From an uncultured Saprospiraceae bacterium (GTDB taxonomy: Bacteria; Bacteroidota; Bacteroidia; Chitinophagales; Saprospiraceae), in the NCBI GenBank assembly GCA_937951615.1, contig CALFBH010000104.1:1-49876 (forward strand): a DNA stretch of 49,876 bases. The letters are read 5' to 3'. The translations under genes were made by a program, and so were the position numbers. Position 1 is the stretch's first letter. Each line of letters opens with the position of its first letter. Of the stretch, positions 1-49,876 are shown in pieces. Under the pieces are notes generated by a model. It made no database searches, was not told the DNA's origin, and worked only from the letters and a program-made list of their open reading frames with translations.

Positions 1-95
<95 letters not shown>

Positions 96-106
96 CTTAT
101 TTACAG

Positions 107-132
107 AAAGCTCGCTATTTAGCGGGCTTTTT
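107..132 (+). terminator. Rho-independent terminator of the rRNA operon
   Basis: AAAGCTCGCT and AGCGGGCTTT form a 10-bp stem with one G-U pair around the loop ATTT, and a T-run follows. It sits about 12 bases after the 5S 3' end, the expected position for the rRNA operon terminator. Confidence 0.85.
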
Positions 133-172
133 GTATTTGTACCTACACCAAGTTGAAAGCATCCAAATACCT

Positions 173-2341
173 TTGAAATTTCTACAAGACATACAACAAT
201 TTCTACAAGCTGTCTTAAAGGAATTGGGACTTCTCTCCTGCTTTGCCGCAACTACTGCGCTTACATTCTATCACATTGTTGGTGAATTGTTTTGGCAACT
301 GAATACTGCGCAATATGATATGGCTGGTGACGGGCTGAAAAACTACTACACCTTTGCTTATCATTATAAACATGGGAATGGCTGGTGGTTTGATGGCATG
401 TTGTATCCTTATGGAGAGCATGTACTTTATACCGATGGACAACCATTGCTAGTTTGGTTTTTTCAGGGCTTGGATGCTGTAGGTCTGGGGATTGATGGCT
501 ATGAGTTGCTGGCACTTCGACTGGTAATGTTGATGGGCTTTGCTTTGGCGGGCTATTTTATGTACAAAATAGGACGCCATTATCACTTGCCGATGTTTTA
601 TGCCTTGCTGGTGGCAGTGGTGGCTGTGGCAATGAGTCCACAATGGTGCCGAATTTCGAGCCATTTTTCACTGGCTCATGCTTTTGTGATTCCGCTGACT
701 TGGTATCTTTTGATAGGGCATGAAAACGGGGAGCGAAAATGGGCTTATGCTATCGGAATTATAGTGTTGGGACTAGGGAGCGGGTTTTTACATGCTTATT
801 TGCTGATGTCAGTTTGTTTGCTGACACTGGCTTATGCTTTTGTGAAAACTATAAGACAGCGGAAAGTTAATTTATCATTATGGCTGGCTGGTGTGTTGCC
901 TTTACTGCTTTTTTTGCTGATAACGATACTGACTGACCCTATAACTGACCGTCCTGTTAGCCCGACTGGCTTGCTGCGCTACAAAACGGAGGTGGCTGAC
1001 CTGTTTCCATTCTACGGTTATTTGTCAAATCATTTTGCTGACTTGCTGGATTTGCGGACGAGCTATCGCGAAGGTTATTGTTATTTGGGTATTCTGGTTT
1101 TTTTGATTCCAATCGCTTTATTACTTAGAAAAGTGCTTTCGTTTATTACAAAAAAATCGGAGTTGGTTTCGGCTCCGCTCAACCAACCGCCATTTGCAAA
1201 AAAAGAAAAAAAAGCCCTGCCATACGAACTGATAAATTTTATGTGGGCAGGCTTATTGATTTTGGCTTTTGCAATGGGCTTACACGTCATGCTGACTGGT
1301 GAATATATTCTAAAAGTCATTCCACAACTCAAACAATTTCGAGCAACGGGCAGATTGTCTTGGGGTTTTTATTATGTGGGCTTTGTTTTTCTGGCGGTTT
1401 ACTGGTGGCATTTTTGCGAAAGCATAAAAAAAAGAGCCTGGCGATATACTTTTCTTGCTTTGGTCATAGCGGGTTGGGGCTATAATGTATCTGGTTATCA
1501 TGGTAAATTGCGGGAAGCTATTTTTAAATATAAATCCCCTAATGTCCTGTACTGGCAAACTGATGCCGCTGACCTAATGGCAGCAGCCAACCTAAATGCA
1601 GATGAATTTCAGGCGATGTTTACCTTGCCTTCGGCAATAGAAGGTGCAGAAATATTCAGGCAGGAAGTAGATTGGATGTTGAAAACTAGAGCGATGCCTT
1701 ACTCTTTTCAGTCGGGGTTGCCGATGACGATGTGTGTGATGTCGAGAACTTCTGTTTCAAGGGCTTTGAAGGTAAGCCAGATGGCGAGCTCTAGTTCTGT
1801 TTTCAAAGAAGTGAGACTAGACTTAACTTCTGATAAGCCTTTTTTGATATTGATTCCCAATGAAAAAATTAGTGGTTTTACAGATATTCTGGCGGAAGCC
1901 GAATTGATTGGAAGTGGTGAATATATTAGTTTGTACAGTTTACCTGCTACTCATTTTGACTTATCAGGTGATGTAGTGATGAAAAAAGGTAGAAAACCAG
2001 CATTATTTGTCGAGGAAAAAAAGACATTATATGAAAAAATACCTCTACATGAGATTGATGTAGACATAATAGAATCGATTTTTTGGTATGAGGTGAAGGC
2101 AGAAAATACTGGAGTTCCAATAGGTCGAACGACATTTTATAATAAAGAAAATGAATTGCTTTGGGAAAGCAATTTTACGGATAAAGACTTTGATCGGCTG
2201 GAAATTATTGATAACTGGGTAGAGTTGCGACACCGAGATACATTAACTGCTGAAGTTCATAGTATGACACTAGAAGTTTTGGGAAAAGACGTCTGGATAG
2301 ACCCTGACGCTAAGATTAGAGTATATCGTTTTACGAATTGA
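173..2341 (+). CDS. Multi-pass membrane protein of unknown function, possibly GT-C-like
   Basis: Function not recognised. The N-terminal two thirds contains about ten hydrophobic segments with short polar loops. The first loop reads MAGDGLKNYYTFAYHY, which recalls the acidic first loop of GT-C/PMT-type membrane glycosyltransferases. The last ~250 residues are polar and probably soluble. The start is unclear: the open frame runs back into the 5S gene, which cannot be coding. The first in-frame ATG (320) would remove a hydrophobic segment just upstream, so a TTG at 173 or 224 is more likely; 173 is given here as a guess. The end overlaps the end of prs (opposite strand) by 11 bases. Confidence 0.6.
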   Translation: MKFLQDIQQFLQAVLKELGLLSCFAATTALTFYHIVGELFWQLNTAQYDMAGDGLKNYYTFAYHYKHGNGWWFDGMLYPYGEHVLYTDGQPLLVWFFQGLDAVGLGIDGYELLALRLVMLMGFALAGYFMYKIGRHYHLPMFYALLVAVVAVAMSPQWCRISSHFSLAHAFVIPLTWYLLIGHENGERKWAYAIGIIVLGLGSGFLHAYLLMSVCLLTLAYAFVKTIRQRKVNLSLWLAGVLPLLLFLLITILTDPITDRPVSPTGLLRYKTEVADLFPFYGYLSNHFADLLDLRTSYREGYCYLGILVFLIPIALLLRKVLSFITKKSELVSAPLNQPPFAKKEKKALPYELINFMWAGLLILAFAMGLHVMLTGEYILKVIPQLKQFRATGRLSWGFYYVGFVFLAVYWWHFCESIKKRAWRYTFLALVIAGWGYNVSGYHGKLREAIFKYKSPNVLYWQTDAADLMAAANLNADEFQAMFTLPSAIEGAEIFRQEVDWMLKTRAMPYSFQSGLPMTMCVMSRTSVSRALKVSQMASSSSVFKEVRLDLTSDKPFLILIPNEKISGFTDILAEAELIGSGEYISLYSLPATHFDLSGDVVMKKGRKPALFVEEKKTLYEKIPLHEIDVDIIESIFWYEVKAENTGVPIGRTTFYNKENELLWESNFTDKDFDRLEIIDNWVELRHRDTLTAEVHSMTLEVLGKDVWIDPDAKIRVYRFTN

Positions 2342-3287
2342 ATAGAGTCTTGCTCTTCTGCTTCACAAATAATGCAGAAATAGAGCGGTGTTCATGCGTA
2401 TTGCGAATGGCTCTTGCAAATAATTTGGACACAGATAAGACTTTTATCTTGGGAGATTCCTGTTTCAAGGGAATGGTATCGCAAACAATCACCTCATCTA
2501 AAACAGAATTTTCGATGTTTTCATAAGCCTTGCCAGAAAGGACTGGGTGTGTGCAGATTGCGCGAACGCTTTTTGCGCCCTTGTCCATCATTGCTTGTCC
2601 TGCACGACATAATGTACCCGCAGTATCTGCCAAATCATCCGTCAGAATAACATCTTTGCCCTTGACTTCACCGATGACTGTAATGGATTCTATCTGATTG
2701 GGGCGGCTGCGTTCTTTGTCGCAAATGACCAAATCTGTACTAAAATATTTGGCGTAAGCCCTTGCCCTTTTTGTACTGCCCACGTCGGGAGCGGCAAAAG
2801 TGACATTGGACATGTCTTGGGTTTCGAGGTAAGGAATAAAAATGGCTTCTGCCTGCAAATGATCGACTGGAATATCGAAAAAGCCCTGAATCTGATCGGC
2901 ATGGAAATCCATGGTCATGATGCGATTGACTCCGGCAGCCTGTAGGATATTGGCGACGAGTTTTGCACCAATGGCGACACGCGGCTTGTCTTTTCTGTCT
3001 TGTCGTGCATAACCAAAATAGGGAATAACCGCCGTGATATAGCCTGCCGAAGCCCGTTTTGCTGCATCAATCATCAGCAAAAGTTCCATCAAATTTTCGG
3101 AAGGAGAAAAGGTGGATTGAATGAAAAAAGTATAAGTCCCCCGCACAGATTCCTGAATGACTGGCTGGATTTCTCCATCGCTAAAACGATTGAGTTTGAC
3201 CTGTCCGAGTGGCTGCCCATAATAGTCGGCGATTTTCTCGGCTAAATAATAAGACTTTGTTCCTGAGAATAATTTGACGTCTGGCAT
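2331..3287 (-). CDS. prs: Ribose-phosphate pyrophosphokinase (PRPP synthetase)
   Basis: Makes PRPP from ribose 5-phosphate and ATP for purine, pyrimidine, NAD, histidine and tryptophan synthesis in the cytosol. The 318-residue length is normal for class I enzymes. Visible signatures are the N-terminal LFSGTKSYYLAEKI, the flexible-loop region PYFGYARQDRKDKPR, the metal site MTMDFHADQIQGFFDIPVDH, the KERSRPN segment and the PRPP-binding loop VILTDDLADTAGT. It is tail to tail with the upstream membrane protein gene and has no obvious operon partner. Assignment is secure from motif content and length. Confidence 0.96.
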   Translation of the reverse strand: MPDVKLFSGTKSYYLAEKIADYYGQPLGQVKLNRFSDGEIQPVIQESVRGTYTFFIQSTFSPSENLMELLLMIDAAKRASAGYITAVIPYFGYARQDRKDKPRVAIGAKLVANILQAAGVNRIMTMDFHADQIQGFFDIPVDHLQAEAIFIPYLETQDMSNVTFAAPDVGSTKRARAYAKYFSTDLVICDKERSRPNQIESITVIGEVKGKDVILTDDLADTAGTLCRAGQAMMDKGAKSVRAICTHPVLSGKAYENIENSVLDEVIVCDTIPLKQESPKIKVLSVSKLFARAIRNTHEHRSISALFVKQKSKTLFNS

Positions 3288-3320
3288 TGTGTTTAATTTG
3301 GCTGCAAATGTACGTAAATT

Positions 3321-6308
3321 TTATTCAACTTTAATCTCTAATATTTTCATTTCAACCCGCTGGTTTTTTCGTCTGCCGTCGACTGTATCGTTGGATGCAA
3401 TGGGCAGCGTTTTACCATAACCTTTGAAACGTAGACGGTCTTTGTGGACGCCATTTTCGGTGACATATTTGGCAACTGCTGCTGAACGTCCTTTTGATAA
3501 TTCTCTTGCAAATTCATGGCTACACAAGCCGTTGGTGTGTCCGCTGATTTCTACAATGAGGTTTGGATTTTTTTGTAAAAAATTGACAGCGCGTTCCAAT
3601 TCGGTATTGGATTCGTCTTTTAGGCTAGTTTTATTGGCATCAAAATAAATATTATTCAGCGGAATAATTTGTCCGACCTTGATGGGATACAGTGTGATAT
3701 CTTCTTCTAATTCTCTGTACTCAGGTGCTGGATCTGGATTGGTGTTTTCTGGTTTTTGCTGATTGAGGGCGATGTCTCGCTCGCGTTCGCGCTCCTGTTT
3801 GCGCATCTTGTCTTGTAGTTCGCGGCGCATTTTCTGCTCGACTTCTTTTTTGAGTCGATACTCCATTTCTTTTTTCAATTCCTCTTTCACGGGGTCGGCA
3901 AGTTGGTCGCGGAGGTCTTGTTCGATTTCGTCGCGGAGAGCTTTGCGCAGCTCGTCTTCAATATCCTGGCGCATTTTTTCACGTAGGTCATCTTCTACAT
4001 CTTTGCGCATATCATCTCGCAGTTTTTGCTCCACATCATCGCGCATATTGTCACGCAATTCGTCTTGAACATTACTAGCAAGGTCATCGCGCAATTGATC
4101 TTCGACCTCTTGTTTCATATCATCTTCCAACTGGTCACGAATGTCGTCTTTCAAATTATTTTCTAAGTCATCCCGAACTTCGTCCAGCATTTCCTGCTGT
4201 AATTTTTGTCGGACTTCATCTCGTAGTTCCTGCGCCAAATCGTCGCGAACCTGCGCTTCGAGTTCTTCAAAAGAAGGCATATTTGCTGGTTCGGCTAGAG
4301 CTAGTGTTTCTTCTTCCACTTCTTCTTTTTCAGCGGGTCTTGGTTTCGGTCTTGCGGGCGTAGCGGGCTTGGTTTTTTTCGCTACTTCCTCTTTTGCTGG
4401 TGTATCGCGTTCGAAAGCCTGTCCCATTTTTCGCCGTAAGGCTGCCAGTTCATCCTCTTCTTTGGGGGATTCTTCCTCGTTTACAATAAGCTCTTTTTCA
4501 GGCGATTTATCTCTTGGAGTTGGTCTGGATGTTGAAGTTGGGCGCGTTCTTTTTTTGGGGTTTTTAATGACTTTAATTTCTTCTCCTTCATCTTCCCAAT
4601 TTTTTTCCGGCGCATCTCGACGGGCAATAGGTGCTTCTTCTACCCTGCGTGTTGGCTCGGTTTTTTTGTCTTCATAATGGGTGTCCCCAAACAGCTTTTT
4701 CATTCTCGCCAACTCTGGGTCATCTTCTATTTCCTCTACACTTGGTGTCTTATTGACATTATTATAACGCTCTCTCAGTTTTTTCAATTCTAAATCATCA
4801 CCCACTGGGCCGCGATGTTCAGGAGCTTTTTGAACAGGCGGCTTATAGACGTATTTCTCCGGTTTTTCTTTTTTCTCTTTGACTTTTTCCGGTTTTTTGG
4901 GCTTGGCTGTTTTTTGAGGTTTAGTTTTATTTTTTGCTTTGGAAGCCGTAGGCGACGAACTAGAAAGATTATTAAAATCAGTTCTTTGTCGCTTAGATGG
5001 ATCGGGACGATCAATGGGTTTGGTTCGTTCCTCATTGATTTTTGCTAAGTCCTGCTGTAGCGAATTCAGCTTGTCTCTCAGTGCTTGTACTTCGGGAGAA
5101 GGCTTGTAAGGTGCTGGTTTCTTTTTAAGTTGGACATTAACAGTGATTTCTGACAAAATCTCAGGATCATCTCCGTCATAATCAATTTCTTCCACGACAT
5201 TTTTTTCTTCCCTTACGGAGAAATAACCGGAAACTTCAGGCAAATTGTCTGACTTTTCATCTTTATTGACGACCATTTGGTAATTGCTGTCTTGTGCAAG
5301 TGGTTGTCCTGTTTCTGCATCTACCAGCCGGGCTTTGACCAATGTAACGGGTTCTGGCTGTATTTCTTTTGGTAAACGAATTCGATACAAATTGGACATC
5401 AAATTGGGCGAACCCACATCAGAAGAAAAATAAGCATATTCGCCAGAAGCTGGAATGGTATAATTATAATCATTGCCGGTCGTGTTGATTTTTTTACCGA
5501 GGTTTAATGGCTTTGACCAGTTGGTCCAGCTATTGTCTAGTCGGCGCGACATAAACACATCCAGTCCGCCATAGCCCGCATGACCTTGGGAAGAAAAGTA
5601 AATGGTTTTATTATCAGCCGCTAAAAAGACACTGGCTTCCATACCTTTAGTGTTGATGGTTTTGCCGAGGCTTTTGGGCTCGCCCCAGGTGCCATCTGCA
5701 TGTTTGAAAGAGACATACAAATCGCGGTCGCCTTCTGTATCATTGCGCTCTGCTGCCATGAGCAATATGCGTTGATGTACGCTGACATGGTAGCCCACAA
5801 AAACACTTGCATTATACATATTGTCAATTTCCAGTGCTTTGGGTTTCGACCAGCCGTAAGGCGTTTTTTTGGAATAGGAGACGCCATCTTTGTTTTTGCT
5901 TTTGCGGCCGTATTCATTCGCCAAGTATAAAGTCCGCCCATCGGGACTCACTGCAATGACAAAATTGTGGGTGTCATTATTCAATGGCGCACCCACATTC
6001 ACTGCCGGACTCCAACGTCCATTTCGTTGCCGGTGACTGACGTAAATATCGTCTTTGAATCGTTCAAAAGGATCTTTTTCTTTAAGGTCAGGAATATTGT
6101 CTGGATGGTATTTACGTGCAAAATACAAGGTTTGTCCATCTGGTGAAATAATGGGCAGTCGCTCTGCAAAAGTAGAATTGACATTATTGCTGAGTCGCTC
6201 GGCGGGCATGACTGCTTCGCTATATTCTATGGTGTTGATTTTTCCCTGTGCTTGGCTTTGAATGGCTGTGATTGCCATTATCAGCATTATAAGAAGTCGC
6301 TTTTTCAT
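3321..6308 (-). CDS. PD40/OmpA-domain envelope protein with long tetrad-repeat helix
   Basis: Start chosen at the ATG giving MKKRLLIMLIMAITAIQSQAQ, a clean signal peptide; an ATG eight codons upstream is less likely. The mature protein (995 residues in all) has PD40/WD40-like beta-propeller repeats (about 40-330; repeated 'ISPDGQTLYFA', 'SPDGRTLYLA', 'KTIYFSSQG'), a carboxypeptidase-regulatory-like patch (about 335-420), a long charged proline/lysine-rich linker, a strictly periodic helix (about 683-835) and a C-terminal OmpA peptidoglycan-binding domain (about 880-990; IYFDANKTSLKDES, GHTNG, LSKGRSAAVAKYV). It is predicted to be periplasmic or outer-membrane attached, tethering to peptidoglycan. 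PorE of T9SS also combines PD40 and OmpA but has an N-terminal TPR, absent here, so PorE is not claimed. Confidence 0.88.
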   Translation of the reverse strand: MKKRLLIMLIMAITAIQSQAQGKINTIEYSEAVMPAERLSNNVNSTFAERLPIISPDGQTLYFARKYHPDNIPDLKEKDPFERFKDDIYVSHRQRNGRWSPAVNVGAPLNNDTHNFVIAVSPDGRTLYLANEYGRKSKNKDGVSYSKKTPYGWSKPKALEIDNMYNASVFVGYHVSVHQRILLMAAERNDTEGDRDLYVSFKHADGTWGEPKSLGKTINTKGMEASVFLAADNKTIYFSSQGHAGYGGLDVFMSRRLDNSWTNWSKPLNLGKKINTTGNDYNYTIPASGEYAYFSSDVGSPNLMSNLYRIRLPKEIQPEPVTLVKARLVDAETGQPLAQDSNYQMVVNKDEKSDNLPEVSGYFSVREEKNVVEEIDYDGDDPEILSEITVNVQLKKKPAPYKPSPEVQALRDKLNSLQQDLAKINEERTKPIDRPDPSKRQRTDFNNLSSSSPTASKAKNKTKPQKTAKPKKPEKVKEKKEKPEKYVYKPPVQKAPEHRGPVGDDLELKKLRERYNNVNKTPSVEEIEDDPELARMKKLFGDTHYEDKKTEPTRRVEEAPIARRDAPEKNWEDEGEEIKVIKNPKKRTRPTSTSRPTPRDKSPEKELIVNEEESPKEEDELAALRRKMGQAFERDTPAKEEVAKKTKPATPARPKPRPAEKEEVEEETLALAEPANMPSFEELEAQVRDDLAQELRDEVRQKLQQEMLDEVRDDLENNLKDDIRDQLEDDMKQEVEDQLRDDLASNVQDELRDNMRDDVEQKLRDDMRKDVEDDLREKMRQDIEDELRKALRDEIEQDLRDQLADPVKEELKKEMEYRLKKEVEQKMRRELQDKMRKQERERERDIALNQQKPENTNPDPAPEYRELEEDITLYPIKVGQIIPLNNIYFDANKTSLKDESNTELERAVNFLQKNPNLIVEISGHTNGLCSHEFARELSKGRSAAVAKYVTENGVHKDRLRFKGYGKTLPIASNDTVDGRRKNQRVEMKILEIKVE
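3804..4262 (-). repeat. Coding region of 39 consecutive four-residue repeats
   Basis: In the PD40/OmpA protein every fourth residue is L, V, M or I for 39 consecutive positions (about residues 683-835), with three mostly charged residues (D, E, R, K, Q, N) between. Examples are LRDE VRQK LQQE and MRKD VEDD LREK. No position breaks the register. At DNA level this is a diverged 12-base periodicity. The register is four, not the heptad of a normal coiled coil. Confidence 0.9.
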
Positions 6309-6502
6309 GTTTAGGAATTTACTTTCGTACAATTTAGGGTTTTTTTGGGAAATGCGCTGCTTGAGGGACTGTTAAAGTTGGGAAGCGAGCAGCGAGTCCA
6401 TTACATTGCGAGCAGCGAGATTTTATTTTTTACTGCGTAAAAAGTCTCTCTACCCTCTTCTTGCAGCAAAGCTGTTTCATAGCTATAGTAGTGGCTTGTT
6501 TT

Positions 6503-7741
6503 TTACTTGCGGGCATTATCTAACTTCTTCTTGAGGTGTAATCTATCATTTTTGTTTTTGGAAGCGGCAATGGCTTTTTGTAATTCTATTATTTGTAATT
6601 CCTTATCTAGCCCAGTATATAATTCAGCGAGTAGGGAATGGTATAATGGGTTTCCTTGGAGGTTTATTTTTTTTGCTTCATTTAAAGCAGCTACTTTTCC
6701 TTTTACTTTTGACAAGGCAAAAGTTCTATTTAATGTAATGATGGGGGAATGCTCTAAAGCCAGAAGATTGTCATATAAGGACAGGATATTTTGCCATTTT
6801 TTTTCATGCTCAATATTTGTTCTGGTGTGCCAAAAAGCTATTAAAGCCTCAAAATGATAGCGAGAAAAAGCTTGTTCTTTTCCAGATACATTTAAATAGT
6901 ATTCCCCTTTTTGAATGAGTTCATGGTTCCAATGTTCTGGATTTTGATCCTGATATAATATTTGATTACCTTGATTATCCAGTCGGGCTTCGAATCGAGA
7001 GGAGTGGAAACAAAACAGAGCCAAGAGCGCGTTTACGGTACTCGTGTTTGTTCTTTTATCCTGAGTTAATAAATGGGCTAATCTCATAGCCTCATAGCAT
7101 AAATCTTCTCTTATCTTTTCCGACACACTCGTCGAGTAATATCCTTCATTGAATAAAAGGTATAACATGTGCAAGACGATATGAAGTCTATTTTCAATTG
7201 CATTAGGGCTAGGAAAGTCAATTTTAATTTTATGCTGTCTGAATTTTTCTTTTGCCCTTACTAGCCGTTTATTGATGACGGATTTGCTGGTTAGCAAAGC
7301 ATTTGCGATTTCGTCTATACTAAATCCACATAAAATTCTAAGTCCAAGAGACAGTTGTGCGTCTGTACTTAGAATTGGATTACAAACGGTAAACATCATT
7401 AAAAGCAAACTATCATTCAAGTTATGGTCACTGAAACTGAATTCAAGTTCTTCCGAGACCGAATAATCATAAATGAGGTATGGAGTGATTTTCGTTCTTA
7501 GAATATCTGCTCTCTTAAAATGGTCTTTTGCGCCATTTTTTGCGACTGCATAAAGCCAGGATTTAGGACGGTCAGGGATTCCTTTTAACCCCCAGGTTTC
7601 TGAGGCTTTTAGAAAAGTGTCACTTACAATATCCTGAGCGAGTTCGATGTTGGATAGCCCAAAAGAACGACAAAGAACAGATACCATCTTACTGTATTCG
7701 GTTCTAAATAAGTTGGGTATTAGTTCTTTGTCTTTTTTCAC
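6503..7741 (-). CDS. ECF-type RNA polymerase sigma factor with TPR-like C-terminal extension (ECF42-like)
   Basis: 412 residues, about twice the length of a simple ECF sigma factor. The N-terminal ~180 residues hold sigma region 2 (QDIVSDTFLKASETW, KSWLYAVAKNGAKDHF) and region 4 (LRILCGFSIDEIANALL). The rest is an alpha-helical extension (HMLYLLFNEGYYSTS, ALNRTFALSKVKGKVAAL) typical of the group annotated as DUF6596/TPR sigma factors. The established partner of ECF42 sigma factors is a DGPF/YCII protein, and one lies two genes upstream in the same operon (8280-8633). No classical anti-sigma factor is adjacent; in this group the C-terminal extension is thought to regulate. Target genes are unknown. 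Confidence 0.88.
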   Translation of the reverse strand: MKKDKELIPNLFRTEYSKMVSVLCRSFGLSNIELAQDIVSDTFLKASETWGLKGIPDRPKSWLYAVAKNGAKDHFKRADILRTKITPYLIYDYSVSEELEFSFSDHNLNDSLLLMMFTVCNPILSTDAQLSLGLRILCGFSIDEIANALLTSKSVINKRLVRAKEKFRQHKIKIDFPSPNAIENRLHIVLHMLYLLFNEGYYSTSVSEKIREDLCYEAMRLAHLLTQDKRTNTSTVNALLALFCFHSSRFEARLDNQGNQILYQDQNPEHWNHELIQKGEYYLNVSGKEQAFSRYHFEALIAFWHTRTNIEHEKKWQNILSLYDNLLALEHSPIITLNRTFALSKVKGKVAALNEAKKINLQGNPLYHSLLAELYTGLDKELQIIELQKAIAASKNKNDRLHLKKKLDNARK

Positions 7742-7757
7742 TGTTCGAAAAATATAA

Positions 7758-8267
7758 TTAGATAACTAGCACACCTCCCCAGCGAGAAATAATGCAAGCC
7801 ATAATGGTCAGCGATATTGCCCAAAAACCTCCGTTTATCAAGAGATATTTAAAGCTTTTTCGTTCAAAGATAACTGCATATCCTAAAATAGGTAGAACAA
7901 ATGCAACAAATCCAAGCACGAGTCCATGACCAATTCCGTGGCTTAAGGTATTATAATTATTTCCATATTCTTTCAGGAAAGCAACAGAAGATGCACTGGC
8001 TCTCAATGATTCTGCATCACCCCCATGCAGTGCTACAATATGAGTTGCGTGTACAGTTACGATGAACAATCCAAATGCAATGAAAAAGTTAAGCAAAATG
8101 CTGGTCAATAATTGCCAGGGCTTGATCGCTACAGCGTTCTGCGCATCTGTTAGTTGAGCTACTTTCTGCCAGGTGGAACCACCAAATACCTTAGGGTGAA
8201 ACCAAGCATAAGCAATGAAAAAAGGAATGAAAGCACAAGCTCCTAGTACTAAAAAATTAGGTGTCAT
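7758..8267 (-). CDS. DUF1761 family membrane protein
   Basis: 169 residues with about four transmembrane segments, starting MTPNFLVLGACAFIPFFIAY. A conserved AWFHPKVFG stretch follows the first helix, as in DUF1761 proteins. Function unknown. It lies between the DGPF protein (12 bases upstream) and the sigma factor (16 bases downstream) on the same strand, so it is almost certainly co-transcribed and may be part of the response the sigma factor controls. Confidence 0.82.
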   Translation of the reverse strand: MTPNFLVLGACAFIPFFIAYAWFHPKVFGGSTWQKVAQLTDAQNAVAIKPWQLLTSILLNFFIAFGLFIVTVHATHIVALHGGDAESLRASASSVAFLKEYGNNYNTLSHGIGHGLVLGFVAFVLPILGYAVIFERKSFKYLLINGGFWAISLTIMACIISRWGGVLVI

Positions 8268-8279
8268 ATCATTTAAGTT

Positions 8280-8633
8280 TTAAAAGTCAAAAACCATAAT
8301 ATCCCTAATTTCTACCGTACCACCGATTTTAAGATTCGGGCAGTCTTTCGCCAATTCTGTAGCATGAGCTAAATCTCTCGCTTGTACAACAGTGTATCCG
8401 CCTACATGCTCTTTTACTTCAGCATAAGGGCCGTCACTCATCGTCCCAGCTGCATTGATTGTTCTTCCTTCCATACCCAAGGCATTAGAAGCCAGAATAG
8501 AATCAGTGAAATTACCTGTACTTTCAAGCTTAGTCTGCCAATCCTCCCATTGTTTTACCATTTCCTGCATTTGCTCAGGAGAAGGTTTTGGACCGTCTTT
8601 GTCATTTCTAAAAATCATCATAAAGTTTTTCAT
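8280..8633 (-). CDS. YCII-related (DGPF-domain) protein
   Basis: 117 residues, a single ferredoxin-like YCII domain. The signature DGPYAEVKEHVGGYTVV is the family's DGPF motif, followed by ELAKDCPN and an acidic C-terminal tail, as in ECF-associated members. The biochemical role is not established; the fold resembles muconolactone isomerase and dimeric alpha-beta barrel enzymes. It is first gene of the three-gene operon with DUF1761 and the ECF42-like sigma factor, and this gene linkage is a recurrent pattern for the family. Confidence 0.9.
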   Translation of the reverse strand: MKNFMMIFRNDKDGPKPSPEQMQEMVKQWEDWQTKLESTGNFTDSILASNALGMEGRTINAAGTMSDGPYAEVKEHVGGYTVVQARDLAHATELAKDCPNLKIGGTVEIRDIMVFDF

Positions 8634-8674
8634 TTCTTTACTTTTTTAAATGTTATTGAATCATTTAAATATAT

Positions 8675-8701
8675 GACGACTGACAATAAAAAAATAGGAC
8701 A
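8675..8701 (-). promoter_or_regulatory. Candidate ECF-type promoter of the DGPF/DUF1761/sigma operon
   Basis: On the minus strand TGTCCT and CGTC are separated by 17 bases, about 40 bases upstream of the DGPF start codon. This resembles the TGTC...CGTC promoters known for ECF41/42-type sigma factors and would give autoregulation. Only one copy is visible, so this is tentative. Confidence 0.35.
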
Positions 8702-8836
8702 GCTATGGTTTTTTTATTTTCGGGATTGCAATTCAAATATTGTTCTTTTTTAATTCTATGACTACGATTTTAGAATCACGCCCGTACTTTATTTGAAGTA
8801 CGAGTTGGTCTTTTGAAAGGCTGTCAATTTTTCAGC

Positions 8837-8880
8837 ATTACACCAATTACTAATCAACCAATAACCAATCACTACACCAT
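8837..8880. repeat. Stuttering ACCAATTACnAATCAACC spacer repeat
   Basis: The spacer right after the PIG-L stop codon is made of overlapping copies of ACCAAT/CCAATCA. The same word appears on the other strand at 22888-22909 and 23008-23035 (TTGGTGATTGGT). Confidence 0.5.
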
Positions 8881-11385
8881 CTACTTCCCCACAGAAATCA
8901 AATTAGCAAAGACCCGATACGCGCCAGGCACACCTGCGGGCAATTCTCGAAACCAAGAATATCCAGTATAAATAAAATGTCCTTCTCCGTGTTTTGCGAC
9001 AAGCAGACCACCGTCTCTTGCTGGCTCATTGGGGTCATTAGCGGATAGGATGGCTGAATAGCGGTCGTCCCATTTGTTGGGAAAATACAAGCCGCGTTCC
9101 TGTACCCAGTTTTCAAAATCGGCAGCCGTAATTTTGTTGGGCGTATTCAGCACGGGATGATCGGGTAGTAGAAAACGCACTTCGGCTTCTTCTACGGTTA
9201 CTCGGTCGCGGGAGAGGGTGAGTGGGTAGGGAGATAAGTCTTCTGTGACGAGTCGGAAATTGGTGTTATATTGGACAATCACTGTTCCGCCCTGCTTCAC
9301 ATACTCCATTAAATGTGGCTGGTGAAATTTTAGTCTGGGGCGCGTATTATACGCCCGGACGCCGAGTATGACGGCATCAAATTTTTTCAGTTGCTTGGCG
9401 GTCATCGCATCATCGGTCAGTAGGGTGACGGTGTAGCCAATCTGCTCTAGGCTGGCTGGAATATCATCGCCTGCTCCCATGTAATAACCGATGCTTTCTC
9501 CCCGCTTCTGAATGTCGAGCTTGACTACTTTTGCCTTTGCATCCATAAACATCAACTGCACTGGAATATGTGGATAATTGATTTCTATGCGTTGTTGAAT
9601 GGGCTTCTCGCCGTAGGTTTCCCAGGCTAATGTTAGTTCGCCTGTGCTTTGTTTTTTAGCGGGATAGATTTGGAACTGGACGGTTTGTTCTTCTCCTTTC
9701 TCACCAGTGAAGCCGAGGGCGTGTGCGGGTGGTTCGGCGCGCCAGCCATCGGGTAGGTGGGCGTGCAGTCTGCCTTTTGGTCCTGATTTGCCGGACTTGA
9801 CGAGGACGTTGATTGTCTTGGGCGTATTGTCGGCAAATACGATGACTTTTTCTTTTAAATTGACAGATACATCGGGCGAAATTTCTACATGGCGATAGAT
9901 TTCACCGTCCACGGGGTCATTGCGTTTGTAGGTGAGTGGGACGGGATAGGTGATGGTCGTGCCTTCTATTTCAAGCTTAAAACGCAGCACTAAATCTTTC
10001 CGAATTTCAGGTTTTCCTCGATCTTCTTGTTGGGCTACGGTGTACATGCCGAGGCTGCCTTCTTTTTCGAGCCAGTAGGGTCTTGAGCCAGGGCGGACAG
10101 GAATCCGCAATTCGGTATCGACTTGAAAAGACTGGTTGGCGGCTAAAGGCTGATTGAGCATTTCGGTCTTTTTTCCATATTGAAAACCAGCCAACTTAAC
10201 TGGTATTGCTGCGCGATTGATGGCTTCAATTTTTACTTTGGCTGATTCACTGCCAGCGTAGGCAAAATCATCTGCATTTGCCGTAAGGTACAAACCGAGA
10301 CAAGCTTTTATCACGGCATCAATTTCTGCTAATTTGACGGTCTTATAATAACTGGATGCCTGACTTTCTGCTTCCTCATTATCCGTAAGGGCAATGATAT
10401 TTTTTCTTATTTTTATCAATGCAGGCACAGATGCTGCGGGTTTGGAGGCATCAAAATTTTCATCTATTTGGCGCAAGCCTACACCAATTGCTTTTCCTCC
10501 TTCTATGCGCGACCATTCGGTATTTATACCTTCAAAAATATCGGATGTAGCTTTGTCACCTTTTAGGTGTTCCAGATACTCTGTACTACTGCCGCGCTCG
10601 CTCATTGTACCCATCCCCTGACACTTGTGCATACTTCTGCTTTCGGCAGAGATTTCATTATTTGATTTTCCCAATAAAGGATAATATGCCCCAACATCCA
10701 CGCTGAGTAAATCGCCTTTTATTTTTTCAAAATCTTCCTCATTTCCGTAATAACGGGGAATACTATTATAGAATAAACGCTTTGTCTGCCAGGGTTTTAC
10801 AAACTGTAATTGCTCAGGAAAACGACTTGGGTCAGCTGCGGCATCGAAGGCTTCATAGGCAAGTTGGGCAGAAGCCGTGTGGTGTCCATGTGTAGGTGCG
10901 GGTGTGTGTGGGAAACGGGTCATGAGGACATCGGGCTGAAATTTTCTTATGATCCATACCATGTCACTTAACACATCTTTTTTGTTCCAAATATTAAACG
11001 TTTCATCTGCATTTTTGGAATATCCAAAATCATTAGCGCGGGAAAAGAATTGTTTCCCGCCATCTATACTACGCGCCATTAATAACTCCTGAGTGCGCAT
11101 CACGCCTATTAATTCACGAATTTCAGGTCCAATCAGATTTTGTCCGCCATCGCCACGTGTGAGGGAGAGATATGCTGTGTTCATTTTGCGTTCATTCGCA
11201 AGGTAAGCAATCATGCGAGTGTTCTCATCATCTGGGTGCGCTGCAATGTACAGCACACTTCCCACCGTGCGAAGCTTTTTAATTTCATGGTGAATCTCGG
11301 ATGCCGTTGGCTGGAGCGGAGCTTGTCCTTGTAAACATAAGGGAATAAAAAGTGTAAGCAGGATGAGCTGACAGAAGGTTTTCAT
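8881..11385 (-). CDS. Secreted PIG-L (LmbE) family deacetylase, large form
   Basis: Start set at the ATG giving MKTFCQLILLTLFIPLCLQGQ, a signal peptide; earlier in-frame codons only add a non-signal extension. PIG-L domain at about residues 45-300: AAHPDDENTRMIAYLAN carries the metal-binding HPDD, and APTHGHHTASAQLAYEAF the later histidines. Known PIG-L enzymes remove N-acetyl groups from sugar amines. The rest (about 300-834) is beta-rich, ending in a class I amidotransferase-like Rossmann segment (FDAVILGVRAYN, YVKQGGTVIVQYNTN) without obvious catalytic residues. This multidomain architecture is common in Bacteroidota secreted PIG-L proteins. Substrate unknown. Diverges from the gene at 11454. 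Confidence 0.9.
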   Translation of the reverse strand: MKTFCQLILLTLFIPLCLQGQAPLQPTASEIHHEIKKLRTVGSVLYIAAHPDDENTRMIAYLANERKMNTAYLSLTRGDGGQNLIGPEIRELIGVMRTQELLMARSIDGGKQFFSRANDFGYSKNADETFNIWNKKDVLSDMVWIIRKFQPDVLMTRFPHTPAPTHGHHTASAQLAYEAFDAAADPSRFPEQLQFVKPWQTKRLFYNSIPRYYGNEEDFEKIKGDLLSVDVGAYYPLLGKSNNEISAESRSMHKCQGMGTMSERGSSTEYLEHLKGDKATSDIFEGINTEWSRIEGGKAIGVGLRQIDENFDASKPAASVPALIKIRKNIIALTDNEEAESQASSYYKTVKLAEIDAVIKACLGLYLTANADDFAYAGSESAKVKIEAINRAAIPVKLAGFQYGKKTEMLNQPLAANQSFQVDTELRIPVRPGSRPYWLEKEGSLGMYTVAQQEDRGKPEIRKDLVLRFKLEIEGTTITYPVPLTYKRNDPVDGEIYRHVEISPDVSVNLKEKVIVFADNTPKTINVLVKSGKSGPKGRLHAHLPDGWRAEPPAHALGFTGEKGEEQTVQFQIYPAKKQSTGELTLAWETYGEKPIQQRIEINYPHIPVQLMFMDAKAKVVKLDIQKRGESIGYYMGAGDDIPASLEQIGYTVTLLTDDAMTAKQLKKFDAVILGVRAYNTRPRLKFHQPHLMEYVKQGGTVIVQYNTNFRLVTEDLSPYPLTLSRDRVTVEEAEVRFLLPDHPVLNTPNKITAADFENWVQERGLYFPNKWDDRYSAILSANDPNEPARDGGLLVAKHGEGHFIYTGYSWFRELPAGVPGAYRVFANLISVGK

Positions 11386-11453
11386 ATTAATATAGTGATT
11401 AGGAATACATTTTAATTGAATCAACAAGTTACCACTTTTTAACAAAAACATTT

Positions 11454-12320
11454 ATGAAAAAGAAATTTGAAATAACGAAGTCCAAGAATCTACTCCTCTT
11501 TACGCTGGGTTTATTCTTGAGTTGGCAGGTACAGGGACAAATAACGACGGGAGAGCAGATTGCACCTGCTTCGCTTTATGTTCAGCAGCCATTGTTTGTA
11601 CCGATTGGGCAATATGATGTGAGGCTAGTGGAAGAACAAAGCATTGATTGTGATAATAATGTTTTATATGCAGATATTGAGTTAAGGGCATCAAGTCTAA
11701 GCACTCCTTTTCGACTGGCGGATCAGAATTATCGGTTTACATACGACATGGCTATATTGTCAAATCCACGCCTTGAGCAGGAGCTGGATATAGCTGGTTT
11801 TGTAGTAGGTTCTGATGGAAACGGGAGTTTTTATGGTGCACACACCCTAACAGGTACGCTTGGAGATGTCATTTCTTATAATGTTGAATTGGCAGGCGGA
11901 GCTGGTTTTCTGATGGATACGACCTGGATTTCTATTGGGCGAATGGCTTTTGATATTATTGATCCTACGGGATGTATTAATCTGGACTGGATTGATGAAA
12001 GTAGTTTTCCGCCTACTTATATAGGGGAGATTGATAATGGCAACTTATTTAAAGCAGACGAAGGGGTTTATGGTAGTTTCTCAGCATGTATAGATGATTT
12101 GTGTGCCGAAGATTGTCCGTTTTCACTAGGTTTACCTGGAACAGTACCGGATGGTATCCATAGTGCGAAGGTCAGTGTATATTCAGATGGAACAGTTATG
12201 CCAGGGAGCAATGTGTCTTTCAAAGCTGGGAACGATATTACATTAGATGTAGGTTTTTCAGTCGAGCCGCAAGCTGAGTTTTCTGCCGAAATTGAAGGTT
12301 GCGTATCGGGCGGGAATTAG
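11454..12320 (+). CDS. Secreted protein with cohesin-like and 3-coathanger-like domains, paralog 1
   Basis: N-terminal hydrophobic segment LLLFTLGLFLSWQVQGQ is a signal peptide. An Ig/cohesin-like beta domain follows (about 55-215; QYDVRLVEEQSIDCDNN, FRLADQNYRFTYD, ISIGRMAFDIIDP). The C-terminal ~60 residues read VSFKAGNDITLDVGFSVEPQ...FSAEIEGC, the pattern of the 3-coathanger stack domain seen in Bacteroidota surface proteins. The protein stops there, with no T9SS sorting domain. Two further paralogs follow in tandem (12467, 13560). Role unknown; a structural or adhesive surface protein is an inference. Confidence 0.8.
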   Translation: MKKKFEITKSKNLLLFTLGLFLSWQVQGQITTGEQIAPASLYVQQPLFVPIGQYDVRLVEEQSIDCDNNVLYADIELRASSLSTPFRLADQNYRFTYDMAILSNPRLEQELDIAGFVVGSDGNGSFYGAHTLTGTLGDVISYNVELAGGAGFLMDTTWISIGRMAFDIIDPTGCINLDWIDESSFPPTYIGEIDNGNLFKADEGVYGSFSACIDDLCAEDCPFSLGLPGTVPDGIHSAKVSVYSDGTVMPGSNVSFKAGNDITLDVGFSVEPQAEFSAEIEGCVSGGN

Positions 12321-12466
12321 CATTTTGAAAAACAGTATAAGTTTATTTCTTTTTTGTTGGATGTGTTTTTGTATTTTGTGGGCAGTTTTAAAGTAATGCT
12401 TTAAGATTTCTTACCCAAAAGCGACGATATCCTTGTTCGATTTTTTACTACAAAAACTACATTATC

Positions 12467-13246
12467 ATGAGAATTAAATTTATGCTAGTTCTGCTGTTCC
12501 TATGTGCTATGTCGAAGGGATTTGCACAAGCCAATGGGCAGTATGATCTTCAGCTGGTCAGTGTCCAGCCAACAGATTGCGACAACAACATTTTTTATAT
12601 TGACCTTCAGGTAAGGGCCTCAAGTGCAACTACAGTGTTCCGAATATCTGATCAAAACTATCGTTTTGAATATGATCCTTCGATTTTGACAAATCCTCGG
12701 ATTGAAACCGAGCTGACATTTTCTGCTCTTGTGGTGTCTACCGATGGTTCTGTTTCGTTCTTTACGGATCATACGCTGAATGGCTCCCTTGGCACAGTGG
12801 TGTCCTACAGTTTTGAGTTGGCTGGAGGAGCTGGTTATCCTATCGGAATGGACTGGGTGCCTGTAGGGCGGGTCGCTTTTGATATTCTTGATCCTGATGC
12901 CTGTATTGACTTAACCTGGAATGACAAGAACTATTTTCCACCCACTTATGTCGGTGGAATAAATGATGGCAATTTATACAGTGCTGATGAAGGTAATTAT
13001 CTGGATTTTTCAGCGTGCATTGATGCATTATGTGTAGAAAGTTGTCCAGCAACTTTGAGTATTTCAGATGCAATTGCTGATGGAACTTATCTGGCCGATT
13101 TGAGTATTACTTCGGATGGTATTGTGCCGGCTAGTGGAGCAGTGTCTTTTAAAGCTGGGCAGGAAATTGAATTGGGTATGGGATTTTCTGTAAAATTACA
13201 AGCTGATTTTTCTGCTGAAATTGAAGGCTGTACTGCTGGCAATTAA
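12467..13246 (+). CDS. Secreted cohesin-like/3-coathanger-like protein, paralog 2
   Basis: 259 residues. Signal peptide MRIKFMLVLLFLCAMSKGFAQ. The rest aligns by eye over its whole length with paralogs 1 and 3: QYDLQLVSVQPTDCDNN, FRISDQNYRFEYDPSILTNP, VGRVAFDILDPDACIDLTW, then VSFKAGQEIELGMGFSVKLQ and a terminal EIEGC. Six conserved cysteines suggest disulphides outside the cytosol. It is separated from paralog 1 by 146 bases and followed by a long perfect hairpin (13317-13371), so it may be a separate transcription unit from paralog 3. Confidence 0.8.
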   Translation: MRIKFMLVLLFLCAMSKGFAQANGQYDLQLVSVQPTDCDNNIFYIDLQVRASSATTVFRISDQNYRFEYDPSILTNPRIETELTFSALVVSTDGSVSFFTDHTLNGSLGTVVSYSFELAGGAGYPIGMDWVPVGRVAFDILDPDACIDLTWNDKNYFPPTYVGGINDGNLYSADEGNYLDFSACIDALCVESCPATLSISDAIADGTYLADLSITSDGIVPASGAVSFKAGQEIELGMGFSVKLQADFSAEIEGCTAGN

Positions 13247-13316
13247 TTTGAGCCTTGATTGTGTGTGAATAGAGCGTGTCTATTTGCAACGTATTGAAAA
13301 ACAAAATATTAGCTAT

Positions 13317-13371
13317 TTATAAAAAGGGAGAATTATTATTTCGTTGAAATGATAATTCTCCCTTTTTAGAT
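13317..13371 (+). terminator. Long hairpin terminator after paralog 2
   Basis: AAAAAGGGAGAATTAT (13321-13336) pairs perfectly with 13352-13367. An inner ATTT/AAAT stem and one G-U pair extend this to about 21 bp around the loop CGTTG. The 3' arm ends in a T-run. A-run and T-run ends make it potentially bidirectional. Confidence 0.8.
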
Positions 13372-13559
13372 GTTTCTTTTTTCATTCCTTTCGTCAGAAC
13401 AAGCGAAAATATGTCTATTTTTAGACCTTATTTATTTTTTTGTCTGAAAAAATAACCTGGGTATGACCAAGTTATTTTTTTATCGTGATTAAACGCCTTA
13501 TTTTTAGGCATGATATAAAGTCTAATAGACCTGATTTCTTCACAAATAAACTTATCATA

Positions 13560-14327
13560 ATGAAAACGTTGACTACACTGGCTTTGCTGATCCTTACTTC
13601 TTTTACTTACATATTTGCTCAAACGACCGCTCAATATGATGTGCAACTTGTGCAGGAACATCCATTTCAATGTGGAGATGGTACTATTTATTTCGATATT
13701 CAGGTAAAAGCATCTAATGCAGGCTCGACATTCAGACTGGCAGAGCAGAATTATCGTTTTGATTATGATCTGTCTGTTTTGAGTAATCCGCGCATAGATC
13801 AGGAGCTTGATATTTCGGGTGCTGTACCAGATGGAATAGGTACAAGTCTATATATTCCGCATACCTTAACAGGTAGTTTAGGTCCAACCGTTTGCTATAA
13901 TGTTTCCCTGTCTTCTGGGGCTGGATATTTACTGACGAATTCCTGGGTCTCTGTCGGACGTGTAGCATTTGACATCATCAATACCATAGGCTGTGTCGAT
14001 TTAGTATGGCGCACTCAAAATAGCTTTCCGATTACCTATGTTGGTGAAATTTATAATAATGGCGAATTACGCATAGCCAATGAAGGCACATATAATGATT
14101 TTTCAGGCTGCTTGTCCAATCTATGCGCCTCCTGTCCTGCAAACCTGAATCTTTCCTACGTGATTCCCGATAATCTGTATCAGGCTGACATCAGTGTTAC
14201 TTCAGATGGTACTGTACCTGACGGTGGTACGGTAGATTATAGAGCGGGGAATATTATCACACTTGATGTTGGTTTTACTGCTGAAGATCAGGCTGATTTT
14301 TCTGCTGTGATTGAAGGGTGTAACTAG
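13560..14327 (+). CDS. Secreted cohesin-like/3-coathanger-like protein, paralog 3
   Basis: Start set at the ATG giving MKTLTTLALLILTSFTYIFAQ, a signal peptide matching those of its paralogs; an in-frame ATG 25 codons upstream would add a charged non-signal stretch. Mature domain layout is the same: QYDVQLVQEHPFQCGDG, FRLAEQNYRFDYDLSVLSNP, VGRVAFDIINTIGCVDLVW, then VDYRAGNIITLDVGFTAEDQ and terminal VIEGCN. It is followed by repeat-like spacer DNA and the convergent kinase gene. Function not recognised beyond probable surface exposure. Confidence 0.8.
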   Translation: MKTLTTLALLILTSFTYIFAQTTAQYDVQLVQEHPFQCGDGTIYFDIQVKASNAGSTFRLAEQNYRFDYDLSVLSNPRIDQELDISGAVPDGIGTSLYIPHTLTGSLGPTVCYNVSLSSGAGYLLTNSWVSVGRVAFDIINTIGCVDLVWRTQNSFPITYVGEIYNNGELRIANEGTYNDFSGCLSNLCASCPANLNLSYVIPDNLYQADISVTSDGTVPDGGTVDYRAGNIITLDVGFTAEDQADFSAVIEGCN

Positions 14328-14393
14328 CTCAACTAAAATTCCAAAATGAAAAATTCCAAATTCCAAAAACTGACAAGCGTTTAGAAGCGAGAA

Positions 14394-14437
14394 AGAAGAG
14401 AGACTTTTAATTTTTACTTCATAAAAATCTCTCTTCT
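14394..14437. repeat. Palindromic spacer repeat AGAAGAGAGACTTTT...
   Basis: Arms AGAAGAGAGACTTTT and AAAAATCTCTCTTCT pair 14 of 15. It lies between two convergent genes. A diverged relative lies at 6419-6451 (TTTTTTACT...AAAAAGTCTCTCT). Confidence 0.6.
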
Positions 14438-14479
14438 CTCTTCTGACAGCGAAGCGGTCTCTCTTCTATTTTGATTTTT

Positions 14480-16459
14480 TCAGACTGATATTTTGGGTAC
14501 ATCAATAATGACGGTGGTACCATTTCGCGGAGAAGCGTCTATATTGACCGTTCCGCCGAGGTGTTCTATTCTGGTGCTGATTTTTTGTAAACCAATGCCA
14601 TTTTCTTTGGATATTTCGTCGGCATCGAAGCCTTTTCCGTTGTCTTCTACGATGATGTTAAGGGCATCGCCGTAGTCGGTGAGTTGTATATTGGCTTCTG
14701 TGGCGTCCGCATGTTTTAGGATATTTTGGATGAGTTCCTGGATGGTTTGAAAAAGGATGAGTTCTTGTCTTTGATCTAATCTTTCGTCGAATGTAGTCTC
14801 TGCAAATTGAATTTGAATGGCTGGGGTAGAATAATTTTCGCATAAATCTTCTATAGCAGATGCCAGTCCAAATTTGGTGAGCATGGGCGGGGCTAGTTCA
14901 TGAGAAATCTTTCGGCAGGTGACATAAGCTCCATCCAATAAGCCAATTCCTTTTTCAAAAGCAGCTTTATCTGTTCCTGTCATTTTATGTTGCAAATAGT
15001 CCAAATTCAACTTAGCAGCGACCAGATCGCCACATACAGAATCGTGTAATACGGAGGAGACTTTGGCTCTTTCTGCTAACTTGGCATCTATTTCGGCATT
15101 GACGGCTCGTACATGCGCTTCTTTTTCCAGTCCGCTTATGACTTGTTTGTAGAGCTTTTCTTCTTCTATGCGTTTGCCTTCTTCTGCTTTTCGGAGTTCT
15201 TCTTCTTGTATTCTTTTTTCTTCGGCTATTTTTCTTTTTTCTGTTTCTGTTTTTTGTAGTTTTTTAGTGGCTATGAGATATGGGATAAGTGCGGCTAAGG
15301 CAAGTAAGCTGAAAAGTATTGCAGCAATATACCAAAGTCTTTGTTGTTGATTCTTTTGTTTGATCGAGGCTACTTCTTTTTCCTGTTCGTATTCACTGAT
15401 GATTTCTTGGATGGCTATCTTTCTTGCATTACTGTTTAGGCTGTCTTTCCAAAAGGAATGTTTTTCGTAGTGATCAAGAGCCTCCGTCTTGTTGTTTTGC
15501 GCACCTGCGATTTTATACAGTAAATATTCAGCATTGCTTAAAAGCTCAAGATCTCCTACTTGTATGGCATATAGCATACTTGTATCACAATAGGAAATTG
15601 CTTTTTGATATTTTTTCTTCCCCAAATAATAATTACAATAACTATTGGCTGTATTGGCTACACCATGATAATCGGAGTATCCCCTTTTTATCCTTAGACT
15701 CTCATTGAAATAAGCAATTAATTTCTCGTATTCTCCTTTTGAAGAATACATTTCACCTAAATTATGATAAATTACAGCTAAAGCTGATTTGTTATTAATA
15801 GCTTCATTTAAAAGAATACTCTTGTCGTATTCCTTTAACGCGAGATCCATTGAATCCGTTCTAAAATAAAAATTACCTTTATTCAGGTGTGTACTTGCAA
15901 GCCGTACTGTGTCTTTTATTTCTTTTCTGTTTGTTATGGCCAACTCAAAATAAGCGTCAGCTTTTTCAAAATCTCCTTCGGACGCAAAAATGTTGCCCAA
16001 CTGAACATAAGCATCTCCCAATTCTTTTGGAGCGGGGCTTAGTGTCTCGCCAATTTTTATGCTTTCAATGTAATATTCAACAGCCTTGTCAGGCTTTTTT
16101 TGCAACTTATAGACATCTGCGATAAGATTGAATGAGGTCATTTTACCCTTCTCATTATTTTCGTCAAGTTCCAAAGCACGTTGATAAGTCTGAATCGCTT
16201 CTTCATAACGTCCTTGATATTTTCTGGCTAATCCTATTCGTCTGTTTGCCAGTGCTTTTTGATGTGCAGGCACTGAAGTATTCAGGACTTGTTGCGCATA
16301 ATAAATAGCACTGTCAGGCTCGCTTTTTCTTAATTTAAAGGCTCGCTTCAATAGTAAATCTGCTTCATTTTCTGCTTGGGGAGCAGGCAGATTTTTACAG
16401 GTCACCATTACAAGGGCAGACCACAAAATGGTTATGTAGCTTAAAAGCTTTGTTTTCAT
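14480..16459 (-). CDS. TPR-containing sensor histidine kinase (HisKA_3 type)
   Basis: 659 residues. The N-terminus MKTKLLSYITILWSALVMVTC looks like a lipoprotein signal ending at a cysteine. About seven TPR units follow (residues 30-350; ANRRIGLARKYQGRYEEAIQTY, DAYVQLGNIFASEGDFEKAD). A transmembrane helix (LWYIAAILFSLLALAALIPY), a charged coiled coil, the HisKA_3 dimerisation box with the phospho-acceptor histidine (SSVLHDSVCGDLVAAKL) and an HATPase domain (NILKHADATEANI, VEDNGKGFD, NGIGLQKISTRIEHLGG) complete it. The likely partner is the NarL-type regulator at 17191, which diverges. Sensor input unknown. Confidence 0.93.
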   Translation of the reverse strand: MKTKLLSYITILWSALVMVTCKNLPAPQAENEADLLLKRAFKLRKSEPDSAIYYAQQVLNTSVPAHQKALANRRIGLARKYQGRYEEAIQTYQRALELDENNEKGKMTSFNLIADVYKLQKKPDKAVEYYIESIKIGETLSPAPKELGDAYVQLGNIFASEGDFEKADAYFELAITNRKEIKDTVRLASTHLNKGNFYFRTDSMDLALKEYDKSILLNEAINNKSALAVIYHNLGEMYSSKGEYEKLIAYFNESLRIKRGYSDYHGVANTANSYCNYYLGKKKYQKAISYCDTSMLYAIQVGDLELLSNAEYLLYKIAGAQNNKTEALDHYEKHSFWKDSLNSNARKIAIQEIISEYEQEKEVASIKQKNQQQRLWYIAAILFSLLALAALIPYLIATKKLQKTETEKRKIAEEKRIQEEELRKAEEGKRIEEEKLYKQVISGLEKEAHVRAVNAEIDAKLAERAKVSSVLHDSVCGDLVAAKLNLDYLQHKMTGTDKAAFEKGIGLLDGAYVTCRKISHELAPPMLTKFGLASAIEDLCENYSTPAIQIQFAETTFDERLDQRQELILFQTIQELIQNILKHADATEANIQLTDYGDALNIIVEDNGKGFDADEISKENGIGLQKISTRIEHLGGTVNIDASPRNGTTVIIDVPKISV

Positions 16460-16478
16460 CGTTTCTACTTCAATTATT

Positions 16479-16829
16479 TTACAGCCTTCCTCCGCCTACT
16501 CCTCCTTCAGCATCTACTATGTGGTCTTCGATGACAACTTTGGTCTTGCCGTCCGTATCCTCTTTTTCAATGTGTATCATTATTCCTATTTTTCCATTTT
16601 CATCATTTCTTAATCTAATTGATTGTGACGTCGGAGGCGTCTCTACTTCTCCTGAAGTACCAATCTTATATTTAAGACACTTGCCCTGTTTTTTATCCTT
16701 ATTTTCTTCTGTCAGGAATAAGTCGGAGGAGGTGAGCGGACTGTCATCAATTAAAAAGGTAAGACAAAGTTCGTACTGTCCGTTTTCATTTTTTTTAAGA
16801 CTGATTTGAGTTACTTGACTTTTTTTCAT
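16479..16829 (-). CDS. Small hypothetical protein upstream of the TPR kinase
   Basis: 116 residues, not recognised. It is polar, with no signal peptide or membrane segment. The sequence alternates short beta-like stretches (QYELCLTFLID, GKIGIMIHIEKED, TKVVIEDHIVD) and ends in a glycine-rich tail GGVGGGRL. It lies 20 bases upstream of the kinase start on the same strand, so it is probably the first gene of the kinase operon. It could be a signalling accessory or peptide-like product. Confidence 0.6.
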   Translation of the reverse strand: MKKSQVTQISLKKNENGQYELCLTFLIDDSPLTSSDLFLTEENKDKKQGKCLKYKIGTSGEVETPPTSQSIRLRNDENGKIGIMIHIEKEDTDGKTKVVIEDHIVDAEGGVGGGRL

Positions 16830-17190
16830 GGTTGTTAGTGTTATCGAGTTACAAAATCTTTGGCAAAGTTACGTTTATATAAATCAGATTTACATCACTA
16901 TATTTAGCGATATAAAAAAGTACCGATTTATAGGAATCACTATATTTGGTGATTTAAAAAAATAGCATTGTTGGCGATTGTTTAAGAAGTTAATCTTTTT
17001 GATATTTGCAATTATAATAAATCCAAAAGCAATTACATTTCTTTCAAGTATTATTAAAGCAAAAAGTATTCAAATTAATAATGAAGCATAAAAATAAAAA
17101 TATTTTTTATTTTTTTATTTATTTATCACGTTTTTAATGGATAAATTATGTAGTTGCTATTTTATTTTATAACTTATTAACCTCAATATT
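16830..17190. promoter_or_regulatory. Divergent control region of the kinase and regulator genes with two phased direct repeats
   Basis: This spacer contains two copies of a near-dyad box. ATCACTATATTTAGCGAT starts at 16894 and ATCACTATATTTGGTGAT at 16936, each followed by an A-rich run. They are exactly 42 bases apart, about four helical turns. A third, weaker GGCGATTGTTTA lies near 16973. These are good candidates for response-regulator binding. The rest is AT-rich with no gene visible. Confidence 0.5.
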
Positions 17191-17886
17191 ATGAATGATT
17201 TAGATACCAAAAAAGTAAAAGTAGCCATGATTAAAGTAGCCTTAGTAGATGACCATGAAATTCTGGTTGAAACGCTCCAGCAATCACTTGCCACCCAGTC
17301 GGAAATAGAAATCACCATCACTGCCAATAATGGTAAAGAACTAATGGAAGCCCTGAAAAATCAGGAAGCAGAAGTCGTTCTATTGGATATTAACATGCCA
17401 GAAATGGACGGTTTAGAGACTATAAAATTACTCAAGCATGATTATCCAAAAATTAACACGATTATTCTTTCTACCCTTGATGAAATTAAACTTGTAAGAA
17501 AAATGCTTAAACTCGGAGCGATGGGCTATGTATTGAAAAATACATCTTATAATGAATTGGTCAGTGCAATTAAGGCTGTACATAAAGGTGATTATTACTT
17601 TACACCAGCAGTACAAAAAGCACTAATCATTAAAGATAAGCCGGAAAAAAAAGAAAGAAGAAAGGCATATAGTCAAGATGGACACCACGGCTCACTTACT
17701 AAACGAGAACTCGAAATTATCAAATTAATCGCAGAAGAATATACAGGTGCAGAAATTGCAGAGCATCTTTTTATCAGTAAAAATACTGTAGAAACCCATC
17801 GTAAGAATATGGTACAAAAACTTGGGGTTAAAAATATTGTAGGGTTGGTTAAATATGCGATTAAGCATGGTTTAGTTGATAACTAA
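17191..17886 (+). CDS. LuxR/NarL-family response regulator
   Basis: 231 residues. The receiver domain (about 14-130) has the acidic pair in ALVDDHE, the phospho-acceptor aspartate in VVLLDINMPEMDG, the switch threonine/serine region TIILSTLDE and the lysine in YVLKNTS. The C-terminal LuxR-type HTH (about 165-228) reads LTKRELEIIKLIAEEYTGAE...FISKNTVETHRKNM...LGVKN. It is the expected output partner of the HisKA_3 kinase at 14480-16459. The start gives a slightly long N-terminus; an internal ATG at 17227 (MIKVALVDDHE) is an equally plausible start. Its stop overlaps the convergent gene by 15 bases. Confidence 0.93.
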   Translation: MNDLDTKKVKVAMIKVALVDDHEILVETLQQSLATQSEIEITITANNGKELMEALKNQEAEVVLLDINMPEMDGLETIKLLKHDYPKINTIILSTLDEIKLVRKMLKLGAMGYVLKNTSYNELVSAIKAVHKGDYYFTPAVQKALIIKDKPEKKERRKAYSQDGHHGSLTKRELEIIKLIAEEYTGAEIAEHLFISKNTVETHRKNMVQKLGVKNIVGLVKYAIKHGLVDN

Positions 17887-18147
17887 ATCTGTTCCTGTGT
17901 GGTTATCAAATACGAAAGTGAGCATACCAAGCGCAATTAAGTTTAATCTGATTTGTGCTTCTATTGGTTTTAAGTCTCCTTTACGCTCACGCTTCTCAAT
18001 TGCTTTGATGCGGTAGCAAAACATCACGGCCTCCACATGCGTTGGAATATTATCCATAGTTTTCTCTCTAATGTATTTAGCAGCCAGTTCTATTTCTCCA
18101 TTGGCTAATAATTGTAAAAAGATGGTTTGTTCGTTATAACCCAGCAT
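17872..18147 (-). CDS. Small EAD11-like protein (effector-associated domain), stand-alone
   Basis: 91 residues, helical, no signal. The pattern LLANGEIELAAKYIRE, then YRIKAIEKRERKGDLKPIEA...RLNLIALGML, resembles effector-associated domain 11, which in Bacteroidota conflict proteins usually sits at a terminus of a larger protease, NTPase or TIR protein. Here it occurs alone, and no effector gene is next to it. It overlaps the response regulator end by 15 bases on the opposite strand. The family match is by pattern only and remains moderate. It may act as an adaptor for an effector encoded elsewhere. Confidence 0.6.
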   Translation of the reverse strand: MLGYNEQTIFLQLLANGEIELAAKYIREKTMDNIPTHVEAVMFCYRIKAIEKRERKGDLKPIEAQIRLNLIALGMLTFVFDNHTGTDLVIN

Positions 18148-19135
18148 AATAATGATGATTTAAAATATTAATTACTCAAAAAAAAATGTTCTTTGGGCGC
18201 TTTTCTGGGGGGGATTGTATTTGGCTGGATTAGTTTTATTTATGTGCATTTTCTTTTCTCGTATGTAAAATTCGATATATTTTAATCATATAGCAATGTT
18301 TTATTATAGTATAATACAGAATACCCAAATCTAATGAGTAGTATTTGTGGAGAATGTAGATTCACCTAATTTGAGGACATTGATGTTCAATGTCTTACCG
18401 AAATTTTGAAATTATAAGGTGTAGTTTGGTTAGTAGTTTAGGTGGTACTAGGTGGGAGAAATCCTAATAAACAGAATGTGAGTGTTTACAATAAAATACT
18501 TCCACAAAGAAAAAGAAAATCCATTTTAAAAACTACACTCAATAACTGCATATATAAAAATCATTAGATATAGCTACCATTAAATATGAATTGATTTTTC
18601 TTCGTTAAGAATTGACAATATGCAGTAAATAACACTGGACAGTAATCGCTAAAATACCGAGATAAAAAAATCACAAAAAAAGGTTAGAGCAGTATAAAAT
18701 ACTCGAAGCTCAGAGCACTAAAACCATTCATAAGCCCAACAAACAAACTATTCCGACAAAAACAACTTCACTCCACGTCAAAAACATCCATACGAAAAAA
18801 TAAAATAACTTACCTTTTCTTGCAACCCTTTTGACATTTAGGCGGTCTTCATAATGACGTTTTTAAGCAGTACTCCTTTGCAAGCGCATTCATCGTGTTG
18901 ATGTGACAAGCAAAATCGAGTATATCTATGTAAGAATCCGATTTATTTTTAACAAATGTGTTACCAATTGTTTATCGGATTATCTATCATTGCGGCAAGC
19001 GTCAAATAAACAGATACTGATATTCATATTGAAATCAAACCATGCCATGTTGAATTGACGGTATCCACAGTAAAAACAAACAGATTATTAAATCCTTGTT
19101 TAATCCATTTTTCTTAAATCAAAGTATTCAACACC
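18148..19135. other. 1-kb AT-rich spacer without a recognisable gene
   Basis: No coding frame with credible composition is seen on either strand. One small inverted repeat, GACATT...AATGTC, lies at 18377-18395. The right part must contain the promoter and a long 5' leader of the T9SS cargo gene at 19136. A non-coding RNA is possible but not shown. Confidence 0.5.
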
Positions 19136-21430
19136 ATGAAATTTTATTTGACAACATTATTAGTTATACTGGCAAGTTCTTTCGGATTTTCGGAAGGTAC
19201 CATGCAGTTAATCACCTGTGCAGATTGTGAAGCGGGCTTATCTATCAACGATAAAGCACAGTTTGCGTATCCCAATATTGATGCTGACCGTAGGTTATAC
19301 ATCCGTATCGGACAGGACGCCGTGAATGAACGTATTTATGTCGCACTTAGCGAGCAGTGGTATGTACAAATTGTAAGTCCTGATGGGGCAAGAAAATTTG
19401 TGTATAATGGTGCTGGTTTTGTCGAAAACGGCACACCTTCACCTTTTCCATTTCTGGGGAATGGTGTCATCTCAAGTTATACACAAAGCGAGGCTGGACC
19501 AAATGGTGTCACGCAAAGAAATGCAAGTGGTACAACAACAGCTGGCTATAACGCTATGGTTTTTGATCCTGATGTACCAGGTGACTGGTATATTGAATTT
19601 ACTGATGATTCCAATATGGGATTGCCTTCTGAAGGAGAGCGTTGTGAATATTGGGATATTACAGTTGTAGATGCTAGTACACCAGCCAATAATGTTATCG
19701 ACGGACGTATCTGGGCATACCAGTGGGGAATGCGTTCGGGACCAGGTAGCACACCTCCGGGACCAGGGCCAAGACTGAATTCTACTTTTTACATTTATAC
19801 CGATGAGCAGGTAGTGACTTCTATCGAAGTTGGTTCGCCTGATAATCCAGGTTGGGGTGGAGACTGGTCTATCGCCTGTAATAATTATGGAATTATTGAA
19901 TCCGCTGATCCAGGAGAAGCACGGAAGTCTATTAATGGAGATGCAGATGACCTCCATGGTTTCTTAGGACAGTATAGAATATTTGTCAATGATCCTGACA
20001 TTATAGAATTTCCAAGTGGACTGGATGAAATTGAAGTCGGAACAGTCGCGATTGATGTATGTGCAGATGGTGGTTCTTTTATCACTTTCAATACCAATGT
20101 TGATGGTGTAGGTGACCTGACACTTGATTTTCCTCCTTATGCCAATAATGGTGCTGAAGATATTATGTTTCCAGCAGAAGCTATTAATAATGGCGCAAAT
20201 ACAATAGAATGGGATGGACGTGATGGAGCGGGTACTATCATTACAGCAGGAACAGTATTCAAAGTCCGTGTGTTTATCGGTGCTAGTATTGTTCACTTGC
20301 CTTTGTATGATATTGAAGGTTTGACTGGCTTGAAAGCTCAACTGATTCGTCCGGGTATACCAGGTTACATTGGTTTGTATTGGGACAATAGCAATATTCT
20401 TGGCGGTACTGTAGAAACAATTGATCCGGGATGTATGAGTTCTGTAAGTGGAATTTGTAATGATTATGGATATTCCAATGAAATTACACTGAATAACTGG
20501 TGGAACGGTTTGGACAAAGTTGTTGAGGCAGACATTATTGCCCCACAAGGAATCAATTCCAGCGTAGATGCAGGAGCAGCAAATGCAGTTTGTTTTGTAG
20601 ATGAAATTACAAATGAAGAAGAAATTTTAGTTGATTTATCAGCGACAGTTGTTAATATCAACTCTATTGAATGGCAAACGACTGGTACAGGTACATTCGA
20701 GGATGAGAATAGTGCTGAGACAGTTTATCGTGTTTCAACAGCAGATTTTAATGCTGGATCAGTTACACTAACAGTAGGCGGAGCTGCTTGTCCTGATATT
20801 CAGAGTGCAGTCGTCATTGATATTCCTGATAATGTTTGTAACCTGCCTATCACACTGACTGATTTTAAAGGAACAGTAGCAAATGCAGACGATCATTGCG
20901 ATGGCGTAGAAGTTGTCTGGATAACAGCAACTGAAGAAGATACAGATTACTTCATCTTACTGAGAAGTTCTAATGGTATTAATTTTACAGAAGTTGGAAG
21001 AACAGGTGCGGCTGGTAATTCAATTGTTCAGACTATCTATACTATGGTAGATGAGTATGCAGGAGAGCTTAACTATTACAAATTGATTACAGTTGATTTG
21101 GATGGTACGCAGGAAGAAATTCTGATGAGTAATACAGTTTCGACTAACTGTATGATTCCAGTCAATACAATTTCTGAAATGTATCCAAACCCAGTTACTC
21201 GCGAAGGACAGGAAATTTCCCTGACCATCAATATCAATGATGCAGCAGATGTAACCATTAATATAATTGATATTCACGGAAGAATGGTCAGACAAATACC
21301 AAGAAGCCTGATTCCTGGTGTCAATCCAATTCAGTTTGGGATGGATGATTTAGCTTCTGGAACTTATTTTGTTAATATTTCGAGCGATACCTGGAGAACT
21401 GGTCATTCTAAATTGATCAAACTAAGATAA
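19136..21430 (+). CDS. Large secreted protein with T9SS type A sorting domain
   Basis: 764 residues. N-terminal signal peptide MKFYLTTLLVILASSFGFSEG. The body is low-charge and rich in G, N, T and D. A gliding-motility/FlgD-like segment (NTIEWDGRDGAGTIITAGTVF) and a PKD/adhesin-like stretch (about 490-560) are visible. The last ~80 residues are a canonical T9SS C-terminal domain: MYPNPVTREGQEISLTIN, INIIDIHGRMVRQI, MDDLASGTYFVNISS and a basic end KLIKLR. It would cross the outer membrane by the type IX system and be anchored or released. Function of the body is not recognised. Confidence 0.88.
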   Translation: MKFYLTTLLVILASSFGFSEGTMQLITCADCEAGLSINDKAQFAYPNIDADRRLYIRIGQDAVNERIYVALSEQWYVQIVSPDGARKFVYNGAGFVENGTPSPFPFLGNGVISSYTQSEAGPNGVTQRNASGTTTAGYNAMVFDPDVPGDWYIEFTDDSNMGLPSEGERCEYWDITVVDASTPANNVIDGRIWAYQWGMRSGPGSTPPGPGPRLNSTFYIYTDEQVVTSIEVGSPDNPGWGGDWSIACNNYGIIESADPGEARKSINGDADDLHGFLGQYRIFVNDPDIIEFPSGLDEIEVGTVAIDVCADGGSFITFNTNVDGVGDLTLDFPPYANNGAEDIMFPAEAINNGANTIEWDGRDGAGTIITAGTVFKVRVFIGASIVHLPLYDIEGLTGLKAQLIRPGIPGYIGLYWDNSNILGGTVETIDPGCMSSVSGICNDYGYSNEITLNNWWNGLDKVVEADIIAPQGINSSVDAGAANAVCFVDEITNEEEILVDLSATVVNINSIEWQTTGTGTFEDENSAETVYRVSTADFNAGSVTLTVGGAACPDIQSAVVIDIPDNVCNLPITLTDFKGTVANADDHCDGVEVVWITATEEDTDYFILLRSSNGINFTEVGRTGAAGNSIVQTIYTMVDEYAGELNYYKLITVDLDGTQEEILMSNTVSTNCMIPVNTISEMYPNPVTREGQEISLTININDAADVTINIIDIHGRMVRQIPRSLIPGVNPIQFGMDDLASGTYFVNISSDTWRTGHSKLIKLR

Positions 21431-21461
21431 GATATTTTTTCGCAATTATATCACCTGCCCT

Positions 21462-21487
21462 GTTGAGTTTTCAACAGGGCTTTTTAC
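21462..21487 (+). terminator. Rho-independent terminator of the T9SS cargo gene
   Basis: GCCCTGTTGA and TCAACAGGGC form a 10-bp perfect stem with a short T loop, followed by TTTTT. It is about 30 bases after the stop codon. Confidence 0.88.
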
Positions 21488-21523
21488 TTATTCACATTTG
21501 TACTTTTTCATTGACATACATTT

Positions 21524-21572
21524 TAGCCACGAATGCACGAATTTCTATTGATTATTCGTGTATGCGTGGCTA
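21524..21572. repeat. Dispersed palindrome TAGCCACGAATGCACGAAT, copy 1
   Basis: Left arm 21524-21542 and right arm 21554-21572 pair 17 of 19. A second copy of the same family is at 49186-49232. It sits between two convergent genes. Confidence 0.8.
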
Positions 21573-21600
21573 AAAATATAAGTCTCTGTTCAATATCCTA

Positions 21601-22887
21601 CTATCCTTCCAGTTTAAATCGGACCGGTAGATTAAATTGTACTGCAACAGCCTTTCCAGCCTCGCGTCCAGGTACCCAGTTGGGCATGGTACTGATTACC
21701 CGCAGCACTTCTTCTCCGCATCCACCACCAACACTACGAAGAATTTCAGGATTGGTAATTTGCCCGTCTTTTTCTACCACAAAAGAAACCACAACCATGC
21801 CTTCGATGCCTGCATCGCGTGCTTCCTTTGGATAGACAAGATTTGTGTAAATATGTTGCAGCAATTTTTGTTCGGAACACTTTTTACGGTCTTCATTGCT
21901 CTCTTCACAGCCGGGAAAACGGGGCATTTCTTCTACTACACTATATACATCAGCTCTTTTCTCTGCCTCTATGACCTTAGTCGTTGGAGGAAGTGCTTTC
22001 ACCTCTTCTATAATTTCTGTTTCTGTAATAGGTTCCTGACAGGAAAAAACAAATAACATCAGTAAAGCAATGGGAAGAAGAAAGATATATTTTGCCAAAG
22101 CCTGCTTTGGTGATTGCGTTTTTGTCATCATCATAATACGTTGTTTTAATTGTGAATGATTAAAATTATTTGCCATGCGAAAACCAGGCAATGCGTAAGC
22201 CACCAATAATCGTCCGTAGTGCACCGTCGGGACGGTTTTGATGACGGCTGCATCCGCCAGATATTCGTGTACATTTCGAATGGCGTTTTTATACAAATAA
22301 ATTAATGGATTGAACCAAAATAAAATGCCCAGCACTTCTGTCAGCAACACATCCAGTGTATGTCCGCCTTCTATATGTGTTTTTTCATGTAGGAGAACCT
22401 GCTGCCATTCTGCTTCACTGAAGTCCATGTTTTGATACACAAAAATGAAGTGCATAAATGAAAAGGGCGTGTGTTTGCGGCGGGTATAAACAAGAACATA
22501 GTTTTCCTTACGGACAATTTGACTACCAATAAAGAGCCGAAAAAGCCCTCCAATGCCTAGCAGAAAACGTAGAAAAAAGAAAGCCAAACCAATTTTATAG
22601 ATGAGGACTAATGCTGCGCCAATATCCATGCTCGAATCGGGCGTGGTGATATTGCCATTTGCTAGTATCGTGACTTCATTGAGGTATCCCGCAAAATCCT
22701 GTATCGTCTCCGGCTGCTGAACAGGAAGAAAGTCAATGGCAGGAATCAGCAAGCCCAAGAGCAAAGTTCCTATCAGATAAATTCTATTACTGCGAAAAAA
22801 AGTTTCTTTATGCAGCCATATCGCATATAGCGCGTAAAAAAATAACCAGCACAGTCCGGTTTCTAAGGCATAAGTGATTGTGAACAT
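21601..22887 (-). CDS. blaR1: BlaR1-type M56 metallopeptidase with TonB C-terminal domain
   Basis: Start at the ATG giving MFTITYALETGLCWLFFYALY; an upstream in-frame ATG falls in the repeat-like leader. Several membrane helices bracket a cytosolic zinc protease with HEKTH (VLLHEKTHIEGGH), the HExxH motif of the M56 family. After a last helix (IFLLPIALLMLFVFSC) comes a periplasmic linker and a TonB C-terminal domain (PKEARDAGIEGMVVVSFVVEKDG, PNWVPGREAGKAVAVQFNLP). In the known BlaR1/MecR1 model the protease triggers loss of the BlaI repressor. The blaI gene lies 160 bases upstream on the same strand. The inducer is unknown; no beta-lactamase gene is near. Confidence 0.9.
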   Translation of the reverse strand: MFTITYALETGLCWLFFYALYAIWLHKETFFRSNRIYLIGTLLLGLLIPAIDFLPVQQPETIQDFAGYLNEVTILANGNITTPDSSMDIGAALVLIYKIGLAFFFLRFLLGIGGLFRLFIGSQIVRKENYVLVYTRRKHTPFSFMHFIFVYQNMDFSEAEWQQVLLHEKTHIEGGHTLDVLLTEVLGILFWFNPLIYLYKNAIRNVHEYLADAAVIKTVPTVHYGRLLVAYALPGFRMANNFNHSQLKQRIMMMTKTQSPKQALAKYIFLLPIALLMLFVFSCQEPITETEIIEEVKALPPTTKVIEAEKRADVYSVVEEMPRFPGCEESNEDRKKCSEQKLLQHIYTNLVYPKEARDAGIEGMVVVSFVVEKDGQITNPEILRSVGGGCGEEVLRVISTMPNWVPGREAGKAVAVQFNLPVRFKLEG

Positions 22888-23047
22888 GGTTTGGTGATTG
22901 GTTAAGTGGAAATACAAATTCAAACGCCAAATACAAATTCAAAAAAATATTGACAATAAGCCAATTGTATAAATTGAAAGTGGCCTTTAGTTGAGTCTAG
23001 GCACTTAATTGGTGATTGGTGAAAATAATTTACCATTACTAAGTTTT
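22888..23047. repeat. blaI-blaR1 spacer made of stuttering repeats
   Basis: Contains TTGGTGATTGGTT at the left end, CAAATTCAAACGCCAAAT in the middle and ATTGGTGATTGGTGAAAAT at the right. The middle word recurs at 33953-33980, and the outer word on the other strand at 8837-8880. Confidence 0.5.
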
Positions 23048-23410
23048 TCATTGTTCTTCGTCCTCTAATCGTTTTAAAATATCATTTAGATCTTTGACAT
23101 CTATATCATTTTCTTTGGCTAAAAAGGAAACCAGCCGATTCACCGAGCCATCAAAATAATTGCTGACCAAACCCTTTAAAGTTTGTCGGGAATAGTCTTC
23201 TTTTGAGATCAATGGAAAATATTCGTAAGTCCGCCCATAAGCTTTATGTCCTACAAAGCCTTTGCCTTCCAGTATCCGCACAACTGAAGATACTGTACTG
23301 CGCGGCACATCAGGATCACCCAACTGCTCAATAATATCCCGAACCAGACAACGCTCTAGTTGCCAGATGATGTGCATGACTTGTTCTTCTACTTTTGTTA
23401 ATCGTTTCAT
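23048..23410 (-). CDS. blaI: BlaI/MecI/CopY family transcriptional repressor
   Basis: 120 residues, normal for the family. Winged-helix domain: LTKVEEQVMHIIWQLERC, VPRSTVSSVVRILEGKGFVGHKAYGRTYEYFPLI; C-terminal dimerisation helices rich in D and E. Known members bind dyads upstream of their own operon and are removed through a BlaR1-type sensor, which follows here at 21601-22887. The region just upstream of its start codon holds a phased TGACGT array and a 34-bp perfect palindrome (23420-23485), very likely its operator. Confidence 0.94.
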   Translation of the reverse strand: MKRLTKVEEQVMHIIWQLERCLVRDIIEQLGDPDVPRSTVSSVVRILEGKGFVGHKAYGRTYEYFPLISKEDYSRQTLKGLVSNYFDGSVNRLVSFLAKENDIDVKDLNDILKRLEDEEQ

Positions 23411-23417
23411 ATAAAAA

Positions 23418-23486
23418 TGTGACGTTATTTTCAGCCATCTGACGTTAAAATAAGTTTTATGACGTAAATTTACGTCATAAAACTTA
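23418..23486. promoter_or_regulatory. Probable BlaI operator: phased TGACGT half-sites and a 34-bp palindrome
   Basis: TGACGT occurs at 23420, 23440 and 23460, exactly 20 bases apart. The third is the left half of a perfect 34-bp palindrome at 23452-23485, centred between 23468 and 23469 (core TGACGTAAATTTACGTCA). The array lies between blaI and marC, which diverge, starting 10 bases upstream of the blaI start codon. Confidence 0.8.
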
Positions 23487-23535
23487 AAAAATCAAGGTGC
23501 AGTGAAAATTTTCTTTTTAAATTAGCAAATTAGAC

Positions 23536-23567
23536 TTGACTTTGTCCTAAAATAAATTGCACCTTTG
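23536..23567 (+). promoter_or_regulatory. Candidate Bacteroidota-type promoter of marC
   Basis: TTG at 23536 and CACCTTTG at 23560 are 21 bases apart, close to the TTTG/TAnnTTTG promoter consensus of the phylum. The start codon follows about 45 bases later. Confidence 0.35.
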
Positions 23568-23611
23568 CGCTCATTTTTTTTCGAGTAAATCGTGTTATAA
23601 AAAATATAGAC

Positions 23612-24175
23612 ATGACAATCAAAGCAATTATTTCGGTGACCCTGATTTTGTTTTCTGTTATTGATATCATCGGCAATATTCCGGTGATTATTAGCCTGAA
23701 AGAAAAGGGCAATCGAATACAGCCTGGTAAGACAACCATTACTTCTGGCTGTATTATGATTCTGTTTTTATTTTTTGGGGAAGGTATTTTATCACTGTTT
23801 GGAGTGGATGTCGGGTCTTTTGCCATTGCAGGTGGTATTGTGATTTTTATCATTGGCCTGGAAATGGTGCTGGGCGTAGATTTTTTCCAAAGTTCGGACG
23901 AGGCAGAAGAGGCATCTATTGTCCCGATGGCTTTTCCATTTATTGCAGGAGCTGGTACATTGACCACGCTCTTGTCCCTTCGGGCAGAGTTTTCTGTTGA
24001 GAATATCATTGCAGGAATTGTGATTAATCTGCTGATTGTTTTTCTGGTGATTCGGTCTTCCGACTGGCTGCAAGCAAAACTGGGTAAACGTGGTGCGGCA
24101 GTCTTGCGAAAAATATTTGGGATTATTTTATTGGCAATTGCGGTGAAACTAATTAAGTCGAATTTGTTATTATAA
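23612..24175 (+). CDS. MarC family integral membrane protein
   Basis: 187 residues with six hydrophobic helices. Conserved features are LILFSVIDIIGNIPVIISL in the first helix and MAFPFIAGAGTLTTLLSL in the middle, the family's P-F-x-x-G-x-G signature. Transport substrate is not established; an early link to multiple antibiotic resistance was later withdrawn for E. coli marC. It diverges from blaI across the TGACGT array, so it may share that regulation. A terminator for the opposite strand follows its stop. Confidence 0.9.
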   Translation: MTIKAIISVTLILFSVIDIIGNIPVIISLKEKGNRIQPGKTTITSGCIMILFLFFGEGILSLFGVDVGSFAIAGGIVIFIIGLEMVLGVDFFQSSDEAEEASIVPMAFPFIAGAGTLTTLLSLRAEFSVENIIAGIVINLLIVFLVIRSSDWLQAKLGKRGAAVLRKIFGIILLAIAVKLIKSNLLL

Positions 24176-24195
24176 GGAGATAAGGAATGACGCAT

Positions 24196-24232
24196 AAAAA
24201 AAGGACCTTGCTCTAACAAAAGAACAAAGTCC
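24196..24232 (-). terminator. Terminator of the hybrid kinase operon (minus strand)
   Basis: GGACCTTG (24203-24210) pairs with CAAAGTCC (24225-24232), with one G-U pair. On the minus strand the hairpin is followed by a run of seven T. It lies between the convergent marC and hybrid kinase genes. Confidence 0.75.
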
Positions 24233-24266
24233 CATCCCTCCAAATGTTAAGTCTTATATGAATTGC

Positions 24267-26228
24267 TTACTCGTTGCTACCAGTACCTCTGTTAGGCTTT
24301 TTTTGGTACACGAGTGTCATGATTTTTCCTTTTAGTTCCTCTGGATTATAAGGTTTTGCGAGATAATCATTAATGCCTGTTGTCGAGCATTTTTCAGCTT
24401 CTGTTTTGCTGGTATTTGCCGACAGGGCTATGATTGGAATGTTAGGATCTAGTGTGCGAATTTTGGCGGAAGCCTCAAAACCGCCCATAACGGGCATTTG
24501 TAAATCCATGAGAATGATATCATACTCATTGGCTTGAAATTTATCTACTCCAATTTTTCCATTATCTGCAATTTCTACAGAGACCAAATCCGACCACATC
24601 GTTAGCATTCGTTTTGTGGCAATTTGATTGAGGAAGTGATCTTCAATAAATAAAATCCGCATAGGTCTGATAGGTTCGCCACGATTTCCTTGTGCCGTGG
24701 TTTCTGCTATCATCAATTCCAACTCCACTGTGAATGTAGAACCTTCGCCCTCATCACTATGTACCTTCAGTGTGCCGTTCATTGTTTCGGCAAGCTTCAT
24801 GGCTATAGCAAGTCCCAAGCCTTTATTTTCTTCCTCGGCATCTCCCGTCAATAGTTTGTCGGTACTCAGAATCTGGGCTATCTTTTCTTTCGACATGCCC
24901 GGCCCATTATCTTCTACCTTAAAGATAATCATGGCCTTGCCTCCCTGTATTTGGGGAGCTTCTATGCCCATTTCTATCAAGCCGTTTTTCTCTGTATATT
25001 TCAGCGCATTATCGAGGAGATTGTATAAAACCTGATTGATTTTTGGCTCATCTCCAATCAGATATTTAGGCAGATTTTCATCTACTTCTACATTGAGGGT
25101 GATGTCTTTTTTATTGGCTTTGATTTGGAACATTTTTGCCAAACCTTGAACCGTATTTCGTATGGTAAACTGTTCCTCATCTACCGTGATTTTGTCAGAT
25201 AGCAGAACAGAGAAGTTCAGCATATTATTGACCGCAAGGGAAAGGTCACTGACAGATTGTTGCATCCCATCGACCAATTCTTCCTGTTGTGGACTCAGTT
25301 CAGAGCCTTCCAGGGTATAAACAATATTCACAATAGAAGACAAGGGCGTCCGAATATGGAAACTCATGTCTTCCAATATCTCTTCCTTCATTTGAGAAGT
25401 CCGGTCTGTAATCGTCTTCAACTCTTTGAGTTCTTCAGCGAGTTTCTGTTCCGTTACATCCTGTACCACTCCGACCAGTAGCGTTTTTTCTGTAGAAGGG
25501 TCATAAGAAATTTGGAATTGATTAGAAACATGCTTCTTTTCTGCCAGACCTACTCGTATGCGGTAGTCTATTTTGTGCAGTTTGCCATCTTTGGTTGCTG
25601 CTTCAATTTCCCGTTCTACCTTTTCCTTATCTTCAGGGTAAATATAATTGAGGTAATCTTTCCAGGAAGGAGAAATATGACCCGGCTCAAATCCGAATAT
25701 GATATAAACCTGCTCAGACCAGCTCATTTCATTATTCACAATATCAATTTCCCAATAACCGAGGTCGGCCATTTCGCAGGACTGCTCGAATCTTACCTTG
25801 ATAATGTTTAATTCTGTAACCGCACTTTGGAGTTGCAGATAGGTTCTATGACGGGCAAGTGTATGACGGATAGAGCGTGCCAGCAAGTTATAATCAAACT
25901 CACCTTTCACCAGATAGTCCTGTGCGCCAGACCTCACGGCTTGTTCGCCAACCATCTCGTCACTGGTTCCCGTCATTACAATGACTGGAAGTTTTTTAGG
26001 ACAACGTTCCAGGAAATTGGATAGCGTCCGCAAACCTCTGGAATCTGGAAGACTAAGGTCTAATAAAACTAAGTCGATTGGTTTTTCTTCGCAGATTTCT
26101 ATTCCTTCATAAAGGGTTTCTGCGTAGAAAAAGTCGTGTTTTAATGATGCTTGTTTGAGGAAAATTTTAACTAATTTAGCATCCCCTTCGGCATCGTCTA
26201 TTACAAGGATATTAACTCTGTTTAGCAT
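24267..26228 (-). CDS. Hybrid sensor histidine kinase: receiver-PAS-kinase-receiver
   Basis: 653 residues, no signal or membrane helix. Domains in order: an N-terminal receiver (about 5-125; LVIDDAEGDAK, VLLDLSLPDSRG), PAS/PAC (about 145-265; DLGYWEIDIVNNEMSWS), HisKA with the acceptor histidine in DMSFHIRTPLSSIVN, HATPase (NLLDNALKYTEKNG, VEDNGPGMS, GLGLAIAMKLAE) and a C-terminal receiver (ILFIEDHFLNQ, IILMDLQMPVMGG, LAKPYNPEEL). Soluble and cytosolic. The gene is 24 bases downstream of a single-domain response regulator in the same operon, so phosphate may pass between them. Signal unknown. Confidence 0.93.
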   Translation of the reverse strand: MLNRVNILVIDDAEGDAKLVKIFLKQASLKHDFFYAETLYEGIEICEEKPIDLVLLDLSLPDSRGLRTLSNFLERCPKKLPVIVMTGTSDEMVGEQAVRSGAQDYLVKGEFDYNLLARSIRHTLARHRTYLQLQSAVTELNIIKVRFEQSCEMADLGYWEIDIVNNEMSWSEQVYIIFGFEPGHISPSWKDYLNYIYPEDKEKVEREIEAATKDGKLHKIDYRIRVGLAEKKHVSNQFQISYDPSTEKTLLVGVVQDVTEQKLAEELKELKTITDRTSQMKEEILEDMSFHIRTPLSSIVNIVYTLEGSELSPQQEELVDGMQQSVSDLSLAVNNMLNFSVLLSDKITVDEEQFTIRNTVQGLAKMFQIKANKKDITLNVEVDENLPKYLIGDEPKINQVLYNLLDNALKYTEKNGLIEMGIEAPQIQGGKAMIIFKVEDNGPGMSKEKIAQILSTDKLLTGDAEEENKGLGLAIAMKLAETMNGTLKVHSDEGEGSTFTVELELMIAETTAQGNRGEPIRPMRILFIEDHFLNQIATKRMLTMWSDLVSVEIADNGKIGVDKFQANEYDIILMDLQMPVMGGFEASAKIRTLDPNIPIIALSANTSKTEAEKCSTTGINDYLAKPYNPEELKGKIMTLVYQKKPNRGTGSNE

Positions 26229-26252
26229 AGTCGATTTGTCGTTTTTGATTGT

Positions 26253-26699
26253 TTAATTGATCATGGTTGGAAGTACAGTAGTACTCAACCAAAAATCTTC
26301 TACTTTTTGAATTAAATCGAAGAATTTATCGAATTCGATGGGTTTGTTTAGATAACAATTTGCGTGGAGTCGATAGCTGTTGGATATATCTTGTTCGGCA
26401 CCAGAAGTCGTCAATACAACTACCGGAATACACATCAAGGCATCGTCTTTTTTTATAATTTCCAATACCTCTCTGCCGTCTTTCTTTGGAAGATTCAAGT
26501 CTAAAAGTATTAAGTCAGGAATGACTGCATCTTGAAATTTGCCTTCTTTATGCAAGTACTCCAGAGCCTCTACACCATCCATCACGACATTTAGATTAAC
26601 ATTCATACCGCCTTCCTTAAAAGCTTCTTTTGTTAATCTGACATCGCCAGGATTATCTTCAATCAATAAAATATTGACAGGTCTTCCGTTTTTATTCAT
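26253..26699 (-). CDS. Single-domain response regulator (Rcp1-like)
   Basis: 148 residues from the ATG giving MNKNGRPVNILLIEDNPGDV; an upstream ATG would add an unusual basic leader. It is receiver domain only: IEDNPGDVRLTKEAFKEGG, LILLDLNLPKKDG with the phospho-acceptor aspartate, VVVLTTSGAE and CYLNKPIEFDKF. The DNPGDVRLTKEA stretch is characteristic of regulators linked to phytochrome-like or hybrid kinases. It has no DNA-binding output, so it probably relays phosphate or controls protein partners. It is the upstream gene of the hybrid kinase operon. Confidence 0.92.
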   Translation of the reverse strand: MNKNGRPVNILLIEDNPGDVRLTKEAFKEGGMNVNLNVVMDGVEALEYLHKEGKFQDAVIPDLILLDLNLPKKDGREVLEIIKKDDALMCIPVVVLTTSGAEQDISNSYRLHANCYLNKPIEFDKFFDLIQKVEDFWLSTTVLPTMIN

Positions 26700-27302
26700 T
26701 CTTCTAACTTGTTGAAAAACAATAGATAATATTCGATTTGAATCGAAATTAAGTTTAGGCATCCAGAAAAAAGCGTGATAAAAAATATCAATAATCGCTG
26801 TTTTCAGAAAAGCCTATTAGGTGATACGTAAGTATAACTGTAAAAGTTGCATAAACACACCACGTATTTGCCTGGGGTTTTGCCGTATTATATAGGATAG
26901 AGGTGGGAAAGGGAAAAGCTTTTATTAAGATGGATTTTTTGTCCCGAATCCACTTGCAATTTAAAGGAAAAAGAGGAGAAAAACAAGAGTGGGGAATTTA
27001 TCCTGTGCTAATTGAGTTTGGAAAGGCCTTGTTTTTAATAATGAAATGAAAGTGAAAATAATGATGGACAGTCTTGAAACTTGAACAGCTTTACAAAGTG
27101 TCATAGACACGAACTATCTGGTAGCCTACGATTTTAATCGTGGGCGAATGGAGCAATAAAATTGTGCAAGTTGACTAACTGAAACTCGGTCTTTTTCCAC
27201 ACCCTCTTTGCTGACAGACAGGAATGTCTGTGCTACTTTACTTTAAATCATTGTTCTCGTACAGGCGAGGGCTAAAGTCGTCGGTACGGTATTCGCGGTA
27301 CA
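26700..27302. other. Spacer with degenerate palindromic repeats
   Basis: No credible gene is seen. It carries three short palindromic segments: GCCTACGATTTTAATCGTGGGC near 27123, GACAGACAGGAATGTCTGTGC near 27213 and GTACGGTATTCGCGGTAC near 27284. These look like remnants of dispersed intergenic repeats. Confidence 0.5.
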
Positions 27303-30062
27303 TTAGGCAAAAGCCTGCTCAATAATACTCGCCTGCTGCTCATCATGCCGTTTCTTGAAACCAGTAGCTGGAGACGCACTCGCTTTGCGGGCAATCACAC
27401 GAAGCGGGAAACGACGATAACGGGCAAGGATATATCGCCAGGCACCCATGTTTTCCGGTTCTTCCTGTACCCAGACAGCTTCTCCGTTTTTATATTTTTC
27501 AATGAGGGCATCCACCTGGTCTTTTGGAAATGGATAAAGTTGTTCTATCCTGACCACTGCGATGTCATTATGCTTGCCTTCTTCTTGTCTTTTCAATAAA
27601 TCGTAATAAATTTTACCCGTACAACAAAGCACACGCCTCACCTTAGCGGCTTTCTTTTTATCTGTTGCAAATTTTGGATCATCAATCAATTCCAGAAAAC
27701 GCTTATTGGTAGAAAAATCGTCAATCGGTGAAATACAGCGAGGATGGCGCAGCAAAGATTTAGGCGACATGACAATCAATGGACGTCGGAATGGACGCAC
27801 CAACTGTCGGCGTAGGGCATGAAAGAAATTGGCTGGTGTCGTGATATTTACCACGGACATATTATACTCTGCGCACATTTGCAGAAAACGCTCAAAACGG
27901 GCACTTGAATGTTCAGGACCTTGTCCGGCATAACCATGTGGTAGCAGGAGCGTTAAGCCACTCGTCCAGTTCCATTTACTTTCCGAAGAAGAAATAAACT
28001 GATCGACCATCACCTGTGCGCCATTATAAAAATCGCCAAACTGACCTTCCCAAATCACCAGTGTATTGGGTGTAGCGAGGGAATAACCAAACTCAAAACC
28101 CATGACACCATATTCAGACAATAAAGAATTGAAGATCCGATATTGACCTTTATTTCCGGTCATGGAATTGAGGCGATTATATTGACTATTATCATTGGAA
28201 TTTACCAAAACAGCATGTCTGTGCGAGAAGGTGCCCCGCTTCACATCCTGCCCGCTCATGCGTATATCATGCCCGTCCTGCATCAGCGAACCATAAGCCA
28301 ACAACTCGCCCATTGCCCAGTCGAGGTTGCCGCTGTCATACATGGCATTCGCAGATTTTAGCAGGCGATTGAATTTTTTTAAGGGCGTAAAATCCTCTGG
28401 TATCGTCAGGAGATGCTTGATGATTTTATCCACTTGTTTTTTGGCAATACCTGTTTTCGGAGATGTTTTTATATCTTCAAAAGTAATGTGTTCCTGCAAT
28501 TTCATCCAGGCCAGTTCTGGTTTTTGATGCTTATAAGGTAGTGGTTTCTGACGCACATTATCGAGGCGAGCCTGAAGGTCAGCATTAAATTCTTTCTCCA
28601 TGTTCTTAGCCAGCTCTGCTTCTACATCACCCTGCTCCAGTAAGTCCTTTAAATACACATCGCGCGGATTGGGATGCGATTTGATGGCTTTGTACATGGT
28701 CGGTTGTGTGTATTGCGGATCATCGCCTTCGTTATGTCCGTGTTTGCGATAGCAGACCATATCAATAAAGACATCATTATTGAATTTCTGGCGATACTCG
28801 GCGGCCAGTTCTGCGGCAAAAACAACGGCTTCGGGGTCATCTCCATTGACATGGAAAACGGGTGATTCTGCAATTGTCGCTGCTGCTGTACAATAAATAG
28901 ACGAGCGTGCATCATCGAAATCTGTGGTAAAACCCACCTGATTATTAATGACAAAATGTATCGTGCCGCCAGTATAATAACCTTCTAGTTTACTCATTTG
29001 CACGGTTTCATATACAATGCCCTGTCCGGCAATAGCGGCATCTCCATGAATGAGTATCGGCAAGAGGCAGTCGTAATCACTTTTGTGTAATAAATCTGCT
29101 TTCGCACGGGCATAACCCAGCACAACAGTATTCACCGCTTCTAAGTGAGATGGATTGGGCGCGAGTTTTAAATCTACTTTTTTGCCGCCTGTTGTTTTGA
29201 CCTGTGAGAAAAAGCCGAGGTGATACTTCACATCGCCATCTCCAAAACTCAGGTCGGGAACACTAGTTCCTTCAAATTCATTGAAGATTTCCTCATAGGT
29301 TTTGCCCATGATATTGGCCAGTACATTGAGTCTGCCCCGATGCGCCATGCCTATGATAAATTCTTTTACGCCCAAATCAGCTCCCATATTGATGAGCGTG
29401 TCGAGTGCTGCGATGGTCGTTTCTCCGCCTTCCAACGAAAAGCGTTTTTGACCCACATATTTTTTATGTAAAAACTGCTCAAAGAGGACTGCACCATTTA
29501 GTTTTTCCAGAATACGGCGTTTTTTCTCTATGGATAAACCATAATCTGGCTGAAGGATGCGTTTTTCAATACGACCTCTTAGCCATTCCCGTTTTTCTCT
29601 ATCGTTGATATGAGCATATTCAAAACCAATATTACCACAATACATCAGCCTGAGCCGATCAATGATTTCTTGCAAAGTAGCACTGGGCAATCCAATGGTA
29701 TTTCCAGCAGTAAACGTTTTGTTCCGGTCTTCTTCTGTTAAATTAAAATTGGACAAATCGAGTCCAGTCTGATGTTTTCTTCTTGGCATAATCGGGTTGG
29801 TCGTCGACAGGAGGTGTCCACGTTTCCGAAAACCAGAAATCAACATCCGCACGCCCATTTCTTTGAGGTCATTCCTGTCAGAAGGTGTACTTGCTGTGCC
29901 TGCCATTTCTTCGGCATGTCCGTTTTGTTGGACAGCAAAGTCAAAGCCTTCAAAAAAAGTACGCCAGCCTGCGTCCACCTGTTGTGGGTCTGCTTGGTAT
30001 TCTCTGTACATGGTTTCTATGTACGAAGGATGCGCGTTGAATATGTATGAGTAGTCTTTCAT
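27303..30062 (-). CDS. sucA: 2-oxoglutarate dehydrogenase E1 component
   Basis: Thiamine-diphosphate-dependent decarboxylase of the TCA-cycle 2-oxoglutarate dehydrogenase complex. Start at the ATG giving MKDYSYIFNAHPSYIETMY (919 residues, full length); an upstream in-frame ATG lies in repeat DNA. Signatures: GMAHRGRLNVLANIMGKTYE, FSQVKTTGGKKVDLKLAPNP, HGDAAIAGQGIVYETVQMS, NNQVGFTTDF and GDDPEAV for cofactor binding, then RKHGHNEGDDPQYTQP. The C-terminal half carries the transketolase-like domain (EFGYSLATPNTLVIWEGQFGDF, LLPHGYAGQGPEHSSARFER). No sucB gene is next to it, so E2 is encoded elsewhere. It is not in an operon with its neighbours. Confidence 0.97.
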   Translation of the reverse strand: MKDYSYIFNAHPSYIETMYREYQADPQQVDAGWRTFFEGFDFAVQQNGHAEEMAGTASTPSDRNDLKEMGVRMLISGFRKRGHLLSTTNPIMPRRKHQTGLDLSNFNLTEEDRNKTFTAGNTIGLPSATLQEIIDRLRLMYCGNIGFEYAHINDREKREWLRGRIEKRILQPDYGLSIEKKRRILEKLNGAVLFEQFLHKKYVGQKRFSLEGGETTIAALDTLINMGADLGVKEFIIGMAHRGRLNVLANIMGKTYEEIFNEFEGTSVPDLSFGDGDVKYHLGFFSQVKTTGGKKVDLKLAPNPSHLEAVNTVVLGYARAKADLLHKSDYDCLLPILIHGDAAIAGQGIVYETVQMSKLEGYYTGGTIHFVINNQVGFTTDFDDARSSIYCTAAATIAESPVFHVNGDDPEAVVFAAELAAEYRQKFNNDVFIDMVCYRKHGHNEGDDPQYTQPTMYKAIKSHPNPRDVYLKDLLEQGDVEAELAKNMEKEFNADLQARLDNVRQKPLPYKHQKPELAWMKLQEHITFEDIKTSPKTGIAKKQVDKIIKHLLTIPEDFTPLKKFNRLLKSANAMYDSGNLDWAMGELLAYGSLMQDGHDIRMSGQDVKRGTFSHRHAVLVNSNDNSQYNRLNSMTGNKGQYRIFNSLLSEYGVMGFEFGYSLATPNTLVIWEGQFGDFYNGAQVMVDQFISSSESKWNWTSGLTLLLPHGYAGQGPEHSSARFERFLQMCAEYNMSVVNITTPANFFHALRRQLVRPFRRPLIVMSPKSLLRHPRCISPIDDFSTNKRFLELIDDPKFATDKKKAAKVRRVLCCTGKIYYDLLKRQEEGKHNDIAVVRIEQLYPFPKDQVDALIEKYKNGEAVWVQEEPENMGAWRYILARYRRFPLRVIARKASASPATGFKKRHDEQQASIIEQAFA

Positions 30063-30072
30063 TATTGTTGCT

Positions 30073-30143
30073 ATTTTTCTCGCAAAGACGCTAAGTCGCA
30101 AAGTTGTTTTCTCTTAGCGTCTTTGCGACTTAGCGAGAGAATT
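30073..30143. repeat. GCAAAGACGCTAAGTC stutter palindrome, copy 1
   Basis: CTCGCAAAGACGCTAAG and a run CTTAGCGTCTTTGCGACTT face each other. The arms are out-of-register tandem units of about 16 bases rather than a simple hairpin. It lies between divergent sucA and the GHMP kinase gene. A second, truncated copy is at 31211-31250. Confidence 0.8.
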
Positions 30144-30273
30144 TTCTTGCCCTAGTTCGTGCTGACGCCAATTGTATAAATTTATTTTATCATTATTACC
30201 TGGTCAAACAGTCTGCAAATATCGGAGATTTTTATCAGTTTTGCACGACGTAAGACACCTAAAAATCAACATT

Positions 30274-31203
30274 ATGTCTATATCTAATGCAAATTTGTCC
30301 TTTCATGCCAATGGAAAGCTCCTCCTGACCGGAGAATATCTGGTACTCGACGGTGCTGTGGCACTTGCATTGCCGGTGCGACTGGGGCAAAAAATGAACG
30401 TACAAAACGTGAATGTTGATGGTTTGTATTGGAAAAGCTATAACAAAGATGGAGCAGTTTGGTTTGAAGCCAGTTATACTTTGTCAAAATTAGAAATTAT
30501 AAAAACCTCGAATCAGGAAATTGCATTTAGATTGAAAGATATACTTCAACAGGCAAACCGACAAAATGCTGATTTTCTGCGAGATAAATCAGGACTGAAA
30601 GTAGCAACACATTTAGAATTTCCGCGCGACTGGGGACTGGGAACAAGTTCGACGCTGATTGATATGATTGCAAAATGGGCTGGCATTGATGCTTTTGAAT
30701 TGCTGGAACAGACGATGGGCGGCTCGGGCTACGACATTGCCTGTGCTGGGACTGAGCAGCCGATTTTATACCATAGAGAAAAAAATAAACCCGTATTTGA
30801 AACCGTAACATTTAATCCCCCTTTTTTGAATCACTTATATTTTGTTTATCTGGGCAAAAAGCAAAATAGCCGGGAAGGGATTGCCCGTTATCGGGAACAA
30901 GTAGAAGATAAAGCTGGTTTGATAGAGAAAATTTCAGCATTGACACAGCAATTTTTAGCAGCTCAAAAACTGAGCAAACTAGATGCAATTATTGAAAAAC
31001 ATGAGTCTATAATTTCCAATATGCTGAATTTAAAAACGGCGAAGTCTTTATACTTTTCAGATTATTGGGGCGCAGTCAAATCGCTAGGGGCTTGGGGCGG
31101 CGATTTTGTGTTGGTCACTAGTGAGCAGTCGGAAGAAAAAACTAAGGCTTATTTTAAGGATAGAGGCTTTGATGTTTGTTTGAAATATGTGGATTTGAAA
31201 TGA
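30274..31203 (+). CDS. GYDIA-family GHMP kinase
   Basis: 309 residues from the ATG that gives MSISNANLSFHANGKLLLTG; upstream in-frame codons come from spacer DNA. GHMP fold: ANGKLLLTGEYLVLDGAVAL is motif 1, and LEFPRDWGLGTSSTLIDM is the glycine/serine-rich ATP loop (motif 2). The family-naming GGSGYDIACA follows. Relatives include mevalonate and homoserine kinases, but the substrate of the GYDIA group is not established; a mevalonate-pathway role is sometimes inferred. Divergent from sucA. Confidence 0.9.
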   Translation: MSISNANLSFHANGKLLLTGEYLVLDGAVALALPVRLGQKMNVQNVNVDGLYWKSYNKDGAVWFEASYTLSKLEIIKTSNQEIAFRLKDILQQANRQNADFLRDKSGLKVATHLEFPRDWGLGTSSTLIDMIAKWAGIDAFELLEQTMGGSGYDIACAGTEQPILYHREKNKPVFETVTFNPPFLNHLYFVYLGKKQNSREGIARYREQVEDKAGLIEKISALTQQFLAAQKLSKLDAIIEKHESIISNMLNLKTAKSLYFSDYWGAVKSLGAWGGDFVLVTSEQSEEKTKAYFKDRGFDVCLKYVDLK

Positions 31204-31210
31204 TTTTTTT

Positions 31211-31250
31211 TCTCGCAAAGACGCTAAGGCGCAAAGTTTGTTTTCTCTTA
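31211..31250. repeat. GCAAAGACGCTAAGGC repeat, truncated copy 2
   Basis: TCTCGCAAAGACGCTAAG followed by GCGCAAAG and TTTTCTCTTA matches the left arm and centre of the repeat at 30073-30143. The right arm is missing. It sits just after the GHMP kinase stop. Confidence 0.75.
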
Positions 31251-31370
31251 GGAATGGTGAGAAAATAGCCGATTTACAAATTTGCTCTCCTTCCTTTTTT
31301 GAACCCATTTTTTTTGTACTCAAACAAAGCCTATCTTTGTAGCTTCATTCATTTTGCAAAAAACTACTCT

Positions 31371-32249
31371 ATGCTATTATCCATGACCGGCTATGGACGA
31401 GCTGCCAGAAAACTGGGAGAACAATCCGTCATTGTTGAGGTAAAATCACTCAACAGTAAATATTTGGATCTCAAAACCAGGCTTCCGCAAGGCTTCCATG
31501 ACAAAGAAATGGCAATCAGGCAGTTGCTAACCAAAGCAGCTAAGCGAGGAAAAATAGATATGTCCATAGAGATACAGCAGGAAGGCGCCGGGCATGAGAT
31601 GTTATTCAACAAGGAACTCTTTTCGGCTTATTATAAGGAGTTGAAAGCGATAAAAGATGAATTGGGTATCTCGGATTCTGCGGACTTGGTGCAGTCCATC
31701 ATGAGAATCCCGAATGTACTGGCTGCCGGAGACATGCCGATTGATGATGAAGTCTGGAAAGTCATACAGGAAACAGCGAACGAAGCCTTAGCAGCTTTTA
31801 CAAAATTTAGAAAAACGGAGGGCGAGGTCACCGAAACAGATTTCCGACTCAGAGTCACGAATATCCGCACTTTGCTGAAAGAACTGGCACCACATGAAGC
31901 ACCCCGAGTGGATAGATTGCGCGACCGCTATCGTCAACATCTAAATGATTTGCATTTGCAAAACGGTTTTGATGAAAATCGCTTTGAACAGGAAATTATT
32001 TTTCATATTGAAAAACTGGACTTGACAGAAGAAAAAGTTCGACTAGAACAGCATTGCGATTATTTTCTCGAACAACTGGACGACAAAACTGAAATTAAAG
32101 GTAAAAAACTCAATTTTATCTCGCAGGAAATGGGCCGGGAAATCAATACACTTGGTTCTAAAGCCAATTCTGCCGACATACAGCGCATCGTCGTGCAAAT
32201 GAAAGATGAGTTGGAAAAAATCAAAGAACAAACGGCTAACATTTTATAA
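31371..32249 (+). CDS. yicC: YicC/YloC family endoribonuclease
   Basis: 292 residues from the ATG that gives MLLSMTGYGRAARKLG; an earlier in-frame ATG would translate the promoter region. The family start SMTGYGRA is diagnostic, as are EVKSLNSKYLDLKTRLP near the N-terminus and GKKLNFISQEMGREINTLGSKAN near the C-terminus. Bacterial YicC is described as an RNA endonuclease and hexameric RNA-decay factor. A TATCTTTG at 31332 fits a Bacteroidota -7 element. The next gene downstream is the CYTH-guanylate kinase fusion, and yicC-gmk adjacency is widespread in bacteria. Confidence 0.95.
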   Translation: MLLSMTGYGRAARKLGEQSVIVEVKSLNSKYLDLKTRLPQGFHDKEMAIRQLLTKAAKRGKIDMSIEIQQEGAGHEMLFNKELFSAYYKELKAIKDELGISDSADLVQSIMRIPNVLAAGDMPIDDEVWKVIQETANEALAAFTKFRKTEGEVTETDFRLRVTNIRTLLKELAPHEAPRVDRLRDRYRQHLNDLHLQNGFDENRFEQEIIFHIEKLDLTEEKVRLEQHCDYFLEQLDDKTEIKGKKLNFISQEMGREINTLGSKANSADIQRIVVQMKDELEKIKEQTANIL

Positions 32250-32399
32250 CGAGTTGGCGAGTTACGGGTTTGGGAGTTGCGAGTTGTTGTATTTTGCTCT
32301 GCAAAATGTGCTAATATGAAACACGCAACAGGTCTCAACCCGCAACTCGACAACTCGACAACTCGACAACTCGCAACACAAAAACCCGCAACTCGACTC
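32250..32399. repeat. Palindromic element filling the yicC-gmk spacer, with (CAACTCGA)4
   Basis: The left arm is a stutter of GAGTTGCGAG words (32250-32289) and the right arm its complement, ending in four tandem 8-base units CAACTCGA/C at 32343-32374. The centre, at 32291-32307, is ATTTTGCTCTGCAAAAT, matching the cores at 35600 and 48220. The element ends at the start codon of the fusion gene. Confidence 0.85.
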
Positions 32400-33515
32400 A
32401 TGAAGATTACCAATGTTGAAATAAAAGCACATTGTAAAGACCCTGCGGGAGCAGAACGGATGCTGCTGGACTTAAAGGCCAAATTCGCAGGAACAGATGA
32501 ACAGACAGATACTTATTTTAAAGTAAAAGAAGGACGGCTCAAACTGCGCGAAGGCAATATTGAAAACAGCCTGATTTATTATCAGCGTGCCAATGAAGCA
32601 GCTTCCAAACGCTCGGATGTACTGCTCTACAAAACGCAGGATGCGGCTGAACTGAAGCCTATTCTGAAACAAACGCTGGAGATTCTCGTTATTGTAAAAA
32701 AGAGACGCAAAATATTTTTCATCGACCAGGTAAAATTTCATATTGATGAAGTCGATGGGCTAGGTGCATTTTTGGAAATAGAGGTCATTGATGAAGCGGG
32801 AAATCAGGACGAAGCGGATTTGCGAAAGCAGTGTCTCCATTATCAGCGTCTACTTTCTGTGAACGATTCAGACTTGGTTCGTGTTTCTTATTCGGATATG
32901 ATTTTACATAAAAAAACGCCTGAAATAATAGTGGATTCAACAGAGCTTATAAAGACGAAATTAATTGCATTAACAGCACCGTCAGGAGCAGGGAAAACAA
33001 CGATTGCGCGACATCTGCTAAAAACGTTTGATGACTTGGCATTCTCTATTTCTGCGACTACTCGTGAGCGGCGTCCGCATGAAGAAGATGGACGAGATTA
33101 TTATTTTCTGAGCAAAGAAGAATTTGAACAAAAAATAGCCAATGACGAGTTTGTAGAATGGGAAGAAGTGTATGCCGGACAATATTATGGCACGCTGAAA
33201 AGCGAAATCGAACGCATCCGAAAAGCAGGTAAACACGTTATTTTTGACATTGATGTACAAGGTGCGACCAGCATCAAAAAAGTATATGGAGACGAGGCAA
33301 TGGTGGTTTTTATCAAACCGCCATCTCCTGAAGTTTTGTTTGAACGCCTCCGGAATCGCAAGACAGAAAGCGTGAAAAGTTTGGAAAAGCGCATCGCTCG
33401 CGCTCGGCGAGAATTGACGTATGAAGATAAATTTGATCGAGTATTGGTGAATGATATACTGGAAGTCGCATTTCAGGATGGAGAAGCACTCATTAAAGAA
33501 TTTACGAAGATCTGA
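32400..33515 (+). CDS. gmk: CYTH domain-guanylate kinase fusion protein
   Basis: 371 residues from the ATG giving MKITNVEIKAHCKDP; upstream in-frame codons lie in the palindromic repeat. Residues ~1-178 are a CYTH domain of the class IV adenylate cyclase type: NVEIKAHCKD, DTYFKVKEGRLKLREG, LILIVKKRR-like positively charged strand (EILVIVKKRRKIFFID), VDGLGAFLEIEVID. Residues ~187-371 are a complete guanylate kinase: P-loop TAPSGAGKTTIARHLL, SISATTRERRPHEEDGRDYY, FVEWEEVYAGQYYGTLKSEI, VIFDIDVQGATSI and FIKPPSPEVLFERLRNRKTE. Gmk makes GDP from GMP. All Gmk motifs are intact, so it is likely the cell's essential Gmk. The CYTH partner is unusual and its activity is unknown. Confidence 0.93.
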   Translation: MKITNVEIKAHCKDPAGAERMLLDLKAKFAGTDEQTDTYFKVKEGRLKLREGNIENSLIYYQRANEAASKRSDVLLYKTQDAAELKPILKQTLEILVIVKKRRKIFFIDQVKFHIDEVDGLGAFLEIEVIDEAGNQDEADLRKQCLHYQRLLSVNDSDLVRVSYSDMILHKKTPEIIVDSTELIKTKLIALTAPSGAGKTTIARHLLKTFDDLAFSISATTRERRPHEEDGRDYYFLSKEEFEQKIANDEFVEWEEVYAGQYYGTLKSEIERIRKAGKHVIFDIDVQGATSIKKVYGDEAMVVFIKPPSPEVLFERLRNRKTESVKSLEKRIARARRELTYEDKFDRVLVNDILEVAFQDGEALIKEFTKI

Positions 33516-33553
33516 TACTTTCATCATTCCAAAAAATTACATACCTTTATTTA

Positions 33554-33946
33554 ATGGAAACAGCAATAACGAACGGTGTAAAAATAAGTGTTGAAGTTAA
33601 CTATCAGCCTACGACCAATAGAATACTGGGTAGTGAAGGCGAACACATTTTTGCGTATCAGGTGACCATAGAAAATCAAAATTCTTTTGCCATACAATTA
33701 TTGCGTCGGCACTGGCATATTTGTAATGCCCTGAATATGCGCAGAGAAGTAGAAGGCCCGGGCGTTATTGGTGAGCAACCTGTTCTGAGCTATCAGGGAA
33801 AACACTCTTATATCTCTTATTGCCCACTGACGACTGAAATAGGAAAAATGTATGGTTCGTTTCTGATGAAAAACCTGGAAGATGACTCTATGTTTCGAGT
33901 CGATATTCCTGAGTTTTTGATGATCTTACCGGAAACTTTGAACTGA
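33554..33946 (+). CDS. apaG: ApaG domain protein
   Basis: 130 residues, the usual ApaG length, with no signal peptide. The Ig-like fold is marked by FAYQVTIENQNSFAIQLLRRHW, then EVEGPGVIGEQPVL and SYCPLTTEIGKMYGSF, where GxGVxGxxP is the family glycine motif. ApaG proteins are linked to cobalt/magnesium sensitivity in Enterobacteria and to Fbox-type domains elsewhere; the molecular role is unclear. It lies 38 bases after the Gmk fusion on the same strand and is probably co-transcribed. Confidence 0.95.
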   Translation: METAITNGVKISVEVNYQPTTNRILGSEGEHIFAYQVTIENQNSFAIQLLRRHWHICNALNMRREVEGPGVIGEQPVLSYQGKHSYISYCPLTTEIGKMYGSFLMKNLEDDSMFRVDIPEFLMILPETLN

Positions 33947-34282
33947 GGGGGGTAAATTCAAATTCAAACGCCAAATTCAAACTCAAAAGACAAACACAAA
34001 AACTACAGGAGGGCAGGGCTTCCTTTGGGAATAAGGCGCGGGAAGCAAATCCAACTAAAAAAGACTATTAGGCAACGTTTAAACAATAGATTTTTTCAAA
34101 AAGAACCATTTTCGTGAACGTTTTTAAAAAAGCAGACGTTATTCGCAATAACAATCTAAAAACTATGTCATAAAACCTTGTTACCCACAAGCAGACATGC
34201 GGTTTGAAGAAAGGTAGAATCAAAAAAAATAATTACCTTTATTATGTTATTGCTAAATTTTACATATACCGCACTCAACCCA
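33947..34282. other. Spacer between apaG and the ECF sigma gene
   Basis: Begins with a stutter AATTCAAATTCAAACGCC that repeats a word in the blaI-blaR1 spacer (22918-22945). The rest is AT-rich and should hold the sigma gene promoter. No gene is seen. Confidence 0.5.
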
Positions 34283-34843
34283 ATGAGTAATCAGAAGGAT
34301 CACATTTTCCACAATGAGTTCATGCCTCAAGTGGAGGCCTTGTTTAATTTTGCTGTTTATCTGGCTGGCAACGAAGAAGATGCCAACGACCTGGTACAGG
34401 AAACTTATATGCGGGCTTATCAGTCGATTGACACCTATAAACCGGGGTCTAATCCAAAGGCATGGTTGTTCCGAATTTTGAAGAACAACTTTATTAACGA
34501 ATATCGGAAGAAGGCACGTCGTCCAAAATCTGTGGATTATACAGATGCTTCCATGACAGAAGAAGAATTGTATGCCAACCATACGACTTTTCTGGACATG
34601 CGGGATGACATCTATCAGAAGATGATGGGAGATGAAGTCACATTGGCAGTCAATGCATTGCCGGTTGATTTGAAAACCGTTATTATTCTTTGTGATGTGG
34701 AGGACTTTACTTACGAAGAAATCGCAAAGATTGTAGATGTTCCGGTCGGTACGATTCGTTCGCGAATCCACCGTGCTAGAAATCTGCTCAAAGAGAAACT
34801 TTGGAGCTACGCAGGATCTATGGGATACCAGGATAAGCGTTAA
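34283..34843 (+). CDS. ECF RNA polymerase sigma factor
   Basis: 186 residues from the ATG giving MSNQKDHIFHNEFMPQVEAL; an ATG 13 codons upstream is also possible. Region 2: GNEEDANDLVQETYMRAYQSID and SNPKAWLFRILKNNFINEYRK. Region 4: LPVDLKTVIILCDVEDFTYEEIAKIVDVPVGTIRSRIHRARNLLKE. It has no extra domains. A hairpin terminator follows (34955-34995), and a small anti-sigma-like protein is encoded 240 bases further on in the same direction. Target genes unknown. Confidence 0.94.
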   Translation: MSNQKDHIFHNEFMPQVEALFNFAVYLAGNEEDANDLVQETYMRAYQSIDTYKPGSNPKAWLFRILKNNFINEYRKKARRPKSVDYTDASMTEEELYANHTTFLDMRDDIYQKMMGDEVTLAVNALPVDLKTVIILCDVEDFTYEEIAKIVDVPVGTIRSRIHRARNLLKEKLWSYAGSMGYQDKR

Positions 34844-34856
34844 AATAGTGAAGAAT

Positions 34857-34946
34857 ATGAATCTGAGATTTATAATAGCATGTAATGTGAGTACAGGTAC
34901 GTCCAATTCAGGACTAAGTACCGACACACCGGATATTATTCAATGA
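34857..34946 (+). CDS. Possible 29-residue small protein after the sigma gene
   Basis: An ATG 14 bases after the sigma stop opens a 29-codon frame (MNLRFIIACNVSTGTSNSGL...) that closes just before the terminator. It has a short hydrophobic start and no recognised family. It could be a leader or chance frame; only its position between stop and terminator favours it. Confidence 0.2.
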   Translation: MNLRFIIACNVSTGTSNSGLSTDTPDIIQ

Positions 34947-34954
34947 TTTATCTG

Positions 34955-34995
34955 CCGGACAGATGTTTGCTGAAAACATTTGTCCGGTTTTTTTA
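34955..34995 (+). terminator. Rho-independent terminator of the ECF sigma gene
   Basis: CCGGACAGATGTTT pairs with AAACATTTGTCCGG (one G-U pair), followed by a run of seven T. Confidence 0.9.
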
Positions 34996-35083
34996 TACAT
35001 AAACAAGTTCTTAAAACTACCCAACTATATTTTTTACTAACTGAGGAATAATTTATTTAATTCCCACCTAAAAGAGAGATTTT

Positions 35084-35332
35084 ATGAACAACACGAAGCA
35101 CAATCAGCCAGGGAGCATCACCCAACGGGTCATGTTGTACTTAGATGGAGAATTGTCTAACAAACAGGAAAGACAATTATTAGCAGAAATACAAGGCAGT
35201 CCAGATTTACTCGAACGCTTTAGTATGGAAAAATCCTTTCGAGAATTTATAAAAAGCAAAATCTCCCGCAAGACGGTCTCACCAGCTCTGGTGCAGTCAA
35301 TCAAAGAAAAAATTCGCACGACTGTCACTTAA
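35084..35332 (+). CDS. Small anti-sigma-factor-like protein
   Basis: 82 residues, no membrane segment. The core ITQRVMLYLDGELSNKQERQLLAEIQGSPDLLERFSMEKSF... follows the helical anti-sigma domain pattern (YLDGELS...E...L..E), but the zinc-binding cysteines and histidines of the ZAS class are absent. It lies downstream of the ECF sigma gene at 34283 and is separated from it by a terminator, so it has its own promoter or relies on read-through. Sigma binding is inferred from context and pattern. Confidence 0.7.
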   Translation: MNNTKHNQPGSITQRVMLYLDGELSNKQERQLLAEIQGSPDLLERFSMEKSFREFIKSKISRKTVSPALVQSIKEKIRTTVT

Positions 35333-35367
35333 GCACTTCCACTTTTTTACTTCAGGTATCATAAAAA

Positions 35368-35441
35368 CTTAGCACTACCCATTCTGGTAATAGTTCATCA
35401 TGTCTGTACGACATTGCTATTATCAGGATGGGTGCTTTTCT
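35368..35441 (+). terminator. Probable terminator of the anti-sigma-like gene
   Basis: CCCATTCTGGTAATAG pairs with CTATTATCAGGATGGG, the two differing positions being G-U pairs in RNA, and TGCTTTTC follows. The wobble pairs support selection for an RNA structure. Confidence 0.6.
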
Positions 35442-35442
35442 A

Positions 35443-35479
35443 GTGCTAATATGCACTAAGTTTTAGTGCATATTAGCAC
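35443..35479. repeat. Perfect 17-bp stem-loop
   Basis: GTGCTAATATGCACTAA and TTAGTGCATATTAGCAC are exact complements around the loop GTT. Each arm itself contains TGC...GCA symmetry. Confidence 0.9.
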
Positions 35480-35510
35480 AATAGGAAAATATCGAATATC
35501 GAAGTAGTAG

Positions 35511-35709
35511 TTAACCCAAGTTGAATATGTAGCCCCCAAATCTTATCAACGCTGGTCAAAGAAGTTTATAGTGTTTACAAGGTTTATACAATAGTGATTA
35601 TTTTGCAAAGCAAAATACGTCTTTATCAAACTATGTAAACTTCATAAACACTATAAACTACTGGCTGTGAAAATGTAAAATTGGGGGCTACTATTTCAAC
35701 TTGGGTTAA
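35511..35709. repeat. Compound nested palindrome with ATTTTGC-AAA-GCAAAAT centre
   Basis: Outer arms 35511-35539 and 35681-35709 pair 26 of 29 (TTAACCCAAGTTGAA, GTAGCCCCCAA). Inner arms GTTTATAGTGTTTA at 35564-35577 and 35645-35658 pair 14 of 14. The centre at 35600-35616 is ATTTTGCAAAGCAAAAT. Confidence 0.92.
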
Positions 35710-35800
35710 GATGAATGATGAACATTTAGGAAGGAAGAAATGTCAAGTACAACTGGAATACTGAGGTGAATTGGATGGCAAAATACTTCTAAATTCGGTG

Positions 35801-35855
35801 TTCAATATTCGTTATTCGATATTCAAAAAATATACCATTTTATTTAGTGCCGAAG
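35801..35855. repeat. TTCGATATTCG / TTTAGTGCCGAA dispersed repeat
   Basis: TTTATTTAGTGCCGAA is present here and as its exact reverse complement at 46257-46272, and both are followed at the same side by ATTCGATATTC-type words. Confidence 0.65.
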
Positions 35856-36076
35856 ATTGTGTCATAAAAGAGAAGGGTTAGGCGCTTTCGCCCAACCCTG
35901 TCCACTAAATACAAGCATGATTTTATGATTTCCAGCTACAGAGCAGCCAGTATCTTATCTTTGGGCTTTTCTTAAAATGGAGGAGATAGTATTTAATGAG
36001 ACACCATCTCCTCACAACCTCTATGAAAAGTTTACATTAAGTATGAAAAGCCTTTTTTTCTAAATTTAGAGTAGGC

Positions 36077-36108
36077 GTACTCCGGGAAAAATCCCGAAGT
36101 ACTATTTT
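36077..36108 (+). terminator. Terminator-like hairpin in the long spacer
   Basis: GTACTCCGGGA and TCCCGAAGTAC pair with one mismatch, then TATTTTTTAT. No upstream gene is identified, so it might end an unannotated RNA. Confidence 0.4.
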
Positions 36109-36734
36109 TTATAAGTCAACCAAAACTTGAAAAATGCCTACCCTTTTTCCTGCTGAGTGAATAGTATCGGAAACATAGTTCTATTGTTCTCAGGTTCACA
36201 GGACTGTTTTTTCAGGGCAATTTGACCGGAGATTAGTCATTGCGGGGACAATGACCAATCGCCAGTCGGTTTTTGAGGGATTAAGGTTTTTTGAGGTTAG
36301 CTTTTTTGGAGCTAATCATTGTCTTTTTGTGGTTAATGGTGTACTTCATAAGTGTTTGATAGTACAAAGGTATATTAAGAAGGAGAGGTGTGCAGGCAGC
36401 TTTTTTGCAATATTTACAACTGTAATATCCTTAAAAACAGGAATTAGGCTGTGAATTTGAATGGATATAGCTTGCCGCAATTTATGTTCAAGTAGTTGAT
36501 GTACAGTGTTTTGTGCCAGTATTTACAACTATTCAATATCAAACCACTTTTTACCCAGATTTACATATAATCAAGGAAATATTTTTCTAAAAAAAATAAA
36601 AAAAGTGCTAAAAAGGCTTGTTTTACACAAAAAAACCTTAAAAATGAGCAGTCATTTGGCAGATACAGTTCCTTACATCGTTTGTAAACTCATTTATTTT
36701 TTGGAAATTTGTACGAACCAAAACAAGTATTGCC

Positions 36735-38234
36735 ATGCCTAGGGACGACCTGCAAGAACTAATCAGTACGCTTTCTTCAGCGGAAAAACGCTATTATACC
36801 AATGCCAAAGGAGGAGAAGGGTATAATGCGGTGATATTTGAGACCATAAAAGGAATGGAGGAATATGATAGAGAAGCACTGATTAAAAAACTCAAGAACC
36901 CCAAATTAGTGAAAAATCTCGCCAAGTATAAAAGCGATACCTATAATGATATTTTAAGAGAACTTCGTGCCTATAGAGAGGACAAGTATAAGTCTGTAGA
37001 TATTCGACTAAAAGTATGGCTGACAAATGCCGACTTACTCATTGAACGCGGTTTGTATAAACGGGCAGATGATTTTATCAAAAAAGCAAAAGAATTAGCG
37101 ACCAAGTACGATAAATTCCTCACCCTAATGGAGGTGATTGCAAAAGAAGAAGAGCTTGTCAGAAAATTGAATCACAAAGACTTGTTGAAAAAAAGAGAAG
37201 AACTGTCCAGAGAGAAAAACAGAGCATTAAAAATCATTAATGACGAACAGCGTTATAACGATATTTCGTATGCGCTGTATGCCGTATTTCAGGGTAGGCG
37301 AGGCGGCAACGGTGAAAGCCTGAAAAATAAACTAGATGCTATTATTGATGACGAAATAATGCAGGATAAAACAAGAGCGGTTTCTTTTGCTTCTCAATAC
37401 CGTTATCCTCAGATACAAGCTACTTACCATCTTTTACTGGGCGAAAAAGAGCAGGCACATCAACATTATGTACAAGTTATTGAATGTTGGAATAAGCATG
37501 TTCATCAGCGTGATGAATATACAGAGATTTATGTCGGACATTATTTTAATTATCTCAACAGCCTCATTCGTACTGGAAGGCATGAAGAATACGAAGCAGC
37601 AATGCAGTGGGGCAAAGAAGAAATTAAATCAAAAAACATACATGAGCAATTGATGGTCTTTCAAAGACTGAGTTATTCAGAACTGTTCTATCACATGAAC
37701 AAGGGAAATGTTGAACGTTTTGTTGAGCTAATGGATGAAGCAGATCAAAAATTGAAAAAATACGAAGGACAACTTATCATTCCGACTCACCAGGCTTTTC
37801 AGAATACCAAGGCGCAGATTTTATTTTTCAGACAAAAATATAGGGAGGCACGCAGAGTGCTTCACGACATTACAGGCAATAAGGATATTAGTCGGATAGA
37901 AATTAAATGTTGTGCCTGGATACTTTTGCTTGCTATTGCCTGTGAAACAGAAGATGATAATTTTGCTAATATACACCGATCAGCCAGTCGATATTTTAGA
38001 AAACTGGACAAAGAGGGGGCTTTAAATGATTTTTACAAACTATGCCACAAAAAATTGCAACAACTGGATAGAGCACCAATCGGCGACCGGAAAACAATCC
38101 GACAGGAATTTAAGGACGCTCTACTCGCTCTGCCACAGAAGGCAACAGTAGGACTGGATGAAATGCTGATCTGGCTGGAAGCTCTGGTGAGCTGCCGCTC
38201 TATGTTGGAGGTGTTGAAAGAGTGGGAGCGGTAG
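36735..38234 (+). CDS. Helical TPR-like cytosolic protein of unknown function
   Basis: 499 residues, highly charged, no signal or membrane segment. Repeated helical pairs resemble TPR units: LTNADLLIERGLYKRADDFIKKAKELATKYDKFLTLME, and AKAQILFF-like helix NTKAQILFFRQKYREARRVLHD. The N-terminus (LISTLSSAEKRYYTNAKGG) recurs in Bacteroidota hypothetical proteins as far as pattern memory goes, but no family name can be given. It stands alone between a long spacer and the ECF sigma gene at 38356. Confidence 0.85.
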   Translation: MPRDDLQELISTLSSAEKRYYTNAKGGEGYNAVIFETIKGMEEYDREALIKKLKNPKLVKNLAKYKSDTYNDILRELRAYREDKYKSVDIRLKVWLTNADLLIERGLYKRADDFIKKAKELATKYDKFLTLMEVIAKEEELVRKLNHKDLLKKREELSREKNRALKIINDEQRYNDISYALYAVFQGRRGGNGESLKNKLDAIIDDEIMQDKTRAVSFASQYRYPQIQATYHLLLGEKEQAHQHYVQVIECWNKHVHQRDEYTEIYVGHYFNYLNSLIRTGRHEEYEAAMQWGKEEIKSKNIHEQLMVFQRLSYSELFYHMNKGNVERFVELMDEADQKLKKYEGQLIIPTHQAFQNTKAQILFFRQKYREARRVLHDITGNKDISRIEIKCCAWILLLAIACETEDDNFANIHRSASRYFRKLDKEGALNDFYKLCHKKLQQLDRAPIGDRKTIRQEFKDALLALPQKATVGLDEMLIWLEALVSCRSMLEVLKEWER

Positions 38235-38262
38235 GAAATGCGAATTGTATTCTGAAATAAAA

Positions 38263-38292
38263 TGTGACCGATTCAGAAATTTGTGTTTCTAT
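38263..38292 (+). promoter_or_regulatory. ECF-type promoter of the sigma gene at 38356
   Basis: TGTGACCGATT-N11-GTTTCTAT is identical in both blocks and in spacing to the one at 39151-39180 before the MscS gene. The -35/-10 spacing suits an ECF sigma factor and implies autoregulation. Confidence 0.7.
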
Positions 38293-38355
38293 CATATCAA
38301 ACAGTTTATCAAACACCTTTTTTAACGTGTTCTAAGGTGATATTGCGCTAACACT

Positions 38356-38928
38356 TTGGAGACTTCGGACCACATATCAGACAAGAAAATTGTCGAGCAA
38401 ATTATTGCTACGGGAGATATGGAATTATTCCATATCCTCTATGACCGATACGTCGACAAAGTGTACCGCAAATGTTTACTTTTGACGAAGGACAAAGAAG
38501 TATCTAAAGATTTGACCCATGACATTCTGATTAAGGTCTTTTTGAACCTGTCAAAACTAAAAAAAATCACCAATTTTTCATTATGGGTACACTCGATTAC
38601 CTATAATCATTGTATAGATTATTTAAGGCGTAAGAATAAAATTAAGCACGAAGATTACGACGAAGCATTATTTGAAAACATCACAGAAGAGGAGATAGAG
38701 CGGGAGCAGCAGGAACTAAAAGAGCTGCGACTATCCGAACTTGAAGTTGTCTTTGAACAACTCAATCAGGAAGAACGCCTTATTTTGCTGATGCGTTATA
38801 AAGATGGGCTTTCTATTAAAGCGATTGCAAAAGCCTTTGGTGTAGGAGAAAGTGCTGTAAAAATGCGCCTGAAACGCTCCAGAGATCATCTGGCAGCATT
38901 GTTAACCAAAATCAACTCCCAGGCATGA
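38356..38928 (+). CDS. ECF RNA polymerase sigma factor with TTG start
   Basis: 190 residues. The start is taken at TTG 38356; the first in-frame ATG (38419, MELFHILYDRY) would remove the first helix of region 2. Region 2: YDRYVDKVYRKCLLLTKDKE, LTHDILIKVFLNLSKLKK, FSLWVHSITYNHCIDYLR. Region 4: LNQEERLILLMRYKDGLSIKAIAKAFGVGESAVKMRLKRSRD. It overlaps the next gene by ATGA. The promoter at 38263 is duplicated before the MscS gene, suggesting that this factor drives both. Confidence 0.92.
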   Translation: METSDHISDKKIVEQIIATGDMELFHILYDRYVDKVYRKCLLLTKDKEVSKDLTHDILIKVFLNLSKLKKITNFSLWVHSITYNHCIDYLRRKNKIKHEDYDEALFENITEEEIEREQQELKELRLSELEVVFEQLNQEERLILLMRYKDGLSIKAIAKAFGVGESAVKMRLKRSRDHLAALLTKINSQA

Positions 38929-39143
38929 GAGAACAGTTCAAAAAACTGGAACCTAAGGAACATGCACCTGCCGAATTGAAAAAGGAGGTGTTTGACAGTC
39001 TCGAAACATTGAAGCTGATTGCAGATGTTGTCGACCTGTTTACTGCCAAGTTTGTCGTTTCTGAAACAGAATTGACAAGTATGTTCGGTGCTGATTTTGA
39101 GGATATTAGAGATGTTGACAAAAATTTGGAAGAGAAAAAATAA
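38925..39143 (+). CDS. Small protein translationally coupled to the ECF sigma factor
   Basis: 72 residues, not recognised. The start ATG overlaps the sigma stop codon as ATGA, so the two are translationally coupled. The N-terminal half is basic and helical (MREQFKKLEPKEHAPAELKK), the C-terminal half acidic (FGADFEDIRDVDKNLEEKK). There are no cysteines and no membrane segment. Its position suggests a regulator of the sigma factor, such as a non-zinc anti-sigma factor; this is inference. Confidence 0.8.
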   Translation: MREQFKKLEPKEHAPAELKKEVFDSLETLKLIADVVDLFTAKFVVSETELTSMFGADFEDIRDVDKNLEEKK

Positions 39144-39150
39144 AAAATGA

Positions 39151-39180
39151 TGTGACCGATTTTTAGTTCATCGTTTCTAT
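39151..39180 (+). promoter_or_regulatory. ECF-type promoter of the MscS gene
   Basis: TGTGACCGATT, 11 bases, GTTTCTAT; then TATCAAACACC, which also follows the copy at 38263. It lies 21 bases before the MscS start codon. Confidence 0.7.
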
Positions 39181-39200
39181 AATGTAATGTATCAAACACC

Positions 39201-40001
39201 ATGGAAGATTTTAAAATCCCCGAGTTCGCAAAAGAACTCATACCAGGACTCATTAATATAGGCATCGCATTATTGACGCTGCTTGTCGGGTGGATAATTG
39301 CACGGCTGGTATCCGCAGCTATTGTACGCCTGCTTAACGTAATGAATTTTGACAGCATTACCGAAAAAATCCGCATGAGCGAATTTCTCGGCAAAGCGAA
39401 TGTTAAAATAAAGCCTAGCGCAATCATTGGGAAATTTGTGTTTTGGATATTGATGTTGATTGCCTTTGTAATGACTTGTGACAAATTGGGATTGAATGCA
39501 ATCTCAGAGAAAATCAGCGACCTGATTGATTATCTGCCGACACTATTTACGGCGATTATTATTTTCCTGATTGGAATTTATCTAGCTACGTTTATCCGCG
39601 ATTTAATTCGAGGCGCAACGGCGTCGCTTGGCTTATCCGCCGGAAAAATAGTTGGCAATCTGGTCTTTTACTTACTTGTTGTGATGGCAGCCTTAACAGC
39701 GCTAGATCAGGCAGGGGTAGATACAACAGTCATTACTTCAAACATGTTGATTATTATGGGCTCAGTCCTATTGGCAGCAGCCATTTCTTATGGCTTTGCT
39801 TCCAGATATGTATTGTCCAATATATTGGCAGGCTACGCAGGTCGAAGCACATTTGCAAAAGGGCAGATGATAGAAATTGATGGTATTCAGGGCGAAATTA
39901 TTGACATCACCAGTACTTCGGTAATTTTGCAGACCGAAAATGAAAAAGTGGTCATCCCATCACACGACCTGATAACCACTAAAGTAAAAATATTGAAATA
40001 A
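39201..40001 (+). CDS. MscS-family mechanosensitive channel (small, TM-helix type)
   Basis: 266 residues. Membrane helices at about 13-40 (LINIGIALLTLLVGWIIARL), 75-95, 113-135 (TLFTAIIIFLIGIYLATFI), 150-170 and 185-205, then the MscS beta domain (FAKGQMIEIDGIQGEIIDITSTSVILQTENEK, VVIPSHDLITTKVK). The repeated 'conserved TM helix' segments at the N-terminus and the short C-terminus match small MscS-like proteins. Role: pressure-release channel in the inner membrane. Its promoter copies that of the ECF sigma operon, so it is a likely target of that sigma factor. A terminator follows at 40065. Confidence 0.9.
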   Translation: MEDFKIPEFAKELIPGLINIGIALLTLLVGWIIARLVSAAIVRLLNVMNFDSITEKIRMSEFLGKANVKIKPSAIIGKFVFWILMLIAFVMTCDKLGLNAISEKISDLIDYLPTLFTAIIIFLIGIYLATFIRDLIRGATASLGLSAGKIVGNLVFYLLVVMAALTALDQAGVDTTVITSNMLIIMGSVLLAAAISYGFASRYVLSNILAGYAGRSTFAKGQMIEIDGIQGEIIDITSTSVILQTENEKVVIPSHDLITTKVKILK

Positions 40002-40064
40002 GTTTCAGTTGCACCGCTGAGCTTATTGTATAAAGATTTTTCCATAAACCGGGTGTTTGATAAC

Positions 40065-40104
40065 CTGGGGTTGTTTAGCCTTTGGCGGCGGCCCCAGTTT
40101 TTTT
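40065..40104 (+). terminator. Terminator of the MscS gene
   Basis: CTGGGG and CCCCAG enclose a loop with a GCC-TTT-GGC inner stem, followed by seven T. Confidence 0.8.
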
Positions 40105-40136
40105 GGCTGCATCTAACTAACTAATTCATATATTTT

Positions 40137-40160
40137 TAATCAACAAAAGAGTTGATTAAC
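40137..40160. promoter_or_regulatory. Inverted repeat TTAATCAAC-N6-GTTGATTAA
   Basis: A perfect 9-bp dyad about 140 bases upstream of the next gene. It could be an operator; no partner is known. Confidence 0.3.
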
Positions 40161-40296
40161 ACGACTACACACTTGAGAGAACGCAAAATTTAGTAAAAAA
40201 CTAAATCAAAGAACATCTACTATTCAATTTCTCTATACTGAGCGAACATGAAGCACATTATTTATCAGTAAATGGGAAAAAACGTCTCGACAAACC

Positions 40297-41490
40297 ATGA
40301 AAAGAATAATTATGATGACCTCGCTCCTGCTTGCTCTATGCGTAGGAACGACCTTCTCTCAATTAGAAACTGTCCGATTTGATTATGAGAAATCTTATTT
40401 CAATGAAGGACAACCTTTGCCGTCTGAATCCAACCAGTTGTTTACAGGTGCGATTAGCGACATGGTCAGTGAGGTAGAAATCAATATTTTTTCTGCTAAA
40501 GGAAAAGCTGACCGAGCCCCTTTGTATAATGTCACCTGGAGAAAACCGCACAACAAAATCGGAGGAGAATTTGCGATGCCGGTGAATTTTAAATTCAGGG
40601 CTTCCAGCGAATACGACGTTAGAATAGACTACTACAGAGCCGTCAGCGAAAAAGAAAGAGCTGAAATTAAAAAAACCATGTACCGCAACATGGATGCCTA
40701 TATCAATACTGCTTTCCAGACCGGAAAAAATAAGATGAAACTAACCAAGAAGGACAAGCAGATTGTACGCGACATGAATCAGATTGTCGAAAATGGTATG
40801 GCATATTATCGCAATAGTACCAATATTGATTTCAACGGATTCTCGGATATTGTACGCGATAAATTACGCCAGGTTCAGAACGAAAACCTGAAAACTGGCC
40901 AGCGGATTGTGACGGATGCAGCTAGTAAGCAGGAAGCACGAGCAACTTACCGAGAGCAACTCCTCCGCGAACTCAAAGAAATGGCGCATGGCGAAATGGA
41001 GGCTTTATTGAATACCAATATTTCGGTACTCAACGAGAGTCGCTATGTCGAAGATTATCCAACAAAGAAAGCCCTCAATATCATTTCGATCAATGGAGGT
41101 TATGGCGGTGTATTTATGTCTGGTATTGATAGCATTGATATTGGTACTAGCCCTTATGTCGGTTTTTCATTCCCACTTGGTAAAAAGAGTATGGCCGCTC
41201 CGTTTTGGAGTAATACCTCTATGAACGTAGGGGTCTTTATCAATAATTTTAAGGACGATTCTGGTGTAGAATTAACTGGTCCTATCTTCAAAAGACCCTA
41301 TTATGTGGGACTGGGATACAAAGTATTTCGCTTTGTACGTGTCAATGCAGGGGCTACATTTTTGGAGGATATTTCTACAGCTGGGGTGAATGGAATTAAT
41401 GACCTGACAGGCCTTGGAGATCGGGTCGTGATACGTCCCATGATCGGCATTAGTGCCGAAATTAAACTTTGGACTTCTCTTGCAGAGTAA
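40297..41490 (+). CDS. Secreted envelope protein of unknown function
   Basis: 397 residues. Signal peptide MKRIIMMTSLLLALCVGTTFSQ. The middle (about 110-250) is helical and charged. The C-terminal third has alternating aromatic/glycine strands (NIISINGGYGGVFMSG, SPYVGFSFPLGKK, PYYVGLGYKVFRFVRVNAGATF) like a small outer-membrane beta barrel, though the final residue is not aromatic. It lies between the MscS gene and an OmpA protein, all on the plus strand. Role not recognised; an envelope location is the firm part. Confidence 0.8.
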   Translation: MKRIIMMTSLLLALCVGTTFSQLETVRFDYEKSYFNEGQPLPSESNQLFTGAISDMVSEVEINIFSAKGKADRAPLYNVTWRKPHNKIGGEFAMPVNFKFRASSEYDVRIDYYRAVSEKERAEIKKTMYRNMDAYINTAFQTGKNKMKLTKKDKQIVRDMNQIVENGMAYYRNSTNIDFNGFSDIVRDKLRQVQNENLKTGQRIVTDAASKQEARATYREQLLRELKEMAHGEMEALLNTNISVLNESRYVEDYPTKKALNIISINGGYGGVFMSGIDSIDIGTSPYVGFSFPLGKKSMAAPFWSNTSMNVGVFINNFKDDSGVELTGPIFKRPYYVGLGYKVFRFVRVNAGATFLEDISTAGVNGINDLTGLGDRVVIRPMIGISAEIKLWTSLAE

Positions 41491-41548
41491 GGGGGTTTCT
41501 CGAGTTTAAGATTACATTTCTTATTGGATTTGGTTTTTCTTCTTTTTT

Positions 41549-41587
41549 AGCGAAGCGGCATTGACCTTTCGGGGTCAATGTTTCGCT
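41549..41587 (+). promoter_or_regulatory. Hairpin covering the first ATG of the OmpA gene
   Basis: AGCGAA...CATTGACC pairs with GGTCAATG...TTCGCT. The ATG at 41578 lies in the 3' arm. Without a T-run after it, this looks like a 5' leader structure rather than a terminator. Confidence 0.4.
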
Positions 41588-43953
41588 TCAATTTCCTTAA
41601 AATAATTATCGTGAAAACCTTATATACAAATATACTTATCGTGCTTTTTCTGTTTACGACCCAGCAGATTTTTGCGCAACAAGATAAATACAACTGGCGT
41701 ATTGGTGCGCATTCAGGCATCATGTCTTATTATGGTGACTTGAGCAGCCAGTATTTTGAAACGAATCGCCAAACCTTAAAACTCACAAAAAACCTAGACT
41801 TCCTGACCCATGGAATTTCTATAGAAAAAAGCTTTTCTCCTGTCTGGAGTTTTCGTTTAAGTGGTAGTTACGGACAGTTTATTGCTGAAGACCGTTCGAT
41901 TAACTTCAAAAATGAATTACTAACGGATGATGAAAACTCCAGGAGAGCTTTGAATGTCAAAACAAATATTATTGATGGCGGACTGATGCTGACGCGTTAT
42001 TTTGGTAAAAAAACATTTATCTCTCCGTACATCACGCTTGGAGCAGGTTATACTTTTTTCGAAACCAATGCAGATTTATTTGATGCCAATGGCAAGCAAT
42101 ATCATTATTGGTCAGACCAGACCGTGCGAGATATTGCTGAAGATGCTCCAGATGCTTTTAATGCCAATGAAATTGAGCGCGATTATGATTATGAAACAGC
42201 ACTCAATGGATTACTTACAGAAGGTGTTGATTATGAAACACAGACGTTCAGCTTTCCTGTAGGTATTGGTTTGAAATTTCGCCTCTCTTCACGCCTGAAT
42301 CTGAATCTCGAAACTGTCAGCCGTTATACTTTGACCGATTATCTTGATGATGTCAGTGGAACATATCTCGAAACCTACGACAATGCACTCCAACAACATG
42401 CTGCCGTTCCTGGCGAACGTCTTGCGGGCAATTACAGAGGTCGGGAAGATGATAAACTGAACGATATTTATTCCTATTCTTCTATTTCTTTACATTATAA
42501 TTTTGGTAGAAAAAAAGAAAGCTTTCGCGCACCATTCGTCTATGTCAATCCACTAGACTCGGTAGCCGTAGCTGCTGAAGTCGTCAAGGACAGCACAGGT
42601 TGGACAAACCCTTTACTCAGTGTTCCTGTTTATGCCGAAAAAGAAGCAGTAAGTCAAGCACCCCTAGCTGAAACAGCAACTACAACATCCCCGCCTGAAA
42701 CAGTAAATCAAACACCAACATTAGCTGTAACAGTAGAAGAGCGCGAAAAATCGGATGATGAAATATATCAGGAAGTCGCGGCACTAAAAGACGAAATCAA
42801 AACACTAAAAGGAAGTCTGACATCCCCGGAAGCAAGTCAGACATCCCTGCCTGAAATAGTAAGCCTCAGCGAAGAGGTGAAAAAAATGGAGTCCGAAATC
42901 GAGGCTTATGAAGCAGAAATTAAAAAACTAAAAGGTGAGTTAAGTAGCCTTCCTCCACAAGACCGAGACTACCGCGATGTGAAAATCGAAGAATTGGAAG
43001 CAGAGATTGAAAAACTGCGTGATACAAAATCCACAGAGAACAATAAGGAAATCACTGACCTGAAAACAGAAATTAAAAAATTGAATGAGAGTCAGGTCAA
43101 AACACCACAAGAGCGCGACGAGCGAGATATTGCCGTACAGAAAATGCAAAGAGAACTGGATCAGATAAGACAAGAACAAGATCTGCTCATACAGGCAACA
43201 CTGACGGAAAACAATAAAGCCATCAAAGCCAACAGCCAGGGAATTCGCGATATGCGAAAAGACATGCAAGAATTAAAAACGCTGATGATTGCTGGAAATG
43301 TAGCACAAACGTCACAATTGCAGGGTAAAACAAACAGCAGCAATGAAGAAGTAGAAAGCCTACGCAGACAACTAGCATTGATGGAAGCCAAATTGAATGC
43401 CGGCAACAACTCAGCTCCAGACAATACCGATGTACTGATTGAAATGAACAAACAATTGACCGCTTTACAACAGGAAGTCAATGCACTACGCAATAGACCT
43501 GTACAAACTGTAGTCGCGCCTGCCCCTGTCGCAAGCACACCTGTGATGACTACACCTGCGCCAGTTATTACTAGGACTCCAGCACCGACCATTATTTACT
43601 CCAATACAAGTACTGCAAAAGACGCGATTATTGGTTTTGAGAAAACAAATGTTTATTTTGAGGTCAATTCACAAGCAGTAAAAACAGAATTTAACGAGCG
43701 ACTCAATCGGATTGCAGATTTGGCAAGTCGGTATGCAGAAGTCGTCATTACGATAAATGGATATGCTGACAAAGGAGGCAACTCCGATCACAACCTCATG
43801 CTTTCGAGGAAAAGAGCAGAGGCAGTGAAGGCATATCTGTTGCAACGTGGTACAAACCCAGCTCAACTTTCCACACAGTTTTTTGGCTCCGGTATCTCTA
43901 CAGAGGTATCATCCTTTGACCGACGTGTGGAGATTCAACTTTTGGTCCAGTAA
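41578..43953 (+). CDS. OmpA-family outer-membrane protein with barrel, coiled coil and peptidoglycan domain
   Basis: 791 residues. A signal peptide is present but the start is uncertain: an ATG at 41578 or a GTG at 41611, which gives the shorter signal VKTLYTNILIVLFLFTTQQIFAQ. Residues ~40-310 look like an outer-membrane barrel (GAHSGIMSYYGDLSSQYFET, SPVWSFRLSGSYGQF, ISLHYNFGRK). Then a T/P-rich linker, a long coiled coil (about 385-640; EEVKKMESEIEAYEAEIKKL) and a second proline linker. The C-terminal OmpA domain (about 685-790) reads VYFEVNSQAVKTEF, INGYADKGGNSDHNLMLS and RKRAEAVKAYLLQRG. It should bridge the outer membrane and peptidoglycan. Confidence 0.88.
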   Translation: MFRFNFLKIIIVKTLYTNILIVLFLFTTQQIFAQQDKYNWRIGAHSGIMSYYGDLSSQYFETNRQTLKLTKNLDFLTHGISIEKSFSPVWSFRLSGSYGQFIAEDRSINFKNELLTDDENSRRALNVKTNIIDGGLMLTRYFGKKTFISPYITLGAGYTFFETNADLFDANGKQYHYWSDQTVRDIAEDAPDAFNANEIERDYDYETALNGLLTEGVDYETQTFSFPVGIGLKFRLSSRLNLNLETVSRYTLTDYLDDVSGTYLETYDNALQQHAAVPGERLAGNYRGREDDKLNDIYSYSSISLHYNFGRKKESFRAPFVYVNPLDSVAVAAEVVKDSTGWTNPLLSVPVYAEKEAVSQAPLAETATTTSPPETVNQTPTLAVTVEEREKSDDEIYQEVAALKDEIKTLKGSLTSPEASQTSLPEIVSLSEEVKKMESEIEAYEAEIKKLKGELSSLPPQDRDYRDVKIEELEAEIEKLRDTKSTENNKEITDLKTEIKKLNESQVKTPQERDERDIAVQKMQRELDQIRQEQDLLIQATLTENNKAIKANSQGIRDMRKDMQELKTLMIAGNVAQTSQLQGKTNSSNEEVESLRRQLALMEAKLNAGNNSAPDNTDVLIEMNKQLTALQQEVNALRNRPVQTVVAPAPVASTPVMTTPAPVITRTPAPTIIYSNTSTAKDAIIGFEKTNVYFEVNSQAVKTEFNERLNRIADLASRYAEVVITINGYADKGGNSDHNLMLSRKRAEAVKAYLLQRGTNPAQLSTQFFGSGISTEVSSFDRRVEIQLLVQ

Positions 43954-44057
43954 GAATTTACTCTACGAATACTTACAGGCAGGCCATCTAAGCCTATGGA
44001 GCAGTTCATTTAATACTGATTATGTTTTTTGAATTGAAATCAATGTACCACGAAAAA

Positions 44058-44105
44058 AACCGCCCTTTCCAAGTCTTTTGACCTGGAAGGGCGGTTACTT
44101 TTTAG
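44058..44105. terminator. Strong hairpin terminator, probably bidirectional
   Basis: AACCGCCCTTTCCA pairs with TGGAAGGGCGGTT around a short loop, followed by ACTTTTT; an A-run precedes it. It lies between the convergent OmpA and response regulator genes. Confidence 0.85.
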
Positions 44106-44163
44106 GGAATCCCTGTTCTGTCATCCCGTTCTATTTAGAATTTGTTGTGTTGTTGTGCGTATT

Positions 44164-44592
44164 TCAAGCGGCAGCCGGTCGCTGCTGTGGCATAGGTGTC
44201 AATGCCCCCTTCATGTACTTTTCATAAGCTTCCAATGAGAAAGGCTTTTCAAAATACCCTTCCACTGTTCCAAGTTGTTGAATCACTGCCATATCCGAGC
44301 GACGGATAGACGAACTAACTACAAAAACCAGTGTGTCTTTGTGGTGCCTGTAAAACTGTTCATTATATACCTGAATGAATTCATAACCATTCATCATCGG
44401 CATATTGACATCAGTAATAATAACATCCGGAAATTTTTCTTTGGGTAATTGCGATAAATATTCCAATGCGAGCAAAGCATTTCTTACAAAATGAGCTTCT
44501 AATGGAATACCATCTATACCTATCGTAGTTTCTATCAGATAGGTATCTGCCTGGGAGTCCTCTATAAAGAGGGCTTTATAACTTCTCGACAT
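44164..44592 (-). CDS. Single-domain response regulator, orphan
   Basis: 142 residues, receiver domain only: LFIEDSQADTYLIETTIG, the phospho-acceptor aspartate in VIITDVNMPMMNGYEFI, VFVVSSSIRRSD and the lysine in GYFEKPFSLEAYEKY. A short proline/alanine tail follows. There is no output domain, and no kinase gene is adjacent. Similar in type to the regulator at 26253 but clearly different in sequence. Partner unknown. Confidence 0.9.
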   Translation of the reverse strand: MSRSYKALFIEDSQADTYLIETTIGIDGIPLEAHFVRNALLALEYLSQLPKEKFPDVIITDVNMPMMNGYEFIQVYNEQFYRHHKDTLVFVVSSSIRRSDMAVIQQLGTVEGYFEKPFSLEAYEKYMKGALTPMPQQRPAAA

Positions 44593-44766
44593 AGTAGGTT
44601 GTGGTTGTGTTTTAAAATGGATTGTCTTACATTTCTTGTCTTGTCAAGTGTATATACGGTGTTTTATGCAGTTGCGTTTAATAATCTTGCACAAAAAATG
44701 CTTTTTTATGAAAATTTATTAAATCCGTTTTTTTTTAATTCGATGACAATACGTTTTTGTTAGCAT

Positions 44767-45336
44767 CTATCCTGCAATTAAAGGACTCAAACCTTCTAAG
44801 ACATTCTTAGCCTGTCGAATATGTCGTTGCTCATGCGCAATGACAAAACGCAGACAGTCACCCAGGCGCAGCTTCATAAACTTCGCCACTTCTGCGGGGA
44901 TTTTTATTTTATTTAAATTTACGGCATGGCTTTCTGCCAGTATTTCTCGTAATTTTTTCTGATGATTGAGAAACTCTTCCACTACATTGCCAGAAACGGT
45001 ACTTTGTGCGGGGTCGAGTCGTTTAAGTGTCTTTTGCGGCTTCATATTTTCAGGATGCACAGACTTGACTGAGAAATTGCCAAACCAAGAACTCTTGAAG
45101 CTGTCGGTACTTGTATATTGTTTGCCTTCGGCAATAGCACGTTCCATGCCCGCATTATAATAGCGGCTATAAATATTTAGATGTTCCAGACATTCTGCAA
45201 CACTCCACTTTTCCGGCTGGGGCTTCCAGTTGAGTTCTCGACTGGATAAAGTGGCAAAATCATGGTCGATGGTGTGAATGATTTCCTGAACGGAGTCGTC
45301 TAGTTCATTCAATAGGTCTGTTGTCTTGAAAGTCAT
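44767..45336 (-). CDS. DinB superfamily protein
   Basis: 189 residues. Four-helix bundle with the DinB metal-site histidines: KWSVAECLEHLNIYSRYY in helix 2 and RFVIAHEQRHIRQAKNV in the last helix. DinB-like proteins often act as thiol-dependent or metal-dependent transferases or are DNA-damage linked; the substrate here is not shown. No signal peptide. It appears monocistronic, with an AT-rich spacer on both sides. Confidence 0.88.
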   Translation of the reverse strand: MTFKTTDLLNELDDSVQEIIHTIDHDFATLSSRELNWKPQPEKWSVAECLEHLNIYSRYYNAGMERAIAEGKQYTSTDSFKSSWFGNFSVKSVHPENMKPQKTLKRLDPAQSTVSGNVVEEFLNHQKKLREILAESHAVNLNKIKIPAEVAKFMKLRLGDCLRFVIAHEQRHIRQAKNVLEGLSPLIAG

Positions 45337-45498
45337 TATGATTATTTTAGTTCAAGTTCCTAAGTAGTTTTTCCAGTTAATAGTGTCGGGGAAATTAAAT
45401 TTTATATCTTTTGAGTCAGGTTTTGGTCAGCAATTTCAATAATGAAACCACCTTAATCATATACCATTATTATTTTCTTTTTACTAATTTCGCTATTC

Positions 45499-46248
45499 AT
45501 GAGAGCAGCAGTAACAGTCATCATCACAACATATAACGAATCGCTAAATATACGCGCTATCCTTGAGAACGTCAAATGGGCAGAAGAGATTATGATTGTT
45601 GATTCCTTCAGTACAGACGATACGCTGGATATTGCCCGCGAGTACACAGATTTTATAGTTCAACACGAATATATCAATGCCGCAGCACAAAAAAACTGGG
45701 CGATTCCGCAAGCTACGCACGACTGGGTACTCATCATGGACGCTGACGAACGACTCCCCGCTGAATTGCAAGCAGAAATACAACAAACATTAGAAGCACC
45801 CGACAAATCAGCTTATCGCCTCCGACTACATAATTACTTTATGGGAAAACGAGTACGGTACAGCGGCTGGCAAAATGATACGGTTGTTCGGCTCTTCAAA
45901 CGCGATGAATGTCGCTACGAAGAAAAATACGTTCATGCCGACATGATAACGCAGGGCGAAATTGGCGAACTCCAACACCCTTACCTACATTACACGTATC
46001 GGGATATGGCTCATTTTCTGGCTAAAATGGAACGTTATGCCCGTTGGTCTGCCATAGACTATGCGCCCAAAACACCAAGAGTGACCTTATACCACCTTTG
46101 GGTAAAACCCGCCTTCCGCTTCTTTAAACACTATTTTTTAAAGTTAGGTTTTCTGGATGGCAAAGTAGGTTTTGTTATTAGTAAAATCATGGCTTGGGGC
46201 GTGTTTTTAAGGTATATCAATATTATAGAACAACGAAACAATATTTAG
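45499..46248 (+). CDS. Family 2 glycosyltransferase (WaaE/KdtX-like)
   Basis: 249 residues. GT-A fold: VTVIITTYNESLNIRAIL, IMIVDSFSTDDTLDIAREY, QKNWAIPQATHDWVLIMDADERL, where DAD is the metal/sugar-nucleotide motif. FVQHEY-type spacing and AAQKNWA match the group that adds a sugar to the LPS core. A C-terminal amphipathic/hydrophobic part (FRFFKHYFLKLGFLDGKVG) suggests membrane association. No other LPS gene is next to it. Donor and acceptor not determined. Confidence 0.92.
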   Translation: MRAAVTVIITTYNESLNIRAILENVKWAEEIMIVDSFSTDDTLDIAREYTDFIVQHEYINAAAQKNWAIPQATHDWVLIMDADERLPAELQAEIQQTLEAPDKSAYRLRLHNYFMGKRVRYSGWQNDTVVRLFKRDECRYEEKYVHADMITQGEIGELQHPYLHYTYRDMAHFLAKMERYARWSAIDYAPKTPRVTLYHLWVKPAFRFFKHYFLKLGFLDGKVGFVISKIMAWGVFLRYINIIEQRNNI

Positions 46249-46255
46249 TGTCTTT

Positions 46256-46352
46256 CGGCACTAAATAAACCAGTACATTTTGAATGTCGAATAAGTTTAA
46301 ATTTAGTTATACATACTTCGATATTCGACATTCCTTGTTCGATATTCGATAT
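46256..46352. repeat. TTCGGCACTAAATAAA / TTCGATATTCGACATTC dispersed repeat
   Basis: Carries the reverse complement of the 35838-35853 word and stuttering TTCGATATTCG copies. It fills most of the spacer between the glycosyltransferase and adenine deaminase ends. Confidence 0.65.
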
Positions 46353-46379
46353 TTGTTTTTTTTGCAATAAGTGGCGTGG

Positions 46380-48110
46380 CTAACTTACCTCGTCACTCCG
46401 AAACACCTCAACAAACTCAAACTTTCCACCATCAAACAAACCCAAATCACTCAATTTCAAAGAAGGAATCACCAGCAAAGCCATAAAGGATAAAGTCATA
46501 AAGGGCGCACCTAATGTACAGCCGGATTTTTTAGCAAAAGTATCAATAGTCGCATAAGCTTCCCCAACGGTATGCGCATCCTTGTCCGACATAATGCCAG
46601 CAATAGGCAAAGGCAAGACCCGCTCGCCCGCCTGCCCAACAGCAGAGATGCCACCCCGATTTTCAATAATCAAATTCACCGCCCGACAAAGCGATTCATC
46701 ATCCACACCCACAGCGATGATATTATGCGAATCATGTCCCACACAAGAAGCAATCGCGCCTTCCTGCAAACCAAAGCCTTTGATAAATGCCACGGCAGGA
46801 GGCACATCTTCATAACGATTAACAACAGTCATCTTCAAAACATCCTGTTCAGTATCCGACACCACCTGTCCATCCACTATTTTGGCGAAAGCCTCAATAG
46901 ACTTAGTAATCAACTCCCCATCCAAAGCCTCAATCACCCTCATCCGAACAGGCGATTGCACCTCGTGCGCAGCGGGAGGATGCACCTCCTTCAGAAGTTT
47001 GTGCGCAGCGGGAGGATGCACCTCCTTTAGGAGGCTGGGAGGCGCGGGAGGCACAGGAAAGCTAAACTCCCCAACATTCTTAGCCGTCGCTTTAAAATTA
47101 TTCAAGACCTCAATGGCAACGGGCTCAATAAATGATTTGCCCTGCTCGGCGACTAATTTTCCATCAATATAAGTTTGTCGAACTTTAAAAGTTGTCAGAT
47201 TATCAACCACAATAAAATCAGCAGGATCGCCAGAACGCAATGTACCAACGTCCAGTCCGTAATGTTCAACAGGATTGATGCAGGCTGCCTGTAAGACTTT
47301 GTACAAATCCACCCCTTTTGCCAATGCTCGCACAACAACTTGATTGATATGTCCGACAATCAGGTCGTCGGGATGCTTATCATCTGAGCAAAACATCATG
47401 CGCTCAAAATGTGCTGGCAATAAGCCAATCAGCACTTCAAAATTCTTCGCTGCACTGCCTTCGCGTATGATGACTTTCATGCCCATGTTCAGCTTATCCA
47501 AAGCCTCCTCATACGTAAAACATTCATGGTCGGTCGTGATGCCTGCGGCGATGTAGGTTTTCGCCTGCTCTCCTCGCAATCCGGGCGCGTGCCCATCAAT
47601 CGGCTTCCCATGTTTTTTGGCAATAGCCAGTTTTTTATGCACGGTTTCATCATTATACAATACGCCGGGATAGTTCATCATTTCCGCCAGATATCGAATG
47701 TCTGGATCGCTTAGTAATTCATCAATATCCTCGGCACTGACGACTGCGCCTGCTGTTTCAAAAGTCGTGGCAGGCACACAGGAAGGCGCACCAAAATTGA
47801 ATTTGAAAGGCGTTTGTTTGCCATTGTCCACCATAAATCGAACGCCTTTTACACCAAGTACATTCGCTATTTCGTGTGGGTCAGAGACGGTGGATACCGT
47901 ACCATGTACCACAGCAATGCGGGCAAACTCAGAAGGTGCAAGCATGGAACTTTCGATGTGAATATGGGCATCCACAAAGCCCGGCAGAATGTACTGGTCG
48001 GGGACTTTGTCCGCTGGCGTGATGGACTGAATGCGTCCGTTTTCGACGGTGACTGTACCGGGATAAATTTGTTTTCCGAGAATATCTATAATGTGTCCGC
48101 TGATTTTCAT
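46380..48110 (-). CDS. ade: Adenine deaminase with internal tandem 12-residue repeat
   Basis: 576 residues from the ATG giving [20 protein letters not shown]; an ATG 19 codons upstream is also in frame. Deaminates adenine to hypoxanthine in purine salvage. Amidohydrolase motifs: [16 protein letters not shown] (HxH metal site), [32 protein letters not shown] and [10 protein letters not shown]. The C-terminal ade-specific domain ([24 protein letters not shown]) is complete. Between the two lies a proline-rich linker with two copies of [11 protein letters not shown] plus one residue, coded by a 36-base tandem repeat (46965-47036). The linker is not part of the usual enzyme. Confidence 0.95.
46965..47036 (-). 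repeat. 36-base tandem repeat, in frame inside ade
   Basis: Two adjacent 36-base units share their first 27 bases exactly (GTGCGCAGCGGGAGGATGCA CCTCCTT in two parts). They contain GGAGG...CCTCC and CCTCCT-TT-AGGAGG symmetry, so the insert is palindromic as well as tandem. Confidence 0.9.
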
Positions 48111-48148
48111 TGGCTGTATGATTGTATAAGTTTTTTGTAACTGTTTAT

Positions 48149-48293
48149 GTCGATAGTCGATGGTCAATAGTCCATAGACAGGAATTTAATAATGTATTTG
48201 TTTCGTAGATTTTATGCGCATTTTGCAAAGCAAAATGAAATACTGAAATGACCAGAATACTATAAAACAGCCATCGACTATTGACCATCGACA
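48149..48293. repeat. Palindromic spacer element with ATTTTGC-AAA-GCAAAAT centre
   Basis: GTCGATGGTCAATAGTC (48156-48172) pairs perfectly over 17 bases with 48276-48292. The centre is ATTTTGCAAAGCAAAAT at 48220-48236, almost exactly midway. Arms stutter (CGATAGTCGATGG). It lies between the hydrolase and ade genes. Confidence 0.9.
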
Positions 48294-48314
48294 AAAACTG
48301 CTACAGTTTTTTTA

Positions 48315-49163
48315 CTAAAGTAAATATTCACGAATAGCTTTCCCAACTGCTTCGGGCTGTTCATCTATAATGAAATGTCCACCTTTTAATGGACTGATTT
48401 CTATACTTGAAAAATAGTCCTCAACGCCATGCAGGTATTCCTTTATAATAACAGGATCTAAAACACCATGTATTATTTTCGTTGGGATGTCTATTTTTTT
48501 TCCTTCAAACTGTTTCCACCGCTTTCTATCCTTTGAGATGGTTCTGTAAATATTGGAAGCAGTCGTTATGGTATTGGGGATTTTATAACATCTTATGTAT
48601 TCTTCTATCGCATCTTCAGGAATAGGATTGCTGATGCCTTTACTGAAAAACCTGACCCAAATATCTTCTTTTCCGGCTAACAAAGCTTCTGGCAAATCTT
48701 TTATACTCATAAAAAATTGATACCAGGAAGACCGGAAAAGATATTTGACCAATACTTCTGATGCTTTGGCTTGTCCTTCAGGATTATTGATAATAATCAT
48801 GTTCATGATGATTAATTTCTTAATTCTTAAAGGGTCTAAAAAGGCCATTTCCTGTACAATCGCCCCGCCCCAATCGTGACCGCCTAAATAAAAACCAGCT
48901 ATCTCCAACTTATCTGCTATGGCAAATATATCTTTTGCCATTTCATCTTTTTCATATAGTTTAATATCTACATTCCGATTACTGTCTCCCATTCCCCGCA
49001 AGTCAGGCGCAACTAGATAAAAGTCCTTTAGATATAGAGCAAGATGGTGCCAGCAATAACTGGTTTGTGGCCAGCCATGCAGTAATATGAGTGCCGGATG
49101 AGTAGCTTTCCCATAAGTCCTGACATTGAATACACCTCTTGTCGTCTCGATTAATGTTGTCAT
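48315..49163 (-). CDS. Alpha/beta hydrolase, epoxide hydrolase-like
   Basis: 282 residues, no signal. ALILLHGWPQTSYCWHHLA gives the oxyanion HGWP motif. The nucleophile elbow GGHDWGGA has aspartate, as in epoxide hydrolases and haloalkane dehalogenases. VAPDLRGMGDS precedes it and KGGHFIIDEQPEAV supplies the catalytic histidine near the end; HGVLDPVI likely gives the acid. Substrate unknown; fluoroacetate or epoxide hydrolase activity would be guesses. Confidence 0.92.
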   Translation of the reverse strand: MTTLIETTRGVFNVRTYGKATHPALILLHGWPQTSYCWHHLALYLKDFYLVAPDLRGMGDSNRNVDIKLYEKDEMAKDIFAIADKLEIAGFYLGGHDWGGAIVQEMAFLDPLRIKKLIIMNMIIINNPEGQAKASEVLVKYLFRSSWYQFFMSIKDLPEALLAGKEDIWVRFFSKGISNPIPEDAIEEYIRCYKIPNTITTASNIYRTISKDRKRWKQFEGKKIDIPTKIIHGVLDPVIIKEYLHGVEDYFSSIEISPLKGGHFIIDEQPEAVGKAIREYLL

Positions 49164-49185
49164 GATTTTCTTTTACAAAAAAAGA

Positions 49186-49232
49186 TTAGCCACGAATATA
49201 CGAATAAAGTTTATTCGCACATTCGTGGCTAA
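49186..49232. repeat. Dispersed palindrome TTAGCCACGAATATACGAAT, copy 2
   Basis: Arms 49186-49208 and 49210-49232 pair 21 of 23. Same family as 21524-21572; the outer TAGCCACGAAT is identical and the centre differs. Confidence 0.85.
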
Positions 49233-49277
49233 GATGTAAATGCTGTGCCTTGCGGCAGTTAGAGCTGATTAGAGGCT

Positions 49278-49511
49278 TTAATAGGTTTTGCGTGCTTCTT
49301 CAATGGTGTAGAAATTTCCCTTTTGGACATCCTCAACCGCTTCCATACACTGCTTGTTGAGTTCGTCAAGTGTAAGCGGTTCGCCTACGTACTCATGCGG
49401 TTTTTGCTGCTGAAAATGCTTGCCAAATAAGACATGAACAAGCTCCAAAAAATCATCATCTGCCTGCTCTACATAACGATGTAAGTCTGCCTTGATTTCT
49501 AAGGTGCCCAT
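49278..49511 (-). CDS. Small antitoxin-like protein, no toxin gene adjacent
   Basis: 77 residues. The pattern MGTLEIKADLHRYVEQADDDFLELVHVLF...LTLDELNKQCMEAVEDVQKGNFYTIEEARKTY resembles type II antitoxins of RelB/ParD-like addiction modules: an N-terminal dimerising part, then a helical, acidic C-terminal tail. The toxin would be expected right after it on the minus strand, but only the palindromic repeat and the hydrolase gene are there. Orphan antitoxin or other small regulator. Confidence 0.65.
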   Translation of the reverse strand: MGTLEIKADLHRYVEQADDDFLELVHVLFGKHFQQQKPHEYVGEPLTLDELNKQCMEAVEDVQKGNFYTIEEARKTY

Positions 49512-49556
49512 ATCTGTAAATTTTAATCTAAATGTACAATGTCTTCAAAAATAATT

Positions 49557-49870
49557 AGGGCAAACGCATCAAATTAAAAAGCAACCTGAGTCGTCTGACG
49601 ATTCAATTTATTCAGGAGTTCATCGTCCTGTAAATCATCATGCGTGTGGATAAGCAATCATCGTCAGCCGACTTTTCTTCTTCATTTTCCAAATTTAAAT
49701 TTAATGCGGTGTTCAAAGTATGGAATAGTCGGCAGACGAAGGATTTGATTAAAATTAGTGGTTTGTCTCTGGAAATATGCTGTATTTTCAACTAAATTCG
49801 TCTGACGACAACGGAATTTGCTCAACGATGCTTTGATAGAACACGACTAAAATTTTGATGCGTTTGCCCT
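49557..49870. mobile_element. MITE-like element with 17-bp perfect terminal inverted repeats
   Basis: Ends AGGGCAAACGCATCAAA (49557-49573) and its exact complement (49854-49870) bound 314 bases with no coding capacity. Inner inverted words CGTCTGACGA (49592, 49799) add symmetry. Target-site duplication cannot be judged because the right flank is only six bases. A MITE or a deleted IS derivative fits best. Confidence 0.75.
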
Positions 49871-49876
49871 GAAAAA

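Follow-up and report, generated by a model that had tools for sequence, protein, structure and literature searches.

The window, the whole 49,876 nt stretch of DNA analysed here from an uncultured Saprospiraceae bacterium, contains three intergenic palindromes, each with an exact ATTTTGC-N3-GCAAAAT core and inverted arms, as a preliminary description of these spacers had stated. Element 1 occupies its whole spacer, from a stop codon (32247–32249) to an ATG at 32400. Its core, ATTTTGC-TCT-GCAAAAT (32291–32307, unstranded), has AGA as its R-N-A loop when read on the minus strand. The left arm, directly after the stop codon, is a C-poor array of GAGTTGC-type words of the TTGAG family (32250–32286, plus strand), and the right arm repeats words of this type in inverted orientation and ends just before the ATG (32336–32397, minus strand). 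Element 2 has the core ATTTTGC-AAA-GCAAAAT (35600–35616, unstranded) and nested arms. The outer left arm belongs to the T family, TTAACCCAAGTTGAATATGTAGCCCC (35511–35539, plus strand), which is also found at loci L006, L021 and L027, and the inner left arm consists of weakly stuttered GTTTATA words (35560–35586, plus strand); the inner and outer right arms lie on the minus strand at 35636–35662 and 35681–35709. Element 3 has the same core as element 2 (48220–48236, unstranded), a left arm of the S words GTCGATA GTCGATG GTCAATA GTCCATA (48149–48177, plus strand) and a right arm of inverted S words (48271–48292, minus strand). The arms had been described as stuttered copies of a short word, which is clear for elements 1 and 3 but weak for element 2. 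The three elements happen to represent three arm families.

When folded as single-stranded DNA, elements 1, 2 and 3 were more stable than dinucleotide shuffles, with z-scores of −6.1, −10.4 and −5.4, and 0, 0 and 1 of 200 shuffles, respectively, folded as well. The sole match in the window to an Rfam family above the gathering score was 5S rRNA at 1–94, with none at the elements. Allowing up to two mismatches, the window contained just the three exact cores. Shuffled windows had a mean of 1.03 such matches and 7 of 100 shuffles reached three, so the window by itself is weak evidence. Other repeats are also present. Stuttered palindromes without the core, of CGCAAAGACGCTAAG words and TTAGCCACGAAT words, occur at 30080–30135, 21521–21575 and 49186–49232, and a AAATTCAAACGTCAAATTCAAATTCAAA-type 6-nt word repeat recurs at 22910–22943, at 33954–34000 and at several places in contig C41 of the same genome. 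Inverted AGGGCAAACGCATCAAA ends lie 280 nt apart at 49557–49573 and 49854–49870, and the sequence at 49708–49855 has many matches in three related genomes (G003, G004 and G005) at 71–88 % identity, representing another dispersed repeat.

A search of the whole genome for the core, as proposed earlier, showed that the observation is real and extends well beyond the window. The genome of origin (G000, 6.96 Mb; the window lies on contig C104) contained 220 exact copies of ATTTTGC-N3-GCAAAAT and none of the reversed control pattern. Among 60 genomes of the genus, family and order, the other five of the same genus had 40 (G001), 32 (G002), 62 (G003), 41 (G004) and 12 (G005) exact copies, and the remaining 54 had 0–4 each. 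With two mismatches allowed, 566, 169 and 511 sites were detected in G000, G001 and G003 versus 38, 43 and 43 for the control. When the outermost pair was left free and an R-N-A loop was required, 365 sites were found in the genome of origin and at most 11 in each of 148 other genomes, nearly all from other families of the class. The core is also present in Saprospiraceae bacterium isolate MAG-32, the genome to which JAHDFX010000005.1 belongs, at loci L144, L146 and L155, and the host genus of these hairpin repeats is probably one of the Saprospiraceae. Cores lacking flanking repeats, which would count against the preliminary description, do occur: in a contiguous 446 kb sample of the genome of origin, 8 of 33 TTTTGC-N3-GCAAAA cores had no word array detected within 100 nt. 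Neither the core nor the S words were found described in the open-licence PMC papers searched, which is weak evidence of absence.

The core has the properties of a hairpin. Two-mismatch cores in the 446 kb sample were compensatory in 9 of 16 cases (GTTTTGC/GCAAAAC, ATTTCGC/GCGAAAT and TTTTTGC/GCAAAAA, three each), and none of the three one-mismatch cores was Watson–Crick paired at the altered position. A pattern admitting T-A, G-C, T-C or G-A as the outer pair matched 252 sites in G000 and G003, and among the 150 of these that were listed, 144 were paired at the outer position (12 by G-C), six were unpaired and 139 had R-N-A loops. The outermost stem pair of the core thus covaries. An R-N-A loop, on one or the other strand, was present in 209 of the 220 exact cores of G000, 29 of 32 in G002, 56 of 62 in G003, 39 of 41 in G004 and 11 of 12 in G005. 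Base composition predicts a fraction of 0.30, or 0.41 if loops with pairing ends are excluded. This loop rule is not universal, as G001 obeys it in half of its copies (20 of 40). A base other than A occupied the third loop position in 11 of the 220 copies of G000 (CAT, 2; AAT, 1; GAC, 1; AAG, 2; AAC, 1; AGC, 3; AGG, 1) and the middle position in at least 71. Other triloop hairpins of the genome of origin lean towards R-N-A as well (70 of 138 with stems of at least 6, 34 of 51 with stems of at least 7), which, like the expectation from base composition and the relaxed loops of G001, weakens the hairpin reading, although the core surpasses them (32 of 33 and 29 of 30). Several different loops were found within the larger word families, and the TTGAG elements had R-N-A loops in 18 of 18 cases with eight different loops.

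In co-directional spacers the R-N-A strand was the sense strand in 37 cases and the antisense strand in 34, which makes host mRNA unlikely as the selected molecule. The independence of the loop rule from the transcribed strand suggests that the structure matters as DNA, and the rule seems to reflect a constraint that acts on the single-stranded form. An RNA element was rejected on the lack of loop strand bias and of any Rfam match besides 5S rRNA. DNA mini-hairpins with GNA loops and at least two G-C pairs are described as extraordinarily stable in PMC4686876. The loop reported there is GNA, whereas the core loops are split between GNA (47 of 105 sites with flanks) and ANA (50 of 105), or 12 and 20 of 33 in the contiguous 446 kb sample; it is assumed that an ANA loop would behave like GNA. 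The preliminary description is supported on two points: a conserved core flanked by differing arms, and a core that resembles a constrained DNA structure. Strict 7-nt half-sites at a constant 3-nt spacing, restricted to the genus, might also be expected of a double-stranded palindromic site for a genus-specific regulator or nucleoid protein, with the arms as incidental repeats. However, the half-sites covary rather than vary independently, in five of the six species the spacer conforms to the loop rule of a hairpin, and divergent, promoter-bearing spacers are avoided, and such a binding site is considered very unlikely.

Arms were analysed at 105 of the 220 sites in the genome of origin with 160 nt flanks, partly selected by loop class and hence not a random sample. 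Inverted pairing of the arms beat direct pairing at 91 of 105 sites, with five ties. Words of the S type (GTC-S-AT-R) were present on both sides at 44 sites, on one side at 8 and on neither at 53. Word families were defined as graph communities, with three S communities merged, and clustering of the 210 arms yielded the families S, TTGAG, TTGTG, GATGAA and T, leaving 11 arms outside any cluster. Both arms belonged to one family at 83 of 105 sites; 20 were mixed or half-classed, of which the 'mixed' labels at L015, L033 and L101 are probably S elements, and 2 were unclassed. Contrary to the first description, the arms are therefore not unrelated from locus to locus but fall into about five families, and a single universal arm family was likewise rejected. 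The inward-reading strand was poor in C close to the core, with 11 % C and 24 % G at 21–40 nt from it, compared with 18 % and 22 % at 121–160 nt. The S elements are dispersed units in which similarity ended at the array edges in the 42 tested, with short edge motifs in some. By eye, the short motif AACAGTTTA outside the arrays is common to some S copies (L015 and L033), and an extra inverted shell, TCATCCCGAATTTT, is present in one copy of the genome of origin and in G001 copies. In the T family, ACGTC adjoins the core.

Arm symmetry had been proposed as a test against shuffled sequence. Similarity between the arms was above the 95th shuffle percentile at 95 % of the 44 S sites, but at only 64 % of the 53 non-S sites. 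The median match of S arms was 16.5 with their own partner and 17.5 when partners were swapped between loci. Non-S arms matched their own partner better (15) than a swapped non-S partner (8), but this edge was lost or not significant when swaps were made within families. Own versus swapped matches within families were 15.7 and 17.8 for S, 20.8 and 22.5 for GATGAA, 19.5 and 19.8 for T, 15.9 and 14.5 for TTGTG (P=0.17) and 15.3 and 13.6 for TTGAG (P=0.08). As own pairs were no better than same-family swaps, the arms represent a few dispersed families without clear per-locus inverted duplications. An origin of the arms from local sequence, raised in the preliminary description, would take the form of template switching and slippage round the core hairpin at each site. 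PMC8794818 reports that stems can arise and be repaired by template switching, TTGAG own pairs were slightly above swapped pairs and some loci have arms that fit none of the families. However, the number of 12-mers per site that arms shared with their own flanks, at a distance of 220–1400 nt, was no higher (0.96) than the number shared with other loci (0.98), own pairs were no better than same-family swaps for S, GATGAA and T, and the differences for TTGTG and TTGAG were not significant. These comparisons do not support the local origin, and little probability is attached to it.

Gene calls were made with a simple codon-score caller, making the context counts approximate. One of the 105 sites lay inside a predicted ORF and five were not assigned to a spacer type. 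The 99 assigned sites were distributed over co-directional (77 sites), convergent (17) and divergent (5) spacers, for which 45,093, 10,543 and 18,869 nt of spacer sequence were available, respectively. Divergent spacers, with 25 % of the spacer sequence, were thus depleted of elements. The median distance from the core was 66 nt to a stop and 95 nt to a start, and the distance from an array edge to a gene end was no more than 25 nt in 41 of 129 cases for 3′ ends and in 27 of 127 for 5′ ends.

Orthologous spacers were compared with those of G001, G003 and G005 in a rough table covering 31 of 33 gene pairs. Arrays were present in neither species in 17 spacers, in the relative only in 11, in the genome of origin only in 2 and in both with different words in 1; at least three of the 11 rows scored in the relative only were not words (one run of N and two A/T runs), and another, C41:265229 in G001, is an S element whose counterpart in the genome of origin scored just below threshold. 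This S element is apparently common by descent with G001, indicating that not all copies are recent. Element 1 was missed by the table because the caller set the start of the next gene inside it. The spacer between one convergent gene pair was about 174 nt with an element and about 12 nt in G001. Orthologous spacers in this comparison show gain and loss of elements. No target-site duplication was seen, the spacers hardly aligning between species, and no paralogous empty sites were found in the sequence analysed, all 16 double-flank matches being overlapping stretches of the same places.

Depletion in divergent spacers and the position nearer to stops than to starts are in favour of bidirectional terminators or mRNA 3′-end hairpins, with selection for any stem and tandem words that pair in any register. 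So is the observation that the same gene is followed by different words in different species: downstream of the gene that precedes element 1 there is a short array-free spacer in G001, AGTTCATGG words in G005 and S words in G003. However, a consensus scan for intrinsic terminators (a G+C-rich stem, then a T-run) gave no match at the three window elements, while canonical ones were found nearby, for example at 34954–34988. By eye, a T-run hairpin after C41:276696 is kept in G000, G001, G003 and G005, with word elements adjoining it in G003 and G005. The loop rule is also blind to the direction of transcription, and more than half of the orthologous spacers (17 of 31) had no array in either species. 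A role in termination is therefore regarded as unlikely.

Word arrays are not confined to the core. At the score threshold chosen, the 446 kb sample contained 130 intergenic arrays with a period of 6–9 nt, and a further 29 in predicted genes, whereas a Markov copy of the entire sample yielded 6. Among 36 neighbouring array pairs, 19 were G-rich inward, 2 were the reverse and 15 were same-sense or mixed; the two reverse-facing pairs look like chance neighbours. A core was enclosed by 12 of the 19 G-rich inward pairs. Among named genomes, 54 stretches contained the S 20-mer: 49 had titles that place them in Bacteroidota (including Mucilaginibacter, Runella, Niabella, Cyclobacteriaceae and Saprospiraceae), four came from other groups and one had no phylum in its title. 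The 53 S arrays with enough downstream sequence had an inward partner in 26 cases and an outward partner upstream in none. The genus core was present at 3 of these 53 arrays, all three in one G001-like genome. The exact S 20-mer was not found in viral contigs, and element 3 had no match in plasmids. The core therefore seems to have been added, at the level of the genus, to inward-facing word palindromes, a class that would be older and more widespread.

A search for a mobilizing enzyme focused on Y1 transposases (PF01797), which had matches in four of the six species (G000, 4; G002, 2; G003, 9; G005, 2; none in G001 or G004). No core-flanked Y1 gene was found at the 10 of 17 loci inspected (about 2–3.3 kb each), nine of which were without a core. 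At the tenth, L229, a variant core (TTTTGC-GTA-GCAAAA) is situated some 0.25 kb beyond the terminal palindromes of the gene itself; these are long and near-perfect (at about 1320 and 1940), with GCAAAAGC...GCTTTTGC. At L225 (1300–2150) a Y1 gene of 150 aa is situated between GCCCT-GAA-AGGGC hairpins, which have a GNA triloop and by eye are other REP-like hairpins, and GAAACCAC word arrays. The Y1 genes at L226 and L234 are flanked (at about 1320–1380 and 1970–2020) by CCAAGT-TTCA-ACTTGG and CCAAGT-TGAA-ACTTGG, with GTAG just before the first palindrome, like GTAG-tagged REPs. The species without Y1 matches include G001, where half of the loops depart from R-N-A, while the other five species keep 90–95 %. 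Relaxed loops and a missing Y1 gene correlate in G001 alone, as G004 (69 % complete) has no Y1 match and keeps the rule in 39 of 41 copies.

Dispersion, amplification in one genus and presence/absence differences between species indicate a mobile repeat. On present evidence there is about an even chance that the elements are small (about 130–200 bp) non-autonomous mobile palindromes of one genus, REPIN- or MITE-like, that move by a single-stranded DNA route. The element would be handled as single-stranded DNA, in which the TTTTGC/GCAAAA stem with its mostly R-N-A triloop may fold first into a mini-hairpin, after which the flanking word arrays could pair with each other in any register. A host-genus enzyme recognizing the hairpin would then copy or move the element into spacers, a Y1/RAYT-like transposase being a guess, and insertion may occur mostly beside gene 3′ ends, where it would do least damage. 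New arm families might arise when the core is joined to another word palindrome, coreless examples of which are widespread in the phylum. It is possible, though rather doubtful, that these elements belong to a hitherto undescribed Bacteroidota class of mobile 'word palindromes', in which inward arrays of 6–9-nt words, most of them poor in C, spread in the form of single-stranded DNA hairpins. A genus could add its own centre as a cap, here a DNA mini-hairpin with a selected R-N-A triloop. If true, this would be a conserved, strand-polar way to make palindromes with free arm sequence. Loop statistics may also help to distinguish single-stranded DNA from RNA hairpins in this case, as the rule follows the element strand and ignores transcription. 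If this is right, it would offer a signature by which elements handled in single-stranded form could be searched for, and would link the intergenic word arrays of Bacteroidota to mobile palindromes of fixed polarity.

Several known systems resemble these elements in part. Intergenic tandem 7-nt words are known as the STRR of cyanobacteria. As given in PMC4679880, TAACTGA heptamer repeats occur in Beggiatoaceae, Cyanobacteria and five Bacteroidetes, with 169 direct sets and one indirect set in the BOGUAY genome; they are similarly intergenic 7-nt tandem words with a patchy distribution across phyla, but are direct repeats, whereas the arrays of the core genus are often arranged as inverted pairs that face inward. 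Palindromic repeats tagged with GTAG or CGTC are also intergenic, some without a dedicated transposase and CGTC in Bacteroidetes, according to PMC3733652. Neither tag was enriched within 12 nt of the core (GTAG at 9 of 105 sites versus 10 in the control; CGTC at 6 of 105 versus 6), and both were rejected as tags of the core elements. REPINs and their RAYTs (Bertels and Rainey 2011, PMC3116915) share with the core elements short extragenic inverted units, predicted single-stranded DNA hairpins, many copies and non-autonomy, and the core elements do form inverted doublets with a predicted hairpin. However, the repeated parts of a REPIN are two REP sequences round a spacer, whereas the core elements share their centre, have arms of about five families and lack a conserved, GTAG-tagged REP in both halves. 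The S subfamily (44 of 105 sites) resembles MITEs in comprising many dispersed, short non-coding units of about 140 bp with inverted arrays at both ends as terminal repeats and a common inner sequence. In contrast to MITEs, the core elements as a whole end in word arrays of several unrelated families round one core, and the earlier view that they are no ordinary MITE was fair, since what they all share is the centre, with one or another of several word arrays at the ends. The elements are therefore filed neither as REPINs nor as proven MITEs, and a REPIN-like single-stranded DNA route is the likeliest of the explanations, with chances that are about evenly balanced.
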